A DNA stretch of 64,000 nt from positions 1,302,001 to 1,366,000 of the forward strand of contig NZ_CP023049.2 of the NCBI RefSeq assembly GCF_002285635.2, given 5' to 3'. This document shows, in pieces, positions 1 to 64,000 of the stretch. Below the pieces are notes generated by a model. That model did not search any database and was not told where the DNA came from. It saw only the letters and a list, made by a program, of their open reading frames with translations. The position numbers were made by a program, and so were the translations under genes. Positions within the stretch are counted from its first letter, which is position 1; every line of letters begins with the position of its first letter. This DNA comes from Chryseobacterium piperi. GTDB taxonomy: Bacteria; Bacteroidota; Bacteroidia; Flavobacteriales; Weeksellaceae.

Positions 1-715
1 TAGGAACAGTGACAGCTTTAGCATGCTCAATGGGCGATAACTCATCCATATGAAATCCGGTTCTCTTTTGAATTTCAAAATCAAAAAGATCCGTTCCTTC
101 TTTCAAATCAATTTTAGCCTCTTCACAAGCTCTTTCTATGAAAGGTCTTGCAGAAACAGGTTGTAATGCCAAAAGACTCTTAATATCTTTAAAATACTCC
201 GGATGTTTATTCATCGCTACCAAAGTAGAATTACAACCAAGACAGACACTGATTAAGCTCTTGATCATATTCTTTGTGCCAGCCCTTGAGTTTATATAAT
301 TTAAAGAACCTATAACATCTCTGTATTCTAATAAACCAATCCCTACCATTCTTCCATTCCCATCATCACTGTTTCCATGATTTCTCAGATCATACGCCAG
401 CACATTATAGCCGGCATCATGTAAGGCTTTATATTGAGGAATAAAATTCACTTCAAAACCTCCAAAATTTTTCCACGGCTCCAAATGCCCCGGATAGCCA
501 TATCGATTGCCCGGCATAAAGTGATTACAGATAACAAGCTTATCCGAATCTGCCGGAATAAACCAACCTTCCAGAGAAACACCGTCCATTGAAGGGAAAA
601 ATACATCTTCATACTCAAGCCCATATTCATCTGGCCTTCTAAACACTGGGGTTCTGTAGGATTTTGCAAAAAAATCAGCCAACCCTCTAATTACTTCTTC
701 TGATTGTTTGTCCAT
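1..715 (-). CDS. Alpha/beta hydrolase, C-terminus beyond window edge
   Basis: The frame read leftwards from the ATG at 713-715 stays open to base 1, giving about 238 residues of an alpha/beta-hydrolase. Visible are the beta-strand/turn region around residues 55-75, an AYDLRNHG segment (about 107-114) typical of the fold, and a nucleophile-elbow-like SVCLG at 156-160. That elbow carries Cys where most family members carry Ser, as in dienelactone-hydrolase-like proteins; whether this Cys is catalytic is inference. A TAnnTTTG-type element lies at 738-745 on this strand, about 23 bases before the start. An AraC regulator lies just upstream on the same strand and is a plausible regulator. Substrate unknown. 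Confidence 0.7.
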   Translation of the reverse strand, partial: MDKQSEEVIRGLADFFAKSYRTPVFRRPDEYGLEYEDVFFPSMDGVSLEGWFIPADSDKLVICNHFMPGNRYGYPGHLEPWKNFGGFEVNFIPQYKALHDAGYNVLAYDLRNHGNSDDGNGRMVGIGLLEYRDVIGSLNYINSRAGTKNMIKSLISVCLGCNSTLVAMNKHPEYFKDIKSLLALQPVSARPFIERACEEAKIDLKEGTDLFDFEIQKRTGFHMDELSPIEHAKAVTVP

Positions 716-737
716 AATATAATTGTTTATGTTCTAA

Positions 738-745
738 CAAAATTA
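738..745 (-). promoter_or_regulatory. -7 promoter element (TAATTTTG) of the hydrolase
   Basis: The minus strand reads TAATTTTG, an exact match to the Bacteroidota TAnnTTTG element, placed to give a leader of about 17 bases. No convincing -33 TTG was found. Confidence 0.5.
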
Positions 746-796
746 TCCTATTCCATTTTTAGAAAAATATCCGAAAAGGAAAAAAAAGTATCCAAT

Positions 797-1657
797 TCAA
801 ATATTATTTTGTTTGAATTTAAAAGGACTTTGATTTGTATGTGATTTAAAGAATTTTGAAAAATTATTTGAATATTCAAACCCTAATGAAAAAGCGACTT
901 CAGAAATATTCATATCCGTATTCTTGATCATTATTTTAGCCTCGGATATTAATTTTTCATGGATATGCTCAGTGGTTGTCTTTCCTGTAAGTTCTTTCAC
1001 TGCATAGTTCAGATAGTTTACATGTACAGATAGTAATGTAGCAAAATCTGATGGTTTTCTAAATAACAATGGGTGATCTACCGTGACAGGAAACTGATTC
1101 CCTAAATGCTCAATAAAGATACTGACCACTTTCTCGCTGGAAGCTTTTGTCGTTTGGGTAGTAGTATCTGATTGAAGCTTTTGAGCTTCATGCATTATAA
1201 TATCCACATAACTTCGTAAAACATTATAATCCGTTGATTCTTTATTATCAGATTCATATAGCATTCTTTCAAACAGATCCAGTATAAAAGGAATTTGATT
1301 ATCATTTAAAAAGAATACAGGTTCTGCTCCCAGTCTGAATAACGGTGAGTTTTGAAGACGTTTGTTCCCTCCCAAAAATTCATTGGTAAATCTGCAGAAA
1401 TACCCAGTCTGCTCTTTGGAGACCATCTCCCACTGATATGGCACAATTGGATTGGTAAATAGTAATGCCGTTTTATCAATATGAATCCATTCATCTCCAT
1501 AGTAAAGATAACTTTCAGGGTGAACAATACATATCTTATAAAAAAAACGGATGTCACAAGGCACCGGATCCTCAAGATAACTTTTAAGATCAAAGACCTG
1601 AAACTGGTTTGCCTGCAATGGATTATTTAATCCATTGCTTTCATCAGAGTAAATCAT
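797..1657 (-). CDS. AraC family transcriptional regulator
   Basis: A 286-residue protein. The last ~100 residues form an AraC/XylS double helix-turn-helix; the segment with MNISEVAFSLGFEYSNNFSK (about 250-269) matches the second, most conserved HTH. The N-terminal ~170 residues look like a cupin-type sensor domain (AraC_binding), although weakly conserved. It lies 81 bases upstream of the hydrolase on the same strand and probably controls it and/or itself. The inducer is unknown. Confidence 0.85.
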   Translation of the reverse strand: MIYSDESNGLNNPLQANQFQVFDLKSYLEDPVPCDIRFFYKICIVHPESYLYYGDEWIHIDKTALLFTNPIVPYQWEMVSKEQTGYFCRFTNEFLGGNKRLQNSPLFRLGAEPVFFLNDNQIPFILDLFERMLYESDNKESTDYNVLRSYVDIIMHEAQKLQSDTTTQTTKASSEKVVSIFIEHLGNQFPVTVDHPLLFRKPSDFATLLSVHVNYLNYAVKELTGKTTTEHIHEKLISEAKIMIKNTDMNISEVAFSLGFEYSNNFSKFFKSHTNQSPFKFKQNNI

Positions 1658-1774
1658 AAGGATATATTAACGAACTGTTGTTACTTCTAAAGTAGGAATT
1701 TATAAGTAACTAAGCAATATTCATTTAAATCAAAAGTAAATAACGGACTCCCTCCTACTTTGACAAAATAGTCA

Positions 1775-2143
1775 TCAATCCTTCTGCTTAACAATAAAAA
1801 CCGTCCCGGCCGGATCAGTAATCCAATGCATATTATCGGGAATTTTTTCAAATTCATCACAAGTCTCCACCTCGTTATTTTTAAGATAAGATACTGCAGA
1901 TTCCACATTAGGAACATTTAATTCCAGCCAGGTCTCAGAATGAGTGTAATTATCTACACAATCAAGCCACATGGTATTTCCTCCAAACTTCACCTCATGA
2001 GTTCGTGAAACTGTTGGATTATCAATAGGTTTTTCTTCAACCTCCAGTTTTAGAATATCTTTATAAAAAGATACGGTCTGCTCATACTTGTGTTTAGGAA
2101 TCTTTATTGCAATATTAATTCCTCCTTCAAATTTTGTTTCCAT
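1775..2143 (-). CDS. VOC family (glyoxalase/bleomycin-resistance-like) protein
   Basis: A 122-residue protein of the size of a single vicinal-oxygen-chelate domain. The N-terminus IAIKIPKHKYEQTVSFYKDI and the C-terminus WITDPAGTVFIVKQ are typical of the fold (beta-alpha-beta-beta-beta with the 'DPxG' turn). Metal-ligand assignment is uncertain, so the activity (lyase, dioxygenase, antibiotic binding) cannot be told. A perfect 13-bp inverted repeat lies 37 bases upstream of the start and may be its operator. Confidence 0.75.
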   Translation of the reverse strand: METKFEGGINIAIKIPKHKYEQTVSFYKDILKLEVEEKPIDNPTVSRTHEVKFGGNTMWLDCVDNYTHSETWLELNVPNVESAVSYLKNNEVETCDEFEKIPDNMHWITDPAGTVFIVKQKD

Positions 2144-2641
2144 GGTTCAATTTTTTTGTTACATAATATCTAAGAGTCCGTTTACATTCTATTGAATAGA
2201 ATGTAAACAGCAGATAATTTAATCATATTTTCGGATATCTTGATCTTATATTAGAAAAAATAAATAATTTAAAACTCTGATTTTAAACCTATTATTTAAT
2301 ATCAGATTCAATTGATCCTACCATTGTGTCGCAAAAGAAGAAGAAAATATCATTATTCAACTAAAAATAGAACCCATTATCAAGCTCTTACTTTAGATTA
2401 AAATCTCCTTCAATCTAAAACAATCTTTAATTTGGCTGGTTTTTTCGCTTACGCGATTAATTATTTTTCACCATAAAGGCAAATAAAAAAATAATTTAAA
2501 CTCATTAAATGAATATTATATATTTTTTTGATTTTAATTATTTTTTAATATATTTAATATTGATTTATTGTTTTTGTAGTGAATTTAATTTAATTAATGA
2601 AAAATTATTATTAATTTCACAAAATCAAACAACAAATCATT
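2144..2641. other. Gene-free intergenic region (498 bp)
   Basis: No open frame in this divergent gap looks coding. It holds the inverted repeat at 2180-2208 and an AT-rich stretch (about 2460-2641) that must contain the promoter of the first M43 protease. No clear TAnnTTTG element was found for that gene. Confidence 0.6.
2180..2208. repeat. Perfect 13-bp inverted repeat, candidate operator
   Basis: Arms GTTTACATTCTAT (2180-2192) and its exact complement (2196-2208) are separated by TGA. There is no T-tract on either side, so a terminator is less likely than an operator or a leader hairpin of the VOC gene, whose start is at 2143. Confidence 0.55.
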
Positions 2642-3637
2642 ATGAAAAGAACATTATTCGCTTTGTTGGCTGTATTTACTATTACAGCCTGCAACAACAA
2701 TGACAACCTTACCGCCTCTCAAGACCAGGGGGTAAACAAGTCTGAAAACAACGCAAATGCACGTAGTAAGCTGTGCGCTTCCGAGGAGATTCGAAAGGAA
2801 GCTTTAAAAAACAATCCAACCCTTCGGGCCAGGTACAACGAAATAGAGCAACAGGCTGCGAGATACATCAATAACCTTAAACAAGGAAAAGTACTCCCCG
2901 ATGGTTCTCTGGAAATTCCTGTAGTCGTTAACTTAATCTACGCTACTTCAGCAGATAATTTATCAGACTCCCAGATTCAGGATCAGATAGACGTCCTCAA
3001 CGAGGATTTATCGGCTACTAACTCAGACGTTTCAAAAATTCCAGCCGAATTCAAGCCTGTTGCTGCAGGAGATACGAAGGTGAGATTCCGATTAAGTAAA
3101 ATCAACAGAAGATTCAACCCCCAACTCAATTGGGATCCTTTCACCAATTCTATGAAACGATCATCTACAGGAGGAATTGACGCCACAGATCCTACCAAAA
3201 ATCTTAACTTTTGGATTGTCAACAGGATGAGTGCCCTGATCTTCAATGTTCAGGGGTTTGCCACCTTCCCTGAATCAGCAGGACAATGGGATGATGGAAT
3301 CGTAGTCATTGCCGGGCGTGTTGGAAAAACACAGGACAGAGGCTTTGGAAGAGTAACAACTCATGAAGTAGGGCATTATCTCAACCTTAGACACATCTGG
3401 GGAGACGCCAATTGTGGTGATGACTTCTGTGATGATACCCCTACCCAACCTTCTTCTAATAGTGGAAAACCCAATTATCCACTTTATGGTACCTGTGGTG
3501 GCGTACAACGTTCTTTGATGTTTATGAATTACATGGATTATGTAGATGGCGACGCTATGTACATGTTCTCCAGCGATCAAAATCAAAGAATACAAGCTAC
3601 TGTTTCATCTAACGGCCCGAGAGCGAGCTTAAGATAA
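2642..3637 (+). CDS. M43 family zinc metalloprotease, lipoprotein
   Basis: A 331-residue protein with a lipoprotein signal (MKRTLFALLAVFTITAC, lipobox ITAC, Cys17), so it is probably anchored in a membrane facing the periplasm or surface. The zinc motif HExxHxxGxxH appears as HEVGHYLNLRH from residue 241, followed by a Cys-containing loop (NCGDDFCDD) and a Met-turn region MFMNYMDYVD, as in cytophagalysin/pappalysin-like M43 enzymes. No T9SS sorting domain is visible. It is followed by a close paralog, and the catalytic halves are almost identical at DNA level. Substrate unknown. Confidence 0.9.
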   Translation: MKRTLFALLAVFTITACNNNDNLTASQDQGVNKSENNANARSKLCASEEIRKEALKNNPTLRARYNEIEQQAARYINNLKQGKVLPDGSLEIPVVVNLIYATSADNLSDSQIQDQIDVLNEDLSATNSDVSKIPAEFKPVAAGDTKVRFRLSKINRRFNPQLNWDPFTNSMKRSSTGGIDATDPTKNLNFWIVNRMSALIFNVQGFATFPESAGQWDDGIVVIAGRVGKTQDRGFGRVTTHEVGHYLNLRHIWGDANCGDDFCDDTPTQPSSNSGKPNYPLYGTCGGVQRSLMFMNYMDYVDGDAMYMFSSDQNQRIQATVSSNGPRASLR

Positions 3638-3640
3638 AAA

Positions 3641-3671
3641 AATGAGTCTTTCATCTTCTGAAAGACTCATT
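3641..3671 (+). terminator. Stem-loop between the two M43 genes
   Basis: The arm AATGAGTCTTTCA (3641-3653) and its exact complement (3659-3671) flank a 5-base loop, only 4 bases after the stop codon. There is no strong T-run after it, so it may be a partial terminator or mRNA-stabilising hairpin inside a two-gene transcript. Confidence 0.6.
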
Positions 3672-3708
3672 AATTTCAAACACCTTTTTTACTAAAACAT
3701 CTATAATT

Positions 3709-4707
3709 ATGAAAAAAATATTGATTCTTTTATCCGCAGTATTAAGCTTTACTGCCTGTACTAATAATGAGAACCTAAGCAATAGCAATAATGACTCTCC
3801 CGATCTTCGTTCCTCCAATACCAATGCTACCGGTAGACACTGTCCTTCAGAAGATATTCGAAAGGAAGCCTTAAAAAATAATCAGGTTCTCAGAGCTCGT
3901 TTCGTTGAAAACGAGCGTCAAGCTGAAGAATTCTCTCAGGCTATAAAACTTGGAAAAGTATTACCCGACGGATCTGTAGAAGTCCCTGTAGTGTTCAATA
4001 TTATATACTCTTTAAATACAGACGCTGAAAATCTTTCCGAAAGTCGTTTACAAGAACAAATAGACGTGCTCAACCAAGACTATTCAGCTACCAATCCGGA
4101 TGTCTCTAAAATTCCTGCAGAATTCAAAACAGTAGCTGCAAACGACACGAAAGTTCGCTTCAAATTAGCCAAAATAGTTCGTAAATTTTCTCCTATTCTG
4201 GTATGGGCACCAACAGGAGATTTAATGAAACGATCAATTACTGGTGGAATTGATGCCACAGACCCGTCTAAAAATCTTAACTTCTGGGCAGTAAGAAATA
4301 TGGGATCAGTCCTGGGATATGCAACTTTTCCAGAATCAGCAGGACAATGGAACGACGGTATTGTTGTTACTTCAAAATACATAGGAAAAGCAGGAGCTAC
4401 GGATCCTTTCAATTTAGGGAGGACCGCTACCCATGAAGTAGGACATTATCTCAACCTTAGACACATCTGGGGAGACGCCAATTGTGGTGATGACTTCTGT
4501 GATGATACCCCTACCCAGCCTTCCTCTAATAGTGGAAAACCTAATTATCCACTTTATGGCACATGCGGTGGCGTACAACGCTCTTTGATGTTTATGAACT
4601 ATATGGACTATGTGGATGATGCTGCCATGTTCATGTTCTCTAATCATCAAAAAGAAAGAATGCAGGCTGTTGTTGCTCCTAACGGCCCCAGAGTCGGTTT
4701 AAGATAA
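3709..4707 (+). CDS. M43 family zinc metalloprotease, lipoprotein (paralog)
   Basis: A 332-residue paralog of the preceding gene. It has its own lipoprotein signal (MKKILILLSAVLSFTAC), the pro-like segment with SEDIRKEALKNN, and the zinc site HEVGHYLNLRH from residue 242, with the same Cys loop and MNYMDYVDD turn. The N-terminal halves of the two proteins have clearly diverged while the region around the zinc site is nearly identical at DNA level. Expected role: cell-envelope or secreted proteolysis. Confidence 0.9.
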   Translation: MKKILILLSAVLSFTACTNNENLSNSNNDSPDLRSSNTNATGRHCPSEDIRKEALKNNQVLRARFVENERQAEEFSQAIKLGKVLPDGSVEVPVVFNIIYSLNTDAENLSESRLQEQIDVLNQDYSATNPDVSKIPAEFKTVAANDTKVRFKLAKIVRKFSPILVWAPTGDLMKRSITGGIDATDPSKNLNFWAVRNMGSVLGYATFPESAGQWNDGIVVTSKYIGKAGATDPFNLGRTATHEVGHYLNLRHIWGDANCGDDFCDDTPTQPSSNSGKPNYPLYGTCGGVQRSLMFMNYMDYVDDAAMFMFSNHQKERMQAVVAPNGPRVGLR

Positions 4708-4721
4708 TAATTCATTGAATA

Positions 4722-4755
4722 AAAAAGAGGCTGCCCAAAAGGGCAGCCTCTTTTT
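4722..4755. terminator. Bidirectional intrinsic terminator
   Basis: The arm ending in AGAGGCTGCCC (to 4736) pairs across an AAAA loop with GGGCAGCCTCT (from 4741). An A-run precedes it and a T-run follows it, so it can end transcription from both the M43 gene (+) and the BI-1 gene (-). Confidence 0.9.
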
Positions 4756-4775
4756 ATATCTTTATTTAGCCTTTA

Positions 4776-5462
4776 TTAGCTTCTTCTGCTCATCAAGATG
4801 CTCAGGATATACCAGAACAAAAGCATAATTGAAGCAAAAAGTTGAAGAGCAGCTCCTACATACTGATCTGTAGCATAAGAATCTTTAAGCTTACTCGTTT
4901 GGTACAAAATTGTTGCTGAAGCTAAAATAACCATTCCAACAGAAAACCAAAGCCCCAGATTAAATCCGAAGATCATTCCTGCTACGATCAATCCGATGGC
5001 AATAAAACCTCCGATTACAATAATATTTCTTAAAAATGAAAAATCCCTTTTGGAAGTAAATGCAACCGCTGAAATACCTGCAAACATTGCCACCGTTAAC
5101 ATAGCTGCCTGAAAAATAACTTTAGGTCCTGAATAAGCCATGGCGATATAAATAAGCGGCAGGAAAATAACAGCCTCAAGTACTACATAAAACCCAAGCC
5201 CTAAGTATTGTGTTGATTTACTTTGTGATAAAGACCATTTTGAAGCCAATATGGAAGCCATCCAGAATACCCCGATAATCAGCAACCAAATATACCTTTG
5301 TGCAAACATCATAGAAATCAATTCAGCAGGTACTGTTTTCAATAAAATAGTTTCAACACCGATAAAAGCAAGGATTGATAAGGCAACATGTATATACGTC
5401 TTCTTATAAAACTCTGCTTTTTCTACATCCGTGGACTGGGCCACGATAATATCTTTAATCAT
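4776..5462 (-). CDS. Bax inhibitor-1/YccA family membrane protein
   Basis: A 228-residue polytopic inner-membrane protein with about seven hydrophobic segments, the normal length and layout for the BI-1/YccA (UPF0005) family. The segment GFNLGLWFSVGMVILASATI and the ending WYILSILMSRR fit the family's last helices. Family members have been linked to proton/calcium leak or to FtsH modulation; the role here is unproven. It is the last gene of a likely three-gene transcript with the two genes upstream (gaps of 31 and 25 bases) and ends at the shared terminator. Confidence 0.85.
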   Translation of the reverse strand: MIKDIIVAQSTDVEKAEFYKKTYIHVALSILAFIGVETILLKTVPAELISMMFAQRYIWLLIIGVFWMASILASKWSLSQSKSTQYLGLGFYVVLEAVIFLPLIYIAMAYSGPKVIFQAAMLTVAMFAGISAVAFTSKRDFSFLRNIIVIGGFIAIGLIVAGMIFGFNLGLWFSVGMVILASATILYQTSKLKDSYATDQYVGAALQLFASIMLLFWYILSILMSRRS

Positions 5463-5493
5463 AGTTTATATTTTTTATCTAAATATATTAAAA

Positions 5494-5949
5494 TTATTCG
5501 TCTTTCTGGGAAGGTTTAATCCCAATAATTTTTCCGTTCTCCTCAAACAGAACTGTAATGATATTTTTAGGAAGTGAAGCTTTATCATCAGAATAACGGT
5601 ACTGAATCATCGGATACTTCTCTCCGTCTATCAGGGTCTGACTTCCTGTTTGAAACACTTCCATCTTATGATCAAGCCGAATACTGTCTGACAGTTTTTT
5701 AAGAACGCGATCAGTCACTACTACTTTCACTTTATCGGAAAGCAATGCATCGAAAATGTTACGATCTGAAGAAGATTTTAATGCGTTGATAAAAGCAGAA
5801 AACCTGTCATTATAAAGTGCTATCTTTTCTTTATTGATCTCTGATAATGATTCTTTTTTCTTTGGAATATCAACCTGTGCGTCCATTACCTTTTGGGAAA
5901 AACAGAATTGAGCCATGAGGATCGTTCCTGCTAAAAATATCTTTTTCAT
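5494..5949 (-). CDS. Small secreted protein of unknown function
   Basis: A 151-residue protein with a clear Sec signal (MKKIFLAGTILMAQFCFSQ) and a mature part of about 130 residues without a family I can name. The mature region is rich in Lys/Asp/Ser and looks like a compact alpha+beta domain (for example QYRYSDDKASLPKNIITVLF). It lies between the acyl-CoA reductase and the BI-1 gene on the same strand, with short gaps, so it is probably co-transcribed. Confidence 0.75.
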   Translation of the reverse strand: MKKIFLAGTILMAQFCFSQKVMDAQVDIPKKKESLSEINKEKIALYNDRFSAFINALKSSSDRNIFDALLSDKVKVVVTDRVLKKLSDSIRLDHKMEVFQTGSQTLIDGEKYPMIQYRYSDDKASLPKNIITVLFEENGKIIGIKPSQKDE

Positions 5950-5974
5950 ATCACGGAATTTGGTGATCCTAAAA

Positions 5975-7009
5975 CTACACTATTTCCAGGAATTTCATTG
6001 TATCTACATTATCCGCATAGGTATCTAACCCCGGATTCTGCGCTTCTCCAAAAGGAATAGAATCCAATCCCAACTCATTTTTAGCCACTACACATTGTAT
6101 ATTTTCTTCATTCTCGCTGATGAATTTTTTAACATCATCTAAAGAAGAATATCTGCTAAAATTAATTACTGAAAGCGGACTAAACAATTTATCATCTTCT
6201 TTCAGCATAACAAAATTATTATCCCAGAATTTATCCTGATTCAAGAGGTAAACCGCTCTGTTGTAATCATAATTATTGGCATATTTATTATGATTGATGA
6301 TATCCTTGAACCCGATAAAGCTTTCAAAAAGCTTGTCGATTAAGAAATCTTCAGGAATAAAAATCCTGGTAACATTCCTGCAGCCTAGTCCGAAATACTG
6401 AAAAATATCGTGCGCAAGAAGCTCCAGCTCTTGTTCAGTCTCATTGCCTTTCAAAACCGCAACCGAAGTCCTGTTCTTACGGATAATATTCAGATGATTT
6501 TTAAAATAATACTCTAAATATCTTGCCGTATTATTACTTCCGGTTGCAATTACAGCATCAAAATTCTCCAGTCTTTCAACAAATTCATATTCAATTGGAT
6601 CGACTGAAAATTCGTTCCACTTTTTCAGTAAAAACGGCACCATATATTTGTCTTTTGATGACAGCTTGATCACCGGTATATGATTACTTAAAACAACAGA
6701 GATCACGTCATGCCATCCCACTAACGGGATATTTCCTGCTAAAATCAGTCCTACTCTTTTGGAAGTTTTTGAAGGCGAATAGTCTTTAAGCCAATTCTTT
6801 AAACTTTTCTCCGTCATTAAATCTGCCCATTGTTTTAAAGCAAATTTCTGATTATCAATAGTAAACCAAGGGTTCTCTATTTCAGACTTCTTTAATAATA
6901 CTTCGAATTCAACATCAGCATCATTAAATTCTTCAGGTTTTTTTGCTAAAAACGCTTGTATATAATCACTTAATTTAATAAGTCCTAAAACTTTATTTTC
7001 GATATTCAT
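5975..7009 (-). CDS. LuxC-like acyl-CoA reductase
   Basis: A 344-residue protein resembling the LuxC family, part of the aldehyde dehydrogenase superfamily, that reduces acyl-CoA/acyl-protein to aldehyde with NADPH. The segment VGLILAGNIPLVGWHD (about 85-102) fits the family's conserved N-terminal region, FDAVIATGSNNTARYLEYY its cofactor-binding part, and GLGCRNVTRIFIP carries the candidate catalytic Cys. It is shorter than bioluminescence LuxC (about 480 residues). It is divergent from a ferredoxin gene across an almost symmetric promoter. The physiological role is not known to me. Confidence 0.8.
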   Translation of the reverse strand: MNIENKVLGLIKLSDYIQAFLAKKPEEFNDADVEFEVLLKKSEIENPWFTIDNQKFALKQWADLMTEKSLKNWLKDYSPSKTSKRVGLILAGNIPLVGWHDVISVVLSNHIPVIKLSSKDKYMVPFLLKKWNEFSVDPIEYEFVERLENFDAVIATGSNNTARYLEYYFKNHLNIIRKNRTSVAVLKGNETEQELELLAHDIFQYFGLGCRNVTRIFIPEDFLIDKLFESFIGFKDIINHNKYANNYDYNRAVYLLNQDKFWDNNFVMLKEDDKLFSPLSVINFSRYSSLDDVKKFISENEENIQCVVAKNELGLDSIPFGEAQNPGLDTYADNVDTMKFLEIV

Positions 7010-7037
7010 AATTACTGTAAAATTGGGGAATATTTTG

Positions 7038-7055
7038 TAATTTTGTGCAAATTTA
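7038..7055. promoter_or_regulatory. Symmetric pair of opposed -7 elements
   Basis: TAATTTTG on the plus strand (7038-7045) and TAAATTTG on the minus strand (7055-7048) lie back to back with two bases between them, making an almost perfect palindrome. The plus element suits the ferredoxin gene (ATG 7069) and the minus element the acyl-CoA reductase (ATG 7009). The predicted start points would overlap head to head. Confidence 0.6.
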
Positions 7056-7068
7056 AAAAAAATTAGCG

Positions 7069-7419
7069 ATGGCTATTAAAATAACTGATGAATGCATCAA
7101 TTGCGGAGCTTGCGAACCAGAGTGTCCCAATAATGCAATATATGAAGGAGCCGTAGACTGGAAAGCTTCCGAAGGTACTGAATTAAAAGGTACTGTAACA
7201 TTACCATCAGGATTAACAGTAGATGCAGATGCACCTCAGGAACCTGTGAGTGATGATGTTTATTTTATCGTTACTGATAAATGTACAGAGTGTAAAGGAT
7301 TTCATGAAGAGCCACAATGTGCTGCGGTTTGTCCTGTAGACTGCTGCGTTCCGGATGAAGATCATGTAGAATCGGAAGAAGCCTTACTAAACAAAAAAGC
7401 GTTCTTACACGGTGAATAA
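7069..7419 (+). CDS. 4Fe-4S dicluster ferredoxin
   Basis: A 116-residue ferredoxin. The first cluster motif is CINCGACEPECP (about residues 9-20) and the second is CTECKGFHEEPQCAAVCP with an extended loop between the second and third Cys, followed by VDCC. This is the 2[4Fe-4S] bacterial ferredoxin pattern with an inserted loop and an acidic C-terminus. It carries electrons at low potential in the cytoplasm; the partner is unknown. It ends at a strong terminator, so it is a single-gene unit. Confidence 0.92.
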   Translation: MAIKITDECINCGACEPECPNNAIYEGAVDWKASEGTELKGTVTLPSGLTVDADAPQEPVSDDVYFIVTDKCTECKGFHEEPQCAAVCPVDCCVPDEDHVESEEALLNKKAFLHGE

Positions 7420-7425
7420 AAAACG

Positions 7426-7455
7426 CCGTCTCATCAATTATGAGACGGTTTTTTT
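7426..7455 (+). terminator. Intrinsic terminator of the ferredoxin gene
   Basis: CCGTCTCAT (7426-7434) pairs with its exact complement (7440-7448) across a 5-base loop, followed by seven T. Confidence 0.92.
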
Positions 7456-7460
7456 AACGA

Positions 7461-7468
7461 TAATTTTG
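7461..7468 (+). promoter_or_regulatory. -7 promoter element (TAATTTTG) of serC
   Basis: An exact TAnnTTTG match directly after the ferredoxin terminator. It predicts a leader of about 65 bases before the serC ATG at 7540. Confidence 0.55.
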
Positions 7469-7490
7469 AAGAATCTATATAAATATTAAA

Positions 7491-7525
7491 GTGAAACCAC
7501 AGGTCCGGAAGGCCCTGTAACAACC
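7491..7525 (+). other. Possible structured 5' leader of serC
   Basis: A GC-richer patch in an AT-rich gap. ACAGGTCC (7499-7506) can pair with GGCCCTGT (7511-7518), with one mismatch, around a GGAA loop of the GNRA type. A shorter alternative stem (GTG/CAC) overlaps it at 7491-7500. It could be a regulatory leader for serine synthesis; I do not recognise it as a known riboswitch class. Confidence 0.35.
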
Positions 7526-7539
7526 AAAAAAATAAAAAT

Positions 7540-8604
7540 ATGAGCAAAAAGCACAATTTCAGCGCAGGGCCATGTATTTTACCGGAAGAAGTATTTCAAA
7601 AATCAGCAGAAGCGATTCTTGATTTTAATGGCATCGGATTATCAATCCTTGAAATTTCTCACCGAAGCAAAGATTTTGTTGCCGTGATGGATGAGGCTCG
7701 TGCCATAGTAAAAAGGCTGATGAATCTTGGTGATGATTATGAAGTATTATATTTAGGAGGTGGTGCTAGTTTACAGTTTGCAATGGTTCCGTATAACTTA
7801 ATGAAAGTAGGCGGTAAAGCGGCTTATCTGGATACAGGAACATGGGCAGCCGGAGCTATTAAAGAAGCTAGGAAAGTAGGAACAGTAGACGTTGTCGGTT
7901 CTTCAAAAGACGATAATTATTCGTATATTCCAAAAGATTACACTGTTTCTTCAGAATATGACTATTTCCACTGTACGTCCAACAATACCATTTATGGTAC
8001 TCAGATGAAGTCATTCCCGGAAGTAGACACCCTGATGGTTTGTGATATGAGCTCTGATATTTTTTCAAGACAGCTTGATTTTTCTAAATTTGATTTAATT
8101 TACGCAGGAGCTCAGAAAAATATGGGACCTGCAGGAGTAACACTGGTTGTGATCAAAAAAGATATCCTGGGTAAAACCGGAAGAGAAAATATGCCGTCTT
8201 ATTTTGATTATGAACAGCACATCAATAAAGAATCCATGTACAATACCCCACCGGTTTTTCCTGTATATGCTTCTTTACTGACACTTCAATACCTTGAAAA
8301 GAATGGTGGGATCGCAGCTGCAGAAAAAAGAAATGAAGCCAAAGCGGCCCTACTTTATAATGAAATAGACAGCAATCCCTTATTTGAAACGTTTTGTGTA
8401 AAAGAAGATCGCTCATTGATGAATGTTTCTTTCAAATTGCTGGATGACTCTAAAAAAGAAGCATTCGATAGCGCATGGAAAGCAGCCGGAATTAATGGAC
8501 TGAATGGACATAGAAGTTTAGGAGGTTACAGAGCAAGCTTATACAATGCATTGCCTATTGAAAGTGTTCAGGTTTTAGTTGATGTTATGAAATCAATAAA
8601 ATAA
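7540..8604 (+). CDS. serC: Phosphoserine aminotransferase
   Basis: A 354-residue class V aminotransferase, close to the usual ~360. It starts MSKKHNFSAGPCILPEEV, the hallmark of SerC, and carries the PLP-lysine segment YAGAQKNMGPAG (about residue 190-201) and a C-terminal LGGYRASLYNALP with the conserved Arg. It converts 3-phosphohydroxypyruvate and glutamate to phosphoserine in serine synthesis, and a related step in vitamin B6 synthesis. serA and a DUF1015 gene follow, so this is a serine-biosynthesis block. Confidence 0.97.
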   Translation: MSKKHNFSAGPCILPEEVFQKSAEAILDFNGIGLSILEISHRSKDFVAVMDEARAIVKRLMNLGDDYEVLYLGGGASLQFAMVPYNLMKVGGKAAYLDTGTWAAGAIKEARKVGTVDVVGSSKDDNYSYIPKDYTVSSEYDYFHCTSNNTIYGTQMKSFPEVDTLMVCDMSSDIFSRQLDFSKFDLIYAGAQKNMGPAGVTLVVIKKDILGKTGRENMPSYFDYEQHINKESMYNTPPVFPVYASLLTLQYLEKNGGIAAAEKRNEAKAALLYNEIDSNPLFETFCVKEDRSLMNVSFKLLDDSKKEAFDSAWKAAGINGLNGHRSLGGYRASLYNALPIESVQVLVDVMKSIK

Positions 8605-8718
8605 CTTAAATTAGAAGTCTGAAAAAAATATAAGATTAAAAGACTCAAGAAATCAGATATCAGATCAGCAAAATCTAACTTCTCATTTCTTGTATCCAAC
8701 ATCTAAATAGAAGAAAAT
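8605..8718. repeat. Heptad-periodic intergenic repeat, serC-serA
   Basis: The 114-base gap ends in five successive degenerate 7-mers of the type TCTAACT (8674-8708). CAAGAAAT and its complement ATTTCTTG bracket the centre, so the gap can fold back on itself. No gene is visible. Confidence 0.5.
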
Positions 8719-9684
8719 ATGAAAGTCTTAGCTAACGATGGAATTTCCAAAGCTGGAGAATTAGCCTTAAAAGAAGCTGGAATTGAGGTTCTTGACAACA
8801 GAGTTGCCCAGGATCATGTGATCAATTTCATTAACGAGAATAATGTTGATGTTCTTCTAGTAAGAAGTGCCACTAAAGTAAAAAAAGACATCATCGATGC
8901 ATGCCCAGGTCTTCAGATTATTGGAAGAGGCGGTATCGGAATGGATAATATTGACGTCGATTATGCCAAAAGCAAAGGAATACAAGTAATCAATACCCCA
9001 ACAGCTTCTTCAAAATCCGTAGCTGAACTGGTGTTTGCTCATTTCTTTTCATTAGCACGATTCTTACACGAATCCAACAGGCTGATGCCTTTAGAAGGAG
9101 AAACTCACTTCAATGCTATGAAAAAATCTTTCAGTAATGCCTATGAACTTTCAGGAAAAACATTGGGAGTTATCGGCTTTGGAAGCATCGGTCAGGAAGT
9201 TGTGAAGATGGGAATTGCATTAGGAATGAAGGTTAAAGTTTTAACCCGAAAATCTAAAACCAAAACACTTTCCTTATCCTTTTTCGACGGCCAGTCAGTG
9301 AGTTTTGAAATTAAATCGACCAACGATTCGGATGCTTTCTATAAAGACACTGATTTTATCAGTATCAATACTCCTAAAACGAATGAATACATTATAGATA
9401 CCGAACAGTTTGAAAAAATGAAAGACGGTGTTTATATTGTTAATACTGCAAGAGGTGGTGTGATTAATGAAGTTTCACTACTCGATTTTATTGAATCCGG
9501 CAAGGTAGCAGGAGCGGCATTAGACGTTTTTGAAAATGAACCTACCCCGGAACTGGTTTTACTTATGAATCCATCATTGTCCCTTTCTCCTCATGTGGGA
9601 GGTAATACAGTCGATGCTCAGGAAAAAATCGGAGTTGAACTTGCAGAACAAATTATTAAGCTACAAAAAGAAACCATAAAATAA
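8719..9684 (+). CDS. serA: D-3-phosphoglycerate dehydrogenase (short form)
   Basis: A 321-residue D-2-hydroxyacid dehydrogenase. The Rossmann signature is GVIGFGSIGQEV (about 152-163). The catalytic set is visible as Arg in NTARGG, Glu in the ENEPTP region and His in SPHVGG. It lacks the ACT regulatory domain of the long SerA forms, so feedback by serine through that domain is not expected. Placement after serC supports the phosphoglycerate assignment over other 2-hydroxyacids. The following DUF1015 gene starts 2 bases after its stop. Confidence 0.92.
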   Translation: MKVLANDGISKAGELALKEAGIEVLDNRVAQDHVINFINENNVDVLLVRSATKVKKDIIDACPGLQIIGRGGIGMDNIDVDYAKSKGIQVINTPTASSKSVAELVFAHFFSLARFLHESNRLMPLEGETHFNAMKKSFSNAYELSGKTLGVIGFGSIGQEVVKMGIALGMKVKVLTRKSKTKTLSLSFFDGQSVSFEIKSTNDSDAFYKDTDFISINTPKTNEYIIDTEQFEKMKDGVYIVNTARGGVINEVSLLDFIESGKVAGAALDVFENEPTPELVLLMNPSLSLSPHVGGNTVDAQEKIGVELAEQIIKLQKETIK

Positions 9685-9686
9685 AT

Positions 9687-10931
9687 ATGCCTGTTTTTAA
9701 ACCATTTCGCGGAATACGACCTCATAAAGACTTTGAGCAGATTTTCCCAACTCATCCATTAGATAATTTCACACAAGAAGAGATTACTGAAAAAGCTCAG
9801 GTTGAAAATACTTACATCAATATGATTAAACCCTATGTTGTAAGTAAATCTAAAGATATTGACCGGAATCTAAGAAAAATCCGTTCTACTTTTGAAGAAT
9901 TGATGGATGAGAAAAAACTTGTTCAGGACAGTTCGGCATACTATCTTTATGAGCAGATCTATCCCAATAAACAGGTTTTCAGAGGACTACTAGGCTTAAC
10001 CAGCCTTGAAGACTTCTGGAATGGAAAAATAAAACGACACGAAAGTACGATTCCTCAGAAAAAAGAAAAACTGGCCCATTACCTAGAAAAAGTAAATCTA
10101 CAGGCTGAACCGGTATTGCTTACCTACCCTGCCAACTCCAAAGTGGAACTACTGATGAACCACGAAGAGAAAAATGTTCCTATTTTCAATCATATAGATT
10201 CAAAAGGAATCAGACATAAAATCTGGAGAATAGATAACCGTCTTAAATTACAGCAGTTTAAAGAAGTTATCGAACAAATTGATGCATTCTACATCGCTGA
10301 CGGACACCATCGAATTGGTTCTACAGCACTAAACGCCAAACATCATAAAGATAAAAATAAAAGACATAACGGAACCGAAGCCTATAATTTCGTTTACAGT
10401 TTTATTGTTTCCAATCAATCCATTAAAATTCACGATTACAACAGAATCGTAAGTGATATTAATGATTTATCGGTTGAAAATTTCTTACAGCAGCTAGATG
10501 AATATTTCCTAATCCATGAGAAAGAAGCAACTCCATACTACCCTTCTCAGAAGTTTCACATTTCAATGTATCTGGATGGTAAGTTCTATTCATTACACGT
10601 AAAACATGATCTTCGTTCCCAGGAGATGTCATTGGATAATCTGGATCACCACCTTTTAGATAAGTATATTTTTAAAAATATACTTAAAATTGAAGATCCT
10701 GACAGTTCTGATAAAATCTCTTATGTAAAAGGAACTTCTACCCTTGAAGGCATCAGTATTTTAAAAGAAAAGATAGACAATGGTGAAGGAAGAGTCGGAT
10801 TTGGAATTTACCCTGTAAGTTTTAATGATATGATTAAAATTTCAGATCTTAAACTAAGTATGCCACCGAAATGTACATTTATAGAACCTAAATTGGTTAC
10901 GGCACTGTTAATGTACGATATGAAACCTTAA
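9687..10931 (+). CDS. DUF1015 family protein
   Basis: A 414-residue protein matching the DUF1015 (SpoK-like) family: the N-terminus MPVFKPFRGIRP, the middle FYIADGHHRIGS (about 202-213) and the C-terminal FGIYPVSFNDM are all typical. The GHHR motif suggests a phosphate or metal site, but the biochemical function is not known to me. It starts two bases after serA's stop, so it is translationally linked to serine synthesis. Confidence 0.9.
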   Translation: MPVFKPFRGIRPHKDFEQIFPTHPLDNFTQEEITEKAQVENTYINMIKPYVVSKSKDIDRNLRKIRSTFEELMDEKKLVQDSSAYYLYEQIYPNKQVFRGLLGLTSLEDFWNGKIKRHESTIPQKKEKLAHYLEKVNLQAEPVLLTYPANSKVELLMNHEEKNVPIFNHIDSKGIRHKIWRIDNRLKLQQFKEVIEQIDAFYIADGHHRIGSTALNAKHHKDKNKRHNGTEAYNFVYSFIVSNQSIKIHDYNRIVSDINDLSVENFLQQLDEYFLIHEKEATPYYPSQKFHISMYLDGKFYSLHVKHDLRSQEMSLDNLDHHLLDKYIFKNILKIEDPDSSDKISYVKGTSTLEGISILKEKIDNGEGRVGFGIYPVSFNDMIKISDLKLSMPPKCTFIEPKLVTALLMYDMKP

Positions 10932-10987
10932 ATTATTCCTAATTTTTCCCTACTTTTATACACGGAAAAGAAAAGGTAATTAAAAAA

Positions 10988-12394
10988 ATGAAAAAGATAT
11001 TCATTATCATACTTCCACTCTTTTTGAGTGGATTTTTATTTTCTCAAAAAAAAATTCAAAAAAAGCCTCAGAAAAAATTAACCACAGCTAAATTCAACTA
11101 TCAGGACGAGTTTAAAAAAATCTCTGATGAAGTATTGGCTAATGGTACAGCATACGAAAACCTCGAAGAATTAACGAAAGGCATAGGATCCAGGTTCAGT
11201 GCTACGTCAGGCTATGCAAAAGCAACAGAATGGGCCGAAAAAAAACTTAAAGAAGCCGGCGCAGAGAATATATGGAAGCAGGAAGTTAAAGTTCCAATCT
11301 GGATCAGAGGCAGAGAGTCTTTACAAATTAAAACCGGTAATGGAGAATGGAAGAACATCAGAATGTTATCCTTTGGAAATTCTCAGGGTACCGGAGGTAA
11401 AGACCTTACAGCTGACATTTTATTGGTAGCTGATATTCCTGAGCTCAACTCCCTGACCTCTTCACAGGTAAAAGATAAAATTATCTTTGTGAACGCTCCC
11501 ATCGATCAGAAAATCATCAATACGGTAGATTCCTATCTGATCTCAGCAAAATCAAAACTATTATCTGCCTCCGTAATCGGAAAAAAAGGAGCAAAAGGTT
11601 TAATTGTAAGATCATTAACTACCGCTTCTGATGATATTCCGCATGCAAAAATGATTTATTATGAGCCGGATGATAAAGTGAAGATACCAGCAGTAACCAT
11701 CGGTGCCAAATCTGCAAATGAGCTGGAAAAGCTTTTGAAAAAACAGACCGTAAAAGCAAAACTGAATATGGCTGCTGAATCAAAAGGAGAAACTGTTAAT
11801 CATAATATCATTGGAGAAATTCCGGGTAATAAAGATTCCAAAGTTATTGTTCTCGGAGCACAGCTCGATTCCTGGGATTTTGCTGAAGGTGCTCATGATG
11901 ATGGTTCCGGAGTGGCTCAGTGCCTTGAAGTATTGAGAACCATTAAAGCCTTAGACATCAATAACAACCATACCATAAGAGTCGTATTATATGCTAACAG
12001 TGAAAACGGAGGCCAGGGCAGAGAAACTTATGCTGCTTATGTCAAAAAGAAAGAGGAAAAACACATTTTTGCTCTTGGGACAGATTCTGGAGGATATTCC
12101 CCAAGAGGATTTTCTTTAGATATGGCTCCCCAAAGAAGAAGACTCATTTTCGAATGGAAAAACTATTTTCTGCCTTATGGAGTATATGATTTTGACCAAA
12201 CATATGCCATACAGGATATTTCCCCTCTGAAAAAACTTGATATTCCTTTGGCCGAGCTGGTTGTGGATACCCAACGATATTTCGACTATCACCACTCTAC
12301 TGAAGATACTTTCGATAAGGTTAATAAAAGAGAACTTTTACTGGGTGCAGTTGCTATGACACAAATGATTTTTATGATTGATAAAAATTGGTAA
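10988..12394 (+). CDS. M28-like peptidase paralog 1, probable pseudoenzyme
   Basis: A 468-residue secreted protein (signal MKKIFIIILPLFLSGFLFSQ) of the M28 (carboxypeptidase Q-like) family, with a PA-type insert around residues 130-240 and the zinc-peptidase domain from about 265. Compared with its two downstream paralogs, the first zinc-ligand His of GGHLDSWD is Gln (GAQLDSWD, Q292) and the catalytic Glu of ANEENG is Ser (ANSENG, S338). The later Asp and His ligands are kept. It is therefore likely to lack peptidase activity, or to have changed function. First of three tandem copies. Confidence 0.88.
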   Translation: MKKIFIIILPLFLSGFLFSQKKIQKKPQKKLTTAKFNYQDEFKKISDEVLANGTAYENLEELTKGIGSRFSATSGYAKATEWAEKKLKEAGAENIWKQEVKVPIWIRGRESLQIKTGNGEWKNIRMLSFGNSQGTGGKDLTADILLVADIPELNSLTSSQVKDKIIFVNAPIDQKIINTVDSYLISAKSKLLSASVIGKKGAKGLIVRSLTTASDDIPHAKMIYYEPDDKVKIPAVTIGAKSANELEKLLKKQTVKAKLNMAAESKGETVNHNIIGEIPGNKDSKVIVLGAQLDSWDFAEGAHDDGSGVAQCLEVLRTIKALDINNNHTIRVVLYANSENGGQGRETYAAYVKKKEEKHIFALGTDSGGYSPRGFSLDMAPQRRRLIFEWKNYFLPYGVYDFDQTYAIQDISPLKKLDIPLAELVVDTQRYFDYHHSTEDTFDKVNKRELLLGAVAMTQMIFMIDKNW

Positions 12395-12395
12395 T

Positions 12396-13754
12396 ATGAT
12401 AAAAATTGTAGGCATTTCATTAATGCTTCTTGGCATGACATTATCGGGTCAGACTCAAGATGACTCTATCCAGTTCAGTAAAATTTCTGCAGAGATACTG
12501 AATCATGGAAAAGGATATACAGAATTACATGACCTTACAAAAAACATAGGAAATCGTCTAAGCGGTTCTGAAGCTTACGAAAAGTCTGTACAATGGGCTG
12601 CTCAGAAACTCCGCGATGCAGGAGCCGATAAAGTCTGGCTTCAGGAAGTCATAATTCCCGTCTGGGAAAGAGGAAAAGAATCTTTAAGAATCAAAACCGA
12701 TACTGGAAAAACAAAAAGCTTAAAAATGCTTTCGCTTGGGAATTCTGAAGGAACAGGAGGAAAAGACGTCAGCGGGGAAATCATCATGGTAAAATCATTG
12801 GAAGAATATGACCGGCTTCCGGCTGAAAAAATAAAAGATAAAATTATTTTTTTTAACCATCCTTTTGATCAAAGTCCTGTACAAACTTTTATTGCTTACA
12901 GGGATGCAGGTGCTTACAGGCGTACTGCCGCAGCACTGACAGCAAAAAAAGGAGGAAAATTTGCGATCATCCGGTCATTATCATCCGGCCAGGATGATGT
13001 CCCCCATACCGGAAATATGAAATATGAGGACAACCTTGAAAAAGTTCCCGCTATTTGTATAGGAAATACAACCGCTGATGAACTGGAACAACTTTTAAAA
13101 ACTCAAAAAGTAATCGCAACACTCAATTCCAATTGTGGGATGAAAGGTGAGAAGCTTTCTCATTCCGTAATTGGAGAAATCACCGGCAAAAAAGATAAAG
13201 ATGTAATTGTTGTAGGTGGTCACCTGGATTCCTGGGATGTGGGCGAAGGTGCCCATGATGATGGTGCAGGAATTGTCCAGAGTATTGAAGTGCTGAGAAC
13301 CTTTAAGAAATTAGGTATCCAGAACAACCATACTATACGAGCCGTTTGTTTTGCTAATGAGGAGAATGGAACCAAAGGCGGAAAGCAATATGGAAAAACG
13401 GCTAAAGAAACCCATGAAAAACATATTTTTGCGATAGAGTCTGATGCGGGAGGTTTCTCTCCAAGAGGAATTTCATTGGAAATGGATGATGAGAAAAGAA
13501 AACAGATTCAAAGCTGGATAAAACTATTTCTTCCTTACGGAATATATAATTTTGAAGGCAAATACTCAGGGTCGGATATCGCTCCGCTTCATGAAATGGG
13601 GGTTCCTACTGCAGAGCTGGTTCCCGATCCGCAGCGCTATTTTGACATCCATCACACAGAAGAAGATACCTTCGAAAAAGTAAACCGCAGAGAATTACTT
13701 CTGGGTTCTGCTGTTATGACACAACTTATTTATATGATTGATAAAAACTGGTAA
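12396..13754 (+). CDS. M28 family zinc peptidase, paralog 2
   Basis: The ATG at 12396 is chosen, one base after the previous stop, because it gives a clean signal peptide (MIKIVGISLMLLGMTLSGQ); the open frame extends upstream only to a TTG inside the previous gene. The product is 452 residues. The M28 metal and catalytic residues are intact: GGHLDSWDVGEGAHDDGAG, ANEENGTKGG, ESDAGGFSPRG and a late FDIHHTEEDT His. Expected to be an exported amino- or carboxypeptidase (carboxypeptidase Q-like). Co-transcribed with both neighbours. Confidence 0.92.
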   Translation: MIKIVGISLMLLGMTLSGQTQDDSIQFSKISAEILNHGKGYTELHDLTKNIGNRLSGSEAYEKSVQWAAQKLRDAGADKVWLQEVIIPVWERGKESLRIKTDTGKTKSLKMLSLGNSEGTGGKDVSGEIIMVKSLEEYDRLPAEKIKDKIIFFNHPFDQSPVQTFIAYRDAGAYRRTAAALTAKKGGKFAIIRSLSSGQDDVPHTGNMKYEDNLEKVPAICIGNTTADELEQLLKTQKVIATLNSNCGMKGEKLSHSVIGEITGKKDKDVIVVGGHLDSWDVGEGAHDDGAGIVQSIEVLRTFKKLGIQNNHTIRAVCFANEENGTKGGKQYGKTAKETHEKHIFAIESDAGGFSPRGISLEMDDEKRKQIQSWIKLFLPYGIYNFEGKYSGSDIAPLHEMGVPTAELVPDPQRYFDIHHTEEDTFEKVNRRELLLGSAVMTQLIYMIDKNW

Positions 13755-13755
13755 T

Positions 13756-15114
13756 ATGAAAAAGCTATTAGGAACTTCATTATTGCTTCTCAGCATGACT
13801 TTTTTTGGTCAGGCAAAAGAAGATTCAATACAGTTCAGTAAAATTTCTACGGAAATTCTTAACCATGGTAAAGGGTACACCGAATTACGGGAACTAACAA
13901 AAAGTATCGGACACCGACTAAGCGGTTCGGAAGCGTACGAAAAATCTGTTCAATGGGCCGCACAGAAACTACGTGATGCCGGAGCTGATAAAGTATGGCT
14001 TCAGGACGTTATGATCCCGGTCTGGGAACGAGGTAAGGAATCACTGCAGATTAAAACATCTAACGGAAAATGGATGAATCTGAAAATGCTCTCGTTAGGA
14101 AACTCTGAAGGCACTGGAGGAAAAGACATATCCGGAGAAATCATTATGGTGAAATCAATGGAAGAATATGAAAAACTTCCGGCTGAAAAAGTTAAAGACA
14201 AGATTGTATTTTTCAACTATCCTTTTAGTCAGACTTTTATTGAAACGTTCAGAGGATATGGTGATGCTGCTAAATACAGGGTTACTGCAGCCTCTTTAAC
14301 TGCCAAAAAAGGAGGTAAGTTTGCGATCATTCGTTCATTATCTTCTGCCTTTGACGATGCCCCTCACACAGGAGCCATGCGCTACGAAGACAAGGTTAAT
14401 AAAATACCGGCCGTGGCTGTAGGAAATACCACAGCTGATGAATTGGAAAACCTGCTTAAAACTCAAAAAGTTACGGCAAAACTGAATTCCAATTGTGGTA
14501 TGAAAGGTGAAAAACTTTCCCATTCTGTTATTGGAGAGATTACCGGCAAAAAGGATAAAGACGTCATTGTTGTTGGCGGCCATCTGGACTCCTGGGATGT
14601 TGGAGAAGGCGCCCATGATGATGGAGCCGGAATTGTACAAAGCATTGAAGTACTGAGAACATTCAAAAAGCTGGGAATTCATAATAACCATACAATCAGA
14701 GTAGTCTGCTTTGCCAATGAAGAAAACGGGTTAAAAGGCGGTCTGCAATACGGAAAAACGGCTAAAGAAAAGAATGAAAAGCATCTGTTTGCCATAGAAT
14801 CAGATGCGGGAGGTTTCTCTCCAAGAGGAATTTCATTGGAAATGGACAATGCAAAAAGAAATCAGATCAAAAGCTGGACAAGTCTGTTCACTCCTTATGG
14901 AGTATATAACTTTGATGGAAAATATTCCGGAGCGGATATTTCTCCCCTTCACGATTTAGGGGTTCCTACAGCAGAACTTGTTCCGGATTCTCAAAGGTAT
15001 TTTGATATTCATCATACCGATGAGGATACCTTTGAAAAGGTAAACCGGAGAGAGCTTCTTCTCGGTGCCGTAGCCATGACCCAGATCATTTATATGATTG
15101 ATAAGAACTGGTAA
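13756..15114 (+). CDS. M28 family zinc peptidase, paralog 3
   Basis: The start is the ATG at 13756, one base after the preceding stop; it gives a signal peptide MKKLLGTSLLLLSMTFFGQ. The product is 452 residues with the full M28 set (GGHLDSWD, ANEENG, ESDAGGF, FDIHHTDEDT). It is very similar to paralog 2, including the shared ending YMIDKNW, which indicates a recent tandem duplication. Transcription is probably ended by the terminator-like left end of the IS 10 bases after the stop. Confidence 0.92.
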   Translation: MKKLLGTSLLLLSMTFFGQAKEDSIQFSKISTEILNHGKGYTELRELTKSIGHRLSGSEAYEKSVQWAAQKLRDAGADKVWLQDVMIPVWERGKESLQIKTSNGKWMNLKMLSLGNSEGTGGKDISGEIIMVKSMEEYEKLPAEKVKDKIVFFNYPFSQTFIETFRGYGDAAKYRVTAASLTAKKGGKFAIIRSLSSAFDDAPHTGAMRYEDKVNKIPAVAVGNTTADELENLLKTQKVTAKLNSNCGMKGEKLSHSVIGEITGKKDKDVIVVGGHLDSWDVGEGAHDDGAGIVQSIEVLRTFKKLGIHNNHTIRVVCFANEENGLKGGLQYGKTAKEKNEKHLFAIESDAGGFSPRGISLEMDNAKRNQIKSWTSLFTPYGVYNFDGKYSGADISPLHDLGVPTAELVPDSQRYFDIHHTDEDTFEKVNRRELLLGAVAMTQIIYMIDKNW

Positions 15115-15241
15115 GATAATCTATGAGGCTGTCTCAAAAGGACAGTCTCTTTTTAGTATTTCATTGAAAAAAGATTTCGATATTTTGAATAAAAAAAATA
15201 TCTTGGAAAAAAGAAGATATAAGTCAAAAAAGCAGTCTGTT

Positions 15242-16579
15242 TTAGGCTGCTTTTGACATTTTCTTTAGATTGTGGGCAATTGCGAGTATGCCGATTTCTA
15301 CCTCGACTTTATTTTTTCCCCGAAGCATGAATCGTTTAAAATTTTTGTTGTGTTTGAGCTCTGCAAAAACAGGTTCAACATCATGGCATCTTTGTTTTCT
15401 GAGTTTGATGCCCTTGCTGGTATTAAGAAGTTTGAAAACCTTTTCTCTGATTTTTGCCAATTTAGGATTGTTTTGTGAAGTGGTTATTTGTCCCGATTTC
15501 TGATCTTTTCTGAAGTAATTATATTTAACATAAGCTTTTATTTTCTTAGATTTTAACAAGTTGTAATTTTCTTCTGAGCCATAACCAGCATCAGCAACAA
15601 GCTCTTTGGGAGCTTTATGATAGCTTTCTTCAAAACCCAGTAAATGAGTCGCTAATGTTTTGGTGTCTGTTGGGTTGGGATGAATTGAATAATGTAAAAT
15701 GAATTGTCTATGGGTAGAAATTTGTAGATTGTAAGCGGGTTTTAGTTGTCCGTTTCGCATATGATCCTCCTTCATTCGCATAAAAGTAGCGTCTGTATCG
15801 GTTTTGGAATAGGAATTTCTATCTTCTAATAATTCTTGCTGTTTTTTATATTTCTCTAAATTATCTGCCCAGTTTTTCTTAGCATAATTCAGTTTCTGAC
15901 GAACTTTTGAAGCTACTTTTTTATCTTTCAAAACTTCATTGATCTTTTCGATGGTTTGAGTTACTTTTTCAGAATCTACTTCTTTAAAATCAATACTTTC
16001 TGTATTTTCAAGCTCGTCTTTGGCAACTGTTTCTGCATAGTTCCAAAGCTCTTCTAATTGCTCTGCAATCCTTTCTTTGTGTTTTTTGACAGCTCTTCCC
16101 CAAACAAAAGTATAGCGATTGGCATTGGCTTCTATCTTGGTGCCATCTACAAAAGTGGTTTTCAGACTTACCAAACCTTCCTTTTCCAAAAGAAGAACAA
16201 TTTGTGTGAAAATAGCTTTAATCTCACCTTTCAATCGTTCACTACGGAACCTGTTTAAGGTGTTATGATCGGGACGGCTCATTGCAGAGAGCCACATAAA
16301 ATGGATGTTTTCTTTCAAGGCCTGCTCCATTTTGCGGCTTGAATAGATATTGCTTAAATAGCCATAAATCAAAACTTTCAAAAGCATTTTCGGGTGGTAG
16401 CAAGATGTTCCGCCAGGTTTGTAGGTTTTAATTAAGCTTTTGATATCCAAGCCATCAATAATGTTTGAAACAATTTTCACAGGATGTCGCTCATCAATCA
16501 ACTCCGATAAATTGGGAGGAAAAAGCAGATTTTCTTTGGGGGTGTAATCTTTAAAGACTACTTTTGACGTACTTAACAC
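15242..16579 (-). CDS. IS1182-family DDE transposase (copy A)
   Basis: A 445-residue transposase. It begins with the DUF772-type N-terminal domain (for example SRPDHNTLNRFRSERL). Candidate DDE residues lie in VDGTKIEANANRYTF, ELVADAGYGSEENY and DVEPVFAELKHNKNFKRF. The frame is complete, so the element may be active. Upstream, inside the element, two inverted repeats may shield it from read-through transcription. Confidence 0.95.
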   Translation of the reverse strand: MLSTSKVVFKDYTPKENLLFPPNLSELIDERHPVKIVSNIIDGLDIKSLIKTYKPGGTSCYHPKMLLKVLIYGYLSNIYSSRKMEQALKENIHFMWLSAMSRPDHNTLNRFRSERLKGEIKAIFTQIVLLLEKEGLVSLKTTFVDGTKIEANANRYTFVWGRAVKKHKERIAEQLEELWNYAETVAKDELENTESIDFKEVDSEKVTQTIEKINEVLKDKKVASKVRQKLNYAKKNWADNLEKYKKQQELLEDRNSYSKTDTDATFMRMKEDHMRNGQLKPAYNLQISTHRQFILHYSIHPNPTDTKTLATHLLGFEESYHKAPKELVADAGYGSEENYNLLKSKKIKAYVKYNYFRKDQKSGQITTSQNNPKLAKIREKVFKLLNTSKGIKLRKQRCHDVEPVFAELKHNKNFKRFMLRGKNKVEVEIGILAIAHNLKKMSKAA

Positions 16580-16582
16580 AAT

Positions 16583-16627
16583 GCAAATTAATCAATTTGC
16601 AACTATTAGGAAAGCGAAAGCTTTCCT
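16583..16627 (-). promoter_or_regulatory. Leader hairpins of the transposase (copy A)
   Basis: Two perfect inverted repeats lie just before the transposase ATG: GCAAATT/AATTTGC (16583-16600) and AGGAAAGC/GCTTTCCT with a GAAA loop (16608-16627). Such structures in IS elements can block translation from outside transcripts; that role is inferred. Copy B has the same repeats at 42975-43019. Confidence 0.5.
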
Positions 16628-16718
16628 TTTTGCATAAAAAAGGCTATCTCTTTTGAGACAGCCTCTTTTTATGGTATTTCATAAAAATAATAGGTTAATT
16701 AATAGTGTAAAATCTTAG

Positions 16719-16806
16719 TTGAGATTCTTCACTTCGCTCCTGAACTACATTCGCAGACTTATCGTCTGTGTTCTGAAACCGAAGGTTAGACGTAGTCAAT
16801 GACAAA
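16719..16806. repeat. 88-bp dispersed intergenic repeat, copy 1
   Basis: It begins TTGAGATTCTTCACTTCGC and ends in GTAGTCAATGACAAA. An almost identical unit lies at 28661-28749 and partial units follow that one. The middle can form a short stem (CAGAC/GTCTG). It is not coding. Confidence 0.75.
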
Positions 16807-16869
16807 GATTTAGCTTATTTCCAGCACTGTCATTCCGATGAAAGAAGAATCTAAAATTATAATTCTAAA

Positions 16870-18033
16870 TTATTTCAGGTATTCGTTTTTATCCAATCTG
16901 AAAGCCATTATATTTCCGGCTCGTTTTACTTTTACTTCAATCGTTTTATACTCCCTTTCTACCCTATTAACCATATAATGACAGGCTGATTTATTATTCA
17001 GGTGATCCAGATCTACATCATTAATGCTTATAATAGAATCTCCGATCTCAAGAGGAAGACTTCCTCCTTTAAACACAAATGCCACCATAGGTTTTGCATT
17101 AATAAACCGATACCCAAAACCAAATGATTCCAGTTTGGAAGGATCATTTGAAAGGCGCTTCATATAGATTTTTTTATTCTGCCAATCCATTACAAACTGA
17201 TGATTTTTCAGAAAGGTATTACCTATCAGATTCGAACTTCCGGTCATAACAATTTCATCTGAAAAGCTTTTATTTCCCAAATTCAGTTCATTAATTCTAA
17301 AAATATACCCCGATATTGGCTTCCCTCCTCCGAATGCCCCAACAGAAGTAGATCCAAAGGTTTCTACAGCCTGCTTTACTTTCTCAGCATCATATTCACT
17401 CTCCAGAATATTAAGCCTTCCTGTAAAACCTGTATCGAAAGTAAATTTGATATTCTTATCCAAAATTTTAGCTTCTACAAAAGGGGTCTTCTGTACTTGA
17501 GGATCAAACGGAATAACCGTTTCGTAATCATCGATCTTAAAATTTGATAAATCTCTAGTAGCTTCCAGAGAGTTTGCTGAATAATTGACTCTCCAAAACA
17601 ACTTTGCCATCTGATTGGCTCCAAGAATTCCATCAATATTAAAACAGCCCAACTCTGAACTGTTTAAGTCCATCACCACTACTCCAATATTTTTAAATAC
17701 AATTCCATCTACAAGCATTTCCGGTAATTGTGTAAAAATATGTTCCTGTTTATTTTTTTGAGAATCTTTTACTTTACTTGTATATTTTTTCTTTAAATGA
17801 AGTTCGTTGTATACTGCATGAGAAATAACAGTAGGCGCGCCTGAGTCAAATAAAAAATTATATTGTGTTCCGTTGATCGTTACTTTTACAAATGGAAGCT
17901 CATTCACATAATTTAAATTAATCTTTTCGACAGAATTGACAAGTTCCGCTTCACCTGTTTCAAAGAAACGTCTTCCCTGTGCAGAAGCAATGATTAAGAA
18001 TAATAAAAATACCAGGGATGAAATCTTCTTCAT
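16870..18033 (-). CDS. Secreted retropepsin-like aspartyl protease with PDZ domain
   Basis: A 387-residue protein with signal MKKISSLVFLLFLIIASAQG. Two retropepsin-like halves are visible, with active-site-type triads FDSGAPT (Asp63) and FDTGFTGR (about 199-206). A C-terminal PDZ-like domain follows (about 305-387; SLPLEIGDSIISINDVDL). This architecture, a clan AA protease fused to PDZ, is common in Bacteroidota. Expected to be periplasmic or exported; substrate unknown. No close operon partner. Confidence 0.85.
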   Translation of the reverse strand: MKKISSLVFLLFLIIASAQGRRFFETGEAELVNSVEKINLNYVNELPFVKVTINGTQYNFLFDSGAPTVISHAVYNELHLKKKYTSKVKDSQKNKQEHIFTQLPEMLVDGIVFKNIGVVVMDLNSSELGCFNIDGILGANQMAKLFWRVNYSANSLEATRDLSNFKIDDYETVIPFDPQVQKTPFVEAKILDKNIKFTFDTGFTGRLNILESEYDAEKVKQAVETFGSTSVGAFGGGKPISGYIFRINELNLGNKSFSDEIVMTGSSNLIGNTFLKNHQFVMDWQNKKIYMKRLSNDPSKLESFGFGYRFINAKPMVAFVFKGGSLPLEIGDSIISINDVDLDHLNNKSACHYMVNRVEREYKTIEVKVKRAGNIMAFRLDKNEYLK

Positions 18034-18200
18034 GAATTTATTTTGAGCTAAAATAGGAATTTTTAAGATGGAGTGAGAATAAATAACTTATCCCCAATCG
18101 TATTAACCAGTTATAAATCTATTACGTTAGCTTTCCAGTTTTGAAAACAATACTACATAATATGTCTTTAAATTCATTTTATTCGGTATACTCAATAAAA

Positions 18201-18226
18201 AGATCCACTTCTATCGAGGTGGATCT
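18201..18226. terminator. Intrinsic terminator, likely bidirectional
   Basis: AGATCCACTT (18201-18210) pairs with AGGTGGATCT (18217-18226), with one wobble. An A-run on the left and T-rich sequence on the right serve both directions. It mainly ends the gene at 18251-18838. Confidence 0.8.
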
Positions 18227-18250
18227 TTTATTTTTTAAAAACAATTTGTT

Positions 18251-18838
18251 TTATATTTTTTCGAGAATTGCAGCTGGAAGTACTTCTTTCAATTGAGACT
18301 GGTCTGCATTTTCTAACGGAATTATACTCCAGTCATTTCCGTCTTTTGAAATCATAACGGCCTTCATCGGGCTTTTAATGGCATAATAATCTCCATTCTT
18401 AACGTACATTACGTTTTCCCTTCCATAAGTATTAACCAATTGCTCTTTTACCATGCTTCTGGTTTCTTCATTACTATGAATGGTATTCCATGCAATTGAA
18501 AACTTCATCGTAAGCATATAGTCTGTTATTGAGAAGTATTCGTGATCAATTAATTCAGGAGTCGAAATCTTATTGATTTTATAATTCTGAATGTTCAATA
18601 CCAGACTTGGATTATTATAAACCAAATTTAACACGGTAAACATTTGTTGTCTTGAAACCTTATTAACGTATTTTGGATAAATCAGACCAACTGCCTGATC
18701 CACTTTCTTAGCTTTAAGGGTTTCTATAAAAGTAGCCAGTGATGTATTGATCGTGGCTTCATAATTGGCTGGTTTCGTCTGACCATAACAGAATAGTGAA
18801 AAAAACGAAATAATTAATACAGTAAAGTGTGTTTTCAT
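18251..18838 (-). CDS. Secreted protein of unknown function
   Basis: The ATG at 18836-18838 is chosen because it gives a proper signal peptide (MKTHFTVLIISFFSLFCYGQ). An upstream ATG would place the start inside the terminator of the preceding gene. The product is 195 residues. The mature part begins TKPANYEATINTSLATFIET and looks like a small alpha+beta, NTF2-like or cystatin-like domain; I cannot name the family with confidence. Confidence 0.75.
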   Translation of the reverse strand: MKTHFTVLIISFFSLFCYGQTKPANYEATINTSLATFIETLKAKKVDQAVGLIYPKYVNKVSRQQMFTVLNLVYNNPSLVLNIQNYKINKISTPELIDHEYFSITDYMLTMKFSIAWNTIHSNEETRSMVKEQLVNTYGRENVMYVKNGDYYAIKSPMKAVMISKDGNDWSIIPLENADQSQLKEVLPAAILEKI

Positions 18839-18872
18839 TCTTAATAATTTAACTATCATATCTGATAAAAAC

Positions 18873-18900
18873 AAAAAGCCGACTTAAAAGACGGCTTTTT
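18873..18900 (-). terminator. Intrinsic terminator of the gldI-PPIase operon
   Basis: AAAAAGCCG (18873-18881) and its complement CGGCTTTTT (18892-18900) form the stem. On the minus strand a T-rich tract follows. Confidence 0.85.
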
Positions 18901-18917
18901 GTAATATCTGAATTGAA

Positions 18918-20033
18918 TTATTTAACTTTTACAAGCTCAACATCGAAGATTAGCCAGGCATTTGGTGGAATAACCCCTCCTGCACCTCTTTCTCCATAAC
19001 CCATTGATGACGGGATTAATAAAGTTGCTGTTTCACCTTCTTTTAGTAACAGGATTCCTTCATCCCATCCTTTGATCACTCTACCCATTCCGATAGGAAT
19101 ATCGATAGGCTCATTTCTTTTGAAAGAAGAATCGAATTCGGTTCCGTCTACTAATTTCCCTGCATAATGTACAGATACGTTATCTCCTGCTTTTGGAGCT
19201 TTACCATCTGTAGTTTTAGTGATTTTATAATATAAACCAGACTCAGTTTTCTGCATTCCGGCTTTTAAGTTTTCAACTAACTTTTCCTGGTTAGCTTTAA
19301 ACTCTTCTTCTTTTTTCTTTTTCTCAGCTTCTTCCTTAGCTAAATAAGCCTTGTTATTCTCCTGGATTTTAGCTTTTCCTTCCGTAAAAGTTTTTGCTGC
19401 ATCATAGTTTTTGTACTCATCTCCTTTACTGAAAACGCTTACTTTTTCAAGAACTACGTCAGTTTTAGGCTTATCCTGAGCTCCTTTTTCAACATTAGCG
19501 ATAGCATCTATCACATCATCTCCTTTTACTACTTTTCCAAAGATTGTATGTCTTCCATCTAACCATGGAGTTGCTATTTCAGTAATGAAAAACTGAGAAC
19601 CATTGGTGTTAGGTCCTGAATTTGCCATTGACAAAATACCTTTTCCTGTATGCTGAAGATCATTTTTCTCATCTTCGAATTTATATCCAGGATCTCCCAT
19701 TCCAGTCCCCTGAGGATCTCCCCCTTGAATCATGAAATCTTTGATCACTCTGTGGAAAATAGTTCCATCATAAAAAGGAACACCCTTAGCTTTAGATTTG
19801 TTATCAATTTTCCCTTCTGCAAGACCAACAAAGTTAGCTACAGTAACAGGCGATTTTTTATCTTCAAATTTAACAATCATGTTCCCCTTAGAGGTTTGAA
19901 GATTAGCATAAAGTCCGTCTTTAAGACCTTCGTAAGTTTCTTTGTCTACGTTCATTTTTTTATAAATTGGTGTACAACTCATTAGCGAAATACTTGCCGC
20001 TGCCAGAATTATATTCTTGTTAAACAATTTCAT
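18918..20033 (-). CDS. Cyclophilin-FKBP fusion peptidyl-prolyl isomerase, lipoprotein
   Basis: A 371-residue lipoprotein (MKLFNKNIILAAASISLMSC, lipobox LMSC) with two isomerase domains. A cyclophilin domain spans about residues 40-200 (FHRVIKDFMIQGGDPQGTG, SGPNTNGSQFFI). A Lys/Glu-rich helical linker follows (about 215-265). The FKBP domain covers about 275-371 (GDNVSVHYAGKLVDGTEFDS, GYGERGAGGVIPPNAWLIFD). Expected to fold envelope or exported proteins. It starts three bases after gldI's stop, so it shares that transcript. Double-domain isomerases of this type are uncommon but real in Bacteroidota. Confidence 0.93.
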   Translation of the reverse strand: MKLFNKNIILAAASISLMSCTPIYKKMNVDKETYEGLKDGLYANLQTSKGNMIVKFEDKKSPVTVANFVGLAEGKIDNKSKAKGVPFYDGTIFHRVIKDFMIQGGDPQGTGMGDPGYKFEDEKNDLQHTGKGILSMANSGPNTNGSQFFITEIATPWLDGRHTIFGKVVKGDDVIDAIANVEKGAQDKPKTDVVLEKVSVFSKGDEYKNYDAAKTFTEGKAKIQENNKAYLAKEEAEKKKKEEEFKANQEKLVENLKAGMQKTESGLYYKITKTTDGKAPKAGDNVSVHYAGKLVDGTEFDSSFKRNEPIDIPIGMGRVIKGWDEGILLLKEGETATLLIPSSMGYGERGAGGVIPPNAWLIFDVELVKVK

Positions 20034-20036
20034 TAT

Positions 20037-20546
20037 TTATAGCGCTTTTAATTTTATGATTAAAGGAATGTCGTTCTCTATTTTTTTCTCGTCTCCATAA
20101 GTGCCGTATGCAAGAGAAGATGGAACCAAAATCGTAACTTCCTCACCATTATGTATAAAACGCAAAGCATTTTCTACCGCTTTTAATTCATCAAAGTGAC
20201 CAAATTTGGCATCTCTTCTTTCAATAGGCTGATCATAAATCTTGGTCTGATCAAAGTCGTAAAGGTCATAAGAGTATGAAATCAGGGAGTTATCCGGTCT
20301 TCTTTCTCTTTTGTCAAAACCCTCAGTATTCACCCAATAATTAAGCTGTGTCGGATAAAATTTTACGGGTTGTCCGTTGATCCACTCCTGAATATGCATT
20401 CTTTCCGACGCATTAAGATTTTTCATTCTCGTTTTCGAGATATCCAGATCTTTTTGGTCTAAAACACCTCCTAAAGGGGGATGAGCCGGTGTATTCCTGT
20501 TACAGCTTAACAAGCCTAATACTGATATGAAGAGTATTTTTTTCAT
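20037..20546 (-). CDS. gldI: GldI-like FKBP-type peptidyl-prolyl isomerase lipoprotein
   Basis: The start at 20546 gives a lipoprotein signal (MKKILFISVLGLLSC); the open frame extends 9 codons further upstream without a better signal. The product is 169 residues, close to F. johnsoniae GldI (about 180). The C-terminal FKBP half is recognisable (ALRFIHNGEEVTILVPSSLA) but shorter than a canonical FKBP. GldI is needed for gliding motility and type IX secretion in F. johnsoniae (family knowledge). Assignment to GldI rather than another FKBP lipoprotein rests on length, the N-terminal region and pairing with the next PPIase. Confidence 0.8.
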   Translation of the reverse strand: MKKILFISVLGLLSCNRNTPAHPPLGGVLDQKDLDISKTRMKNLNASERMHIQEWINGQPVKFYPTQLNYWVNTEGFDKRERRPDNSLISYSYDLYDFDQTKIYDQPIERRDAKFGHFDELKAVENALRFIHNGEEVTILVPSSLAYGTYGDEKKIENDIPLIIKLKAL

Positions 20547-20590
20547 AAACTTTTGCGAAAATAAGCATTTCACAGGATATAAAAAATAAA

Positions 20591-20615
20591 AAAAGCCAAG
20601 AATATCCTGGCTTTT
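20591..20615 (-). terminator. Intrinsic terminator of ilvE
   Basis: AAAAGCCA (20591-20598) pairs with TGGCTTTT (20608-20615); on the minus strand a T-rich tract follows. Confidence 0.8.
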
Positions 20616-20636
20616 ATATAAATTATATAGTAGAAA

Positions 20637-21710
20637 TTAAACTGTTTCCAATACGTTTTTCTCTATCAATACTCTCCATCCGAAAGAATCATCTGAAAGA
20701 TTAGTCTGTAAATTAACTAAATCACTTTTAAGAAGTGCGGCATAGCTTTCTTCGTCAGACAGTTTAGGCAATACCAGTTTTTCACCGTTAAATCCTAATG
20801 CCTGGAAAACAGTAGTAACTACCGCTGTTCCTACTCCCCAAACTTCTTTTAATGTTCCGTTTTTCTGAGCCTCTACCACTGTTTTAACTGCGATAGGTTC
20901 TACTTTTACTTCAATTCCTCTTTTCTTAGCCAATTGAATAAAGCTATCTCTTGTTACCCCGTCTAGAATCTTTTCAGAAGTCGGAGGTGTATAAATGGTA
21001 TCATTAATTCTAACGAAAACGTTCATTGTCCCACTTTCCTCGAAATATTCATGAGTAGCATCATCAGTCCAGATAATCTGCTCATATCCTTCTTCCATTG
21101 CCAATTGTGTAGGATAAAAAGATGCAGCATAATTTCCTGCAGCTTTAGCTGAACCTACCCCACCGTTAGCCGCTCTTGAATAATGATCAGAAATCTTTAC
21201 AGATACCGGCTCTGTATAATAGCTTTTTGCCGGAGTTGCTACAATAGCAAACATATACTTTTCAGAAACTCTTGCTTTTAATGCTTCTTCAGTAGCAAAA
21301 ATCAAAGGTCTGATATATAATGAATTTCCTTCTCCTTGAGGAATCCAGTCTCTGTCGATATCTACCAACGCCTTTAGACCATCTAAAAACATTTCTTCCG
21401 TTACCTCAGGCATAGCAAGACGCTTAGCCGATTTATTGATACGTTCAAAATTCTTTTCAGGCCTGAAAAGGAAAACTTGACCATCCTTGTCTTTATAAGC
21501 TTTCATTCCCTCGAAACAAGCCTGTCCGTAGTTTACACCCATCATTGCTGGCGTAAATGCCAAAGGACCGTAAGGTACCAATTTTACTTCCCCCCATTTC
21601 CCGTTCTCATACTCACATATCACCATATGATCTATGAAAGTATTTCCGAATGAGAAATTGTTTGGGTCGAATGTAGAAATTCTGGAGTTTTCAGTTTTTT
21701 GAATTATCAT
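20637..21710 (-). CDS. ilvE: Branched-chain amino acid aminotransferase
   Basis: A 357-residue class IV aminotransferase of the length typical for the long BCAT type. It has YGQACFEGMKAYKDKDGQVF (about 60-79), YIRPLIFATEEALK, the PLP-lysine region VGSAKAAGNYAAS (about 178-190), and FEESGTMNVFVRI near residue 228. It interconverts Leu/Ile/Val with their 2-oxoacids using 2-oxoglutarate. Single-gene unit with its own promoter and terminator. Confidence 0.96.
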   Translation of the reverse strand: MIIQKTENSRISTFDPNNFSFGNTFIDHMVICEYENGKWGEVKLVPYGPLAFTPAMMGVNYGQACFEGMKAYKDKDGQVFLFRPEKNFERINKSAKRLAMPEVTEEMFLDGLKALVDIDRDWIPQGEGNSLYIRPLIFATEEALKARVSEKYMFAIVATPAKSYYTEPVSVKISDHYSRAANGGVGSAKAAGNYAASFYPTQLAMEEGYEQIIWTDDATHEYFEESGTMNVFVRINDTIYTPPTSEKILDGVTRDSFIQLAKKRGIEVKVEPIAVKTVVEAQKNGTLKEVWGVGTAVVTTVFQALGFNGEKLVLPKLSDEESYAALLKSDLVNLQTNLSDDSFGWRVLIEKNVLETV

Positions 21711-21735
21711 TTCTAAAATTTTTTATGATGTTCTA

Positions 21736-21743
21736 CAAATTTA
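21736..21743 (-). promoter_or_regulatory. -7 promoter element (TAAATTTG) of ilvE
   Basis: Exact TAnnTTTG match on the minus strand, 26-33 bases before the ilvE ATG. Confidence 0.6.
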
Positions 21744-21774
21744 ACATAATTTTCTAAATATAAAAATTTTAGAC

Positions 21775-21782
21775 TAAATTTG
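21775..21782 (+). promoter_or_regulatory. -7 promoter element (TAAATTTG) of mnmD
   Basis: Exact TAnnTTTG match. Its final TTG is also the first possible start codon of the mnmD frame, so the true start must be downstream and the mRNA nearly leaderless. Confidence 0.55.
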
Positions 21783-21794
21783 ACAAAAAAAAGC

Positions 21795-22469
21795 TTGAAA
21801 AGAGAAATTAAGACCACCAACGACGGCAGTAAAACATTGTTTATCAATGAATTAAACGAAAACTACCACTCTCACCACGGAGCCTTACAGGAAGCAGAAC
21901 ATGTGTTTATCAAAAATGGACTAATTTTGATAAATGATTATGAAATTAATATTTTAGAACTCGGATTTGGGACAGGTTTGAATGTTTTAGTTACAATTAA
22001 TGAATATTTAAAAACTGACAAAAATCATGTTATTAATTATTTTTCACTGGAAAAATATCCCATAAATGAATCAGAAATTAACGATTTAGCCTACTATGAA
22101 CTTTTTAGTAACCCAGAATTCAAAGAAATTTATCAAAAAATTCATAAAGCAGATTGGGGAAAACCCACCGAAATAGTTAAAAGATTTAATCTAAAAAAGA
22201 TAGAATGCGATTTTTTTCAATTAAAAAACATTGATTTACCTAAAATTAATCTAGTTTACTATGATTGCTTCGGTGCAAGGGTTCAGCCGGACCTGTGGGA
22301 AAAACCTCTGTTTGAGATGGTTTCTGAGAAAATGAATGTTAACGGATTATTAACAACTTATTCTTCTAAAGGAAGCGTAAGGAGAATTCTTCAGGAATTG
22401 AATTTCAAAGTAGAAAAGAAGCAGGGACCTCCGGGAAAAAGAGAAATGTTGAATGCCATAAAGATGTAA
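21795..22469 (+). CDS. mnmD: MnmD-like tRNA wobble-uridine methyltransferase
   Basis: A SAM-dependent methyltransferase of about 225 residues that resembles the methyltransferase half of MnmC without the FAD domain, i.e. the stand-alone MnmD type. It methylates 5-aminomethyl-2-thiouridine-34 (family knowledge). Motifs: LELGFGTGLNVL (SAM site, about residue 55-66), VYYDCFGARVQPDLW, and the C-terminal KKQGPPGKREMLNA typical of MnmC/MnmD. The start is set at the TTG at 21795, because the frame's earlier TTG at 21780 overlaps the promoter; no ATG lies near. Confidence 0.88.
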   Translation: MKREIKTTNDGSKTLFINELNENYHSHHGALQEAEHVFIKNGLILINDYEINILELGFGTGLNVLVTINEYLKTDKNHVINYFSLEKYPINESEINDLAYYELFSNPEFKEIYQKIHKADWGKPTEIVKRFNLKKIECDFFQLKNIDLPKINLVYYDCFGARVQPDLWEKPLFEMVSEKMNVNGLLTTYSSKGSVRRILQELNFKVEKKQGPPGKREMLNAIKM

Positions 22470-22502
22470 TACAGATTATAGGGATTAGGTTGCAGGACCA
22501 AC

Positions 22503-22613
22503 AATGAGTAATGGGCAATGATAATGAGTAATAGGTAATAGTTAATAGGCAATTACCAATGATTTACTGTCTCTAGCTTCTAACTTCCAGCCTCCAGCTT
22601 CCAACTTCTCACA
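22503..22613. repeat. Heptad-periodic intergenic repeat, mnmD-Nudix
   Basis: About nine degenerate 7-base units of AATGAGT type (22503-22564, with one 6-base slip) are followed by six units of TCTAACT/TCCAGCT type (22572-22613). The 7-base phase rules out coding. Same style as the gaps at 8605, 24922 and 33027. Confidence 0.65.
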
Positions 22614-22647
22614 AAATTCCTTAATTTAGCTATACAAAATATTATAT

Positions 22648-23064
22648 ATGATAGACAAGATGAACATCAGGGTGTATGCCTGTGCTGTAAAAGATAAAAA
22701 AGTTCTAACATTATTTGAAGAATACGCAGGAGATCATTTAATGAAATTTCCGGGAGGAGGATTAGAATATGGAGAAGGTTTACTGGAATGTTTACATAGG
22801 GAATTTGATGAAGAGCTTAATGTAAAAGTAGATGTAGTAGAACATCTGTATACTCAGGAGAATTTTTTGGTTTCACGCTTTAGAGAAAATGAGCAGTTGC
22901 TTACCATATATTATACAGTCAATATTATCAACGAAGAAGATTTTCTGATCCTTGATCCCTGCATTGAAAAAACGGAATGGATTCCTATTGATCAACCAGG
23001 CAATCCCTTTCCTTTACCCGTAGATCAGATTGTATTTGAAAAACTAAAAGAAAAATACCTGTAA
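22648..23064 (+). CDS. Nudix hydrolase
   Basis: A 138-residue Nudix protein. The Nudix box is visible as GGLEYGEGLLECLHREFDEE plus L (about residues 33-53), with the Glu residues that bind Mg. It hydrolyses a nucleoside diphosphate linked to some moiety X; the substrate cannot be told. Start ATG at 22648, with an alternative in-frame ATG at 22660. The stop codon lies inside the terminator stem. Confidence 0.9.
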   Translation: MIDKMNIRVYACAVKDKKVLTLFEEYAGDHLMKFPGGGLEYGEGLLECLHREFDEELNVKVDVVEHLYTQENFLVSRFRENEQLLTIYYTVNIINEEDFLILDPCIEKTEWIPIDQPGNPFPLPVDQIVFEKLKEKYL

Positions 23065-23085
23065 CATTGTTACAGGTATTTTTTA
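23051..23085 (+). terminator. Intrinsic terminator overlapping the Nudix stop codon
   Basis: AATACCTGTAAC (23054-23065) and its exact complement (23069-23080) with a 3-base loop, followed by a T-run. Confidence 0.9.
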
Positions 23086-23088
23086 TTA

Positions 23089-23793
23089 TTATTTTTTTAC
23101 TTTAAAATCATGTGCCCCCGGATAAGGTTGTAGATATCCTGAATTCCAATTAGATTGTAACAATGATTCTATAAATTCGTCAGTTCTGTTTTTATAAGGA
23201 TCATATTGATCTTTGAGATCTATATTAGCCATTTTTCCTTTTACGTTCCACCAGAAAGCGCTCCAGCCTCCTCTTAATTCCTTGATGATTTCATACACAT
23301 TCTTTCCTGTTGCTCTGTTCATCAATTTGGCAAAGACCTGCCCTTCTGTAGTTGTAAGATCCCGCAATTGCTTTTCATATTGGTCCGCCAATATATTCTG
23401 CCGTTCTCTCACATATTTTCTTTTAGCCTTACTATCGAGATTTGTCATTTCTGACTGAATATCTCTGTATTGTTGTAAGGCAGCTACAAATAAAGGATAT
23501 ACCCTGTACAATTTCTTATTAAGGAAATAGTAATAATTTCTGTCCAGTTGGTTATTGAATTTGGGTTTATTGAGCAATATCAGCTCATCCATCACAACGA
23601 CAGTCTCTCCATTAATCTCATAGAATTTGGCTTTCTGCCGTTCATCATAGTAATATTTATTTCCAAATTCATCTACTTTTAGCTCCTCTGGAGGGTACTG
23701 GCTCAAAGGTTTAGCAATGATAGAATCTGTTTGTCCAAAAATACTGATCCCAAAAAAGAAAAGAAAAAGACAAAAAATCTTACTAAAATTCAT
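23089..23793 (-). CDS. DUF4294 family exported protein
   Basis: The ATG at 23791-23793 gives a signal peptide (MNFSKIFCLFLFFFGISIFG); the frame extends 12 codons upstream without support. The product is 234 residues. The segment VDEFGNKYYYDERQKAKFYE and the DRNYYYFLNKKLYRVYPLF part match what I know as DUF4294, a Bacteroidota-restricted family of unknown role. Divergent from the M42 gene. Confidence 0.8.
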   Translation of the reverse strand: MNFSKIFCLFLFFFGISIFGQTDSIIAKPLSQYPPEELKVDEFGNKYYYDERQKAKFYEINGETVVVMDELILLNKPKFNNQLDRNYYYFLNKKLYRVYPLFVAALQQYRDIQSEMTNLDSKAKRKYVRERQNILADQYEKQLRDLTTTEGQVFAKLMNRATGKNVYEIIKELRGGWSAFWWNVKGKMANIDLKDQYDPYKNRTDEFIESLLQSNWNSGYLQPYPGAHDFKVKK

Positions 23794-23844
23794 TATTTTT
23801 ACGCGTATTAGAACAAAAATTAAACGCAAAAATCATTCCTTTTT

Positions 23845-24921
23845 ATGAAATTTGAAAAGAAATCTTTAAAATTTTTAGAAAAATACTTAAATACGTCATC
23901 TCCTACCGGATATGAGCATAAAGGACAGGAAGTCTGGATGGATTATATCAGACCTTATGTAGACAAAATTGAAGTAGATCATTATGGAACCTGTTATGGA
24001 ATCATCAATCCCGATGCAGAGTTCAAAGTGGTTATCGAAGCACATGCTGATGAAATTTCATGGTATGTCAATTACATTACAGATGACGGGCTTATTTACG
24101 TCATCAGAAATGGAGGCTCTGACCAGACTATTGCCCCTTCGAAAGTAGTTCACATCCATGGAGAAAACGGAATTGTAAAAGGGGTTTTCGGATGGCCGGC
24201 AATTCATACAAGAAGTAGTAACCAAAATGAGCCTATTCCAAAAATTGAAAATATATTCATTGATTGTGGAGCAACAACTAAGAAAGAGGTTGAAGAGATG
24301 GGAATTTATGTCGGATGTATGATCACCTACCCTGACGAATTCTTTGAAATGAACGATCGCTATTTCGTTTGCAGAGCACTTGACAACAGAATCGGAGGAT
24401 TTATGATCGCTGAAGTAGCAAGACTTTTAAAAGAGAATAAAAAGACAATCCCTTTTGGTTTGTATATTACCAATTCCGTTCAGGAAGAGGTAGGTTTATA
24501 TGGTGCAGACATGATTGCGGATACCATCAAGCCCAATATCGCCATTGTAACAGATGTTACTCATGACACTACCACCCCAATGATCGAAAAGAAAAAAGAA
24601 GGAGATCAAAAATGTGGGGACGGACCGGTTATTTTCTTTGCACCAAGTGTTCACCATACTATCAGAGAGCTCATTATAGATACAGCAAAATCTAAAAAAA
24701 TCCCTTTCCAGAGAGCCGCAGCCAGCAGAGCAACGGGAACCGATACGGATGCCTTTGCACATTCTAATGGCGGGGTTCCAAGTGCCTTAATTTCATTACC
24801 TTTGCGATACATGCACACAACGGTTGAAATGGTTTCAAAAGAAGATGTAGGAAATGTAATTTCATTGATCTATGAAACTGTTTTGAAAATAAAACCGGAA
24901 ATGAAATTGAAATATCATTAA
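23845..24921 (+). CDS. M42 family glutamyl aminopeptidase-type metallopeptidase
   Basis: A 358-residue M42 (FrvX/PepA-type) di-zinc aminopeptidase. Ligands and catalytic residues are visible in EAHADEISW (His/Asp), ALDNRIGGF, QEEVGLYGA (catalytic and ligand Glu), TDVTHDTT and the late HTTVEMVS His. It is expected to form a large cytosolic dodecamer cleaving N-terminal residues from peptides (family knowledge). Upstream it is divergent from DUF4294; downstream is a heptad-repeat gap. Confidence 0.93.
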   Translation: MKFEKKSLKFLEKYLNTSSPTGYEHKGQEVWMDYIRPYVDKIEVDHYGTCYGIINPDAEFKVVIEAHADEISWYVNYITDDGLIYVIRNGGSDQTIAPSKVVHIHGENGIVKGVFGWPAIHTRSSNQNEPIPKIENIFIDCGATTKKEVEEMGIYVGCMITYPDEFFEMNDRYFVCRALDNRIGGFMIAEVARLLKENKKTIPFGLYITNSVQEEVGLYGADMIADTIKPNIAIVTDVTHDTTTPMIEKKKEGDQKCGDGPVIFFAPSVHHTIRELIIDTAKSKKIPFQRAAASRATGTDTDAFAHSNGGVPSALISLPLRYMHTTVEMVSKEDVGNVISLIYETVLKIKPEMKLKYH

Positions 24922-24929
24922 TAGACATA

Positions 24930-24998
24930 AGATTCAAGAATCGAGAAACAAGATTTTGCAATCAAAAATATCTTGAATCTCGGCTCTTGAATCTAAAT
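24930..24998. repeat. Heptad-periodic inverted repeat, M42-rpe
   Basis: Four AGATTCA-type 7-mers (24930-24957) are followed after a 13-base spacer by four TCTTGAA-type 7-mers (24971-24998). The arms 24930-24946 and 24978-24994 are complementary with two mismatches, so it can form a long hairpin. Confidence 0.7.
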
Positions 24999-25015
24999 AT
25001 AATATAAAAGTAAAA

Positions 25016-25666
25016 ATGAAAACGAAGCTTATTGCTCCTTCCCTTTTATCCGCAGACTTTGGGAATCTGCAAAGAGATATTGAAATGTTGAACAATTCTC
25101 AGGCCGACTGGTTGCATGTAGATGTCATGGACGGAAGGTTTGTTCCTAACATCTCATTTGGTTTTCCTGTGATGAAAACTGTTCAGCAGCATGCTAAAAA
25201 GTTCGTAGACGTTCATTTAATGATCGTGGAGCCGGAAAAGTATGTTGAAGAATTTATTAATCACGGTGCAGATTTGGTTTCCGTTCATTATGAAGCTTGC
25301 ACTCACTTGCACAGAACCATCCATCATATCCAGAGCCTTGGAGCAAAAGCAGGAGTTGTTCTTAATCCTTCTACTCCGGTATTAATGCTTGAAGATATTA
25401 TTACTGATGTAGATCTGGTATTATTAATGAGTGTAAACCCAGGATTCGGAGGACAGAAATTTATTGAGAATACTTATAAAAAGATCGCTGAAACTAAAGA
25501 TTTAATTTTAAGTAATAATTCTACTGCGCTTATTGAAGTGGATGGTGGCGTTAATCTCGATAATGCTTCTAAATTATTTGAAGCAGGAGCTGATGTTCTG
25601 GTAGCAGGAAATGCTGTTTTCTCTTCTGAAAGCCCTGAAAGAACCATTGAACTTTTAAAAATTTAA
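25016..25666 (+). CDS. rpe: Ribulose-phosphate 3-epimerase
   Basis: A 216-residue TIM-barrel protein of standard Rpe length. Signatures: IAPSLLSADFGNL near the N-terminus, HVDVMDGRFVPN (about 34-45), VNPGFGGQKF (about 141-150) and IEVDGGVN (about 173-180). It interconverts ribulose-5-P and xylulose-5-P in the pentose phosphate pathway. Confidence 0.97.
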   Translation: MKTKLIAPSLLSADFGNLQRDIEMLNNSQADWLHVDVMDGRFVPNISFGFPVMKTVQQHAKKFVDVHLMIVEPEKYVEEFINHGADLVSVHYEACTHLHRTIHHIQSLGAKAGVVLNPSTPVLMLEDIITDVDLVLLMSVNPGFGGQKFIENTYKKIAETKDLILSNNSTALIEVDGGVNLDNASKLFEAGADVLVAGNAVFSSESPERTIELLKI

Positions 25667-25692
25667 ATAATTAAATATTTAATATCATATGA

Positions 25693-25720
25693 AAAGGCAG
25701 CTTTACAGCTGCCTTTCTTC
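25693..25720 (+). terminator. Intrinsic terminator of rpe
   Basis: AAAGGCAGCT (25693-25702) with its exact complement (25707-25716), TTAC loop and T-rich tail. Confidence 0.9.
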
Positions 25721-25747
25721 TTTGAAAATCCGAGTTGATGATGGTTA

Positions 25748-25879
25748 TTAGTTCTGTCGTAAAGACTCTAGTTCTTCAATTTTCTTTGTTCTATGCTGGT
25801 GTAAAGATCTCAATAAAATACCATACAGCACATCCGTAAAAACACGGAAATTATCATCCGTATTTCTACGGTATTTCTC
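25748..25879 (-). pseudogene. Possible gene fragment (43 codons, no start)
   Basis: An open minus-strand frame without an ATG encodes EKYRRNTDDNFRVFTDVLYG followed by a Leu/Arg/His-rich helix and ends with ELESLRQN. Its composition is protein-like, and it lies 13 bases after the DUF1772 stop. I do not recognise it. It may be the remnant of a decayed gene; chance is also possible. Confidence 0.25.
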
Positions 25880-25892
25880 TTACAATAAAATT

Positions 25893-26390
25893 TTACACAT
25901 CTGATGATTTAGTCCAGACACAAGCAACTATTACTAGCAGAATACTCAATGTTGCGCATGTTGCTCTTATATGATTCAAATAATTCCATCTGTTTTCAAA
26001 AGTATCCCGCATCTTTTTTACTGCTTCAACAGAAGCATCGCCAATATTGAACTGATCCAGCCGATCGTTTAAAGGAACATTTCCCACTACAGTTATTCCG
26101 AAAACCCCGATTAAATAACATATCGTTGCCAGAAGCAATAAAATAAAAACGGGATTTTGCGCCCGGCATAAAAAAGTAGAAACAGGAAGCATAACTGCTG
26201 TTCCCATAAAGCTCAGAAAGAATACAGGATTAAGGATTTCACGGTTAATCGATTGCATAGCCTTCAGGTATTCTGCATCCGTCAATTTGCCCAGCCCTAA
26301 TATAACAGAACAGGAATAAGCATAGAAAAGCCCGGCTATAAGAGCTGTGAGCACTCCGGTGATAATCAATACAATTGTTGTCATTTTCAT
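25893..26390 (-). CDS. DUF1772 family membrane protein
   Basis: A 165-residue protein with four predicted membrane segments and the family-typical end NRWNYLNHIRATCATLS. The pattern FYAYSCSVILGL ... MQSINREILNP ... GNVPLNDRLD is that of DUF1772 (anthrone oxygenase-like). Function in bacteria is unknown; some relatives act on aromatic polyketides in fungi. No operon partner survives. Confidence 0.85.
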   Translation of the reverse strand: MKMTTIVLIITGVLTALIAGLFYAYSCSVILGLGKLTDAEYLKAMQSINREILNPVFFLSFMGTAVMLPVSTFLCRAQNPVFILLLLATICYLIGVFGITVVGNVPLNDRLDQFNIGDASVEAVKKMRDTFENRWNYLNHIRATCATLSILLVIVACVWTKSSDV

Positions 26391-26713
26391 AGTTTTTATT
26401 TTATAGTTTTCATGTAAGGTCTAAACAACTATTTTAATACGGATTCCATTTTTAATGACAGTTCTCCTTGTATTGATCACTTCCCAATCCCATTTCTCCA
26501 TTTTAAAATAGCGAAATTGATAGCTTTTGAACAAATACCACTTTATCTCCAGACAGCAAGTGTTCAATAGCCCTTCCTCAAGTCTTCAAAGCAGTAATGC
26601 TAAATTAATACTTTTTTTAATCCAAATAGTCTAACAAAGGAAAACACAATAATAGTTTTATATAGAGGTTTTATAAGACACTTTCCTTATTTTTGAGATT
26701 AAAATAAAAAACT
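26391..26713. other. Intergenic region before the fucosidase (323 bp)
   Basis: A divergent gap. TATTTTTG at 26688-26695 is an exact TAnnTTTG element suited to the fucosidase gene (ATG 26714). On the minus strand a frame of about 55 codons (26421-26585, ending with RTVIKNGIRIKIVV) is open but lacks a good start; it may be a remnant. Nothing else was found. Confidence 0.45.
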
Positions 26714-28558
26714 ATGAATAGCAGGTTTACTGGTTTATTTTTCCTTGGACTCACTTTAACAACCGGAAATATAAGTGCTCAAAACACATCGGCTGACATT
26801 AAAAAAATGGAATGGTTTCAGGATGCCAAACTGGGGATATTTATCCATTGGGGAATCTATTCAGTTGATGGAATATCAGAATCCTGGTCTTTTTTCAATA
26901 ATTATATCAATCATGAAAATTACATGAAGCAATTGAACGGATTTTCTGCTTCACAATATACCCCTGATGCCTGGGTTAAACTTATAAAAAATTCAGGGGC
27001 AAAATATTCTGTAATTACAACAAGACATCATGACGGAGTTTCACTCTGGAACTCTAAAGCAGACAAAGCCATTAGCATTCCTCAGAATGCACTGGCTAAA
27101 AAAGATGTTCTAACGCCCTTTGTTGTCGCTCTTAAACAATCAGGACTTCGGACCGGACTTTATTATTCACTCCCTGACTGGAGCCATCCTTATTATGATA
27201 TCAATACAAGAACAAAGAAAAGATATGATCTCAAAAATGATACTGCAAAATGGCAGAACTACATCCGCTACTACCAAACACAGCTGAACGAACTATCAAC
27301 CCAATATCAGCCTGATTTAATATGGTTTGACGGAGACTGGGAACATTCATCAGAAGAGTGGCAGGCTTCGGAAACATTAAAAAATTTGAGGAAATTCAAC
27401 TCAGAGGTTATCATCAATTCCAGATTAAACAACCACGGGGATTATGAAACGCCGGAGCAAGGAATTCCGGTGATCAGCCCACAAAGTAAATATTGGGAAT
27501 TATGCTATACCATGAATGATTCCTGGGGATTCCAGCCCTTTGATCATCATTATAAAACACCCAATATGCTGATCAGAACCTTAGCTGATGTGATAAGCAT
27601 GGGAGGTAATTTACTTCTTGATATAGGACCTAAAGCAGACGGAACTATTCCTGACGAACAGGTAAAAATTTTGCAAAGCCTGGGACGCTGGACCTCAAAA
27701 TATCCTGAAGCCATCTATGGAACACGTCGTGGATTACCTTTTGAAAATTACAAGGGCAAATCCAGTATGTCAAAGGATGGAAAAAAACTGTTTCTCTATC
27801 TGGAGGAAGCTAAAGATTTTGCAAAAATTTACGGATTGGATTCTATTCCAACTACTGCCCGGATTCTGGGAGATTCCAAAGGAAAAGTACAGTTCACCTC
27901 TGATCATAATGGGAATCTTACATTACATTTCTTGAATACTTCCTTTGATCAGGATGTAACAGTTGTCGAGCTTTCTTTTGATAAAGAATTAATGTTAAAA
28001 CCAAGTATAAAAAAGGATAAGCCAACTTTAAAAACTCTGACAGAATACCCTGATACAAGATCAGCAGTCTATGAAATTGCCGAACAACTACATGAAGGAA
28101 ATAGTATTTTCACCAATTCCGGACTTACCCAGGATGGTATGGATATGAAAATTCCAGAAACATCAAAAACCAACAAAGAAACTCTTTCCTGGATCAGTAA
28201 ACATGCAGAAGCTTTGTTTGAAACCGAAAAGGGACTTCCTGACGGTCATTATTCAGGAGTGAGTACGCTTTCAAAAGATCAGCAAACCCTTTATCTTTTT
28301 GTGGAAGGAATTCCTACTGGACCCGTTGCTTTAAAAGGGATTAAAAATGGAATTTCTCGGATTCGTATTGTAGGTGAAGGCTCCATGATTAATCATTCTG
28401 TGTATAATAAATTGTATTGGAGTGACAGACCTGGAATTATTTACATTGATGTTCCCAAAGAAAGGCTGGATAAAAAAATGACGGTTATTGCTGTATTACT
28501 GGATAAACCTGTTGAATTGTATCGTGAGAAAGTAGGTGCTGTTGAAAGTAATTTGTAG
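26714..28558 (+). CDS. Secreted GH29 alpha-L-fucosidase
   Basis: A 614-residue protein with signal MNSRFTGLFFLGLTLTTGNISAQ. The GH29 catalytic domain (about 28-340) shows MEWFQDAKLGIFIHWGIYSV, TRHHDGVSLW and LIWFDGDWEH, whose first Asp is the expected nucleophile. The C-terminal half contains two similar modules (starting near YPEAIYGTRRGLP and HAEALFETEKGLP), so the usual C-terminal beta-sandwich appears duplicated. It removes fucose from glycans; likely periplasmic or secreted. Not in a polysaccharide-utilisation locus here. Confidence 0.92.
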   Translation: MNSRFTGLFFLGLTLTTGNISAQNTSADIKKMEWFQDAKLGIFIHWGIYSVDGISESWSFFNNYINHENYMKQLNGFSASQYTPDAWVKLIKNSGAKYSVITTRHHDGVSLWNSKADKAISIPQNALAKKDVLTPFVVALKQSGLRTGLYYSLPDWSHPYYDINTRTKKRYDLKNDTAKWQNYIRYYQTQLNELSTQYQPDLIWFDGDWEHSSEEWQASETLKNLRKFNSEVIINSRLNNHGDYETPEQGIPVISPQSKYWELCYTMNDSWGFQPFDHHYKTPNMLIRTLADVISMGGNLLLDIGPKADGTIPDEQVKILQSLGRWTSKYPEAIYGTRRGLPFENYKGKSSMSKDGKKLFLYLEEAKDFAKIYGLDSIPTTARILGDSKGKVQFTSDHNGNLTLHFLNTSFDQDVTVVELSFDKELMLKPSIKKDKPTLKTLTEYPDTRSAVYEIAEQLHEGNSIFTNSGLTQDGMDMKIPETSKTNKETLSWISKHAEALFETEKGLPDGHYSGVSTLSKDQQTLYLFVEGIPTGPVALKGIKNGISRIRIVGEGSMINHSVYNKLYWSDRPGIIYIDVPKERLDKKMTVIAVLLDKPVELYREKVGAVESNL

Positions 28559-29091
28559 CCTGTAAATATTCAATAATCTGTGCCATCGTGAAATCTGTGG
28601 GATAATATTTTTTAACTCTCGCAAATTGAACGGTTTTAAAAACTTATATTTAATTCTTTGTTGAGATACCTTCACTTCGCTTCTGAACTGCGTTCGCAGA
28701 CTTATCGTCTGTGTTCTGAAATTGAAGATTAGACGTAGTCAATGACAAACCGGAATGGTAAAATCCTCACTCTTCTTTGCTGAGTGAAACGCCTTTGCGT
28801 CTTAAAAAAGCAAAACTTTGAAAATCCTTTGCGACCTTTTGCGTTTAACCATATTAACCACTTTCTAATATTTTCATGTTCCATACTTCGCTTCGCTCTG
28901 AAATCGAAGATTAGACGAAGTCAATGACAAGACTCTGTTTTAAGTCTATCTGAAGAAATACATTAATATAGAAACCAGACGTAGTCAATGGCAAACACCA
29001 ACCTTATTTTTCATCGTGCTTTTCCTTACTATAAGAGCATAAAAAAATCCGGAGATTGCTCTCCGGATTAGTATTTTGAAAAAATTTCTTC
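28559..29091. other. Repeat-rich intergenic region (533 bp)
   Basis: No gene. It holds one full copy of the 88-bp repeat (28661-28749) and shorter copies of its parts around 28880-28931 and 28972-28996. Between these lies low-complexity sequence (CTTTGCGACCTTTTGCG). It looks like an accumulation site for short genus-type repeats between convergent transcripts. Confidence 0.6.
28661..28749. repeat. 88-bp dispersed intergenic repeat, copy 2
   Basis: Matches 16719-16806 along its length with few differences, starting TTGAGATACCTTCACTTCGC and ending in GTAGTCAATGACAAA. Confidence 0.75.
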
Positions 29092-29508
29092 TTAAAAAAT
29101 TTCTCTTCCTGAAAAATGGAATTGTGCTTCAATAAGAGCGTTCTCATCAGAATCAGAACCATGAACAGCGTTCTCTCCAATGCTTCTTGCAAACATTTTT
29201 CTGATAGTCCCTTCTGCAGCTTCTGCAGGGTTAGTAGCACCAATAAGAGTTCTGAAATCTTCAACAGCGTTGTCTTTTTCTAAAACAGCAGCAACGATTG
29301 GTCCTGAACTCATGAATTCTACTAATTCTCCATAGAATGGTCTCTCAGCATGTACTTCGTAGAATTTTTTGGCATCAGCAACAGTAAGTTGAGTTAATTT
29401 CAAAGCTTTGATTTTAAAACCACCTTCTGCAATTTTACCTAAAATAGCACCGATATGTCCGTCTGCTACGGCATCAGGCTTAATCATAGTGAATGTAATG
29501 TTAGACAT
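29092..29508 (-). CDS. ndk: Nucleoside diphosphate kinase
   Basis: The ATG at 29506-29508 starts [20 protein letters not shown], the canonical Ndk N-terminus; the frame extends 24 codons further upstream without meaning. 138 residues. The active-site His is in ENAVHGSDS (about residue 115). It equalises nucleoside tri- and diphosphates using ATP. Promoter TAATTTTG lies at 29539-29532. Confidence 0.97.
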
Positions 29509-29531
29509 AAATGTATAATTTTTTAATGGCG

Positions 29532-29539
29532 CAAAATTA
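29532..29539 (-). promoter_or_regulatory. -7 promoter element (TAATTTTG) of ndk
   Basis: Exact TAnnTTTG match on the minus strand, 24-31 bases before the ATG. Confidence 0.6.
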
Positions 29540-29617
29540 CAAAAAATATTTTTTAGATTCATTTTAATTTTTTTTAACATAAAAATAACTTTTATTAAGA
29601 AATGTCATGCCAATCTT

Positions 29618-29633
29618 TGGCACAGTAATTGTT
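29618..29633 (+). promoter_or_regulatory. Sigma-54-like -24/-12 promoter
   Basis: TGGCACA (29618-29624), four bases, then TTGTT (29629-29633). This matches TGGCACG-N4-TTGCW apart from A at the position after TGGCAC and T for C at -12; the G-to-G distance of 12 is right. The predicted start is near 29644. RpoN use in this organism is assumed, not shown. Confidence 0.45.
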
Positions 29634-29643
29634 TATTCTATTC

Positions 29644-29709
29644 CGATTCTCATGTTTAATTTGAGTTTTCATGGTTATTAGTTTTTACCCAGCTTCGGCT
29701 GGGTTTTTT
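29644..29709 (+). ncRNA. Candidate ~66-nt small RNA with 9-codon ORF
   Basis: Between the sigma-54-like promoter and a strong terminator there is a short plus-strand transcript unit in a gap without genes. It contains a short stem (CTCA/TGAG) and an ORF encoding MFNLSFHGY starting at 29653. It ends with ACCCAGC-TTCG-GCTGGGT and six T. Nothing on the plus strand upstream needs this terminator: ndk is on the minus strand and ends at 29092. RNA or leader-peptide status is inferred. Confidence 0.45.
29687..29709 (+). terminator. UUCG-loop intrinsic terminator
   Basis: ACCCAGC (29687-29693), TTCG loop, GCTGGGT (29698-29704), then a T-run to 29709. A very stable terminator in plus orientation. Confidence 0.9.
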
Positions 29710-29887
29710 ATTATAAATACTTAAAGAATTTATTCCTATTTTGACCATAAATCCCCAAAATCATCACCTAAGACCATAAAAACACAAAAATTAATCATGT
29801 GTTCAATAAAAAGATGCCAAAATATCCCTTTTTTATTTTACAAAAACGAAACATTTTGGCACCCTATATTATTTATTTGTTAATAAT

Positions 29888-31078
29888 CTATGCCATTATT
29901 TTTTTTCGGGAAAAAGTTCCATAAGCAAAATATACCGCTACCAACGCAAGTAAAACACGCGTAATAACCATAGGCATAATTGATTTAGATTCTAAAAATC
30001 CTACCAACGCAGACATTAAAAAAGTAACCATAAGCTGCATAAAACCCATTAGTGCAGCAGCTGTTCCGCGTCCTTCTTTAAAAGGAGATAAAGCATGAGC
30101 CGTAGTAATAGGAAACAAAAGACCTATAGCCACAAGAGAAAGGTATAATACTGCGATTTCCAGCCCCACAGGCAAATGATTCATTGCAACAATTATGTGC
30201 AGGAAGCTCATCGAAAACAAAAGAAGAGCTGCAGAAAGTAAAATTTTAGTGTCCTGCATTCTCAGAACTAATTTAGGCGTAATATATGCGGCAAAAATCA
30301 AAGCCATTGAATTAAAGGCAAATATAATACTGAACACTTCACTGGAAAATCCGTGAATTTCCATAAATAGTAAAGGAGCATTAGAAATATAAATAATAAG
30401 AGAGGAAAAAGCAATGCTTCCAATAATGGTATTACTTATAAAATCTCTGTTTGAAATAATAGCTTTTAACTGGTGTTTTAATTTTGTTTCATCCGTTATA
30501 CTTTCAGGAGATGTTATTCTTGAATTGGTTTCCGGTACAAATCTTACGACCAACAGTAAAGTAATGGCACCTAAAATACTTAAGAAAGTAAATGCACTAT
30601 TCCACCCCCAGAATCTTAAAAATACACTTCCTAATAGGGGTGCTACAATCGGAGCAATACCACTGATCTGAGATTGCTTGGAAAAAATAGTTACCGCCTT
30701 TTCCTTATCATACAAATCAATTACAATAGCTCTACCAATAACAATTCCTGCACTTCCGCCAAAGGCCTGAAGAAAACGCATTGTCCATAATACATAAATA
30801 TTCTTGGTAAAAATAATAGCTACAGCTCCCAGGATAAAAAGAATCAGTCCACAATACAACATAGGCTTTCTTCCTTTTTTATCTGATAAGGGTCCCCATA
30901 ACAGCTGCCCTGTCGCAAAACCGGCAAAGAAAATAGATATTGAAATTTGAATATGTCCAATATCAGTCTGGAAGATTCTGGCCATACTGGGAAAAGCAGG
31001 CAGATATAAATCAATACTCAGCGATTCCAATGTGTTCAGTAGGGCTAAAATAAATACAATAATACTCAGGTTTCTCAT
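29888..31078 (-). CDS. MFS multidrug efflux transporter, Bcr/CflA type
   Basis: A 396-residue, 12-helix MFS protein. The N-terminal ESLSIDLYLPAFPSMA and the loop motif GPLSDKKGRKPMLYCG (about 62-77) are typical of the Bcr/CflA drug:H+ antiporter family, and the length is normal. Substrate unknown. An AraC regulator lies 172 bases upstream on the same strand and is a plausible activator. An inverted repeat (ATTTTGGCA, 29815-29861) follows the gene. Confidence 0.9.
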   Translation of the reverse strand: MRNLSIIVFILALLNTLESLSIDLYLPAFPSMARIFQTDIGHIQISISIFFAGFATGQLLWGPLSDKKGRKPMLYCGLILFILGAVAIIFTKNIYVLWTMRFLQAFGGSAGIVIGRAIVIDLYDKEKAVTIFSKQSQISGIAPIVAPLLGSVFLRFWGWNSAFTFLSILGAITLLLVVRFVPETNSRITSPESITDETKLKHQLKAIISNRDFISNTIIGSIAFSSLIIYISNAPLLFMEIHGFSSEVFSIIFAFNSMALIFAAYITPKLVLRMQDTKILLSAALLLFSMSFLHIIVAMNHLPVGLEIAVLYLSLVAIGLLFPITTAHALSPFKEGRGTAAALMGFMQLMVTFLMSALVGFLESKSIMPMVITRVLLALVAVYFAYGTFSRKKIMA

Positions 31079-31250
31079 AAAGATTTTTTTAAATCATTAA
31101 ACATCTACATAGTGATTTTCACGATCGCAAAATTCTTATAAAAAAGGGAGGTATTCAATACAACAAGTGAGGAGATACCAGCACAAACTGAGGATCTATT
31201 TTTAAGACATGATTTCTGTGATCCAATTCAAATTTTATGAAAAGAAGTCT

Positions 31251-32066
31251 TTAATCTCTTATATTTTTAAACTGTTCGGGACTATAGTTTGTCTGTTTTT
31301 TAAAGAACCGGGAGAAATAAGAAGTATCATTAAATCCTAATTTAAAGGCCACTTCCTTAGTCGTTAAAGCACCATAACTCAATTCTCTTTTAGCTTCCAG
31401 TAAAAGCCGTTGAGCAATCATTTTCTTAACGGTCGTTCCTCTCGCAAGCCGGACAATATCATTTAAATGATGGGTACTTACATTTAGTTTTTCTGCATAA
31501 AATCCGGAATCTTTTTGAACCTTATAATTTTCTTCAATCAAAGTAATCAACTGCTGGATGCGCTGTTTCTCATTGGTCAAAGATTCCTGGCTATTCAGTT
31601 CTTCGGTTATTACAATACAAAAAGCTTTAAGATAAGCTTTCATTAAGCCAATCCGTGAACTGTTATGATATTCCTGTTCAAGAAGGTCTACAATAAGCTG
31701 ACAGGTCATTTGGTTGGCAACATTCAGAAAAAAAGGTGATGTTCCACTTGTAAGAACTGTTTCTATGTCACAGACTTCCTTGAATATTTCTCTACTTATC
31801 GCAAAGACATATCCTTTTTCGCCACGCAACTTCATATTGAATACCTGTCCAGGAGCTATGATACAAATCTGATTATTTTTGATATGGTAGTTCTCAAAAT
31901 CCAATTCCAGACGGCTTTCTTTTCCAACTTCCCTGAACCAAAGAATTTCAAAAAAATTATGCCTATGGATATCGTTAAAATTCTCAGGATGCCCATTCTC
32001 CAATGTAGTCAGCTGAAATTCCTGATAGGTCAGGTTATGAATAGGAATATGTTTTTCCTGGCTCAT
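31251..32066 (-). CDS. AraC family transcriptional regulator
   Basis: A 271-residue protein: N-terminal cupin-like sensor (HRHNFFEILWF, about 35-45) and C-terminal double HTH (LTTKEVAFKLGFNDTSYFSR, about 235-254; ending YSPEQFK). It lies between rsgA (9 bases upstream) and the Bcr/CflA pump (downstream), all on the minus strand. Control of the pump is the simplest reading. Confidence 0.9.
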   Translation of the reverse strand: MSQEKHIPIHNLTYQEFQLTTLENGHPENFNDIHRHNFFEILWFREVGKESRLELDFENYHIKNNQICIIAPGQVFNMKLRGEKGYVFAISREIFKEVCDIETVLTSGTSPFFLNVANQMTCQLIVDLLEQEYHNSSRIGLMKAYLKAFCIVITEELNSQESLTNEKQRIQQLITLIEENYKVQKDSGFYAEKLNVSTHHLNDIVRLARGTTVKKMIAQRLLLEAKRELSYGALTTKEVAFKLGFNDTSYFSRFFKKQTNYSPEQFKNIRD

Positions 32067-32075
32067 GGAATCGTT

Positions 32076-33002
32076 TTATTTTTGAGAAAGCTCATCTGCT
32101 TCTTCCATCAGTTTGATGTAGGTAGAATATCGCGAATGCTGTATTTCTCCTGTTTCAAGAGCATCAATAACTGCACATTTCGGTTCATTGATATGCATGC
32201 AATTATGGAATTTGCATTCCTCTCTTTTCTTAAAAATTTCAGGGAAATAATGCTGTACCTCTTCTTTTTCAATGTCGATCATTGCAAACTCTCTCACTCC
32301 GGGAGTATCAATTACATTCCCTCCGAAATCCCAGAAATACATTTGGGCAAAGGTAGTCGTATGCTTTCCTTTAAGATGGGTATCTGAAATTTCCGATGTT
32401 TTCAAATTCAGTCCTGGCTGTAATGCATTTACCAATGTAGATTTACCACATCCTGAATGCCCAAAAAAGACAGATGTTTTACCTTGTAAACATTCTTTCA
32501 AATCGTCCAGGTTTAATCTGGAGTAAGATGAAATTTCCAATGTTTTATATCCTATTTCCTGATAAAGAAATTCAATATCTTTTACAATCTCTATTTCTTC
32601 ATCATGTAAAACATCTATTTTATTAAACAAAATTAGCGGTGTAATATTGTAAGCTTCACAACAAGCCAAAAAGCGGTCTAAAAAACCAAGTGATGTTTCC
32701 GGATACTTAAGCGTAAAAATAAAACATGCCAAATCTATATTAGATGCAATAATATGAGCTTCTTTTGAAAGGTTTACAGATTTTCTAATCAGGTAATTTT
32801 TGCGGGGCTCAATTTTAGTAATCCATGCAATATCATCCTGCTCTAACTGAAATTCAACATAATCACCCACAGCAAGCGGATTGGTAAGACGGGTTTTAAT
32901 CAATTTGAATTTTCCACGGATTCTTGCTTCGAAAATCCTATTGGTTTCCGACTCTAAAACCTGATACCAGCTTCCTGTAGATTTAATAATTTTTCCTTTC
33001 AT
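32076..33002 (-). CDS. rsgA: Ribosome small-subunit-dependent GTPase A
   Basis: The start is at 33002 (MKGKIIKSTGSWYQV), since an earlier ATG at 33017 overlaps the -7 element. 308 residues. OB-fold N-terminus; circularly permuted GTPase with G4 LFNKIDVL before G1 GHSGCGKSTLVN (about 169-180) and G3 DTPG; C-terminal zinc knuckle CKFHNCMHINEPKC. It acts in late 30S maturation by binding rRNA near the decoding centre and hydrolysing GTP. Confidence 0.96.
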   Translation of the reverse strand: MKGKIIKSTGSWYQVLESETNRIFEARIRGKFKLIKTRLTNPLAVGDYVEFQLEQDDIAWITKIEPRKNYLIRKSVNLSKEAHIIASNIDLACFIFTLKYPETSLGFLDRFLACCEAYNITPLILFNKIDVLHDEEIEIVKDIEFLYQEIGYKTLEISSYSRLNLDDLKECLQGKTSVFFGHSGCGKSTLVNALQPGLNLKTSEISDTHLKGKHTTTFAQMYFWDFGGNVIDTPGVREFAMIDIEKEEVQHYFPEIFKKREECKFHNCMHINEPKCAVIDALETGEIQHSRYSTYIKLMEEADELSQK

Positions 33003-33014
33003 ACGTATAGAATG

Positions 33015-33022
33015 CAAATATA
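33015..33022 (-). promoter_or_regulatory. -7 promoter element (TATATTTG) of rsgA
   Basis: Exact TAnnTTTG match on the minus strand, ending 13 bases before the chosen ATG; the leader would be under 10 bases. Confidence 0.5.
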
Positions 33023-33026
33023 AGGA

Positions 33027-33230
33027 ATTAGGTGATAGGTAGTGGAGTTTAGAGGTAAAAGGTAGCAGGTTGCAGATAGCAGTAACTATTTTTAGAAATT
33101 ATAAGTGATCTATTTCTTATACTTCATAATAAATAGGGCTTAAGATTCAGGATCTCATTACAGATTTTCATCTTCAACTTCTCCTGATTCCTAAGCCCTA
33201 AATTCTGCAACCTTCGACCTAATTACCTTT
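33027..33230. repeat. Heptad-periodic intergenic repeat, aroG-type gene to rsgA
   Basis: Nine 7-base units of the GATAGGT/GTAGCAG type (33027-33089) and at least eight units of the TCCTAAG/ACCTAAT type (33175-33230), the last ones running into the 3' end of the DAHP synthase gene. Within it, 33135-33152 and 33182-33199 form an 18-bp inverted repeat with two mismatches. No gene fits in the gap. Confidence 0.65.
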
Positions 33231-34311
33231 CTATCATGATACTGTTCTGTACCTCAATAGATTCTTCATGAATCGCTTTAAAAACCTTCTCAATAAATTC
33301 CTGAGACATACCGGTTTCTATAGCTTTCTGAGTTGCATATTCTGTAATTACTTTCCAACGTTCCGGCTGGAAAATAGCAATGTCATTCTCTTTTTTAAGC
33401 TTTCCAATTTTTTCTGAAATTTTCATTCTTTGAGAAAGCAATTCTATTAACTGGAAATCAAGATCCGATATCAGGGTTCTGTGCCTTCCCATTTCATCAT
33501 CAAATCCAGCTAATCCGGAGTTTCTGATTTTTAAATTTCCTATTAATTCAGACAATACTTCTGGAGTAATCTGCTGTGAAGCATCACTCCACGCTTCATC
33601 AGGATTACAGTGGCTTTCTATGATAGCACCCTGGTACCCCACGTTCATAGCTTCCTGAGTAATATCTGCCAATCCTGTTCTGTTTCCACAAATATGAGAA
33701 GGATCAATCAACATTGGAATGTTTGGAAACTGGCTTTTGAAATCCAGTGCAATCTGCCAGTTTGGATTATTTCTGTATTTAGTCTTCTGGTACGTAGAAA
33801 ACCCTCTGTGAATTGCTCCAAGATTGGTAATCCCTTGTCCTAAAAGCCTTTCTAAAGCTCCGATCCACAATGCCAAATCCGGATTTACCGGGTTTTTAAC
33901 CAAAACAGGTTTATCTGTTCCTCTTAAAGCCATTGCAATTTCCTGAACTGTGAATGGGTTCACTGTAGAACGCGCTCCGATCCAAAGAATATCAACATCA
34001 GCTTCTAATGCAGCAAATACATGGTGCGCATTGGCAACTTCCGTAGCTGTTTTAAAACCATACTCTTCTTTCACTTTCTTCAGCCAATTAAGACCGATTA
34101 CTCCTACTCCTTCAAAGCCGTTCGGTTTTGTACGAGGCTTCCAGATCCCTGCACGGAAAACTGACACGTTCGCATTTGTTTCTTTTATTCTTTTGGCAGT
34201 CTCCAGCATCTGAGTTTCGCTTTCTGCGCTACAAGGTCCTGCAATCATTAATGGTTGTGAAAACTCATTAATCCAGTCGTTTTTTAAATCCTTTAAATTC
34301 ATATTGTTCAT
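33223..34311 (-). CDS. Bifunctional DAHP synthase/chorismate mutase
   Basis: A 362-residue protein. The N-terminal part (about 15-265) is the DAHP synthase I/KDO8P synthase fold: MIAGPCSAESETQ, VFRAGIWKPRTKPNGFEGVG, DPSHICGNRT, ESHCNPDEAWSDA. The C-terminal ~95 residues form an AroQ-type chorismate mutase helix bundle (RTLISDLDFQLIELLSQRMK). The fusion, typical of Bacteroidota, couples entry to the shikimate pathway with the chorismate-to-prephenate branch, allowing feedback through the mutase domain (family knowledge). Confidence 0.95.
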   Translation of the reverse strand: MNNMNLKDLKNDWINEFSQPLMIAGPCSAESETQMLETAKRIKETNANVSVFRAGIWKPRTKPNGFEGVGVIGLNWLKKVKEEYGFKTATEVANAHHVFAALEADVDILWIGARSTVNPFTVQEIAMALRGTDKPVLVKNPVNPDLALWIGALERLLGQGITNLGAIHRGFSTYQKTKYRNNPNWQIALDFKSQFPNIPMLIDPSHICGNRTGLADITQEAMNVGYQGAIIESHCNPDEAWSDASQQITPEVLSELIGNLKIRNSGLAGFDDEMGRHRTLISDLDFQLIELLSQRMKISEKIGKLKKENDIAIFQPERWKVITEYATQKAIETGMSQEFIEKVFKAIHEESIEVQNSIMIER

Positions 34312-34717
34312 TTATTTTATTTCTTGTTTTTCTTAAAATTTCACACAAATAATTCTTCCCTTATAAAATTTACTTTATAATTCTTTTCAAAAAATGCCGT
34401 TTAAAAATTTTTAATGGAATCAGGAATTAAGAGAGAATCTTTTTATTCCTATATTTTTTGAGAAAGAAATTCAGTTAGTAATACCAATAAAATCGGTAAT
34501 AGGTTCTGAAATTTCTATAATAGGTAGCCGAAAAGCTAAAATAACTGCTAAAATAATTAGCAGGTATAAAACCAAAAAGGTTTTTAAAATTAGACAGATA
34601 TGGGATAAATAATTTTTCCACTTTATACTGTGAATCGTCTATTTCTAGCTTTACAATTTAAAATTTGTTTTGATAAAAAAGTTCTTTTAACCAAAATTAT
34701 TCGACAAAGATATAAAA
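34312..34717. other. AT-rich gene-free region (406 bp)
   Basis: No supportable gene. A minus-strand frame without a start codon (about 34470-34660) encodes an aromatic-rich stretch (FYWYY at its end), which I treat as chance in AT-rich DNA. It may hold the promoter of the DAHP synthase gene. Confidence 0.5.
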
Positions 34718-35355
34718 TTAAGTTAAATCAAACTTCATTAAATCATCAAGATCTTTTAGTAAAGGATTTTTTTCGATGAACTTTTCATAGATCTTCTTCT
34801 TAGTAACTACCTCAATTTTAAGACTTTGAACATCTTTTTTATACTCAATTTCAATCGAGTAATTTTGTACTTTTCTTTTGAAATGATTAAAAAATTCACC
34901 ACTTATTTTATCAAATTCAACCTTGGCTGAATCAGAAGGATATAAAACCTGGATGTTTTTTTCATCAATTTTAACCATTTTAAATGATTTGACAGCATTA
35001 TAAATGACTGCCTCTTTGAATTGGATCTGCTTTAGCATCAGATTCCATTCCATCTGCAAATCAGTTTCGGTAAAATGATGTTGTGGGAGATTGTCTGCCT
35101 GAGTAACGACAGCTTCTTCTTTTTCTTCCTTCTCTTCCTTGTTTAAGAAAGAATTAATACTAAATCCTGAAGAAACAGCTTGCCTTGATAAGGGCTTGGA
35201 TGTTTTTTTAACAACAATTTCCTCAGGAGCAGCATCTGTGCTCACCGGTTTTCCCGTTTTCTCTTCTTTAACCGGTTGTACTTTCTCCTTCTCCGGAAGT
35301 TTTACTTCCTGTTTCTCATTAAGAAACGGAGCTAGTATTATAAACTTTTTTTTTT
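34718..35355 (-). CDS. dnaX: DnaX tau C-terminal extension (reached by -1 shift)
   Basis: In the -1 frame relative to the gamma frame, reading continues from the A-run (35355-35346) through FIILAPFLNEKQEVKLPEKE and an acidic/Lys-rich linker to a folded C-terminal domain (about 34718-35100; LQMEWNLMLKQIQFKEAVIY, DLDDLMKFDLT). The linker-plus-domain layout matches the tau-specific region that binds DNA polymerase III alpha and DnaB. A GTG at 35245 is not a convincing independent start. Full tau would be about 569 residues. Confidence 0.8.
35291..35355 (-). other. dnaX slippage site A10 with downstream structure
   Basis: Minus strand: a run of ten A (35355-35346), read as three Lys codons plus one base. 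After 14 bases comes a foldable three-way element: outer CTCC/GGAG (35331-35328 with 35294-35291), stem GTTTCT/AGAAAC (35327-35322 with 35316-35311) and stem GGAAGT/ACTTCC (35309-35304 with 35300-35295). The gamma frame stops at TAA four codons after the slip region begins. Confidence 0.65.
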
Positions 35356-36426
35356 AGTAACGTCTGCTGATTGAGCCGTCAAAGAAGCTAATTGCATTAA
35401 AGCAATTTCTACGGTAAGTCTTGGATTTTTCGAATTTTTATAATTGATATCCGCATGATTACAAATTTCAATGGCATCAATTAATTGCTGTACACTCCAC
35501 TTCTGGCTCTGCTCTACAAATTTAATTTTCGTTTTTTCACCAACTTCAATCAAATCTATGGTTGACGTATTCTGAGCCATCATCAGATCTCTGCAATGGT
35601 TTCCTAATCCGGCAATAAAAATATGGGGATCAAAACCTCTTTTTACAATTTCATTGAATGCAAAAAGAACTTCAGGAATTTTATTCTCCTTAGCCAGGTC
35701 CAGAATATTCAAATATTGATCATAATCCAGAATATTAAGTACTTCAGCAGCTTTTGCCAGAGTAATATTCTTCTGAGAAAATGTAGAAAGCCTGTCAAAA
35801 ATAGAAAGTGCATCTCTCAGGGCACCATCTGCTTTTTGGGCAATAAGATATAAAGCATCGTCTTCATATTGAATATTCTCCTTCTGAGCAATATTTCTTA
35901 AATGTCCCTGAATGTCTTCAATAACGATTCTTTTAAAATCATAAATCTGACATCGGGATAAAATCGTAGGAATGATTTTATGCTTTTCTGTTGTTGCCAG
36001 AATAAAAATGGCATGAGCAGGCGGCTCTTCAAGAGTCTTAAGGAAAGCATTGAAGGCTGCAGAAGACAGCATATGCACCTCATCAATAATGTATACCTTA
36101 TACTGGCCGACCTGAGGTGCAAAACGAACCTGATCGATCAATTCCCGGATATCATCCACTGAGTTATTAGAGGCAGCATCAAGCTCATAAATATTATAAG
36201 CAAAGCCATCTTCTGAAACGGAACCATCTTTTTCGTTGATTTTTCTGGCCAGAATTCTGGCACATGTAGTCTTACCAACACCACGAGGTCCGCAAAACAG
36301 TAAAGCCTGTGCTAACTGATTCTCTTCAATTGCATGTTCTAAAGTATCCGTAATATGGGATTGTCCAACAACAGTGTCAAACTCTTGTGGGCGATATTTT
36401 CTTGCAGATACGATGAAATTTTCCAT
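35338..36426 (-). CDS. dnaX: DNA polymerase III gamma subunit (short dnaX product)
   Basis: 362 residues. AAA+ clamp-loader motor: Walker A GPRGVGKTTCAR (about 45-56), Walker B VYIIDEVHMLS, sensor ATTEKHKIIPTILSRC, followed by the lid and collar domains. The zinc-binding Cys set usually found between Walker A and ELDAASN is absent (KINEKDGSVSEDGFAYNIYE). The frame ends right after the A10 run (ADVTKKKSL). It loads the beta clamp with delta and delta'. A TATTTTTG -7 element lies at 36438-36431, only 5 bases before the ATG. Confidence 0.93.
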   Translation of the reverse strand: MENFIVSARKYRPQEFDTVVGQSHITDTLEHAIEENQLAQALLFCGPRGVGKTTCARILARKINEKDGSVSEDGFAYNIYELDAASNNSVDDIRELIDQVRFAPQVGQYKVYIIDEVHMLSSAAFNAFLKTLEEPPAHAIFILATTEKHKIIPTILSRCQIYDFKRIVIEDIQGHLRNIAQKENIQYEDDALYLIAQKADGALRDALSIFDRLSTFSQKNITLAKAAEVLNILDYDQYLNILDLAKENKIPEVLFAFNEIVKRGFDPHIFIAGLGNHCRDLMMAQNTSTIDLIEVGEKTKIKFVEQSQKWSVQQLIDAIEICNHADINYKNSKNPRLTVEIALMQLASLTAQSADVTKKKSL

Positions 36427-36430
36427 TGGT

Positions 36431-36438
36431 CAAAAATA
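36431..36438 (-). promoter_or_regulatory. -7 element (TATTTTTG) at the dnaX start
   Basis: Exact TAnnTTTG match on the minus strand. Its position predicts transcription starting at or within a base or two of the dnaX ATG, i.e. a leaderless mRNA. Confidence 0.4.
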
Positions 36439-36515
36439 AGAAATATAGTTCTAATTTGAAAGTCAAAAGTTTTCAAATTATCCACAAATTTTATTTTTGA
36501 TCAAATAGAAAAGTT

Positions 36516-37154
36516 TTATTGCTTACTTTTTTTCTCGTAGGCAAAATCTATCATATCAACAATTACTTTTTCAATTTCAGCTCTTCCTTCATTTGTTCTC
36601 ATATCAATACCACAAAATTCAGTCCCGTTATAGGCAGGAAATAGGTTCAGATAGTAAACTCCTGAAACAATTAAAGCCAGCATTGCTCTAAATCTTGTCG
36701 CATCTTCTCCAAAATAAGGATCGGTAACATTTTCAAATAAATTGGCACCTACTTCTTCTCTTTGTTTTAGTATATTTTTAAGAATAGGTTTACTTTCAGA
36801 AAGTTCCCAAAGAATAATTTTTTGAAGTTCTTTATTTTTCTTTAGGCTTTCAAATTGTGCAAGGATTCCTTGGGTTAAAGCTTCTTTACCTTTTCCAGCA
36901 TGCACTTCCTCTTCTATATTCGGGCTGAATTTGCTCCAATAATCCTGAGACTTGATATATTCATCAATAAGTTTGTCTGTGCTCCCAAAATACTCATAAA
37001 TAAGCTTTTTGTCAAAGCCTGCTACGGCTGCAATTTTACTTACTTTCAGACCTGAATAGCCTTTCACTCTCAAGATTTTCCCCACTGCTGCAAGCAGTTT
37101 TTGTTTTGTTTTTTCTTTGTCCCTAATGGGGCCTTGCACTACTTTTCTAGGCAT
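36516..37154 (-). CDS. TetR/AcrR family regulator
   Basis: A 212-residue protein with an N-terminal HTH (KVSKIAAVAGFDKKLIYEYF, about 39-58; note LIYEYFGS) and an all-helical ligand domain. It follows the alpha-oxoamine synthase after 8 bases, so both are on one transcript. It may sense a lipid-like or other product of that enzyme; this is inference. Confidence 0.9.
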   Translation of the reverse strand: MPRKVVQGPIRDKEKTKQKLLAAVGKILRVKGYSGLKVSKIAAVAGFDKKLIYEYFGSTDKLIDEYIKSQDYWSKFSPNIEEEVHAGKGKEALTQGILAQFESLKKNKELQKIILWELSESKPILKNILKQREEVGANLFENVTDPYFGEDATRFRAMLALIVSGVYYLNLFPAYNGTEFCGIDMRTNEGRAEIEKVIVDMIDFAYEKKSKQ

Positions 37155-37162
37155 AATTATTA

Positions 37163-38419
37163 TTATTTTTTCGCAATATGCATTTTTTTATTAATATCAT
37201 CAAAGACATTAAGTGTTTTATCCAGATGTTCTTTTTCATGTCTCGCTGTTACACTCATTCTGATGCGTGCATCTTTTCTTGGTACAGCAGGATACATAAT
37301 AGGATTAGCATAAATTCCATTTTCAATCAATATTCTACCAATATCCCACATTTTACTCTGGTCTCCTATTTTCACCGGAATAATAGCTGAACAAGTAATT
37401 CCGGTATCCAAGCCTAAATCATTAAGCCCTTTTTTAAAATAATTGATATTATCCCACAGCTTATCTTTCCAAAACGGTTCTTCATCAACCAAATCAATCG
37501 CTTTTACTATTCCCAAGGAAGAAGGCGGTGCTGTTACTGAAAAAATATGCTGTCGAGACTGGAATTTAAGGAATGATGCTATTTTTTTATTTGCAATCAC
37601 ATATCCTCCCAAATTACCAAAGGTCTTACTAAATGTTCCCGTTATAAAATCTACTTTATCTAATAAACCATTATCCTCAAGTGCACCTCTTCCTGTTTCT
37701 CCCAAAACTCCAACACCATGCGCATCATCTACCATCAGATAGGCATTATATTTTTTTACAAGGTCATATATCTCACTAGATCGTGAAGCATCACCTTCTT
37801 GAGAATAAATTCCATCTAAAATAACAAGTTTCGTACGATATTTATCTTCAGATATCCTCAAAATCTGTTCCAAAGCTTCCAAATTATTGTGTGGAAATGT
37901 TTTTTTATTGGTAAAAGCACATCCTTCATGTACACTGGCATGTACTCCCATATCTAAAATAGCGATATCTTCTTTCTGCATTAAAATTTGTAAAGTAGCA
38001 CTATTAGCATTATATCCGCTAGTAAATAATACCACTTCATCTTCATTTCTTCCAAAGAAACTGGAAATTCTTTTCTCTAAAGCACCATGATAATCAAAGT
38101 AACCACCGATCAAAGGTGATGCACCAGTTCCAGTTCCATATTTTTCAATTCCATCAATAGCAGCCTGCTTTACTTTGGGGTGCTGCGTAAACCCTAGATA
38201 ATCACTGGAAACAAAGCTTACATATTCCTTATTCTGGTTGGCAATATTGATATTTAATAGTGCATCGCTTCCGGAAGTATTTTCCAATCTGTAGGTCATA
38301 TGCCCTCTCTCTTTCATATGATCCAGAAACTCATAAAAATATTCTGCTCTTTGAGCAATGCTGTAATCCGGGATATTTTCAAAATCCTTGAAAGTCGCTG
38401 TGGTAAAATCTATTTTCAT
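37163..38419 (-). CDS. Alpha-oxoamine synthase family PLP enzyme
   Basis: A 418-residue PLP-dependent acyltransferase of the family that includes 2-amino-3-ketobutyrate CoA ligase, serine palmitoyltransferase, CqsA and cysteate acyltransferase of sulfonolipid synthesis. Motifs: SSDYLGFTQHPKVKQAA (about 69-85), GTGTGASPLIGGY, VDDAHGVGVLGETGRG and the PLP-lysine TGTFSKTFGNLGGY (about 260-273). The N-terminus is about 20 residues longer than KBL. Because Chryseobacterium makes sulfonolipids, an acyl-amino acid condensation role is attractive, but the substrate is not decidable from sequence alone. Confidence 0.88.
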   Translation of the reverse strand: MKIDFTTATFKDFENIPDYSIAQRAEYFYEFLDHMKERGHMTYRLENTSGSDALLNINIANQNKEYVSFVSSDYLGFTQHPKVKQAAIDGIEKYGTGTGASPLIGGYFDYHGALEKRISSFFGRNEDEVVLFTSGYNANSATLQILMQKEDIAILDMGVHASVHEGCAFTNKKTFPHNNLEALEQILRISEDKYRTKLVILDGIYSQEGDASRSSEIYDLVKKYNAYLMVDDAHGVGVLGETGRGALEDNGLLDKVDFITGTFSKTFGNLGGYVIANKKIASFLKFQSRQHIFSVTAPPSSLGIVKAIDLVDEEPFWKDKLWDNINYFKKGLNDLGLDTGITCSAIIPVKIGDQSKMWDIGRILIENGIYANPIMYPAVPRKDARIRMSVTARHEKEHLDKTLNVFDDINKKMHIAKK

Positions 38420-38450
38420 CCTTAATATAATATATTAGTTGTTTATAAAA

Positions 38451-38458
38451 CAAATATA
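38451..38458 (-). promoter_or_regulatory. -7 element (TATATTTG) of the alpha-oxoamine synthase
   Basis: Exact TAnnTTTG match on the minus strand, 32-39 bases before the ATG. Confidence 0.5.
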
Positions 38459-38632
38459 TGATTATTTCATATTTGTCATATCTATTTTTAATTAAAAATT
38501 ATTATGGATACAATATTTAAACCTTATTTATTGAAAATCAAATTAATTCGCAAGTAATAATTGTTTATTATCAAGAATAATTAATTTAATTAAATTATTT
38601 TTTTAATATTATAAATAGAATTATTTACTAAA

Positions 38633-38660
38633 AAAAGCGATTGTTTTTACAATCGCTTTT
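38633..38660 (-). terminator. Intrinsic terminator of the SDR gene
   Basis: AAAAGCGATTG (38633-38643) pairs exactly with CAATCGCTTTT (38650-38660). The A-run on the left becomes a T-tract on the minus strand. Confidence 0.9.
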
Positions 38661-38678
38661 CATCATTTGGTTATTTTT

Positions 38679-39434
38679 TTACCTGGTCGTATATCCTCCG
38701 TTTGCGAATATGGTTTGCCCTGTAATCCACCAACCGTCGCTCACTAAAAATTCTATCAGCGGAGCAATATCTTTAATATCGGTTAAACCACCTAGAGCAG
38801 AAGCCGATTTATGATAGTTTACAGCATCATCATTTTCCTGTCCGTAGAAGAAAGGAGTATCCATTGGTCCGGGAGCAACTGCCGTTACTGAAATTCCACG
38901 GTCTCCAAATTCTTTAGATGCCATTCTGGTAAAATGTTCTACCGGAGCTTTTGCTCCTGCATAGGTAGAATATAAACCTGTATATGCAGCCAATAAGGAA
39001 GTAACAATAGTACATATTTTACCTTCGTTATTCAACTTCTTCCCTGCTTCCTGTATAAAAAAGTAAGCTACTTTGGAATTGATATTAAACATAGAATCAT
39101 ATTCAGCCTCTGTTGTTTCTACAAAAGGTTTCTTAAGAACCATCCCAACTGTATTGATGGCAATATCAATTCCTCCGAAAGTCTTTATAGTTTCATCAAA
39201 GAGCTTCGTAATATTCCCTACCTGTGTAAGATCTCCCTGAAATAAAAATGCTTCAGCTCCCAAAGCTTTAACTTCTGCCAGTGTTTTTTCACTTTCTTGT
39301 CTTGAACTTTCACTATTGTAATGAATAGCCAGCTTGGCTCCTTTTTTAGCAAAATCCCTGCTTAACAAACCTCCCAGGTTTTTTCCACCTCCTGCTATCA
39401 GCACCACTTTTCCGTTTAAATCATTTCTTGACAT
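38679..39434 (-). CDS. SDR family oxidoreductase
   Basis: A 251-residue classical short-chain dehydrogenase. Cofactor site VVLIAGGGKNLGGLLSRDFA (about 10-29, a GxxxGxG variant), INTVGMV at the NAG position, catalytic Ser in VTSLLAA and YxxxK as YAGAK (about 158-162), GPMDTPFF after the active site. The variant cofactor loop resembles FabG-like NADPH enzymes. Substrate unknown. A short AraC regulator lies 47 bases beyond its start. Confidence 0.92.
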   Translation of the reverse strand: MSRNDLNGKVVLIAGGGKNLGGLLSRDFAKKGAKLAIHYNSESSRQESEKTLAEVKALGAEAFLFQGDLTQVGNITKLFDETIKTFGGIDIAINTVGMVLKKPFVETTEAEYDSMFNINSKVAYFFIQEAGKKLNNEGKICTIVTSLLAAYTGLYSTYAGAKAPVEHFTRMASKEFGDRGISVTAVAPGPMDTPFFYGQENDDAVNYHKSASALGGLTDIKDIAPLIEFLVSDGWWITGQTIFANGGYTTR

Positions 39435-39462
39435 AATTTATGTTTTAAATTGTTATGTCTAA

Positions 39463-39470
39463 CAAATGTA
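39463..39470 (-). promoter_or_regulatory. -7 element (TACATTTG) of the SDR gene
   Basis: Exact TAnnTTTG match on the minus strand, 29-36 bases before the ATG. It makes a promoter separate from the AraC gene likely. Confidence 0.55.
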
Positions 39471-39480
39471 TCTAATAGAA

Positions 39481-39885
39481 TTAATCTAAGTATGGTGAAC
39501 TTTTCGGAATTTTGTTCTGGACTGTTTTTCTGAAGTCTCCTGGCGTTATGTGCATCCATTTTTTAAAGAACTTGGAAAAGTTCGAGGGATCATAAGTGAA
39601 GATGCGGGCAATCTCAGCTATTGATTTATCTTTCCCAGCAAGCATTAACTGGGCTTGTTCTATTATCTTAGCATCATAAAAATAACAAGGATGTTTTCCT
39701 TTTACTTTCTTTACCGTATCCGTAAGGTGCTGATGAGAAACTGCTAATTGCCCTGCTATTTCATTAACTTCCATAAATTCAGAAACCTTCCCTGAGATCA
39801 CATCCTGAATATGCTGGTCTAAAAAAGCAAAGAAATTACCAGCAATTTCGTCACTTCTTTTTATTTTTTTTTCATCATTTTTCAT
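39481..39885 (-). CDS. Short AraC-type regulator (HTH domain only)
   Basis: The ATG at 39883-39885 (MKNDEKKIKRSDEIAG) is preferred to the longer frame, whose extra 17 residues (IFFKFVILIKIKK) are unlikely in a regulator. 134 residues, nearly all AraC DNA-binding domain: SIAEIARIFTYDPSNFSKFF (about 96-115) and MHITPGDFRK. It has no sensor domain. Probable regulator of the adjacent SDR gene. Confidence 0.85.
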   Translation of the reverse strand: MKNDEKKIKRSDEIAGNFFAFLDQHIQDVISGKVSEFMEVNEIAGQLAVSHQHLTDTVKKVKGKHPCYFYDAKIIEQAQLMLAGKDKSIAEIARIFTYDPSNFSKFFKKWMHITPGDFRKTVQNKIPKSSPYLD

Positions 39886-39981
39886 TTGTCTTTGTTTTTT
39901 AATCTTTATTAAAATTACGAATTTAAAAAAGATCAAGTAACTTAAAATGGTGAACTTTTCGGAAATGTTAAAAGCTTTACA

Positions 39982-40737
39982 CTACATATGAAAGCTTTCA
40001 TTAAAGGCTTTTACGGAATTTTTGACCTTCAGTTTCTCCAGGATATTCTGCCTGTGGCGGCTTACTGTATTAATACTTATAAAAAGCAGGTCCGCAATTT
40101 CCTTGCTGGTATATCCCTCTCCTACACATTTTAACACTTCCAGCTCACGTTGTGACAATATATTTTTATAATTAAGCTTATCTTCTATAAGTGTCTCTCC
40201 TTTTATGGTATTAACAATGAGGAAATCCGAAGGCAGAAGAGCAGACTGATCTAAAGAAAAGCTATATAGACACAACGCAAATCTTAATTTCTTATTATAG
40301 GGAGAATAGATGTAGAACATCCGGTGCTGCACCAATTTATATAAGTCATTCTTATCTTTTACTCTTATTCTTGATACGACACAATAATCCGCACGCTCTT
40401 CTTCTCCCATCCTATCCAATAACTTGAAAAATCTTAATTCATGGATATATTTTTTAAGTTTATCATCCGGATGTATCTTCTTCAGAATTTCTTCTTCCCA
40501 AATGGAATCAATAACCGAAGGATCTTCTTTCATTTCAAGCCCTAATTCAATTGCTATTTTAGATTTATACACATAACTTTTATTAGCCTGCATATCGCTT
40601 AATACTGAAATCGCATTTTCAGTTCGGGAATAAATCATTGCCCTATTCTTATATTCATCAACATTCAATAAACACGTATTGTTTTTATTTGAGTCTTTAT
40701 TTAACAAAGTTTCGTTCAATGTTTTCAGGATCTCCAT
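39982..40737 (-). CDS. LuxR-type (GerE HTH) transcriptional regulator
   Basis: A 251-residue protein. The C-terminal GerE/LuxR HTH is unmistakable: LSQRELEVLKCVGEGYTSKE followed by IADLLFISINTVSRHRQNI (about 188-226). The N-terminal ~180 residues look PAS-like but no cofactor site is obvious, and it lacks an N-acyl-homoserine lactone domain. No phosphoacceptor domain is seen. Target unknown; divergent from the DUF1349 gene. Confidence 0.9.
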   Translation of the reverse strand: MEILKTLNETLLNKDSNKNNTCLLNVDEYKNRAMIYSRTENAISVLSDMQANKSYVYKSKIAIELGLEMKEDPSVIDSIWEEEILKKIHPDDKLKKYIHELRFFKLLDRMGEEERADYCVVSRIRVKDKNDLYKLVQHRMFYIYSPYNKKLRFALCLYSFSLDQSALLPSDFLIVNTIKGETLIEDKLNYKNILSQRELEVLKCVGEGYTSKEIADLLFISINTVSRHRQNILEKLKVKNSVKAFNESFHM

Positions 40738-40757
40738 AAAATGGTTATTTATAAGTA

Positions 40758-40788
40758 TTGATGATATAAGCGTTAAATGATACTTTTG
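40758..40788 (+). promoter_or_regulatory. Bacteroidota promoter of the DUF1349 gene
   Basis: TTG at 40758-40760, 20 bases, then TACTTTTG (40781-40788): both -33 and -7 elements are present at acceptable spacing. Confidence 0.6.
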
Positions 40789-40830
40789 CTAAATTAATAA
40801 TTTACAGCCAGCTGGAAAGATATTTATCCA

Positions 40831-41478
40831 ATGAAGAGATTAATTTTAAGTTTATGCACTCTTATGTTAGCAAGCAAGGGGTTTGCACAGACATTAGAAA
40901 AGATGACATGGTTTAATGAACCTGCAAAATGGGAGATAAAAAACAATACCCTGTCGATGTTTGTAACCGCACAAAGTGACTACTGGAGAATTTCACATTA
41001 TGGTTTTACGGTAGATGATGCTCCGTTTTATTATTCAACATATGGTGGAGAATTTGAAGTAAAAGTAAAAATTAACGGAAATTATAAGGCCAGATTTGAT
41101 CAAATGGGTCTAATGCTAAGAACAGATAAAGAAAACTATATCAAGGCAGGAATTGAGTTTGTAGACGGAAAATACAATCTAAGTACTGTTGTAACCCATA
41201 CTACCAGCGACTGGAGTGTTATCACCTTAGAAAAAATTCCACCTGCTGTATGGATTAAAGCTGTAAGAAGATTGGATGCGGTAGAAATTTTCTATTCATT
41301 TGATGATAAGAATTACATCCTCATGCGTAATGCACATTTGCAGGATAACACCCCTGTTATGGTTGGTTTAATGGCTGCGTGTCCTGACGGAACAGGTTTT
41401 GATGCTGTTTTCGAAAATTTCAAAGTCAAACATCTTCCTGATGAACGTCGTTTGAAATGGCTTGAAAACAATAAATAA
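40831..41478 (+). CDS. Exported DUF1349 (concanavalin-like) protein
   Basis: A 215-residue protein with signal MKRLILSLCTLMLASKGFAQ. The mature part matches DUF1349, a beta-sandwich lectin-like fold: KARFDQMGLMLRTDKENYIK, GIEFVDGKYNLSTVVT, and the ending GLMAACPDGTGFDAVFENFK. It probably binds or acts on a carbohydrate or envelope component, but catalysis is unproven. IS copy B lies 38 bases after its stop. Confidence 0.85.
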   Translation: MKRLILSLCTLMLASKGFAQTLEKMTWFNEPAKWEIKNNTLSMFVTAQSDYWRISHYGFTVDDAPFYYSTYGGEFEVKVKINGNYKARFDQMGLMLRTDKENYIKAGIEFVDGKYNLSTVVTHTTSDWSVITLEKIPPAVWIKAVRRLDAVEIFYSFDDKNYILMRNAHLQDNTPVMVGLMAACPDGTGFDAVFENFKVKHLPDERRLKWLENNK

Positions 41479-41516
41479 TGATTGAATTACACTTCAATAT
41501 ACAGTCAATTTTTAGA

Positions 41517-43057
41517 GAGGCTGTCTCAAAAGGACAGTCTCTTTTTAGTATTTCATTGAAAAAAGATTTCGATATTTTGAATAAAAAAAATATCTTGGAA
41601 AAAAGAAGATATAAGTCAAAAAAGCAGTCTGTTTTAGGCTGCTTTTGACATTTTCTTTAGATTGTGGGCAATTGCGAGTATGCCGATTTCTACCTCGACT
41701 TTATTTTTTCCCCGAAGCATGAATCGTTTAAAATTTTTGTTGTGTTTGAGCTCTGCAAAAACAGGTTCAACATCATGGGATCTTTGTTTTCTGAGTTTTA
41801 TGCCCTTGCTGGTATTAAGAAGTTTGAAAACCTTTTCTCTGATTTTTGCCAATTTAGGATTGTTTTGTGAAGTGGTTATTTGTCCCGATTTCTGATCTTT
41901 TCTGAAGTAATTATATTTAACATAAGCTTTTATTTTCTTAGATTTTAACAAGTTGTAATTTTCTTCTGAGCCATAACCAGCATCAGCAACAAGCTCTTTG
42001 GGAGCTTTATGATAGCTTTCTTCAAAACCCAGTAAATGAGTCGCTAATGTTTTGGTGTCTGTTGGGTTGGGATGAATTGAATAATGTAAAATGAATTGTC
42101 TATGGGTAGAAATTTGTAGATTGTAAGCGGGTTTTAGTTGTCCGTTTCGCATATGATCCTCCTTCATTCGCATAAAAGTAGCGTCTGTATCGGTTTTGGA
42201 ATAGGAATTTCTATCTTCTAATAATTCTTGCTGTTTTTTATATTTCTCTAAATTATCTGCCCAGTTTTTCTTAGCATAATTCAGTTTCTGACGAACTTTT
42301 GAAGCTACTTTTTTATCTTTCAAAACTTCATTGATCTTTTCGATGGTTTGAGTTACTTTTTCAGAATCTACTTCTTTAAAATCAATACTTTCTGTATTTT
42401 CAAGCTCGTCTTTGGCAACTGTTTCTGCATAGTTCCAAAGCTCTTCTAATTGCTCTGCAATCCTTTCTTTGTGTTTTTTGACAGCTCTTCCCCAAACAAA
42501 AGTATAGCGATTGGCATTGGCTTCTATCTTGGTGCCATCTACAAAAGTGGTTTTCAGACTTACCAAACCTTCCTTTTCCAAAAGAAGAACAATTTGTGTG
42601 AAAATAGCTTTAATCTCACCTTTCAATCGTTCACTACGGAACCTGTTTAAGGTGTTATGATCGGGACGGCTCATTGCAGAGAGCCACATAAAATGGATGT
42701 TTTCTTTCAAGGCCTGCTCCATTTTGCGGCTTGAATAGATATTGCTTAAATAGCCATAAATCAAAACTTTCAAAAGCATTTTCGGGTGGTAGCAAGATGT
42801 TCCGCCAGGTTTGTAGGTTTTAATTAAGCTTTTGATATCCAAGCCATCAATAATGTTTGAAACAATTTTCACAGGATGTCGCTCATCAATCAACTCCGAT
42901 AAATTGGGAGGAAAAAGCAGATTTTCTTTGGGGGTGTAATCTTTAAAGACTACTTTTGACGTACTTAACACAATGCAAATTAATCAATTTGCAACTATTA
43001 GGAAAGCGAAAGCTTTCCTTTTTGCATAAAAAAGGCTATCTCTTTTGAGACAGCCTC
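41517..43057. mobile_element. IS1182-family insertion sequence, copy B
   Basis: 1541 bp, same orientation as copy A. The 16-bp terminal repeats are at 41517-41532 and 43042-43057. Two base differences from copy A were found (41779 and 41799). The left flank is the 3' end of the DUF1349 gene; the right flank is a hairpin (43066-43087) of the next gene. I see no convincing target-site duplication. Confidence 0.93.
41634..42971 (-). CDS. IS1182-family DDE transposase (copy B)
   Basis: A 445-residue transposase identical to copy A except for one residue: Ser here and Cys in copy A (the residue before HDVEPVF, from the base change at 41779). The change at 41799 is silent. Complete frame, so possibly active. 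Confidence 0.95.
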   Translation of the reverse strand: MLSTSKVVFKDYTPKENLLFPPNLSELIDERHPVKIVSNIIDGLDIKSLIKTYKPGGTSCYHPKMLLKVLIYGYLSNIYSSRKMEQALKENIHFMWLSAMSRPDHNTLNRFRSERLKGEIKAIFTQIVLLLEKEGLVSLKTTFVDGTKIEANANRYTFVWGRAVKKHKERIAEQLEELWNYAETVAKDELENTESIDFKEVDSEKVTQTIEKINEVLKDKKVASKVRQKLNYAKKNWADNLEKYKKQQELLEDRNSYSKTDTDATFMRMKEDHMRNGQLKPAYNLQISTHRQFILHYSIHPNPTDTKTLATHLLGFEESYHKAPKELVADAGYGSEENYNLLKSKKIKAYVKYNYFRKDQKSGQITTSQNNPKLAKIREKVFKLLNTSKGIKLRKQRSHDVEPVFAELKHNKNFKRFMLRGKNKVEVEIGILAIAHNLKKMSKAA

Positions 43058-43065
43058 TTTTAATT

Positions 43066-43087
43066 TATAATGACTACAGTCATTATA
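43066..43087 (-). terminator. Stem-loop after the secreted protein gene
   Basis: TATAATGACT and its exact complement AGTCATTATA with two bases between (43066-43087), followed on the minus strand by an AT-rich tract. Likely terminator or 3'-end hairpin; it lies 9 bases from the IS end. Confidence 0.55.
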
Positions 43088-43107
43088 CTATATTATTATA
43101 TAAGGTA

Positions 43108-43737
43108 TTAATTAATTCTGGTAAACGTCGCCCGGTAAGTCCTGGAAACATTTCCATTATTGATTACATTAATAGTTCCTGCTGAAGGCATCGTCAGGGT
43201 ATAATCCAAAGCAGTTGAATTCCCTCCGTCAGCACACCCAGGCTTACCACTCCAGGTGACTACAGTAGTCGTCCTATTGGTCTCGGTAAATGTTGGTGTT
43301 TTAGAAGATCCACTGCTAAAAAGCCCATTGGTTCCTACGATTGAAAAATTATTATTAAAAGGGAAAGTAAAAGCAAGGTATTCTGCATAAGTATTATAAC
43401 CACAATTATTTCCAACAGTAACGAAAACTTTATACAAGGCACGTTCAACCAAACTGTCAACCAATGTTTCCGTAGCACCAGATGCAACATCAACAGAAAC
43501 AGATACAAGCTCTCCATAAGTTGATGAATTCGAAGCTTTAACCAGAACCCCATTAGCATCAGAATACACAGGCGTTATGGCTGCAGACCCTGCAACCTGC
43601 TCCATTGTCCTTACCCTCATATTCCCCGCGACATCTAAACTAGCTTCAGGTGATGTCGTATTAATCCCCACCTGTGCATTTGTTTTAAACTGAAACGCTG
43701 AAATAGCAATTACAACTAATAATGTTACTTTCTTCAT
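43108..43737 (-). CDS. Exported beta-rich protein of unknown function
   Basis: A 209-residue protein with signal MKKVTLLVVIAISAFQFKTNAQ and the start QVGINTTSPEASLDVAGNMR of the mature part. This motif is common at the head of Bacteroidota surface proteins of adhesin- or tail-fibre-like type. The rest is Thr/Ser/Asn-rich beta structure ending GTINVINNGNVSRTYRATFT. No C-terminal T9SS signal is evident. Promoter TATATTTG at 43795-43788. Confidence 0.75.
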   Translation of the reverse strand: MKKVTLLVVIAISAFQFKTNAQVGINTTSPEASLDVAGNMRVRTMEQVAGSAAITPVYSDANGVLVKASNSSTYGELVSVSVDVASGATETLVDSLVERALYKVFVTVGNNCGYNTYAEYLAFTFPFNNNFSIVGTNGLFSSGSSKTPTFTETNRTTTVVTWSGKPGCADGGNSTALDYTLTMPSAGTINVINNGNVSRTYRATFTRIN

Positions 43738-43787
43738 ATAAAAAAAATTAAATTCTCAACATTGTGAATTATTATAAAAAATAATTG

Positions 43788-43795
43788 CAAATATA
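43788..43795 (-). promoter_or_regulatory. -7 element (TATATTTG) of the exported protein gene
   Basis: Exact TAnnTTTG match on the minus strand, about 50 bases before the ATG. Confidence 0.45.
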
Positions 43796-43972
43796 ATAAA
43801 ATAATTACTATACGAATGGGCTGGATTTTGCAATACACCATATCCTCCCCCCACATAAGCGGCGAAATAAATATATGAGGCTAATTCCTTTAGAGGTATT
43901 AAGCTTTAAGAAAGTAAGTCGATTATCATTCTATTTGTCAATGAATCAAATGTTACAAAGTATTAAAAGTAT

Positions 43973-44182
43973 CTAACATTTCCTGAAACTCTTAGATATA
44001 GAAATTTCCGAGGCTTTTTTGTCTTTGAATTTAATGGATAAAATGATTCTTTTTCCTATCCAGGTTCTTCCCAATTCATAAGTCCAGATATCACTTTTAA
44101 AATAATTAAAACCATCTCCTATTTCCTGGGTAATTTCATGACGGGTCTTCCCAAGCAAGTGGTTAAATTTTTCTTTCATCAT
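43973..44182 (-). CDS. Small protein of unknown function (69 aa)
   Basis: A 69-residue basic protein, MMKEKFNHLLGKTRHEITQE at its start and SISKSFRKC at its end. The pattern 'GKTRHEITQEIGDGFNYF' with a following YELGRTW resembles small immunity- or SmpA/BamE-like domains, but I cannot assign a family. A hairpin with a T-run (44227-44258) sits in its leader. Confidence 0.55.
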   Translation of the reverse strand: MMKEKFNHLLGKTRHEITQEIGDGFNYFKSDIWTYELGRTWIGKRIILSIKFKDKKASEISISKSFRKC

Positions 44183-44827
44183 TGTGTAAGTGTTTTGTGT
44201 TGTGTTGGGGGTTAATTATCAAAAAAGAGACCAGACTGTCAAACAACATTCTGGCCTCCACACAAAGACAAATATTTAACCTTAAAATAGTTAAAATTTT
44301 AACTAAAATATAATTAAAATACGATTTTATTTCATAAAAAACTTAATTACACAATATAAATTAAGGCTGAAAAAAATTTTATAGGGAACTAAACAATTTC
44401 AGCCTTAAACATTTGTACTTTTAGAAAAGTATATCTAAATAGTATGCTTTTTGATTAAAATCATCCTTCTAAAAATGATCTTGTTTTGACTAACAAAAGC
44501 AACCGTGCAAAAATAGAACACTTAAAGCTTAAAATAAAATATTTTCTATAGAATAAAAATCACAATACATAGAAATAATTCTATAAAAAACCAGATTTTA
44601 TAAGTGATAAAAAATAGCATGACTCATTAAATCAAAATATTTAAAACGACATTACACCTTATAATTTTAGAAAAAAAAATAATCAGACACCTAAACATAT
44701 TAAAAAAAAAACACCATTTTTTTAAACAATCCAAGTATTTTGGTTAAGTTTTTGAAATGAAAAAATTAAACTATTATTAAGCTATTAGTTTAAAAATTTC
44801 AAAATAACTAAAAACTATTTCCGGATT
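44183..44827. other. AT-rich gene-free region with two hairpins (645 bp)
   Basis: The longest gap of the window without a gene. It contains GAGACCAGA/TCTGGCCTC (44227-44258; one mismatch, T-run on the minus strand) and a perfect 12-bp inverted repeat TTAAGGCTGAAA (44361-44372 with 44397-44408, 24-base loop). Between and beyond them I see only AT-rich sequence. A minus-strand RNA ending at the first hairpin is possible. Confidence 0.5.
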
Positions 44828-45151
44828 ATGATTTTTGAAGATAACTCACAGGATAAACATAATTTATCGTTCATTAAAAACGTAATTAATTTTTATGGTG
44901 ATCAATCACTGATATTAAATTCGCTTCAAAAAATAAAGCAATGTACTTTATGCGACATGAAGAGAAAAATGATTGACAAATATATTAAAGAATACCTCCT
45001 TCATTTAAATCAATATACAAAAAACGAAGAATCTCAATCAGTACCTGAGCATTACAAACTGTCGTCGGCTTACGCGAGAGAATCTTATAATAAGGTTTTG
45101 CAGGAGGAAAAATACCTACAAAACCTCTTATCTATACTTACTATTGATTAA
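44828..45151 (+). CDS. Protein of unknown function (107 aa)
   Basis: A 107-residue, Lys/Gln-rich, probably helical protein (MIFEDNSQDKHNLSFIKNVI ... YLQNLLSILTID) with a CxxC pair (CTLCDMKRKM). I do not recognise a family. Its stop overlaps by four bases the stop of the convergent antiporter gene. Start choice is uncertain but the frame is open and its composition protein-like. Confidence 0.5.
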   Translation: MIFEDNSQDKHNLSFIKNVINFYGDQSLILNSLQKIKQCTLCDMKRKMIDKYIKEYLLHLNQYTKNEESQSVPEHYKLSSAYARESYNKVLQEEKYLQNLLSILTID

Positions 45152-46725
45152 TGTGCATATTTGATTCTCTCTTCTTCAAGGTCAATTCTCATCATATGCT
45201 TTCTTATCAGATCTTCATCGAATTCTTTATGGTGATTCTGATCTATGAGTAATAAGCGCTGCTGGTTTAAAACGTCGAGATAAGCCAGCTTTACTTCAGG
45301 AGATACCTGAATATTGGACTCGTCGTCTATTTTTTCCTTCCATTTACTATGTATACTTCTCAAAAAAGGACTTTTTTCCAGAATATCACCATAATGTTCA
45401 GTAAGATATTCCAACGTATGTTTAGCCATCATTTTCCTGATAACCTCATCAGCTTCTTCATCGGATAAATAATCATCGAAAGATGGCATATTAACTTTCC
45501 TAATTAAAAAAGGAAGTGTAAGCCCTTGCACAAGAAGAGTGGTCAATATAACAATAAACGTGATAAACAAAATAAGGTTTCTTTGTGGGAAATCCGGACC
45601 ACCAGGGTATAACTGGGTGGGAATCGAAAGTGCAGCAGCCAGAGACACTACCCCTCGCATTCCTGTCCATCCCATAATAATCGGCGCTTTAAATCCTGGA
45701 CTTCTGGTATCAGCAACCCTGATATAATTTCGGGCAATGAGCGTAATAATTACGGCTCCATAAGCAGACAAAAGTCTCACCACAATCAGTACTCCGGTAA
45801 TCAGCAACCCATAACCAATCGCTGCAGAAAGACTAACTCCTTCTAATCCAGAAGTAATTTCAGGCAGGTCCAGTCCTATTAGCAAGAAAACAAGACCGTT
45901 GAGTACAAAAGCAAAGCTTTGCCAAACATTAATCCCCCGCAGTCTTGATGATGCACTTAAGATACGGTGCCGGTGGTTAGATAAAAGCAAACCTCCACTG
46001 ACCACAGACAAAACTCCGGAGCTATGAACCTCTTCTGCTGCGATATACATAATATAAGGGGCTACAATTGTCAGAATAGTATCCATATTGGCATCCGTAG
46101 GAAGATTTTTGTGTATTTTCATAAAGATCCATCCTATTAACAGACCTATGCCTACTCCACCCACAACCATCCAGGAGAAACTAAATACAGCTTCATGCCA
46201 TATGAATTGACCGGTAGCTACTGCTACCATTGCAAAACGAAGTATAATTAGCGAGGACGCATCATTCAAAAGACTTTCACCTTCTAAAATGGAAGCCATC
46301 CTTTTCGGTACTTTTACAAACTTGAGAATCGCTCCTGCACTAACAGCATCAGGAGGAGAAACAATTCCACCTAATAAAAATCCTAGTGCCAAAGAAAATC
46401 CCGGAATAAAATAATTGGCGACAAAAGCCACAGACATGGCGGTAAGGAAAACGACTACGAAAGCAAAGCTCCCAATAATACGTCTCCATTTCCATAATTC
46501 TTTCCATGAAATAGACCAGGCTGCTTCATACAGCAAAGGAGGAAGGAAAATAATAAAAATTAATTCTGGATCAATTTTCATTGCCGGAACCCCCGGAATA
46601 AAACTAATCAGCAAGCCTGCAATAACAAGCAATACAGGATAAGCGACTTTTATTTTGTTTGCCAGCATAACCAGCAGTACAATAGCCACAATAAGGGATA
46701 AATAGAATGGGAAATTCTCTATCAT
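45148..46725 (-). CDS. CPA1-type Na+/H+ antiporter
   Basis: A 525-residue membrane protein of the NhaP/NHE (CPA1) family with about 12 membrane segments in the first ~420 residues and a cytoplasmic tail. Visible: FLPPLLYEAAWSI, GGIVSPPDAVSAGAI (the ion-site region about 119-133), ILEGESLLNDASSLI (ND pair), GWTGMRGVVSLAAALSIP. It exchanges protons for Na+ or K+ in pH and salt homeostasis. Confidence 0.95.
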   Translation of the reverse strand: MIENFPFYLSLIVAIVLLVMLANKIKVAYPVLLVIAGLLISFIPGVPAMKIDPELIFIIFLPPLLYEAAWSISWKELWKWRRIIGSFAFVVVFLTAMSVAFVANYFIPGFSLALGFLLGGIVSPPDAVSAGAILKFVKVPKRMASILEGESLLNDASSLIILRFAMVAVATGQFIWHEAVFSFSWMVVGGVGIGLLIGWIFMKIHKNLPTDANMDTILTIVAPYIMYIAAEEVHSSGVLSVVSGGLLLSNHRHRILSASSRLRGINVWQSFAFVLNGLVFLLIGLDLPEITSGLEGVSLSAAIGYGLLITGVLIVVRLLSAYGAVIITLIARNYIRVADTRSPGFKAPIIMGWTGMRGVVSLAAALSIPTQLYPGGPDFPQRNLILFITFIVILTTLLVQGLTLPFLIRKVNMPSFDDYLSDEEADEVIRKMMAKHTLEYLTEHYGDILEKSPFLRSIHSKWKEKIDDESNIQVSPEVKLAYLDVLNQQRLLLIDQNHHKEFDEDLIRKHMMRIDLEEERIKYAH

Positions 46726-47057
46726 TTGTTCGATGTTTTTAGTAATGCAATGATAGTGATTTACAGACTTTTAATCAATAAGAAATCACTATTAATAATA
46801 AAACACTACAATATAAAAAATTGAATTAATTTTAATCTTAAAAACATATTATTTAACAAATTTCATTCTAATTCTCTATAAAAACAAGAGAACACCTATT
46901 GATACAGTATCAACTTCAGTACATCGATATCATAAGCTCATTAATATAAAAAAAAACACCTATTAGTCAGTTTTAACGATTGATATTATCGAAAATAATC
47001 ATTTTTTAGATTAAAAATTTATCAGGAACTTTGTATAGTCAATTCTTAGATATATTA
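46726..47057. other. Divergent intergenic region (332 bp)
   Basis: AT-rich, between the antiporter and the MFS gene. GAACTTTG at about 47024-47031 is one base off a TAnnTTTG element and suits the MFS start at 47058. No gene is seen. Confidence 0.4.
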
Positions 47058-48269
47058 ATGGAACAGATCAACAATACTATAAATCCGGCTGATAAAGCAG
47101 TTAAAAATAGTCAGCGTTTTAAATATATCAAATTATGTATTTTCCTTTCCGGATTATCTGTATTTGCTCAACTTTATCTTTTTCAACCATTGCTTCCCAT
47201 TGTTGCAGATCATTTTCATAGCAGTGTCGGAGACAGCTCATTGCTGGTTTCCTCTTCCACAATAGGAATGGCAGCTGGCCTTTTATTCTTTGCTTTTAAT
47301 GCGGACAGCTACTCCAGGAAAAAATTAATGACATTTTCTTTAGTATCTTCTGCACTCCTCACCATTATATCAACATGGATTCCTAGTCTTACATTATTGA
47401 TCTTTATAGGGGTTTTAAAAGGATTCGTTATTTCAGGAGTTTCAGCGGTAGCACTTGCTTATCTTACAGAAGAAGTTCACACTTCCGTTGTTGCTTTAGC
47501 TATCAGCATGTATCTCAGCGGGAATACTATTGGCGGAATGAGTGGGAGAATTCTGGCAACAGTACTGGCAGGAGAACTGGGATGGAGAACTGCCGTTTTG
47601 ATTATCGGGATTGAAAGCCTCATACTAGGAATTATATTCTGGAAATTATTTCCGGATTCAAAATTCTTCAATCCTCAAAAAGTAGATTATCATCTGAAGA
47701 TAAAACAGATGCAAAAGTTTCTCACCGATCCGTATACGCTCCGCCTCTATCTTATTGCAGCATTGCTGATGGGTACTTTTGTAAGTGTATACAATTATCT
47801 TACTTTTCGTCTGGAAGCTCCCCCTTTTTCTCTTAATCATTTTTACATTGCTTTCATATTTCTGATGTATACCTTTGGTGTTTTTGGGACCATGCTTACA
47901 AGCCGGTTGTCAAAGAGAATGGAACAGAAAAGTATTTTAAAAGGAGCCATTCTTTTTATGCTGGGAGGAATTTCTTTACTACTGTCTGAAAATATCTATA
48001 TTGTTATTTTTGGATTAGGCTTATTTACTCTTTCCTTTTTTGCTGCTCATACCATGGCAAGTCAGATGACCACCCTTCGGGCAAAAGAAGGAAAATCTTC
48101 AGCGACATCCATTTACTGGCTCTTTTATTATTTTGGCTCAAGTATTCTGGGAAGTGGCACCGGATATTTGCTTCATGGTACTTCCTGGACTTTTTTTATT
48201 CTATTTCTTATTTTCTCTATTCTTATTGCTTTTTCGCTTACTTATCATAAAATTCATCACAATTCATAA
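47058..48269 (+). CDS. MFS transporter (YnfM/inner-membrane efflux-like)
   Basis: The ATG at 47058 is preferred; the frame extends 9 codons to a TTG that overlaps a promoter-like sequence. The product is 403 residues with 12 helices. FAQLYLFQPLLPIVADHFH at the first helix and the loop NADSYSRKKLMTFS are typical of the YnfM-like MFS family. Substrate unknown, probably drug or metabolite efflux. Confidence 0.88.
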   Translation: MEQINNTINPADKAVKNSQRFKYIKLCIFLSGLSVFAQLYLFQPLLPIVADHFHSSVGDSSLLVSSSTIGMAAGLLFFAFNADSYSRKKLMTFSLVSSALLTIISTWIPSLTLLIFIGVLKGFVISGVSAVALAYLTEEVHTSVVALAISMYLSGNTIGGMSGRILATVLAGELGWRTAVLIIGIESLILGIIFWKLFPDSKFFNPQKVDYHLKIKQMQKFLTDPYTLRLYLIAALLMGTFVSVYNYLTFRLEAPPFSLNHFYIAFIFLMYTFGVFGTMLTSRLSKRMEQKSILKGAILFMLGGISLLLSENIYIVIFGLGLFTLSFFAAHTMASQMTTLRAKEGKSSATSIYWLFYYFGSSILGSGTGYLLHGTSWTFFILFLIFSILIAFSLTYHKIHHNS

Positions 48270-48434
48270 TTTTACATCAATAAATGTTATTAATTTACAT
48301 AAATAACTAATAATTAATGTAAATACAACTATTATATTAACATATATTTATATAAAATATATTCTGTAAGGCATAGTATTTGCAACTATATATTATACCA
48401 CATCATACTTTCTTTAACCTTAACACTAAATATT

Positions 48435-48839
48435 ATGAACGTTGCAGATCTTAAAATTAGAAATTTAGTCGAGTACAAAAATCAAATTTTCACGATTACG
48501 GAAATATTTCAAAATAATGAAAAAGATTATTTTGTTAAACTTGAAAATGATATTCATAGTATTTCTGCCCCGGCAAATTCAATTAGCCCTATTCAGATTA
48601 CTGAAGAGTGGTTAGAAAAATTCGGTTTTTCAAGAACATACAGTTCTGATCAAAGGATTCGGTACGAGCGTCCCGAAGAGTTTATTAAATACGACTTTGA
48701 TTTAAGTCCTAAAAAAATTCTGGAAGGCCTGAAAATATACGGAAATTCAATCCGGTGTAAATACATCCATGAATTTCAAAATATATTTTCGAGTCTGTGC
48801 GGAAAAGAGGCTAATACGCTCATTAACGTCCGGTCTTAA
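48435..48839 (+). CDS. Protein of unknown function (134 aa), HTH-less small domain
   Basis: A 134-residue soluble protein: MNVADLKIRNLVEYKNQIFT, then ISPIQITEEWLEKFGFSRTY, then KYIHEFQNIFSSLCGKEANT. This layout recurs in short Bacteroidota proteins often found near mobile or phage-derived regions ('NLVxY... PIxLTEEWLxKFGF... HxLQNLxxALTG'). Function unknown to me. It is followed by a strong terminator. Confidence 0.7.
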   Translation: MNVADLKIRNLVEYKNQIFTITEIFQNNEKDYFVKLENDIHSISAPANSISPIQITEEWLEKFGFSRTYSSDQRIRYERPEEFIKYDFDLSPKKILEGLKIYGNSIRCKYIHEFQNIFSSLCGKEANTLINVRS

Positions 48840-48865
48840 AATTTGAAGGTTAAAACAACTATAGG

Positions 48866-48902
48866 AAGAAGCTGTCTCACTTTTGAGACAGCTTCTTTTT
48901 TT
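48866..48902 (+). terminator. Intrinsic terminator
   Basis: AAGAAGCTGTCTCA (48866-48879) pairs exactly with its complement (48884-48897) over a 4-base loop, and a T-run extends to 48902. It strongly resembles the IS terminal repeats. Confidence 0.92.
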
Positions 48903-49058
48903 ATGCAAGCAAAAAGCAGATACCCATTGGATTCGTGGTATCTGTATTTGAATATTTTAAAACAAGAAGCCTTTAAACAATGTTTAAAGACTTCTCCACC
49001 ACTGAAATATAAATATGAAAAAATATTTTAAAAGGAATGATTAATAATCATTTGATTT

Positions 49059-50459
49059 TTACCGATCCAATTCGGTCGCTTCCAGCATTAAATAATGCAG
49101 TTCTGTATTTTTTACAAAAGGTTTTAGCAGTTCACTTCCTGGACCAAACATAGCCAGTTCTACGTAATCCCCGGAATGATCCATACTGATCCACCCGACA
49201 GAATTATGGTTTTTCTGAATTTCCGAATAGAGTTTAAAGGGAAGCTTTTTATAGTTATACAATCCATCTTCTTTTTCCAGACTGTTATAGAAACTTAAAA
49301 GATGCTTTGCTTCATCATTGGCAAGACTCAACTTATTGGTCTCATAAATCCAATCTTTAATCTGCTGAAGATTAAAATCGGGATGAATGGCATTCAGGAT
49401 ATATTCATTCGTAAATCTGTAATCAGAAATTGAATTGAATTTTTTTGTGGAGTCAACCCCGTAGATTGTTCCAGGATTTGCGTTACCATGATCTGTGGTA
49501 ATAATGACTAATGTATTTTTATCTTTTTCCGCAAAGTCAACAGCAACTTTCACTGCTTCCTCGAAAGCAATTTGGTCGTGAATGAGGGCGCTAACATCAT
49601 TGGCATGAGCTGACCAGTCTACTTTTCCTCCTTCAATCTGAAGGACAAAACCTTCTTTATGATCTTTCATCTGATTTATAGCTGCTTTCGACATTTCAGC
49701 AAGCGTCGGTGTGCTTTGCAAGTCAACAGTGTTGGACCTGTCTATAGCATAAGGTAATGCCCCTGTACTGAAAATACCCAGCACCTTTTTACCTTTCTCA
49801 ATGTTCTGCAGAGCCGATCGGTCTTTCAGAATCTGATATCCTTTTTGTCGGTACAGTCCATAGACATCCTTTTTATCTTCTCTTTTTGCAGGGTTAAAGA
49901 ATTCGTCACCACCTCCCATCATAACATCAAACCCAATATGAGCATACATTTTTGCTATTTCAGGTTCGGCATTTCTACTGGCTGAGTTTACACAAAATCC
50001 CGCCGGTGTAGCATGCGTAATGGTTACAGTGGTTACACAGCCTGTTTTCTTGCCTGCTTTTTGGAATTTTTGCCAGATAGGCATGTACTTTTCTCCATTA
50101 GCTCCGATATTTAGAACTCCATTTTTTACCCGGAATCCACCTCCGAATGAGGAGCTTGCAGCCGCGGAATCCGTAACGATTGAGCTTGCCGATGCAGTAT
50201 CCATTAATGCTCTTGATACTTTGTTTTCAAGATAAAGATTGATCCAATATCCATTTCTACCCAGAATATTCTGAGAATACAAATTAGCCATTGCCAAGGT
50301 TCCGGAACTCATCCCATCACTAACCATGAAGATAATATTTTTGGCTTTCCTCTTCCCTTTCGGCAGTACATCAGCCGTGTTGGCTAAAAGATCAATGGGA
50401 TTAATAGCCAATATTCCGGAAAGCAGTGCCGAACCTTTTAGAAACTTCCGTCTGTCCAT
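49059..50459 (-). CDS. Exported alkaline phosphatase
   Basis: A 466-residue alkaline phosphatase. The N-terminus MDRRKFLKGSALLSGILA is a Tat-like signal. Metal and catalytic sites: FMVSDGMSSG (Asp), DTASASSIVTDSAAASS with the nucleophilic Ser (about 104-108), then ITTDHGNANPG (Asp/His) and a late SMDHSGDYVEL His. It hydrolyses phosphate monoesters in the periplasm and is often induced by phosphate starvation; no Pho box was identified. 96 bases from the GTPase gene. Confidence 0.93.
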   Translation of the reverse strand: MDRRKFLKGSALLSGILAINPIDLLANTADVLPKGKRKAKNIIFMVSDGMSSGTLAMANLYSQNILGRNGYWINLYLENKVSRALMDTASASSIVTDSAAASSSFGGGFRVKNGVLNIGANGEKYMPIWQKFQKAGKKTGCVTTVTITHATPAGFCVNSASRNAEPEIAKMYAHIGFDVMMGGGDEFFNPAKREDKKDVYGLYRQKGYQILKDRSALQNIEKGKKVLGIFSTGALPYAIDRSNTVDLQSTPTLAEMSKAAINQMKDHKEGFVLQIEGGKVDWSAHANDVSALIHDQIAFEEAVKVAVDFAEKDKNTLVIITTDHGNANPGTIYGVDSTKKFNSISDYRFTNEYILNAIHPDFNLQQIKDWIYETNKLSLANDEAKHLLSFYNSLEKEDGLYNYKKLPFKLYSEIQKNHNSVGWISMDHSGDYVELAMFGPGSELLKPFVKNTELHYLMLEATELDR

Positions 50460-50555
50460 CTTTTACTAGAATTTTGCATTACAATAATACTTATTAAACT
50501 CAAATAACGAAACATTGTTGCATTAATTAATTATGAATTAAATTTTAATGCAACC

Positions 50556-51488
50556 TCAAATATTTTCAGGAAAAGGATCCTGAAAATGTATTCCATTCTC
50601 AAACACACTTTTCTCATCATCAGTCAAAAGGCAGCTTTCAAGATCACCCAACATTTTTTCTTTATCCAGATCCTGTCCTATAAAAACCAGTTCATTCACC
50701 CGGTCACCCCAGTCTTTATCCCATCTGCTTTCTATAAATTCCTGATTTTGTATAAAAGACGGATATTGTACACGATGATTGAGTGGCATACTGCACCACC
50801 ACACCCCTGCTTTTTCTAACCTGAAAGAACCCCCTGCTTGCGAAAAATTCAATGCATCATCGGATCTGGAAGCCAGCCAAAATAGGCCTTTCGCCCGCAA
50901 TACTCCCTGCGGATATTCATTATTGAGATAGTCCCATAATCGTACAGGATGAAAAGGCTTTTTATTTCTGAACACGAATGATCCAATTCCATACTCTTCT
51001 GTTTCAGGAGTGTGATGGCTCCCCTGCAGTTCTTTTTGCCAACCGGCAGACTGCTGTGCTTCTTCAAAATCAAATAAATGGGTATTCATAATTTCTGAAG
51101 GATTAACTTTTCCGAATTCCGAAAACAGGATTTTCGCAACAGGATTTAATTTTTTGATGGCTGCTTTCAAAAAATTGACCGTTTCAGCATCTACCATGTC
51201 TGTCTTGTTGAGAACAATTACATTAGCAAACTCAATCTGATCAGTTAAAAGATTGACAATTGTCCGGAAATCGCCTTCTATATCCGTAAGCTCCCGATCC
51301 ATTAATAATTCATTAGAACCGAAGTCCCTGGAAAAATTATAGCAGTCTACCACAGTTACCATCGTATCTACATAACTGAAAGAAGAAAGGTCAATCCCAT
51401 TTTCGTCATCCACATAGCTGAAAGTTTGCGCTACGGGAATAGGCTCACTAATCCCCGTACTTTCTATGAGCAGGTAATCAAAACGCAT
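50556..51488 (-). CDS. COG0523 (CobW/ZigA-like) GTPase, C-terminal part after frameshift
   Basis: A 310-residue frame starting [20 protein letters not shown], i.e. the G3/switch region of the COG0523 metallochaperone family, followed by [11 protein letters not shown] (G4) and the CobW C-terminal domain ([35 protein letters not shown]). It overlaps the upstream Walker A frame by 25 bases in a different frame. The ATG lies in the normal run of the protein, so this is the 3' part of a broken or recoded gene. Confidence 0.85.
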
Positions 51489-51763
51489 TCCTTTGCCAGC
51501 CGTTCTACTTCCATCATCAGATCTTCCCTCAACGTACAGCAGATGCAGCCATTACTCATCTCTACCAATTTTTCTTCTGTTCTGGAAAGGGTATTTTGAT
51601 TTTCAATAAGACGTGCATCAATATTAACCTCACTCATATCGTTAACGATTACAGCTACTTTCAATCCCTCTTTATTATGTAAAATATGGTTTAACAAAGT
51701 GGTCTTTCCTGCTCCAAGAAAACCACTGAGAACTGTCACCGGTAATTTTTTGTCTACAATCAT
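51464..51763 (-). CDS. COG0523 GTPase, N-terminal part (Walker A, CxCC)
   Basis: The start is at 51763, four bases after merC; the frame extends into merC. It encodes [20 protein letters not shown], the Walker A site, and the metal motif GCICC, then ends a few residues after MEVERLAKE because the frame shifts. Adding one base near 51496 joins it smoothly to the downstream part (LAKE-x-RFDYLLIE). Together the parts make a zinc metallochaperone-type GTPase of about 400 residues. Confidence 0.85.
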
Positions 51764-51767
51764 CAGA

Positions 51768-52106
51768 TTAATGTTTATGGTGTTTGAAATTAATGATATG
51801 TCCGGCAATCAGTCCAGCTGCCCCAAGATAGATCAAAGGAACATGGATTTCATAAATCAGGTCAAGTGCTACCGAAATAGAAATTAAAATAATTGACATC
51901 CAGAAAAGCCATTTCAACCAACGAACTGAAGTTTGCTTTGTCACTCTGTACACCACTACCACACCAATCAAAAGAAAGCCAAGATCGACATAAGGGTTAT
52001 GAGAAATTCCTAGTGGAATAACCATTAAAAGAGGAAAAATAATACAATGAATAAGGCATAAAACCGCTGCAGAAATTCCTATTGCATCTAAAATCTTTGA
52101 TTTCAT
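51768..52106 (-). CDS. MerC-domain membrane protein
   Basis: A 112-residue protein with four membrane segments and the conserved [16 protein letters not shown] segment of the MerC family. Original members transport mercury; in Bacteroidota the domain is often paired with Zur and COG0523 genes, suggesting zinc handling. The His-rich end INFKHHKH fits metal binding. First gene of the MerC-GTPase unit, divergent from the Fur-family gene. Confidence 0.85.
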
Positions 52107-52158
52107 AATCTTTTATATTTGAACATTCCATCGCTAATTTGTAAAATTGTAAATCAAG

Positions 52159-52204
52159 TAAGAGTACTTATCATTCTGTAAGGTTGGATCCCTTAATACT
52201 CTTA
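52159..52204. repeat. Nested inverted repeat between merC and the Fur gene
   Basis: Outer arms TAAGAGTA (52159-52166) and TACTCTTA (52197-52204) enclose a shorter stem TAAGG/CCTTA. It may be an operator or an RNA hairpin in the merC leader. Confidence 0.4.
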
Positions 52205-52251
52205 ACTGAATACGAAATCTTACAATACCTATTTAAGTTTTGAAATACTTA

Positions 52252-52307
52252 TTGTAACTTTGTTGCAAAAGTATATATAAATTTTAATAAACGCAACTTT
52301 GTTGCAA
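52252..52307. promoter_or_regulatory. Two Zur/Fur-type operator boxes with promoter element
   Basis: TTGTAACTTTGTTGCAA (52252-52268) and ACGCAACTTTGTTGCAA (52291-52307) are near-identical imperfect palindromes with the core GCAACTTTGTTGC, 39 bases apart. TAACTTTG (52255-52262) inside the first box is an exact -7 element reading towards the Fur-family gene (ATG 52314), so binding would block its own transcription. The second box abuts the start codon. Confidence 0.6.
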
Positions 52308-52313
52308 TAATTC

Positions 52314-52697
52314 ATGAAACAAGTCAGAAATACCCACGCAAAAACAGAGATATTGAATATTATCAACAACTCTGAGAACGCATTGTCACATACAGCTATA
52401 CAAGAAAAAATAGGTGATTTATGCAACCGTGTTACGATCTACCGAGTCTTGGATCGATTGGAAGAGGAAGGAAAAATCCACAAGATCGTTAATGTTGATG
52501 GTGTTGTCAATTATGCCAAATGTCATCACTGTGAAGAAAACAATCATTCACATAACCACATTCATTTCAATTGTGAAAAGTGTCAATCGGTTACCTGCAT
52601 AGAAAATATTGTCCCTGAAATTTCATTGCCGAAAAATTTCATTGCCAAAAGCTATAATTTTGTAGTAAGCGGAATTTGTCCTAAATGTATCAACTAA
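52314..52697 (+). CDS. Fur family regulator, likely Zur
   Basis: A 127-residue Fur-family protein. Winged helix at the N-terminus (LSHTAIQEKIGDLCNRVTIY, about 23-42), dimer domain with HHCEENNHSHNHIHFNCEKC (about 61-80, histidine-rich metal site) and a CxxC pair near the end (CPKC). Its neighbours (MerC-like protein, COG0523 GTPase) point to zinc, so Zur is favoured over Fur or PerR. Operator-like boxes lie just upstream. Confidence 0.85.
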   Translation: MKQVRNTHAKTEILNIINNSENALSHTAIQEKIGDLCNRVTIYRVLDRLEEEGKIHKIVNVDGVVNYAKCHHCEENNHSHNHIHFNCEKCQSVTCIENIVPEISLPKNFIAKSYNFVVSGICPKCIN

Positions 52698-52707
52698 TCA
52701 GAATCAT

Positions 52708-53874
52708 TTATTCTTCTCCCTTAATGTATCTTTTTAAGCGCTGAAGTCCATCTTCCAGCATTGTTCTGGGACAGGCAATATTGATCCTGAGAAATCCTTC
52801 TCCTGAACTTCCATATATACTCCCGGCATTAAGCCAGAGCTTTTCTTTTTTAAGCAATGATTGAGAAAGGTCATCAGATTTCTCTCCCATAAAATTACAG
52901 TCCAGCCATACAAGATAGGTGGCCTCTAAAGGACTTACTGTAATTTCCGGTATATATTTTTTGCAAAACTCAACCAGATACAGGTAATTATCATACAGAT
53001 ATTCTTTTAAATCTTCCATCCAGCTACGCCCATATTTATAAGCAGCAATCAATGCCTCTGCCGCAAAGGGGTTAACAGATTCTGTTTCCTGCATGATCAG
53101 TACTTTTTCAATCTTTTTGAGTATTTCTTCATCTTTACTGATGGCATAAGCTACTGACAAACTGGATATATTGAATGTTTTGCAAGGTGACCCGCAAGTT
53201 ACCGATTTCAGATCCAAATTCTCTGCAACAGAAGCAAAAGAGATATGACGATGGCCATTATAAACAAGATCCGCATGGATCTCATCCGAAACTACCATCA
53301 CCTGATATTTCGAACAAATCAATGCTATTTTTTCCAGTTCCTCTTTGGTCCAGACTCTTCCAACAGGATTATGAGGGTTACATAAAAGCAACATTTTCGT
53401 TTTCGGATCAGAGGCTTTTCGTTCAAAATCCTCAAAATCGATCTGATAGCTTCCATTGGAATACATCAAATGATTTTCAACAGCATTACAGCCACAATTC
53501 TCAATAAGTGTATAGAAATGATTGTAGACAGGAGACTGCACTAAAATCTGATCTCCGGGCTGGAGATAGGCTCTTATAACAGCCGAAATGGTGGGTATCA
53601 TTCCAGGAACCGGCAACAGCCACTCTTTTTTCAAAACGATCTGATGGCTTAGTTTCCACCAATCTATTATTGCATCATAAAAAGCAGCAGGAATCGTATT
53701 ATAGCCAAACACTCCCTGAGCAGCTCTATCTGAAAGTGCTTTTATAATTTCAGGAGGTGTTTTAAAATCCATATCAGCCACCCACATCGGTAAAACATCA
53801 GCATCTTCTATCATATCCCATTTTATGGAATCAGTACCTCTTCTTGGTATTATTTCATCAAAATTGTGTTTCAT
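52708..53874 (-). CDS. MalY/PatB-type PLP C-S lyase, possible EgtE
   Basis: A 388-residue fold-type I PLP enzyme of the MalY/PatB branch (cystathionine beta-lyase-like): MKHNFDEIIPRRGTDSIKWD at the start, MWVADMDFKTPPEI, LLCNPHNPVGRVWTKEEL, and the PLP-lysine in GSPCKTFNISSLS (about 231-243). Its start overlaps the fused permease gene by four bases. In this operon it may perform the C-S cleavage that releases ergothioneine, the role of EgtE; that is inference from context. Confidence 0.9.
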   Translation of the reverse strand: MKHNFDEIIPRRGTDSIKWDMIEDADVLPMWVADMDFKTPPEIIKALSDRAAQGVFGYNTIPAAFYDAIIDWWKLSHQIVLKKEWLLPVPGMIPTISAVIRAYLQPGDQILVQSPVYNHFYTLIENCGCNAVENHLMYSNGSYQIDFEDFERKASDPKTKMLLLCNPHNPVGRVWTKEELEKIALICSKYQVMVVSDEIHADLVYNGHRHISFASVAENLDLKSVTCGSPCKTFNISSLSVAYAISKDEEILKKIEKVLIMQETESVNPFAAEALIAAYKYGRSWMEDLKEYLYDNYLYLVEFCKKYIPEITVSPLEATYLVWLDCNFMGEKSDDLSQSLLKKEKLWLNAGSIYGSSGEGFLRINIACPRTMLEDGLQRLKRYIKGEE

Positions 53875-55439
53875 TTAAGACTATCTAAATAATGTTTCAA
53901 GTCGGAAATACTTTTTATTTGTAATTGTCCGGCTTGTTCTTTGCGCATCATTAAAGCGTAGGAATTATTAAAGCCCAACGGCTTTAGCCATTCCATACCA
54001 TATTGTTTTTTAAATTCAGCATCCACATATTCAAAGGTTTCCTCTGCGCTTTGAGTCACTTTTTTTATAGTGGATTCATTAGGTTTTAAAAGGACTAAAA
54101 GTCCGGTTCCGGTATATTCCGGATAAAAATCAATAGCATCATTGACTAACGCATCGAAACAAATTTTAGTACCTCCCAAACCTGTTTTAGTTTCTACTTT
54201 ATAATCTGTATATCCTTCAATCAGCATTTTATACATTTCAGCCAGGATATACTGTTCTCCAAAAATTTTTGATCCTATCCGTATAGTTCCACCACTCCTT
54301 TTCCCCGGATTTTTCAGGAGATTATTTTGTTTTAAAAAATCTTTAGCAATTTTCTCGGGCGTCTGATGAAGATAGTCCGACCGATAATTAAGATCCGTCA
54401 TGATGGAATCATTAAACTTCCCTGCTAACAAATTTAAAGTTTCCTTCAATTTAGGAAAATTATTTAATGTTTTTGTTTTAATAACCGGCGCTGCAAAATA
54501 AGGAGGAAATATTTTTTTATCATCATCCAATACATATAAGTCAAAAGCCTTAATACGTCCGTCAGTAGAATATCCGCTGATTAAATCCAGCTCTTTATCA
54601 TAAGCGGCTTTATACATGATAGCGTCACTTACTATGAGCGGTTTTACATTAAGCCCATACACTGTCCTTAAACCAATATCTCCATCTTGCCTACCCATAA
54701 ACTCCGGAGTAAAACCAGCTTTCAATTTATGCTCAGATGAAGTGTTGAATACATAGATTCCACCAACAACGATCAGTATAACAGGGATGACATAAGCTAT
54801 TTTTCGGAGACTTCCATATCCTGATTTCTGTAGTACTGCAATCAGTTGATCCAATATAATGGCAAGCAATGCCGCCGGAATAGCTCCGGCAAGAATCATA
54901 TTGGTATTATTAAGTGAAATTCCTCCAAATATAAATTCTCCCAACCCTCCTGCTGCTACAAAGGAAGCCAGCGTAGCTACTCCCACATTAATTACAGCTG
55001 CTGTTCTGATACCTGCAATAATCACAGGCATAGCCAAAGGAAGTTCCACTTTAAAAAGTAATTGCCTCCGGCTCATTCCCATTGCTTTTGCTGCTTCTAC
55101 TACTGCTGGGTCTACTCCTGTAATCCCGGTATAGGTATTTCTGATTATTGGCAAAAGCGCATAGATTAATAATGCTACAATAGCAGGAGTCGCTCCGATT
55201 CCAAAAGCCGGAATCATAAAGCCCAGTAAGGCGATACTCGGCACCGTCTGCAAAATTCCCGCTGTTCCTAATACAGGATTTGCTAATATCTTTTTCCTGG
55301 CTATCAGTATTCCCAATGGAAGCCCAACAAGGATCGCCAATAATAATGACACAAAGGTCAGTCCAAGATGTTGTATAACTTGAGTCAGGAGCTTATCCTG
55401 TTGTTCGGCAATAAACTGCCAAAGATTTTGCTGTGTCAT
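53871..55439 (-). CDS. Fused ABC permease/substrate-binding protein (EgtU/OpuF-type)
   Basis: A 522-residue fusion: an ABC permease domain (about 1-215, six helices; EAA-like loop VEAAKAMGMSRRQLLFKVEL about 114-133) and, after one more helix (about 213-232), a periplasmic OpuAC-type binding domain (about 240-522; GGTIRIGSKIFGEQYILAEM, DFYPEYTGTGLLVLL). This architecture occurs in choline/betaine OpuF-type transporters and in EgtU, the ergothioneine importer. The genomic position in an egt operon favours ergothioneine; residue-level proof is not possible here. Confidence 0.9.
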   Translation of the reverse strand: MTQQNLWQFIAEQQDKLLTQVIQHLGLTFVSLLLAILVGLPLGILIARKKILANPVLGTAGILQTVPSIALLGFMIPAFGIGATPAIVALLIYALLPIIRNTYTGITGVDPAVVEAAKAMGMSRRQLLFKVELPLAMPVIIAGIRTAAVINVGVATLASFVAAGGLGEFIFGGISLNNTNMILAGAIPAALLAIILDQLIAVLQKSGYGSLRKIAYVIPVILIVVGGIYVFNTSSEHKLKAGFTPEFMGRQDGDIGLRTVYGLNVKPLIVSDAIMYKAAYDKELDLISGYSTDGRIKAFDLYVLDDDKKIFPPYFAAPVIKTKTLNNFPKLKETLNLLAGKFNDSIMTDLNYRSDYLHQTPEKIAKDFLKQNNLLKNPGKRSGGTIRIGSKIFGEQYILAEMYKMLIEGYTDYKVETKTGLGGTKICFDALVNDAIDFYPEYTGTGLLVLLKPNESTIKKVTQSAEETFEYVDAEFKKQYGMEWLKPLGFNNSYALMMRKEQAGQLQIKSISDLKHYLDSLK

Positions 55440-56365
55440 CCTATCTCCATTTTTCTGTATTGATTGAAAGCCATGGTCAGGGTTTCATATCGATCATTAT
55501 TCTGATGGTCAGCACTTAATTTTTGAAGCGCATCCCAGACACTTAAATTTTCTGTCATATTCCATCCGGTTTCCGGTTTTTGCCCTTCTGAAAGAAATGG
55601 ACGGATATTTTCCAGAGTCGCCACTTTATATTCCAGTAAAAGGCGATTCTCTGCAAAAAAGTTTCTTACAAAGTCATTCTCCGGTCGGTACAGCATTTCT
55701 TTTGGAGTTCCGATCTGAACAATTTTACCTTTATCCATCAGACAGATGCGATGCCCCAGTTCAAAAGCCTCCTGTACATCATGGGTAACCAGAATAATTG
55801 TTTTGTTTTTAAGTTCTTCTAAAGATTTAAATTCCGAATGGATATCTGCTTTGGTGATATTGTCCAGCGCTCCAAATGGCTCATCCATTAATAGTATTGG
55901 GGTATCGGCAATCAATGCTCTTGCAATTCCAACCCTCTGTTGCTGACCTCCACTCAGTTCCTGAGGAAAACGTGAAAGAAGTTCTTCCGGTAAATGGAGC
56001 TTATGAAGCAGTTCTTCTGTTCTCTTTTGAATATCTTTTTTATTCCATTTCAGCAATTCAGGAACCACAGCTATGTTTTGCCGTATTGTATAATGAGGAA
56101 ATAAACCGGCATGTTGCATTACGAAACCAATGTGCATCCTAAGCTGCTCCAGAGGCTTATCCCGGATATTTTCACCATCAATCCATATATCTCCCGAATC
56201 TGCTTCTATCAAGCGGTTAATCATTTTCAGCGTTGTTGTCTTTCCGCAGCCACTGGTTCCTAAAAGCACCAATATCTCCTGATCATTCGCCTCAAAGGAA
56301 ATATGATCTACCGCAATTCTTTCGTCAAAACTTTTAGTAATCGATTCTACTTTAATCATAGGCAT
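55436..56365 (-). CDS. ABC transporter ATP-binding protein (EgtV/OpuCA-like)
   Basis: A 309-residue ATPase: Walker A LLGTSGCGKTTTLKM (about 33-47), signature LSGGQQQRVGIARAL (about 140-154), Walker B PILLMDEPFGALD. It is of the OpuCA/ProV glycine-betaine type but lacks a clear CBS pair at its C-terminus. It overlaps the permease gene by four bases, so it is the partner of that subunit. Confidence 0.92.
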   Translation of the reverse strand: MPMIKVESITKSFDERIAVDHISFEANDQEILVLLGTSGCGKTTTLKMINRLIEADSGDIWIDGENIRDKPLEQLRMHIGFVMQHAGLFPHYTIRQNIAVVPELLKWNKKDIQKRTEELLHKLHLPEELLSRFPQELSGGQQQRVGIARALIADTPILLMDEPFGALDNITKADIHSEFKSLEELKNKTIILVTHDVQEAFELGHRICLMDKGKIVQIGTPKEMLYRPENDFVRNFFAENRLLLEYKVATLENIRPFLSEGQKPETGWNMTENLSVWDALQKLSADHQNNDRYETLTMAFNQYRKMEIG

Positions 56366-56368
56366 CCA

Positions 56369-57541
56369 TTATTTAGCCAATCTAATGCCTGTAAACTGCC
56401 ATTGCAAGCTTGCATGAAAGAAATTCCGATAAGTATTCCTGCTGTGCCACGGAGATGTTGCCACTGAAGCCCCGCGCAGAACCATCTGGTTAACCATAAA
56501 TTTACCATTGTATTCTCCTACAGCTCCTGCTTCTTTTTTGAAACCGGGGTAAGGTAAATAAGCACTTCCTGTCCATTCCCAACGATTTCCCCATTTGAAT
56601 TTTTCAGAGGCAACCTCCCATTCTGCTTCTGTAGGCAGGCGCATTCCTTTCCATGCAGCATAAGCTGACGCTTCATAAAAATTAATATGACAAAGAGTTT
56701 CTTCAAGATCGAGTTCCTGTAACCCTTCTAAAGTATAGTACATCCATTTGCCATCTATATGATGCCAGTACAATGGAGATTGTGCATTATTTTGTTTCAC
56801 CCAATCCCATCCTTCGGCATGCCAGTGTCTGAAATCAGTATATCCTCCGTCTTCTATAAACTGAAGATATTCTCCATTCGTTACCGCGCGGCTGGCTATT
56901 TTAAAATCCGGCAAATAAACTTTATGCCGTCCTAATTCATTATCAAAACAAAACCCGTTTCCTGAAAATCCAATTTCATAAATTCCTTCCGCAAAAGAAA
57001 TCATTTCCATAGGAACAAGCTCTTCCTTTTCTGAAGCCTTATTTTTCTTATATACAGGGAAAAGCGGATTGTGTCCTAAAATATATTTGATATCCGTAAG
57101 TAATAATTCCTGATGCTGTTGTTCATGATTCAATCCTAATTCCAATAAGGATTCTACAGAGTCGGTCAGCCACTCACTTTGAAGGAAAGCCTGCATTTGT
57201 TCATCCACATACTGCCGGTAACGGTAAACATCTGCCACCGAAGGCCGACTCAGGTTTCCCCGATCTGTACGGATCACTCGAGCTCCGATGGTCTCATAGT
57301 AGCTATTGAATACAAAATTATATTGAGAATCAAAAACTTCATACCCCGGAAAATGGGGCATCAGTATGAAGGTTTCAAAGAACCAGGTTGTATGTCCTAA
57401 ATGCCATTTAGGAGGGCTTACATCAACGATAGGTTGTACTACGTAATCCTCAATTTCAAGAGGAGCACAAATAGCTATAGAATGATTACGGATATCCGTA
57501 AATTTTTTAACGGCTTTATTAATCTTAGGATTTGCTATCAT
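56369..57541 (-). CDS. egtB: Ergothioneine biosynthesis protein EgtB
   Basis: A 390-residue non-heme iron sulfoxide synthase. An N-terminal DinB-like domain carries the iron ligands: His near LGH (about 50) and HEQQHQE (His139, His143, Glu145). The C-terminal FGE-sulfatase domain is clear (MRLPTEAEWEVASEKF and PWHSRNTYRNFFHASLQWQF to the end). It joins hercynine to a thiol (cysteine or gamma-glutamylcysteine). With no egtA or egtC in the window, a cysteine-using type is plausible. Somewhat shorter than mycobacterial EgtB (about 430). Confidence 0.93.
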   Translation of the reverse strand: MIANPKINKAVKKFTDIRNHSIAICAPLEIEDYVVQPIVDVSPPKWHLGHTTWFFETFILMPHFPGYEVFDSQYNFVFNSYYETIGARVIRTDRGNLSRPSVADVYRYRQYVDEQMQAFLQSEWLTDSVESLLELGLNHEQQHQELLLTDIKYILGHNPLFPVYKKNKASEKEELVPMEMISFAEGIYEIGFSGNGFCFDNELGRHKVYLPDFKIASRAVTNGEYLQFIEDGGYTDFRHWHAEGWDWVKQNNAQSPLYWHHIDGKWMYYTLEGLQELDLEETLCHINFYEASAYAAWKGMRLPTEAEWEVASEKFKWGNRWEWTGSAYLPYPGFKKEAGAVGEYNGKFMVNQMVLRGASVATSPWHSRNTYRNFFHASLQWQFTGIRLAK

Positions 57542-57555
57542 CTTTTTAGATTTAA

Positions 57556-58542
57556 TTATTTTGTGACGGTCCAGACAGAATCTATAAACCAGTTTTTTGA
57601 ATCTCTTATTTCTCCTTTGATCTCAAAACCTGATTTTTCTGCCAGTTCTTTTATATCTTCTTCTGAAAATTTCTGTGAAACCTCCATATCAATCAGCTCA
57701 TTCTCTTTGAATGATATGGACGTTTGATCTATCGTTACTACCTGATCAACAAGGCTCACCAGATAGCTTCTACAGGCTCCGCTTACCGGATCATAGGTTT
57801 GATAGTGCTGAAATTCTTTCAAATCGAAATCAGCATCCAGCTCACGGTTGATACGGGTCAGAAGGTTCAGGTTAAAGGCTGCGGTAATCCCTGTTTTGTC
57901 ATTATAGGCATTTAAAATAGTATGTGGGTTTTTCTTTAGATCAAAACCAATGAGCAACTGATCTCCTGCAGCAAGATTTTGTTTTAAACCTGAACAAAAA
58001 TGATAGGCCTCTTCCAGCTCCATATTGCCTATATTACCCCCTAAGAACAAAATCACTTTTCTTCTTGAGGACAGTGCAGCTGCCTTATTCAGCATTTCAA
58101 AATATTCTCCCTCCAGACATACTGTATGTAATTCCGGGATATTCTTTTCTAATTTCTCTTGTAAAATCGACAGAATATTTCCGGAAATATCAATCGGCAT
58201 ATAGGTAAAATCCGTTCCCTTATCTACCAAGTATTTAAGAAAGTAAGATGATTTCATAGCATCCCCTGCTCCTAGTTCAATAAGATCAAAGGGACTGCTA
58301 TCCGATGTAATAAGATCTGCAATTTCTGCTGTTTTATTTTTGAATATATCCAGCTCACATTGGGTGAGATAGTATTCGGGCATGGCCATGATTTTCTGGA
58401 ACAGCTCATCTCCTATTTCATCATAGAAATATTTCGAAGATAACTTTTTAGGGGTATTTTGCAATCCCGATTTTATATCCAGGAAAAAATTTTCAGCCTT
58501 ATTATGATTGTTTTTTATCTGAGTTTTGGTGTTTAAATTCAT
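57556..58542 (-). CDS. egtD: L-histidine N-alpha-methyltransferase EgtD
   Basis: A 328-residue EgtD, of standard length. MPEYYLTQCELDIF (about 54-67) and the SAM-binding LIELGAGDAMKSSYFL (about 87-102) are hallmarks, with IDISGNIL and VILFLGGNIGNMELEEAYHF following. It trimethylates histidine to hercynine, the first ergothioneine step. First gene of the operon; EgtB starts 14 bases after it. Confidence 0.95.
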   Translation of the reverse strand: MNLNTKTQIKNNHNKAENFFLDIKSGLQNTPKKLSSKYFYDEIGDELFQKIMAMPEYYLTQCELDIFKNKTAEIADLITSDSSPFDLIELGAGDAMKSSYFLKYLVDKGTDFTYMPIDISGNILSILQEKLEKNIPELHTVCLEGEYFEMLNKAAALSSRRKVILFLGGNIGNMELEEAYHFCSGLKQNLAAGDQLLIGFDLKKNPHTILNAYNDKTGITAAFNLNLLTRINRELDADFDLKEFQHYQTYDPVSGACRSYLVSLVDQVVTIDQTSISFKENELIDMEVSQKFSEEDIKELAEKSGFEIKGEIRDSKNWFIDSVWTVTK

Positions 58543-58543
58543 T

Positions 58544-58697
58544 TTACGTTTTCATTATAGGTTCGGTAAGCACTACTATTTTACCGTCGTCTACACTACT
58601 CTCCATAAAAGTATGCGCTTGATTATTCTCGCTAAATTTAAATATACGCTTAATTTTTGATTTAGCAATTTCATTTTTTTCAGCATATTGCAAAAAA
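58544..58697 (-). pseudogene. C-terminal remnant of a zinc-type alcohol dehydrogenase/quinone reductase
   Basis: Just upstream of egtD, an open frame without a start encodes AEKNEIAKSKIKRIFKFSEN, then NQAHTFMESSVDDGKIVVL. That pattern matches the C-terminus of MDR-superfamily enzymes (a 'fpleeaneAh..mes...GKivl' end). The rest of the gene is missing, so it is a decayed fragment that now forms part of the egtD leader or promoter region. Confidence 0.5.
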
Positions 58698-58840
58698 ACA
58701 CGAAAATATCACCTTTAAACCTTGAGTTATAAAGAAAAATGATCTATTTGTTAAATATTTTTAAATAATTAAAAAAGATTTAACTTTTGTTAAAATAGCA
58801 TGTACTCTTAGGCATTATTTCAATCACGCCATTGACCTGA

Positions 58841-59527
58841 CTAGTCTATTTTTTTCGAAGAATTAGCACTCAGTCCCACCAATTTAGCAATAATAACGGC
58901 CGGAAATAAGATTCCCAACATGGAGAGGAACACGGACAGCATTTTGGTTTCCACCGATACGGGATGAATATCACCAAACCCCACCGTGGTTAAAGAAACT
59001 AAACTAAAATAGATAAAATGAACATAATCTTGATCCGAACCGGTCAACGTTATGGGTCCCGCAATAGATACTCCCGTTACCGCATTAATTATTTCAAATG
59101 CCAACGCTCCCATTAGCGCCAGCAGCAAATAAACATTTACTCCTCCGATAATACGGTACATATTGACACTGTCGTCACGAAAAAGCAAACGAACATTAAT
59201 AGTGATAAAGACAATGGTATTGAGTATGGCAATTACATTTTCAAGAACATAGAATGAAAACGGATTATCTGAAAAACGAACCAATCTCAGAATACAGTGG
59301 ATCATAAATAAACTGCCTGAAATTAACATCATCCATTTATTACGGGTTGAAAATATCCCTGAGAAAAATACACTCAAAAGTATGGTATTGTACAACAAAA
59401 TCCCTTCTTTACTGTTATCCATAATGACAGGGGTAATGAATACTACTAAAAATAACATCAGCAACAGCACGACAAAACTGAGGTCCTCCAGCCAAAATGT
59501 TTGAAATTTTTCTAACGCTTTTTTCAT
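58841..59527 (-). CDS. Potassium channel family protein
   Basis: A 228-residue membrane protein with about six hydrophobic segments. The C-terminal pore region YFSLVSLTTVGFGDIHPV (about 170-187) contains the K+ filter TVGFGD. No RCK/TrkA regulatory domain or clear S4 voltage sensor is present. Likely a simple K+ or ion channel in the inner membrane. Confidence 0.9.
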   Translation of the reverse strand: MKKALEKFQTFWLEDLSFVVLLLMLFLVVFITPVIMDNSKEGILLYNTILLSVFFSGIFSTRNKWMMLISGSLFMIHCILRLVRFSDNPFSFYVLENVIAILNTIVFITINVRLLFRDDSVNMYRIIGGVNVYLLLALMGALAFEIINAVTGVSIAGPITLTGSDQDYVHFIYFSLVSLTTVGFGDIHPVSVETKMLSVFLSMLGILFPAVIIAKLVGLSANSSKKID

Positions 59528-59976
59528 CAGGTTATATGTATATAACAGTCTATAAAGTTAACAATAATCAGCTACTTCACTGTTTAAATCTTATCATGAA
59601 TATTGTAACAGATTACAAGATACTTCAACTCTGAAAGTATTTCAGAGGCTTAAAAATATAAAAATACCTTATGAAAACAAAGATATACTTTTTAATACGC
59701 CGGATCATCAAACAGCATCAACGAATCAAGTGGTCAATATTATTTATCAAATTTCCAGTCATAAAAAATATGTTTTGACAAATTATATTTATAAAAATAT
59801 TTTTTATTAAAATTTCATAGAAAAAACTAATTTTATATTTTCATTTTTACAAAAAAAAATAAACGGTTGTCATATTTTAACCGGAATTTGAGCTGATAAA
59901 AGAATTCTTTTTAAATTCAAATTCCTGAAATATCAACAATCTGAATTGAATAAAAAAGATTGAACTCCTTACTATT
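59528..59976. other. Intergenic region with hairpin (449 bp)
   Basis: Divergent gap. CTCTGAAA (59629-59636) and its complement (59640-59647) form a perfect short hairpin. A 35-codon ORF at 59671-59778 (basic, MKTKIYFLIRRI...) is possible but unsupported. Otherwise AT-rich without recognisable signals. Confidence 0.45.
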
Positions 59977-60762
59977 ATGAAGAAAGCAGGAATTATTGGC
60001 TGTGGCTGGCTGGGCTCACGGATTGCAGAAGTACTTTCAAAACATTTTGAAATGTATACCACGATTACGAATCCGGATAAAATAGAGCAACTGGAATCTA
60101 AAGGGTTCCATCCTCGTCTTGCTAATTTCCCTGATTATTTATTGACTGAAAAGCACGCTCAATGGGATGTCATCAATAAGCTTGATATTCTGATCATCAC
60201 GATTCCTCTTTCAGGGAAAAGCTGTTGTGTCAGTTCATTATACAACAGAATCCAAAACTTACTTTCCTTTATAGGCGAATTTAACGGGCAGCTGTTTCTC
60301 ATGAGTTCGACGGGGGTGTATCCTGATCTTTCCAAAGAATTTTCTGAAGAAGATATGCCATCTGATCGTATTTCAGGTGAAAGAATGATCAAAGCAAAGT
60401 ATCCTCAGGTTAATGTTTTAAGGTTAGCCGGACTCATGGGTGACGACCGTTTTTTGAGCAAGTATAAGGTTTCCAACCTGAATTTCTTCGTTAATCATAT
60501 TCACTATATGGATGTCTGTTCAGTCATTAAAAAAATGATTGAAAAACAGGTTCATTCCAAAGTCTATAATGTAGTAGCTCCGATTCATCCTGTAAAATCA
60601 GAAGTGATCAGTATTCAAAAGAATGTTCCTCATTCAGAGGAACTTAATGCTGAGGGGAAAATAATTTTGTCTTCCAGACTTATTTCCGAGCTTAATTTTA
60701 CATTTATCCATGCAGATCCAAGGTATTTTCATCAGCTGAGCTCTACCGAAGGACATTCATAA
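59977..60762 (+). CDS. NAD(P)-binding protein, YeeZ/extended-SDR-like
   Basis: A 261-residue Rossmann protein. The N-terminal MKKAGIIGCGWLGSRIAEVL is a dinucleotide-binding site, LDILIITIPLSG follows, FLMSSTGVYPDL (about 108-119) is typical of YeeZ/GDP-sugar epimerase-like SDRs, and the C-terminus NVVAPIHPVKSEVISIQK is consistent. The catalytic YxxxK is not evident, so function is uncertain. Likely monocistronic. Confidence 0.8.
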   Translation: MKKAGIIGCGWLGSRIAEVLSKHFEMYTTITNPDKIEQLESKGFHPRLANFPDYLLTEKHAQWDVINKLDILIITIPLSGKSCCVSSLYNRIQNLLSFIGEFNGQLFLMSSTGVYPDLSKEFSEEDMPSDRISGERMIKAKYPQVNVLRLAGLMGDDRFLSKYKVSNLNFFVNHIHYMDVCSVIKKMIEKQVHSKVYNVVAPIHPVKSEVISIQKNVPHSEELNAEGKIILSSRLISELNFTFIHADPRYFHQLSSTEGHS

Positions 60763-60851
60763 TACAATAAACAGAGTATATAAATTTATGGTAGGAGTCT
60801 CTTCTCCCCAACAGAACAAAATACACCCAACCTAATCATAAACCCTATAGT

Positions 60852-63179
60852 ATGAATGATAATACCTCTATCTGGAAAAAAGTAAAAAATCAGCTCCAAC
60901 GTATAAAAACTTCGATTACCCCCGGCAAGCTAACGTTAATAGCGAGCGGTTATGGAATTCTGATCAGTGCTGTCATCTTTTTTATTGTGGTATCAGCCGA
61001 CAAATTCCTTCCTGAAATAGGTTTGGGCAATTTCATTTTATTCCTGATCCTTTCTTTTTTAGTGAGTTATGTTATCGGTTTTCTTATAGGTGGCCTGGCA
61101 GGTTTACTTGGTAAAACCCCACCCAATTTCAGATACGCGATAGGCTTCGTACTCTTCTTTTTCTTCTATTTTATTTTGCTTACCCCTACCTTCCGCTGGA
61201 TATTAACGGCCTTTATTATTATCTTCCCAGCTCTTACTTTTGGGGCATTATATTACTGGAAATCAAAATCTAAAGAACACTGGTCTTTAAGTCAAAAAAT
61301 TTTAACTGCACTTTCACTTGTAACCGGAGCTCTCGGTTTAGTTATAGGCGGTTATATCTATTTATATGCTGGGCAATCACAATCTGTTCTAAAGAATTAT
61401 AAGATGTCTGGTAGTCTCCCTGCTGCTATTGAAGCTTCCAACCCTGCCCTTCCGGGACAATATAAGGTTGCTTTTCTAAGCTATGGTTCAGGAAAAGATC
61501 AACACCGTGCCATCTATGGTAAAGACGTACGTATCAAAACACCATCTGTCGACGGTTCTATTCTTCTTAAGTCATGGGATGGGATTTCAGGTAAGCTGCG
61601 TACCCGATATTTCGGATTTGATAAAACACAACTTCCATTAAATGCCATGGTCTGGTATCCTGAAAATTTCCAGGGGCAAGCACCATTGGTCCTTATTGTG
61701 CATGGCAATCATTTGGCTCAGGACTGGTCGGAGGAAGGTTATGATTATCTGGGAAAACTTTTAGCCAGCAGAGGATATATTGTTGCATCGGTAGACGAAA
61801 ACTTTTTAAATACGAGCTTTACGGATCTGGATCAAAAAGGTTTTAAGGATGAAAACGGTACCAGAGGCTGGCTGATGCTGAAGCATCTTCAACTATGGCG
61901 TCAATGGAATAAAGATCCTTCCAATCCTTTTTTTAACCGGATCAATATGGATCAGATTGCTCTGATCGGACATTCACGAGGTGGAGAAGCCATGTCTCAT
62001 GCTGCTTTATTCAATAAACTACCCTATTTCCCGGACAATGCCAATGAAATTTTTGATTTCAACTTTAATATCAAGGCTTATGTAGCTATTGCACCGGTCG
62101 ACGGACAATACCAGCCTGCATCGATATTAGCTCCATTGGAAGATATCAATTATTTCGTCATACAAGGCGTACATGATATGGATATGCAATCTTACGGAGG
62201 ACTTGCCACTTACAAACGGATTAAGTATTCCCCCGACTATCAAGGTTTCAAAGCCGGTTTATATGTTCATCAGGCCAACCACGGCCAGTTCAATACTTCC
62301 TGGGGAAAGTATGACTCCAGCAGTCCCTACATTAACCAATTTAACATGACCAATCTGATGCCTGAAAATGAACAACAACAGATTGCCAAAGTATACATCA
62401 GTGCCTTTTTGGATGTCAATCTGAAAGGAGATATGAGATATAAACCTCTTTTTGTAGATTACCGTTATGGCCGTCAGTGGCTTCCGAAACATATTTATTT
62501 CAATCAGTTTGAAGACAGCCAAACTACTTTTATTGCACGTTATGAGGAAGATCTTAATCTATCTACCGCCACTTCGCAAGGGGTCACCATTAGTACTGAA
62601 AACCTCAGCCTCTGGAGAGAAGCACAGCAAAAACTGATGTGGAATAATCTTATTTCCAGGGCAGTATATATCGGATGGAACCATCAGGAAACCACTAATA
62701 AACCAGGCAGATATATATTTAATTTTGCAGAAAATACACATCCGGATTTAAAGGATCATGCATTGGCCTTTAATCTAGCGGAAAGTGACGAGCCTTCTGT
62801 AGCCGTAAAAAGGGGCATAAAAAAGAAGAAAGAGGAAAAAGAAAAAGCTCCAAAAAAAGACCAGGAGAAAAAGGCAATTGACTTCAGTATTGAAATTACA
62901 GACCAAAAAGGCACCCGTGCCCGGTTTCTTCTGAGTGAATGTGCCCCTTTGCAGCCTCAATTGAAAAAGAATTTAACCAAATTAAGCTTTTTCAATGATA
63001 ATGCAGATGCAGAAGCTATTCCGGATTTCTTTTATTTTGATTTCAATATGCTTCAAAAGAAATATCCACAACTAGACTTAGGTAGTCTAAAATCCATTTC
63101 CTTTATCTTTGACAAAAGTCCTGAAGGAGTAATCGTTTTAGATGATGTAAGTATTGTAAAACTTCCTGGTACCCGTTAA
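60852..63179 (+). CDS. Large membrane-anchored alpha/beta hydrolase
   Basis: A 775-residue protein. The first ~175 residues hold five membrane helices. An alpha/beta-hydrolase domain follows (about 250-560), with LVLIVHGNHLAQDW, the nucleophile elbow LIGHSRGGEAMSHA (about 372-385) and a plausible His in HQANHGQFN. After it comes a beta-rich C-terminal region with a Lys/Glu-rich insert (KKKKEEKEKAPKKDQEKK near residue 658). Substrate is unknown; a lipase/esterase or PHB-depolymerase-like role at the envelope is possible. Confidence 0.85.
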   Translation: MNDNTSIWKKVKNQLQRIKTSITPGKLTLIASGYGILISAVIFFIVVSADKFLPEIGLGNFILFLILSFLVSYVIGFLIGGLAGLLGKTPPNFRYAIGFVLFFFFYFILLTPTFRWILTAFIIIFPALTFGALYYWKSKSKEHWSLSQKILTALSLVTGALGLVIGGYIYLYAGQSQSVLKNYKMSGSLPAAIEASNPALPGQYKVAFLSYGSGKDQHRAIYGKDVRIKTPSVDGSILLKSWDGISGKLRTRYFGFDKTQLPLNAMVWYPENFQGQAPLVLIVHGNHLAQDWSEEGYDYLGKLLASRGYIVASVDENFLNTSFTDLDQKGFKDENGTRGWLMLKHLQLWRQWNKDPSNPFFNRINMDQIALIGHSRGGEAMSHAALFNKLPYFPDNANEIFDFNFNIKAYVAIAPVDGQYQPASILAPLEDINYFVIQGVHDMDMQSYGGLATYKRIKYSPDYQGFKAGLYVHQANHGQFNTSWGKYDSSSPYINQFNMTNLMPENEQQQIAKVYISAFLDVNLKGDMRYKPLFVDYRYGRQWLPKHIYFNQFEDSQTTFIARYEEDLNLSTATSQGVTISTENLSLWREAQQKLMWNNLISRAVYIGWNHQETTNKPGRYIFNFAENTHPDLKDHALAFNLAESDEPSVAVKRGIKKKKEEKEKAPKKDQEKKAIDFSIEITDQKGTRARFLLSECAPLQPQLKKNLTKLSFFNDNADAEAIPDFFYFDFNMLQKKYPQLDLGSLKSISFIFDKSPEGVIVLDDVSIVKLPGTR

Positions 63180-63240
63180 CTCACCATTTTTAAATACATG
63201 GATATAGATCCAAAAGGTGCTTTATTTAAAACAAACTGAT

Positions 63241-63873
63241 ATGATAAACAATAATGATAACAAGCTCTTCCTGGGAATGGTTGTATTTGATGGTTTTGAA
63301 TTACTGGATGCTTTCGGACCTCTTGAGATGTTTGGTTTACTAAAGGATACGGTAGAGATTTTGATCATAGGCCAACACCATGGAACAGTAAAGAGTAATG
63401 CAGGCCCTTCGGTAGTTATAGACCGCACTTTTGAAGAAATCGAAAAGCTGGATATTCTGATGGTACCTGGCGGAGGCGGAACCAGGCAAGAAGTCAACAA
63501 TCAACCTTTCTTAGATGCTTTAAAAAAATTAGGAGAACGGACACCGCATGTTGCTTCTATTTGTACAGGATCCGCAATTTTAGCTAAAACAGGATTAACA
63601 GATGACGTAAAGGCCACTACCAATAAACGGGCATATCAATGGGCTACAAGCCAAAGTGATCAGGTTTTATGGATTAAGGAGGCACGCTGGGTTGAAGACG
63701 GGAAATTTTTTACTTCATCAGGCGTTTCGGCAGGAACAGATATGGGATTAGCTCTTATAGAAAAGCTTTTTGGGCATGATGAAGCGATTAAAACGGCCAA
63801 TGCTGCGGAATACATATGGAATGAAAATCCCCATGATGATCCGTTTGCAAAGCTAAATGGTTTAGTAGACTGA
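63241..63873 (+). CDS. DJ-1/PfpI family protein
   Basis: The ATG at 63241 is chosen (MINNNDNKLFLGMVVFDGFE); the frame extends 8 codons to a GTG. The product is 210 residues. DJ-1/PfpI fold: GMVVFDGFELLDAFGPLEMF, LDILMVPGGGGTRQ, and VASICTGSAILAKTGLTD with the conserved Cys in an elbow. No protease role is proven; relatives act as isonitrile hydratases, chaperones or glyoxalases. Confidence 0.88.
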   Translation: MINNNDNKLFLGMVVFDGFELLDAFGPLEMFGLLKDTVEILIIGQHHGTVKSNAGPSVVIDRTFEEIEKLDILMVPGGGGTRQEVNNQPFLDALKKLGERTPHVASICTGSAILAKTGLTDDVKATTNKRAYQWATSQSDQVLWIKEARWVEDGKFFTSSGVSAGTDMGLALIEKLFGHDEAIKTANAAEYIWNENPHDDPFAKLNGLVD

Positions 63874-63938
63874 TACAAAGAAGCTTATCATTAAAAGAAT
63901 TGATATTCAAAATAAGATTGGATTACTTTCAACAAAAA

Positions 63939-64000
63939 TTATGTACTACACTTAAAATCAGGCTTTATCTCTCTTCCACCAGCAGGATAAAATAGTACAT
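63939..64000 (-). CDS. Possible C-terminal end of a gene running beyond the window
   Basis: A minus-strand frame open from the right window edge ends VLFYPAGGREIKPDFKCST and a stop. Its composition is protein-like, but only about 19 residues are visible. It would converge with the DJ-1 gene. Confidence 0.3.
   Translation of the reverse strand, partial: VLFYPAGGREIKPDFKCST

Follow-up and report, generated by a model that had tools for sequence, protein, structure and literature searches.

What is encoded in the short gap beside ndk in Chryseobacterium piperi: a stand-alone small RNA, a peptide gene or an attenuating leader? The window in which the question arises (the whole stretch of DNA that was analysed, 64,000 nucleotides) comes from a 4.5-Mb, single-contig source genome (G000, contig C1; the locus copy lies at C1:1331652), and a sequence-only reading of it had proposed a sigma-54-like promoter driving a short RNA with a nine-codon ORF and a UUCG terminator. 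The relevant features, in window coordinates, are these.

29092–29580, minus strand: ndk (nucleoside diphosphate kinase; Pfam NDK, 7e-51), the divergent neighbour, which serves as a synteny marker.
29616–29633, plus strand: sigma-54-type promoter TTTGGCACAGTAATTGTT, with GG (−25/−24) at 29619–29620 and TTGT (−12 region) at 29629–29632.
29644–29709, plus strand: predicted small RNA, 65–66 nt, its 5' end placed by sigma-54 spacing and by other copies, its 3' end by the terminator.
29649–29665, plus strand: 5' hairpin CTCA(TGTTTAATT)TGAG, with a 4-bp stem that is kept and a loop of variable length among copies.
29652–29681, plus strand: nine-codon ORF (ATG...TAG) for MFNLSFHGY, judged incidental.
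29666–29681, plus strand: unpaired seed TTTTCATGGTTATTAG, whose complement is the partner-RNA island discussed below.
29687–29709, plus strand: intrinsic terminator, comprising ACCCAGC (29687–29693), a TTCG loop, GCTGGGT (29698–29704) and a T-run (29704–29709).

At the level of letters the sequence-only reading was accurate: TTGGCACAGTAATTGTT, the perfect stem with its T-run and the reading frame were all located where it had placed them. Its −24/−12 motif, TGGCACA-N4-TTGTT, is borne out by comparison, as the spacing between TGGC and TTG is fixed in 92 distinct copies (84 of them equally distant from CTCA), in other genera also, while the spacer varies; the pattern itself defined this class, and the varying spacer is the informative part. 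The layout of a sigma-54 promoter (conserved GG at −24 and GC at −12, 10 nt apart) is thus present, with T or C as the final −12 base; at the locus this base is T, one base off consensus, as had been remarked. The source genome encodes a protein with an RpoN DNA-binding domain. Spacing to the −24 GG puts the predicted +1 at about 29644, in agreement with copies elsewhere that have a TAnnTTTG −7 element or the 3' end of a tRNA at about the same point, and we infer that an RNA of 65–66 nt, close to the 66 nt first suggested, is transcribed from the ndk-side locus.

In the predicted fold of this RNA an unpaired linker separates a 4-bp CUCA/UGAG hairpin from a 7-bp UUCG terminator; the folding z is −3.4, and none of 200 shuffles was equally stable. 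The presence of a terminator is not significant by itself, because shuffled sequence gives 3.1 ± 1.6 terminator-like sites per 5 kb and the 5 kb around the locus contain four, the locus terminator among them. Among copies, the terminator stem changes on both sides (ACCCAGC/GCTGGGT, ACCCTGC/GCAGGGT, ACCTAGC/GCTAGGT, ACCCCAAC/GTTGGGGT), and 87 distinct paired versions were collected by a detection that itself demanded pairing. In the 5' hairpin the loop ranges from 5 to 10 nt and the stem is kept (in copies gathered via that stem), and there is no covariation because the stem is nearly invariant. A covariance model with this weak hairpin alone recovers the known copies in sequence from the source genome and from a second genome, G060, and found no further convincing match in either; the terminator was omitted from the model, as its differing stem lengths caused misalignment.

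The sigma-54-type promoter and the covarying terminator support a stand-alone short RNA. An attenuating leader, offered earlier as an alternative, is not supported, since the next gene is convergent; nor is the hairpin a bidirectional terminator serving that convergent MFS gene, because the T-run is on the plus strand only. An upstream palindrome, TGTCATGCCAATCTTTGGCACA, was considered as an operator and rejected, its conservation having been looked for among relatives and not found. Further features flank the locus. Upstream of the sigma-54 site, AACATAAAAATAACTTTTATTAAGAAA (29570–29602) is well conserved across the genus, and probably represents either an activator site or the promoter of divergent ndk. 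Just past the small RNA, on the minus strand (29747–29805), an ACACA...TGTGT hairpin followed by TTTTATGGTCTTAG gave a weak covariance-model match (21 bits, E 0.02) that is probably due to chance.

Is the locus conserved, and is it alone? A 131-bp block taken as query matched every one of the 35 relatives in the genus (E about 1e-31 to 1e-51; 84–99% identity over the aligned part); 23 genomes of other families gave no convincing match. The core is present within 3 mismatches in 251 of 296 family genomes (none with a reversed control pattern), whereas 247 genomes of the order outside the family gave just two weak matches, of 2 mismatches each. Among the matches listed for named genomes, the exact core occurs in Chryseobacterium, Epilithonimonas, Kaistella, Bergeyella and Cloacibacterium. 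The ndk motif adjoins the ndk-side copy in several genera, and in such copies the sequence from GATTCTC as far as the linker is near-invariant within and beyond the genus, GATTCTCATGTTTAATTTGAGTTTTCATGGTTATTAGTTTTTACC being retained with rare exceptions while promoter spacer and terminator stem vary. The ORF as a 30-mer has three exact copies in the source genome (zero would be expected by chance in the window), with differing promoters and terminators:

C1:1331652, the ndk-side copy.
C1:527857, minus strand, exact 30-mer copy.
C1:3861273, exact 30-mer copy.

The reading of the locus as a small-RNA gene therefore stands, and that of a single gene does not: it belongs to a family of copies, which has partner RNAs as well. 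This multiplicity, like the non-conservation of the palindrome and the breakage of the ORF in paralogues (below), was beyond what the window alone could have revealed.

Twenty-eight columns, the seed included, are invariant in 40 copies picked for diversity. This invariance is partly an artefact of selection, because most copies were collected by core similarity, and the ndk-linked copies, retrieved with the 131-bp query, provide cleaner evidence. A separate indication comes from G060, in which CATG is avoided 12-fold (370 seen, 4459 expected), yet both CATG sites of the RNA are kept (L065), which argues that the exact letters are strongly constrained. GATC (1072, about 5943 expected) and CTAG (538, about 3663 expected) are also avoided throughout this genome (loci L237–L316), and the avoidance of all three suggests restriction pressure.

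Might the constraint be on a peptide? The ORF is encoded in 172 of 203 distinct copies compared across loci, which could be taken to favour a leader or peptide micro-gene for MFNLSFHGY. A frame under selection should be conserved with synonymous variation, and synonymous changes are absent from the core of the intact copies. The other 31, through a single-base loss giving MFN*, AAG for ATG, absence of the ATG, a shifted frame or changed residues, no longer encode the peptide, and still have hairpin, seed and terminator. It follows that the RNA and not the peptide is under selection; the peptide gene that had been envisaged loses its footing, and we consider a micro-gene extremely improbable. 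What would be expected of a multicopy sRNA family, namely several short independent copies, an invariant unpaired seed and its own terminator, was found. The family is, as judged from these comparisons, a noncoding one, with the 4-bp CUCA/UGAG hairpin, an unpaired UUUUCAUGGUUAUUAG and a terminator, and the locus looks like a real small-RNA gene, so far unlisted: Rfam 15 gave no family at its gathering threshold (the lowest E-value was for anti-hemB, with 17.4 bits against the 49.5 needed), which rules out an Rfam identity, and no description of the small RNA was found in the (mostly open-access) literature on Chryseobacterium, Riemerella and Elizabethkingia.

The copies occur in four contexts, with the RNA start at about the same point in all: (A) a sigma-54 −24/−12 promoter, which the ndk-side copy has; (B) TGGCA at −24 combined with a poor −12 element; (C) the housekeeping −7 element of Bacteroidota, TAnnTTTG (33 of the 203 copies); and (D) directly behind a tRNA gene. 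Copies were also present in 21 IMG/VR contigs, at the 3' ends of tRNAs and of phage genes. Two prophage contigs, L320 and L324, have GATT or GACT starting at the base following tRNA-Glu or tRNA-Pro; L325 has two consecutive tRNA-like genes (Rfam matches) with one copy behind each; and further prophage copies lie at the 3' end of an ORF, a context of mRNA 3' ends. GenBank phages gave no good match to the small RNA, and plasmids one, in C. joostei. Between phage tRNA and small RNA there is often (L317, L319, L322, L323, L326, L327, L328, all IMG/VR) a stem around a GTTAAACTACAGGAAATTG-like loop, for which the scanned contigs gave no Rfam match other than tRNAs. Between two tandem small-RNA copies (L157, L202, L213, L236) lies a small ORF on the opposite strand, of about 75–80 aa in three of the four loci (MTF..ALK.KK..L..SS.FTK.LYDY.IIP...), for which a Pfam search gave no match.

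The phage and tRNA 3' ends in those 21 contigs, and the existence of tandem copies, would suit a terminator-associated element that is mobile or selfish, is spread by phages and has no regulatory role. Such an element would hardly explain why the ndk copy is syntenic across genera with its own sigma-54-type promoter, why the core withstands genome-wide CATG avoidance or why antisense partner RNAs are maintained, and we regard it as very unlikely. A conflict between phage and host RNAs, in which a host sigma-54 stress RNA with prophage-borne copies is opposed by separately regulated host sponge RNAs, several copies being tRNA-attached and so releasable by tRNA 3' processing, is a further idea to which we give a rather low probability.

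With what might the seed pair? A 15-nt antisense of the seed occurs in two further RNAs that are predicted to stand alone and have related upstream boxes (GTATTTnTACGG / CGTAGAAATACGG). It is conserved inside otherwise variable sequence, as the islands AAAACTAATAACCAT (partner RNA 1) and ATAACCATGAAAACT (partner RNA 2); one partner RNA is in the source genome. Partner RNA 1, whose island was first located by an exact search, at the same position in several genomes, is found in a subset of genomes about 0.8–2.8 kb away on the ndk side, on ndk's strand, and is absent from this position in the source window. Its parts are, in order, the box GTATTT(N)TACGGAT, the promoter-like sequence ATCTTTA, a stretch that varies, the island and a GGCAG/CTGCC-type terminator. 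When 17 examples were aligned, almost nothing was conserved besides the upstream box, the promoter, AACTAATAACCAT and the terminator, the conservation of the island being partly due to selection, as the examples were chosen allowing no more than 2 mismatches in it; from AAACTAATAACCAT on it is exact in 9 of the 17. Partner RNA 2 is that of the source genome:

C1:2593192–2593432: partner RNA 2, with the box ACGTAGAAATACGGAAT...TTTCTACGCTA, then GTTACTTTG, a hairpin and a terminator.

Here the island is in the hairpin loop and provides 15 exact complementary bases; in two other genomes (G013, G014) this arrangement recurs, with AAAACTAATAACCATaAAAACT and as a shorter form. The box, as ACGTAGAAATACGGAAT-N4-ATTTGGTACTTTCTACGCTA followed by GTTACTTTG-like promoters, recurs at L368, L370–L388, G000:C1:2593192 and other loci, where it precedes genes for phage-tail-collar, 'FFDGTGNN' and mannan-binding-like proteins; the genes behind it are possibly an undescribed regulon.

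Predicted duplexes between seed and partners have energies of about −30 kcal/mol, compared with −15 to −18 kcal/mol for shuffled partners. No compensatory change of seed and anti-seed is seen, because both are near-invariant, and the strongest indication that the seed works by pairing is that two RNAs, otherwise different, contain short islands of its exact complement. We infer that the partner RNAs titrate the small RNA, as sponges. Could the direction be the reverse, with the antisense-bearing RNAs as regulated targets or effectors under the control of the sigma-54 RNA? That partner RNAs have their own promoters and upstream box, and that the box of partner RNA 2 is common to phage-tail-collar and mannan-binding-like protein genes, would accord with this; partner RNA 1, by contrast, has no conserved internal feature besides the anti-seed, and we think this direction of control unlikely.

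Start codons are plausible target sites for the seed, because its complement contains AUAACC-AUG-AAAA, and some exported-protein genes of the source genome have start sites that match the complement. In the source genome (0.86 Mb), 19 start regions reach −14 kcal/mol or below, compared with 4.1 with shuffled seeds (none of 40 shuffles attains 19); when the anti-start TTTTCAT is held fixed the expectation rises to 11.0 ± 3.9 and 3 of 40 shuffles attain 19, so that the excess is marginal. Gene calls for these statistics were simple longest ORFs. Exported proteins were not significantly enriched among the strong start-site duplexes of the source genome, and in G060 seed complements were not enriched at gene starts. 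A general blocking of start codons on many mRNAs is therefore unsupported in G060 and sensitive to the control in the source genome. A candidate outer-membrane-protein target has orthologues in relatives.

The weakness of this start-site enrichment could be held to favour a different role for the invariant core, as a protein-binding site, with the RNA titrating or guiding that protein (an RNA chaperone or RNase) and the antisense RNAs merely blocking the RNA. The approximately 28 invariant positions exceed most seeds in length, and FopS RNAs of Bacteroides bind RbpB (PMC11697453). Against this, pairing is suggested by the 15-nt antisense islands, conserved in partner RNAs of two kinds, and the one protein partner that was sought, Hfq, has no match in the source genome; a protein site is in our estimation an improbable explanation.

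Comparison establishes, at the sequence level, the family with its predicted structure, its promoter types, its prophage copies and the conserved 15-nt complementarity, and we think it fairly probable that the ndk-linked copy is the most widely kept member of a multicopy family of trans-acting, noncoding, base-pairing RNAs with sponge or partner RNAs. Sigma-54 RNA polymerase, with an enhancer-binding activator, would make the 65–66-nt RNA, whose tiny 5' hairpin and terminator would flank an unpaired 16-nt seed, the part that base-pairs; no fewer than two RNAs under separate control, which carry the anti-seed, would titrate it; and the downstream effect would be mRNA repression, perhaps at the start codons of exported-protein genes. 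Stress on protein folding or on the envelope, to which sigma-54 would respond, may be the trigger. GroESL, Lon, DnaK and envelope functions are under sigma-54 promoters in F. psychrophilum (PMC9723704), so stress-responsive repression of exported-protein synthesis would, by analogy, be the most natural role.

In function the family perhaps most nearly resembles FopS of Bacteroides and Qrr of Vibrio. The sigma-54-dependent Qrr sRNAs of Vibrio are base-pairing regulators with several near-identical sibling copies, and the present RNAs, which are multicopy, are predicted to be like them in promoter type and pairing; by description they differ in being Hfq-dependent, about 100 nt long with several stem-loops, and from another phylum. 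Enterobacteria have sponges or anti-sRNAs (for example, from tRNA spacers) in which a separate RNA is perfectly complementary to an sRNA seed, as here; the difference is that the two partner RNAs of the present family are stand-alone and separately promoted, with regulator-type boxes, and that titration is predicted. The Bacteroidaceae sRNAs FopS/GibS of Bacteroides thetaiotaomicron, as presented in the sections of PMC11697453 used here, are also multicopy and 65–70 nt long, with a single-stranded 5' seed portion and a terminator, and include intergenic and 3'-UTR-derived members and one phage occurrence; FopS pairs close to the start codon of SusC-like mRNAs and so represses them. Their promoters are canonical sigma-ABfr ones, in contrast to the sigma-54 type of the ndk copy, and those sections do not mention dedicated anti-seed RNAs or tRNA-attached copies (PMC11697453). 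We do not claim membership of FopS, because the promoters are of another type and the Rfam models gave no match (the Rfam release may omit FopS). Rfp18 of Flavobacterium psychrophilum, a conserved flavobacterial small RNA that is strongly structured and pairs through its third stem-loop, is set apart by description from an RNA with one weak hairpin and a terminator (PMC9723704).

The regulatory RNAs of Flavobacteriales, a large order, are little charted. A core kept nearly letter for letter in many genera, in sigma-54, sigma-A-like and tRNA contexts, carried by prophages and accompanied by complementary RNAs, offers a concrete system in an organism without a recognisable Hfq, in which the seed-complement RNAs make the trigger and targets of the small RNA directly testable; it also allows a test of whether sigma-54 stress control in Bacteroidota acts via a small RNA.

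Finally, we draw attention to a 45-bp element that opens with a terminator-like hairpin (GAGGCTGTCTCAAAAGAGATAGCCTTTTTT...) and is near-identical at no fewer than 20 places in G000:C1, two of them in the window (about 16624–16668, and 43016–43060 on the minus strand).
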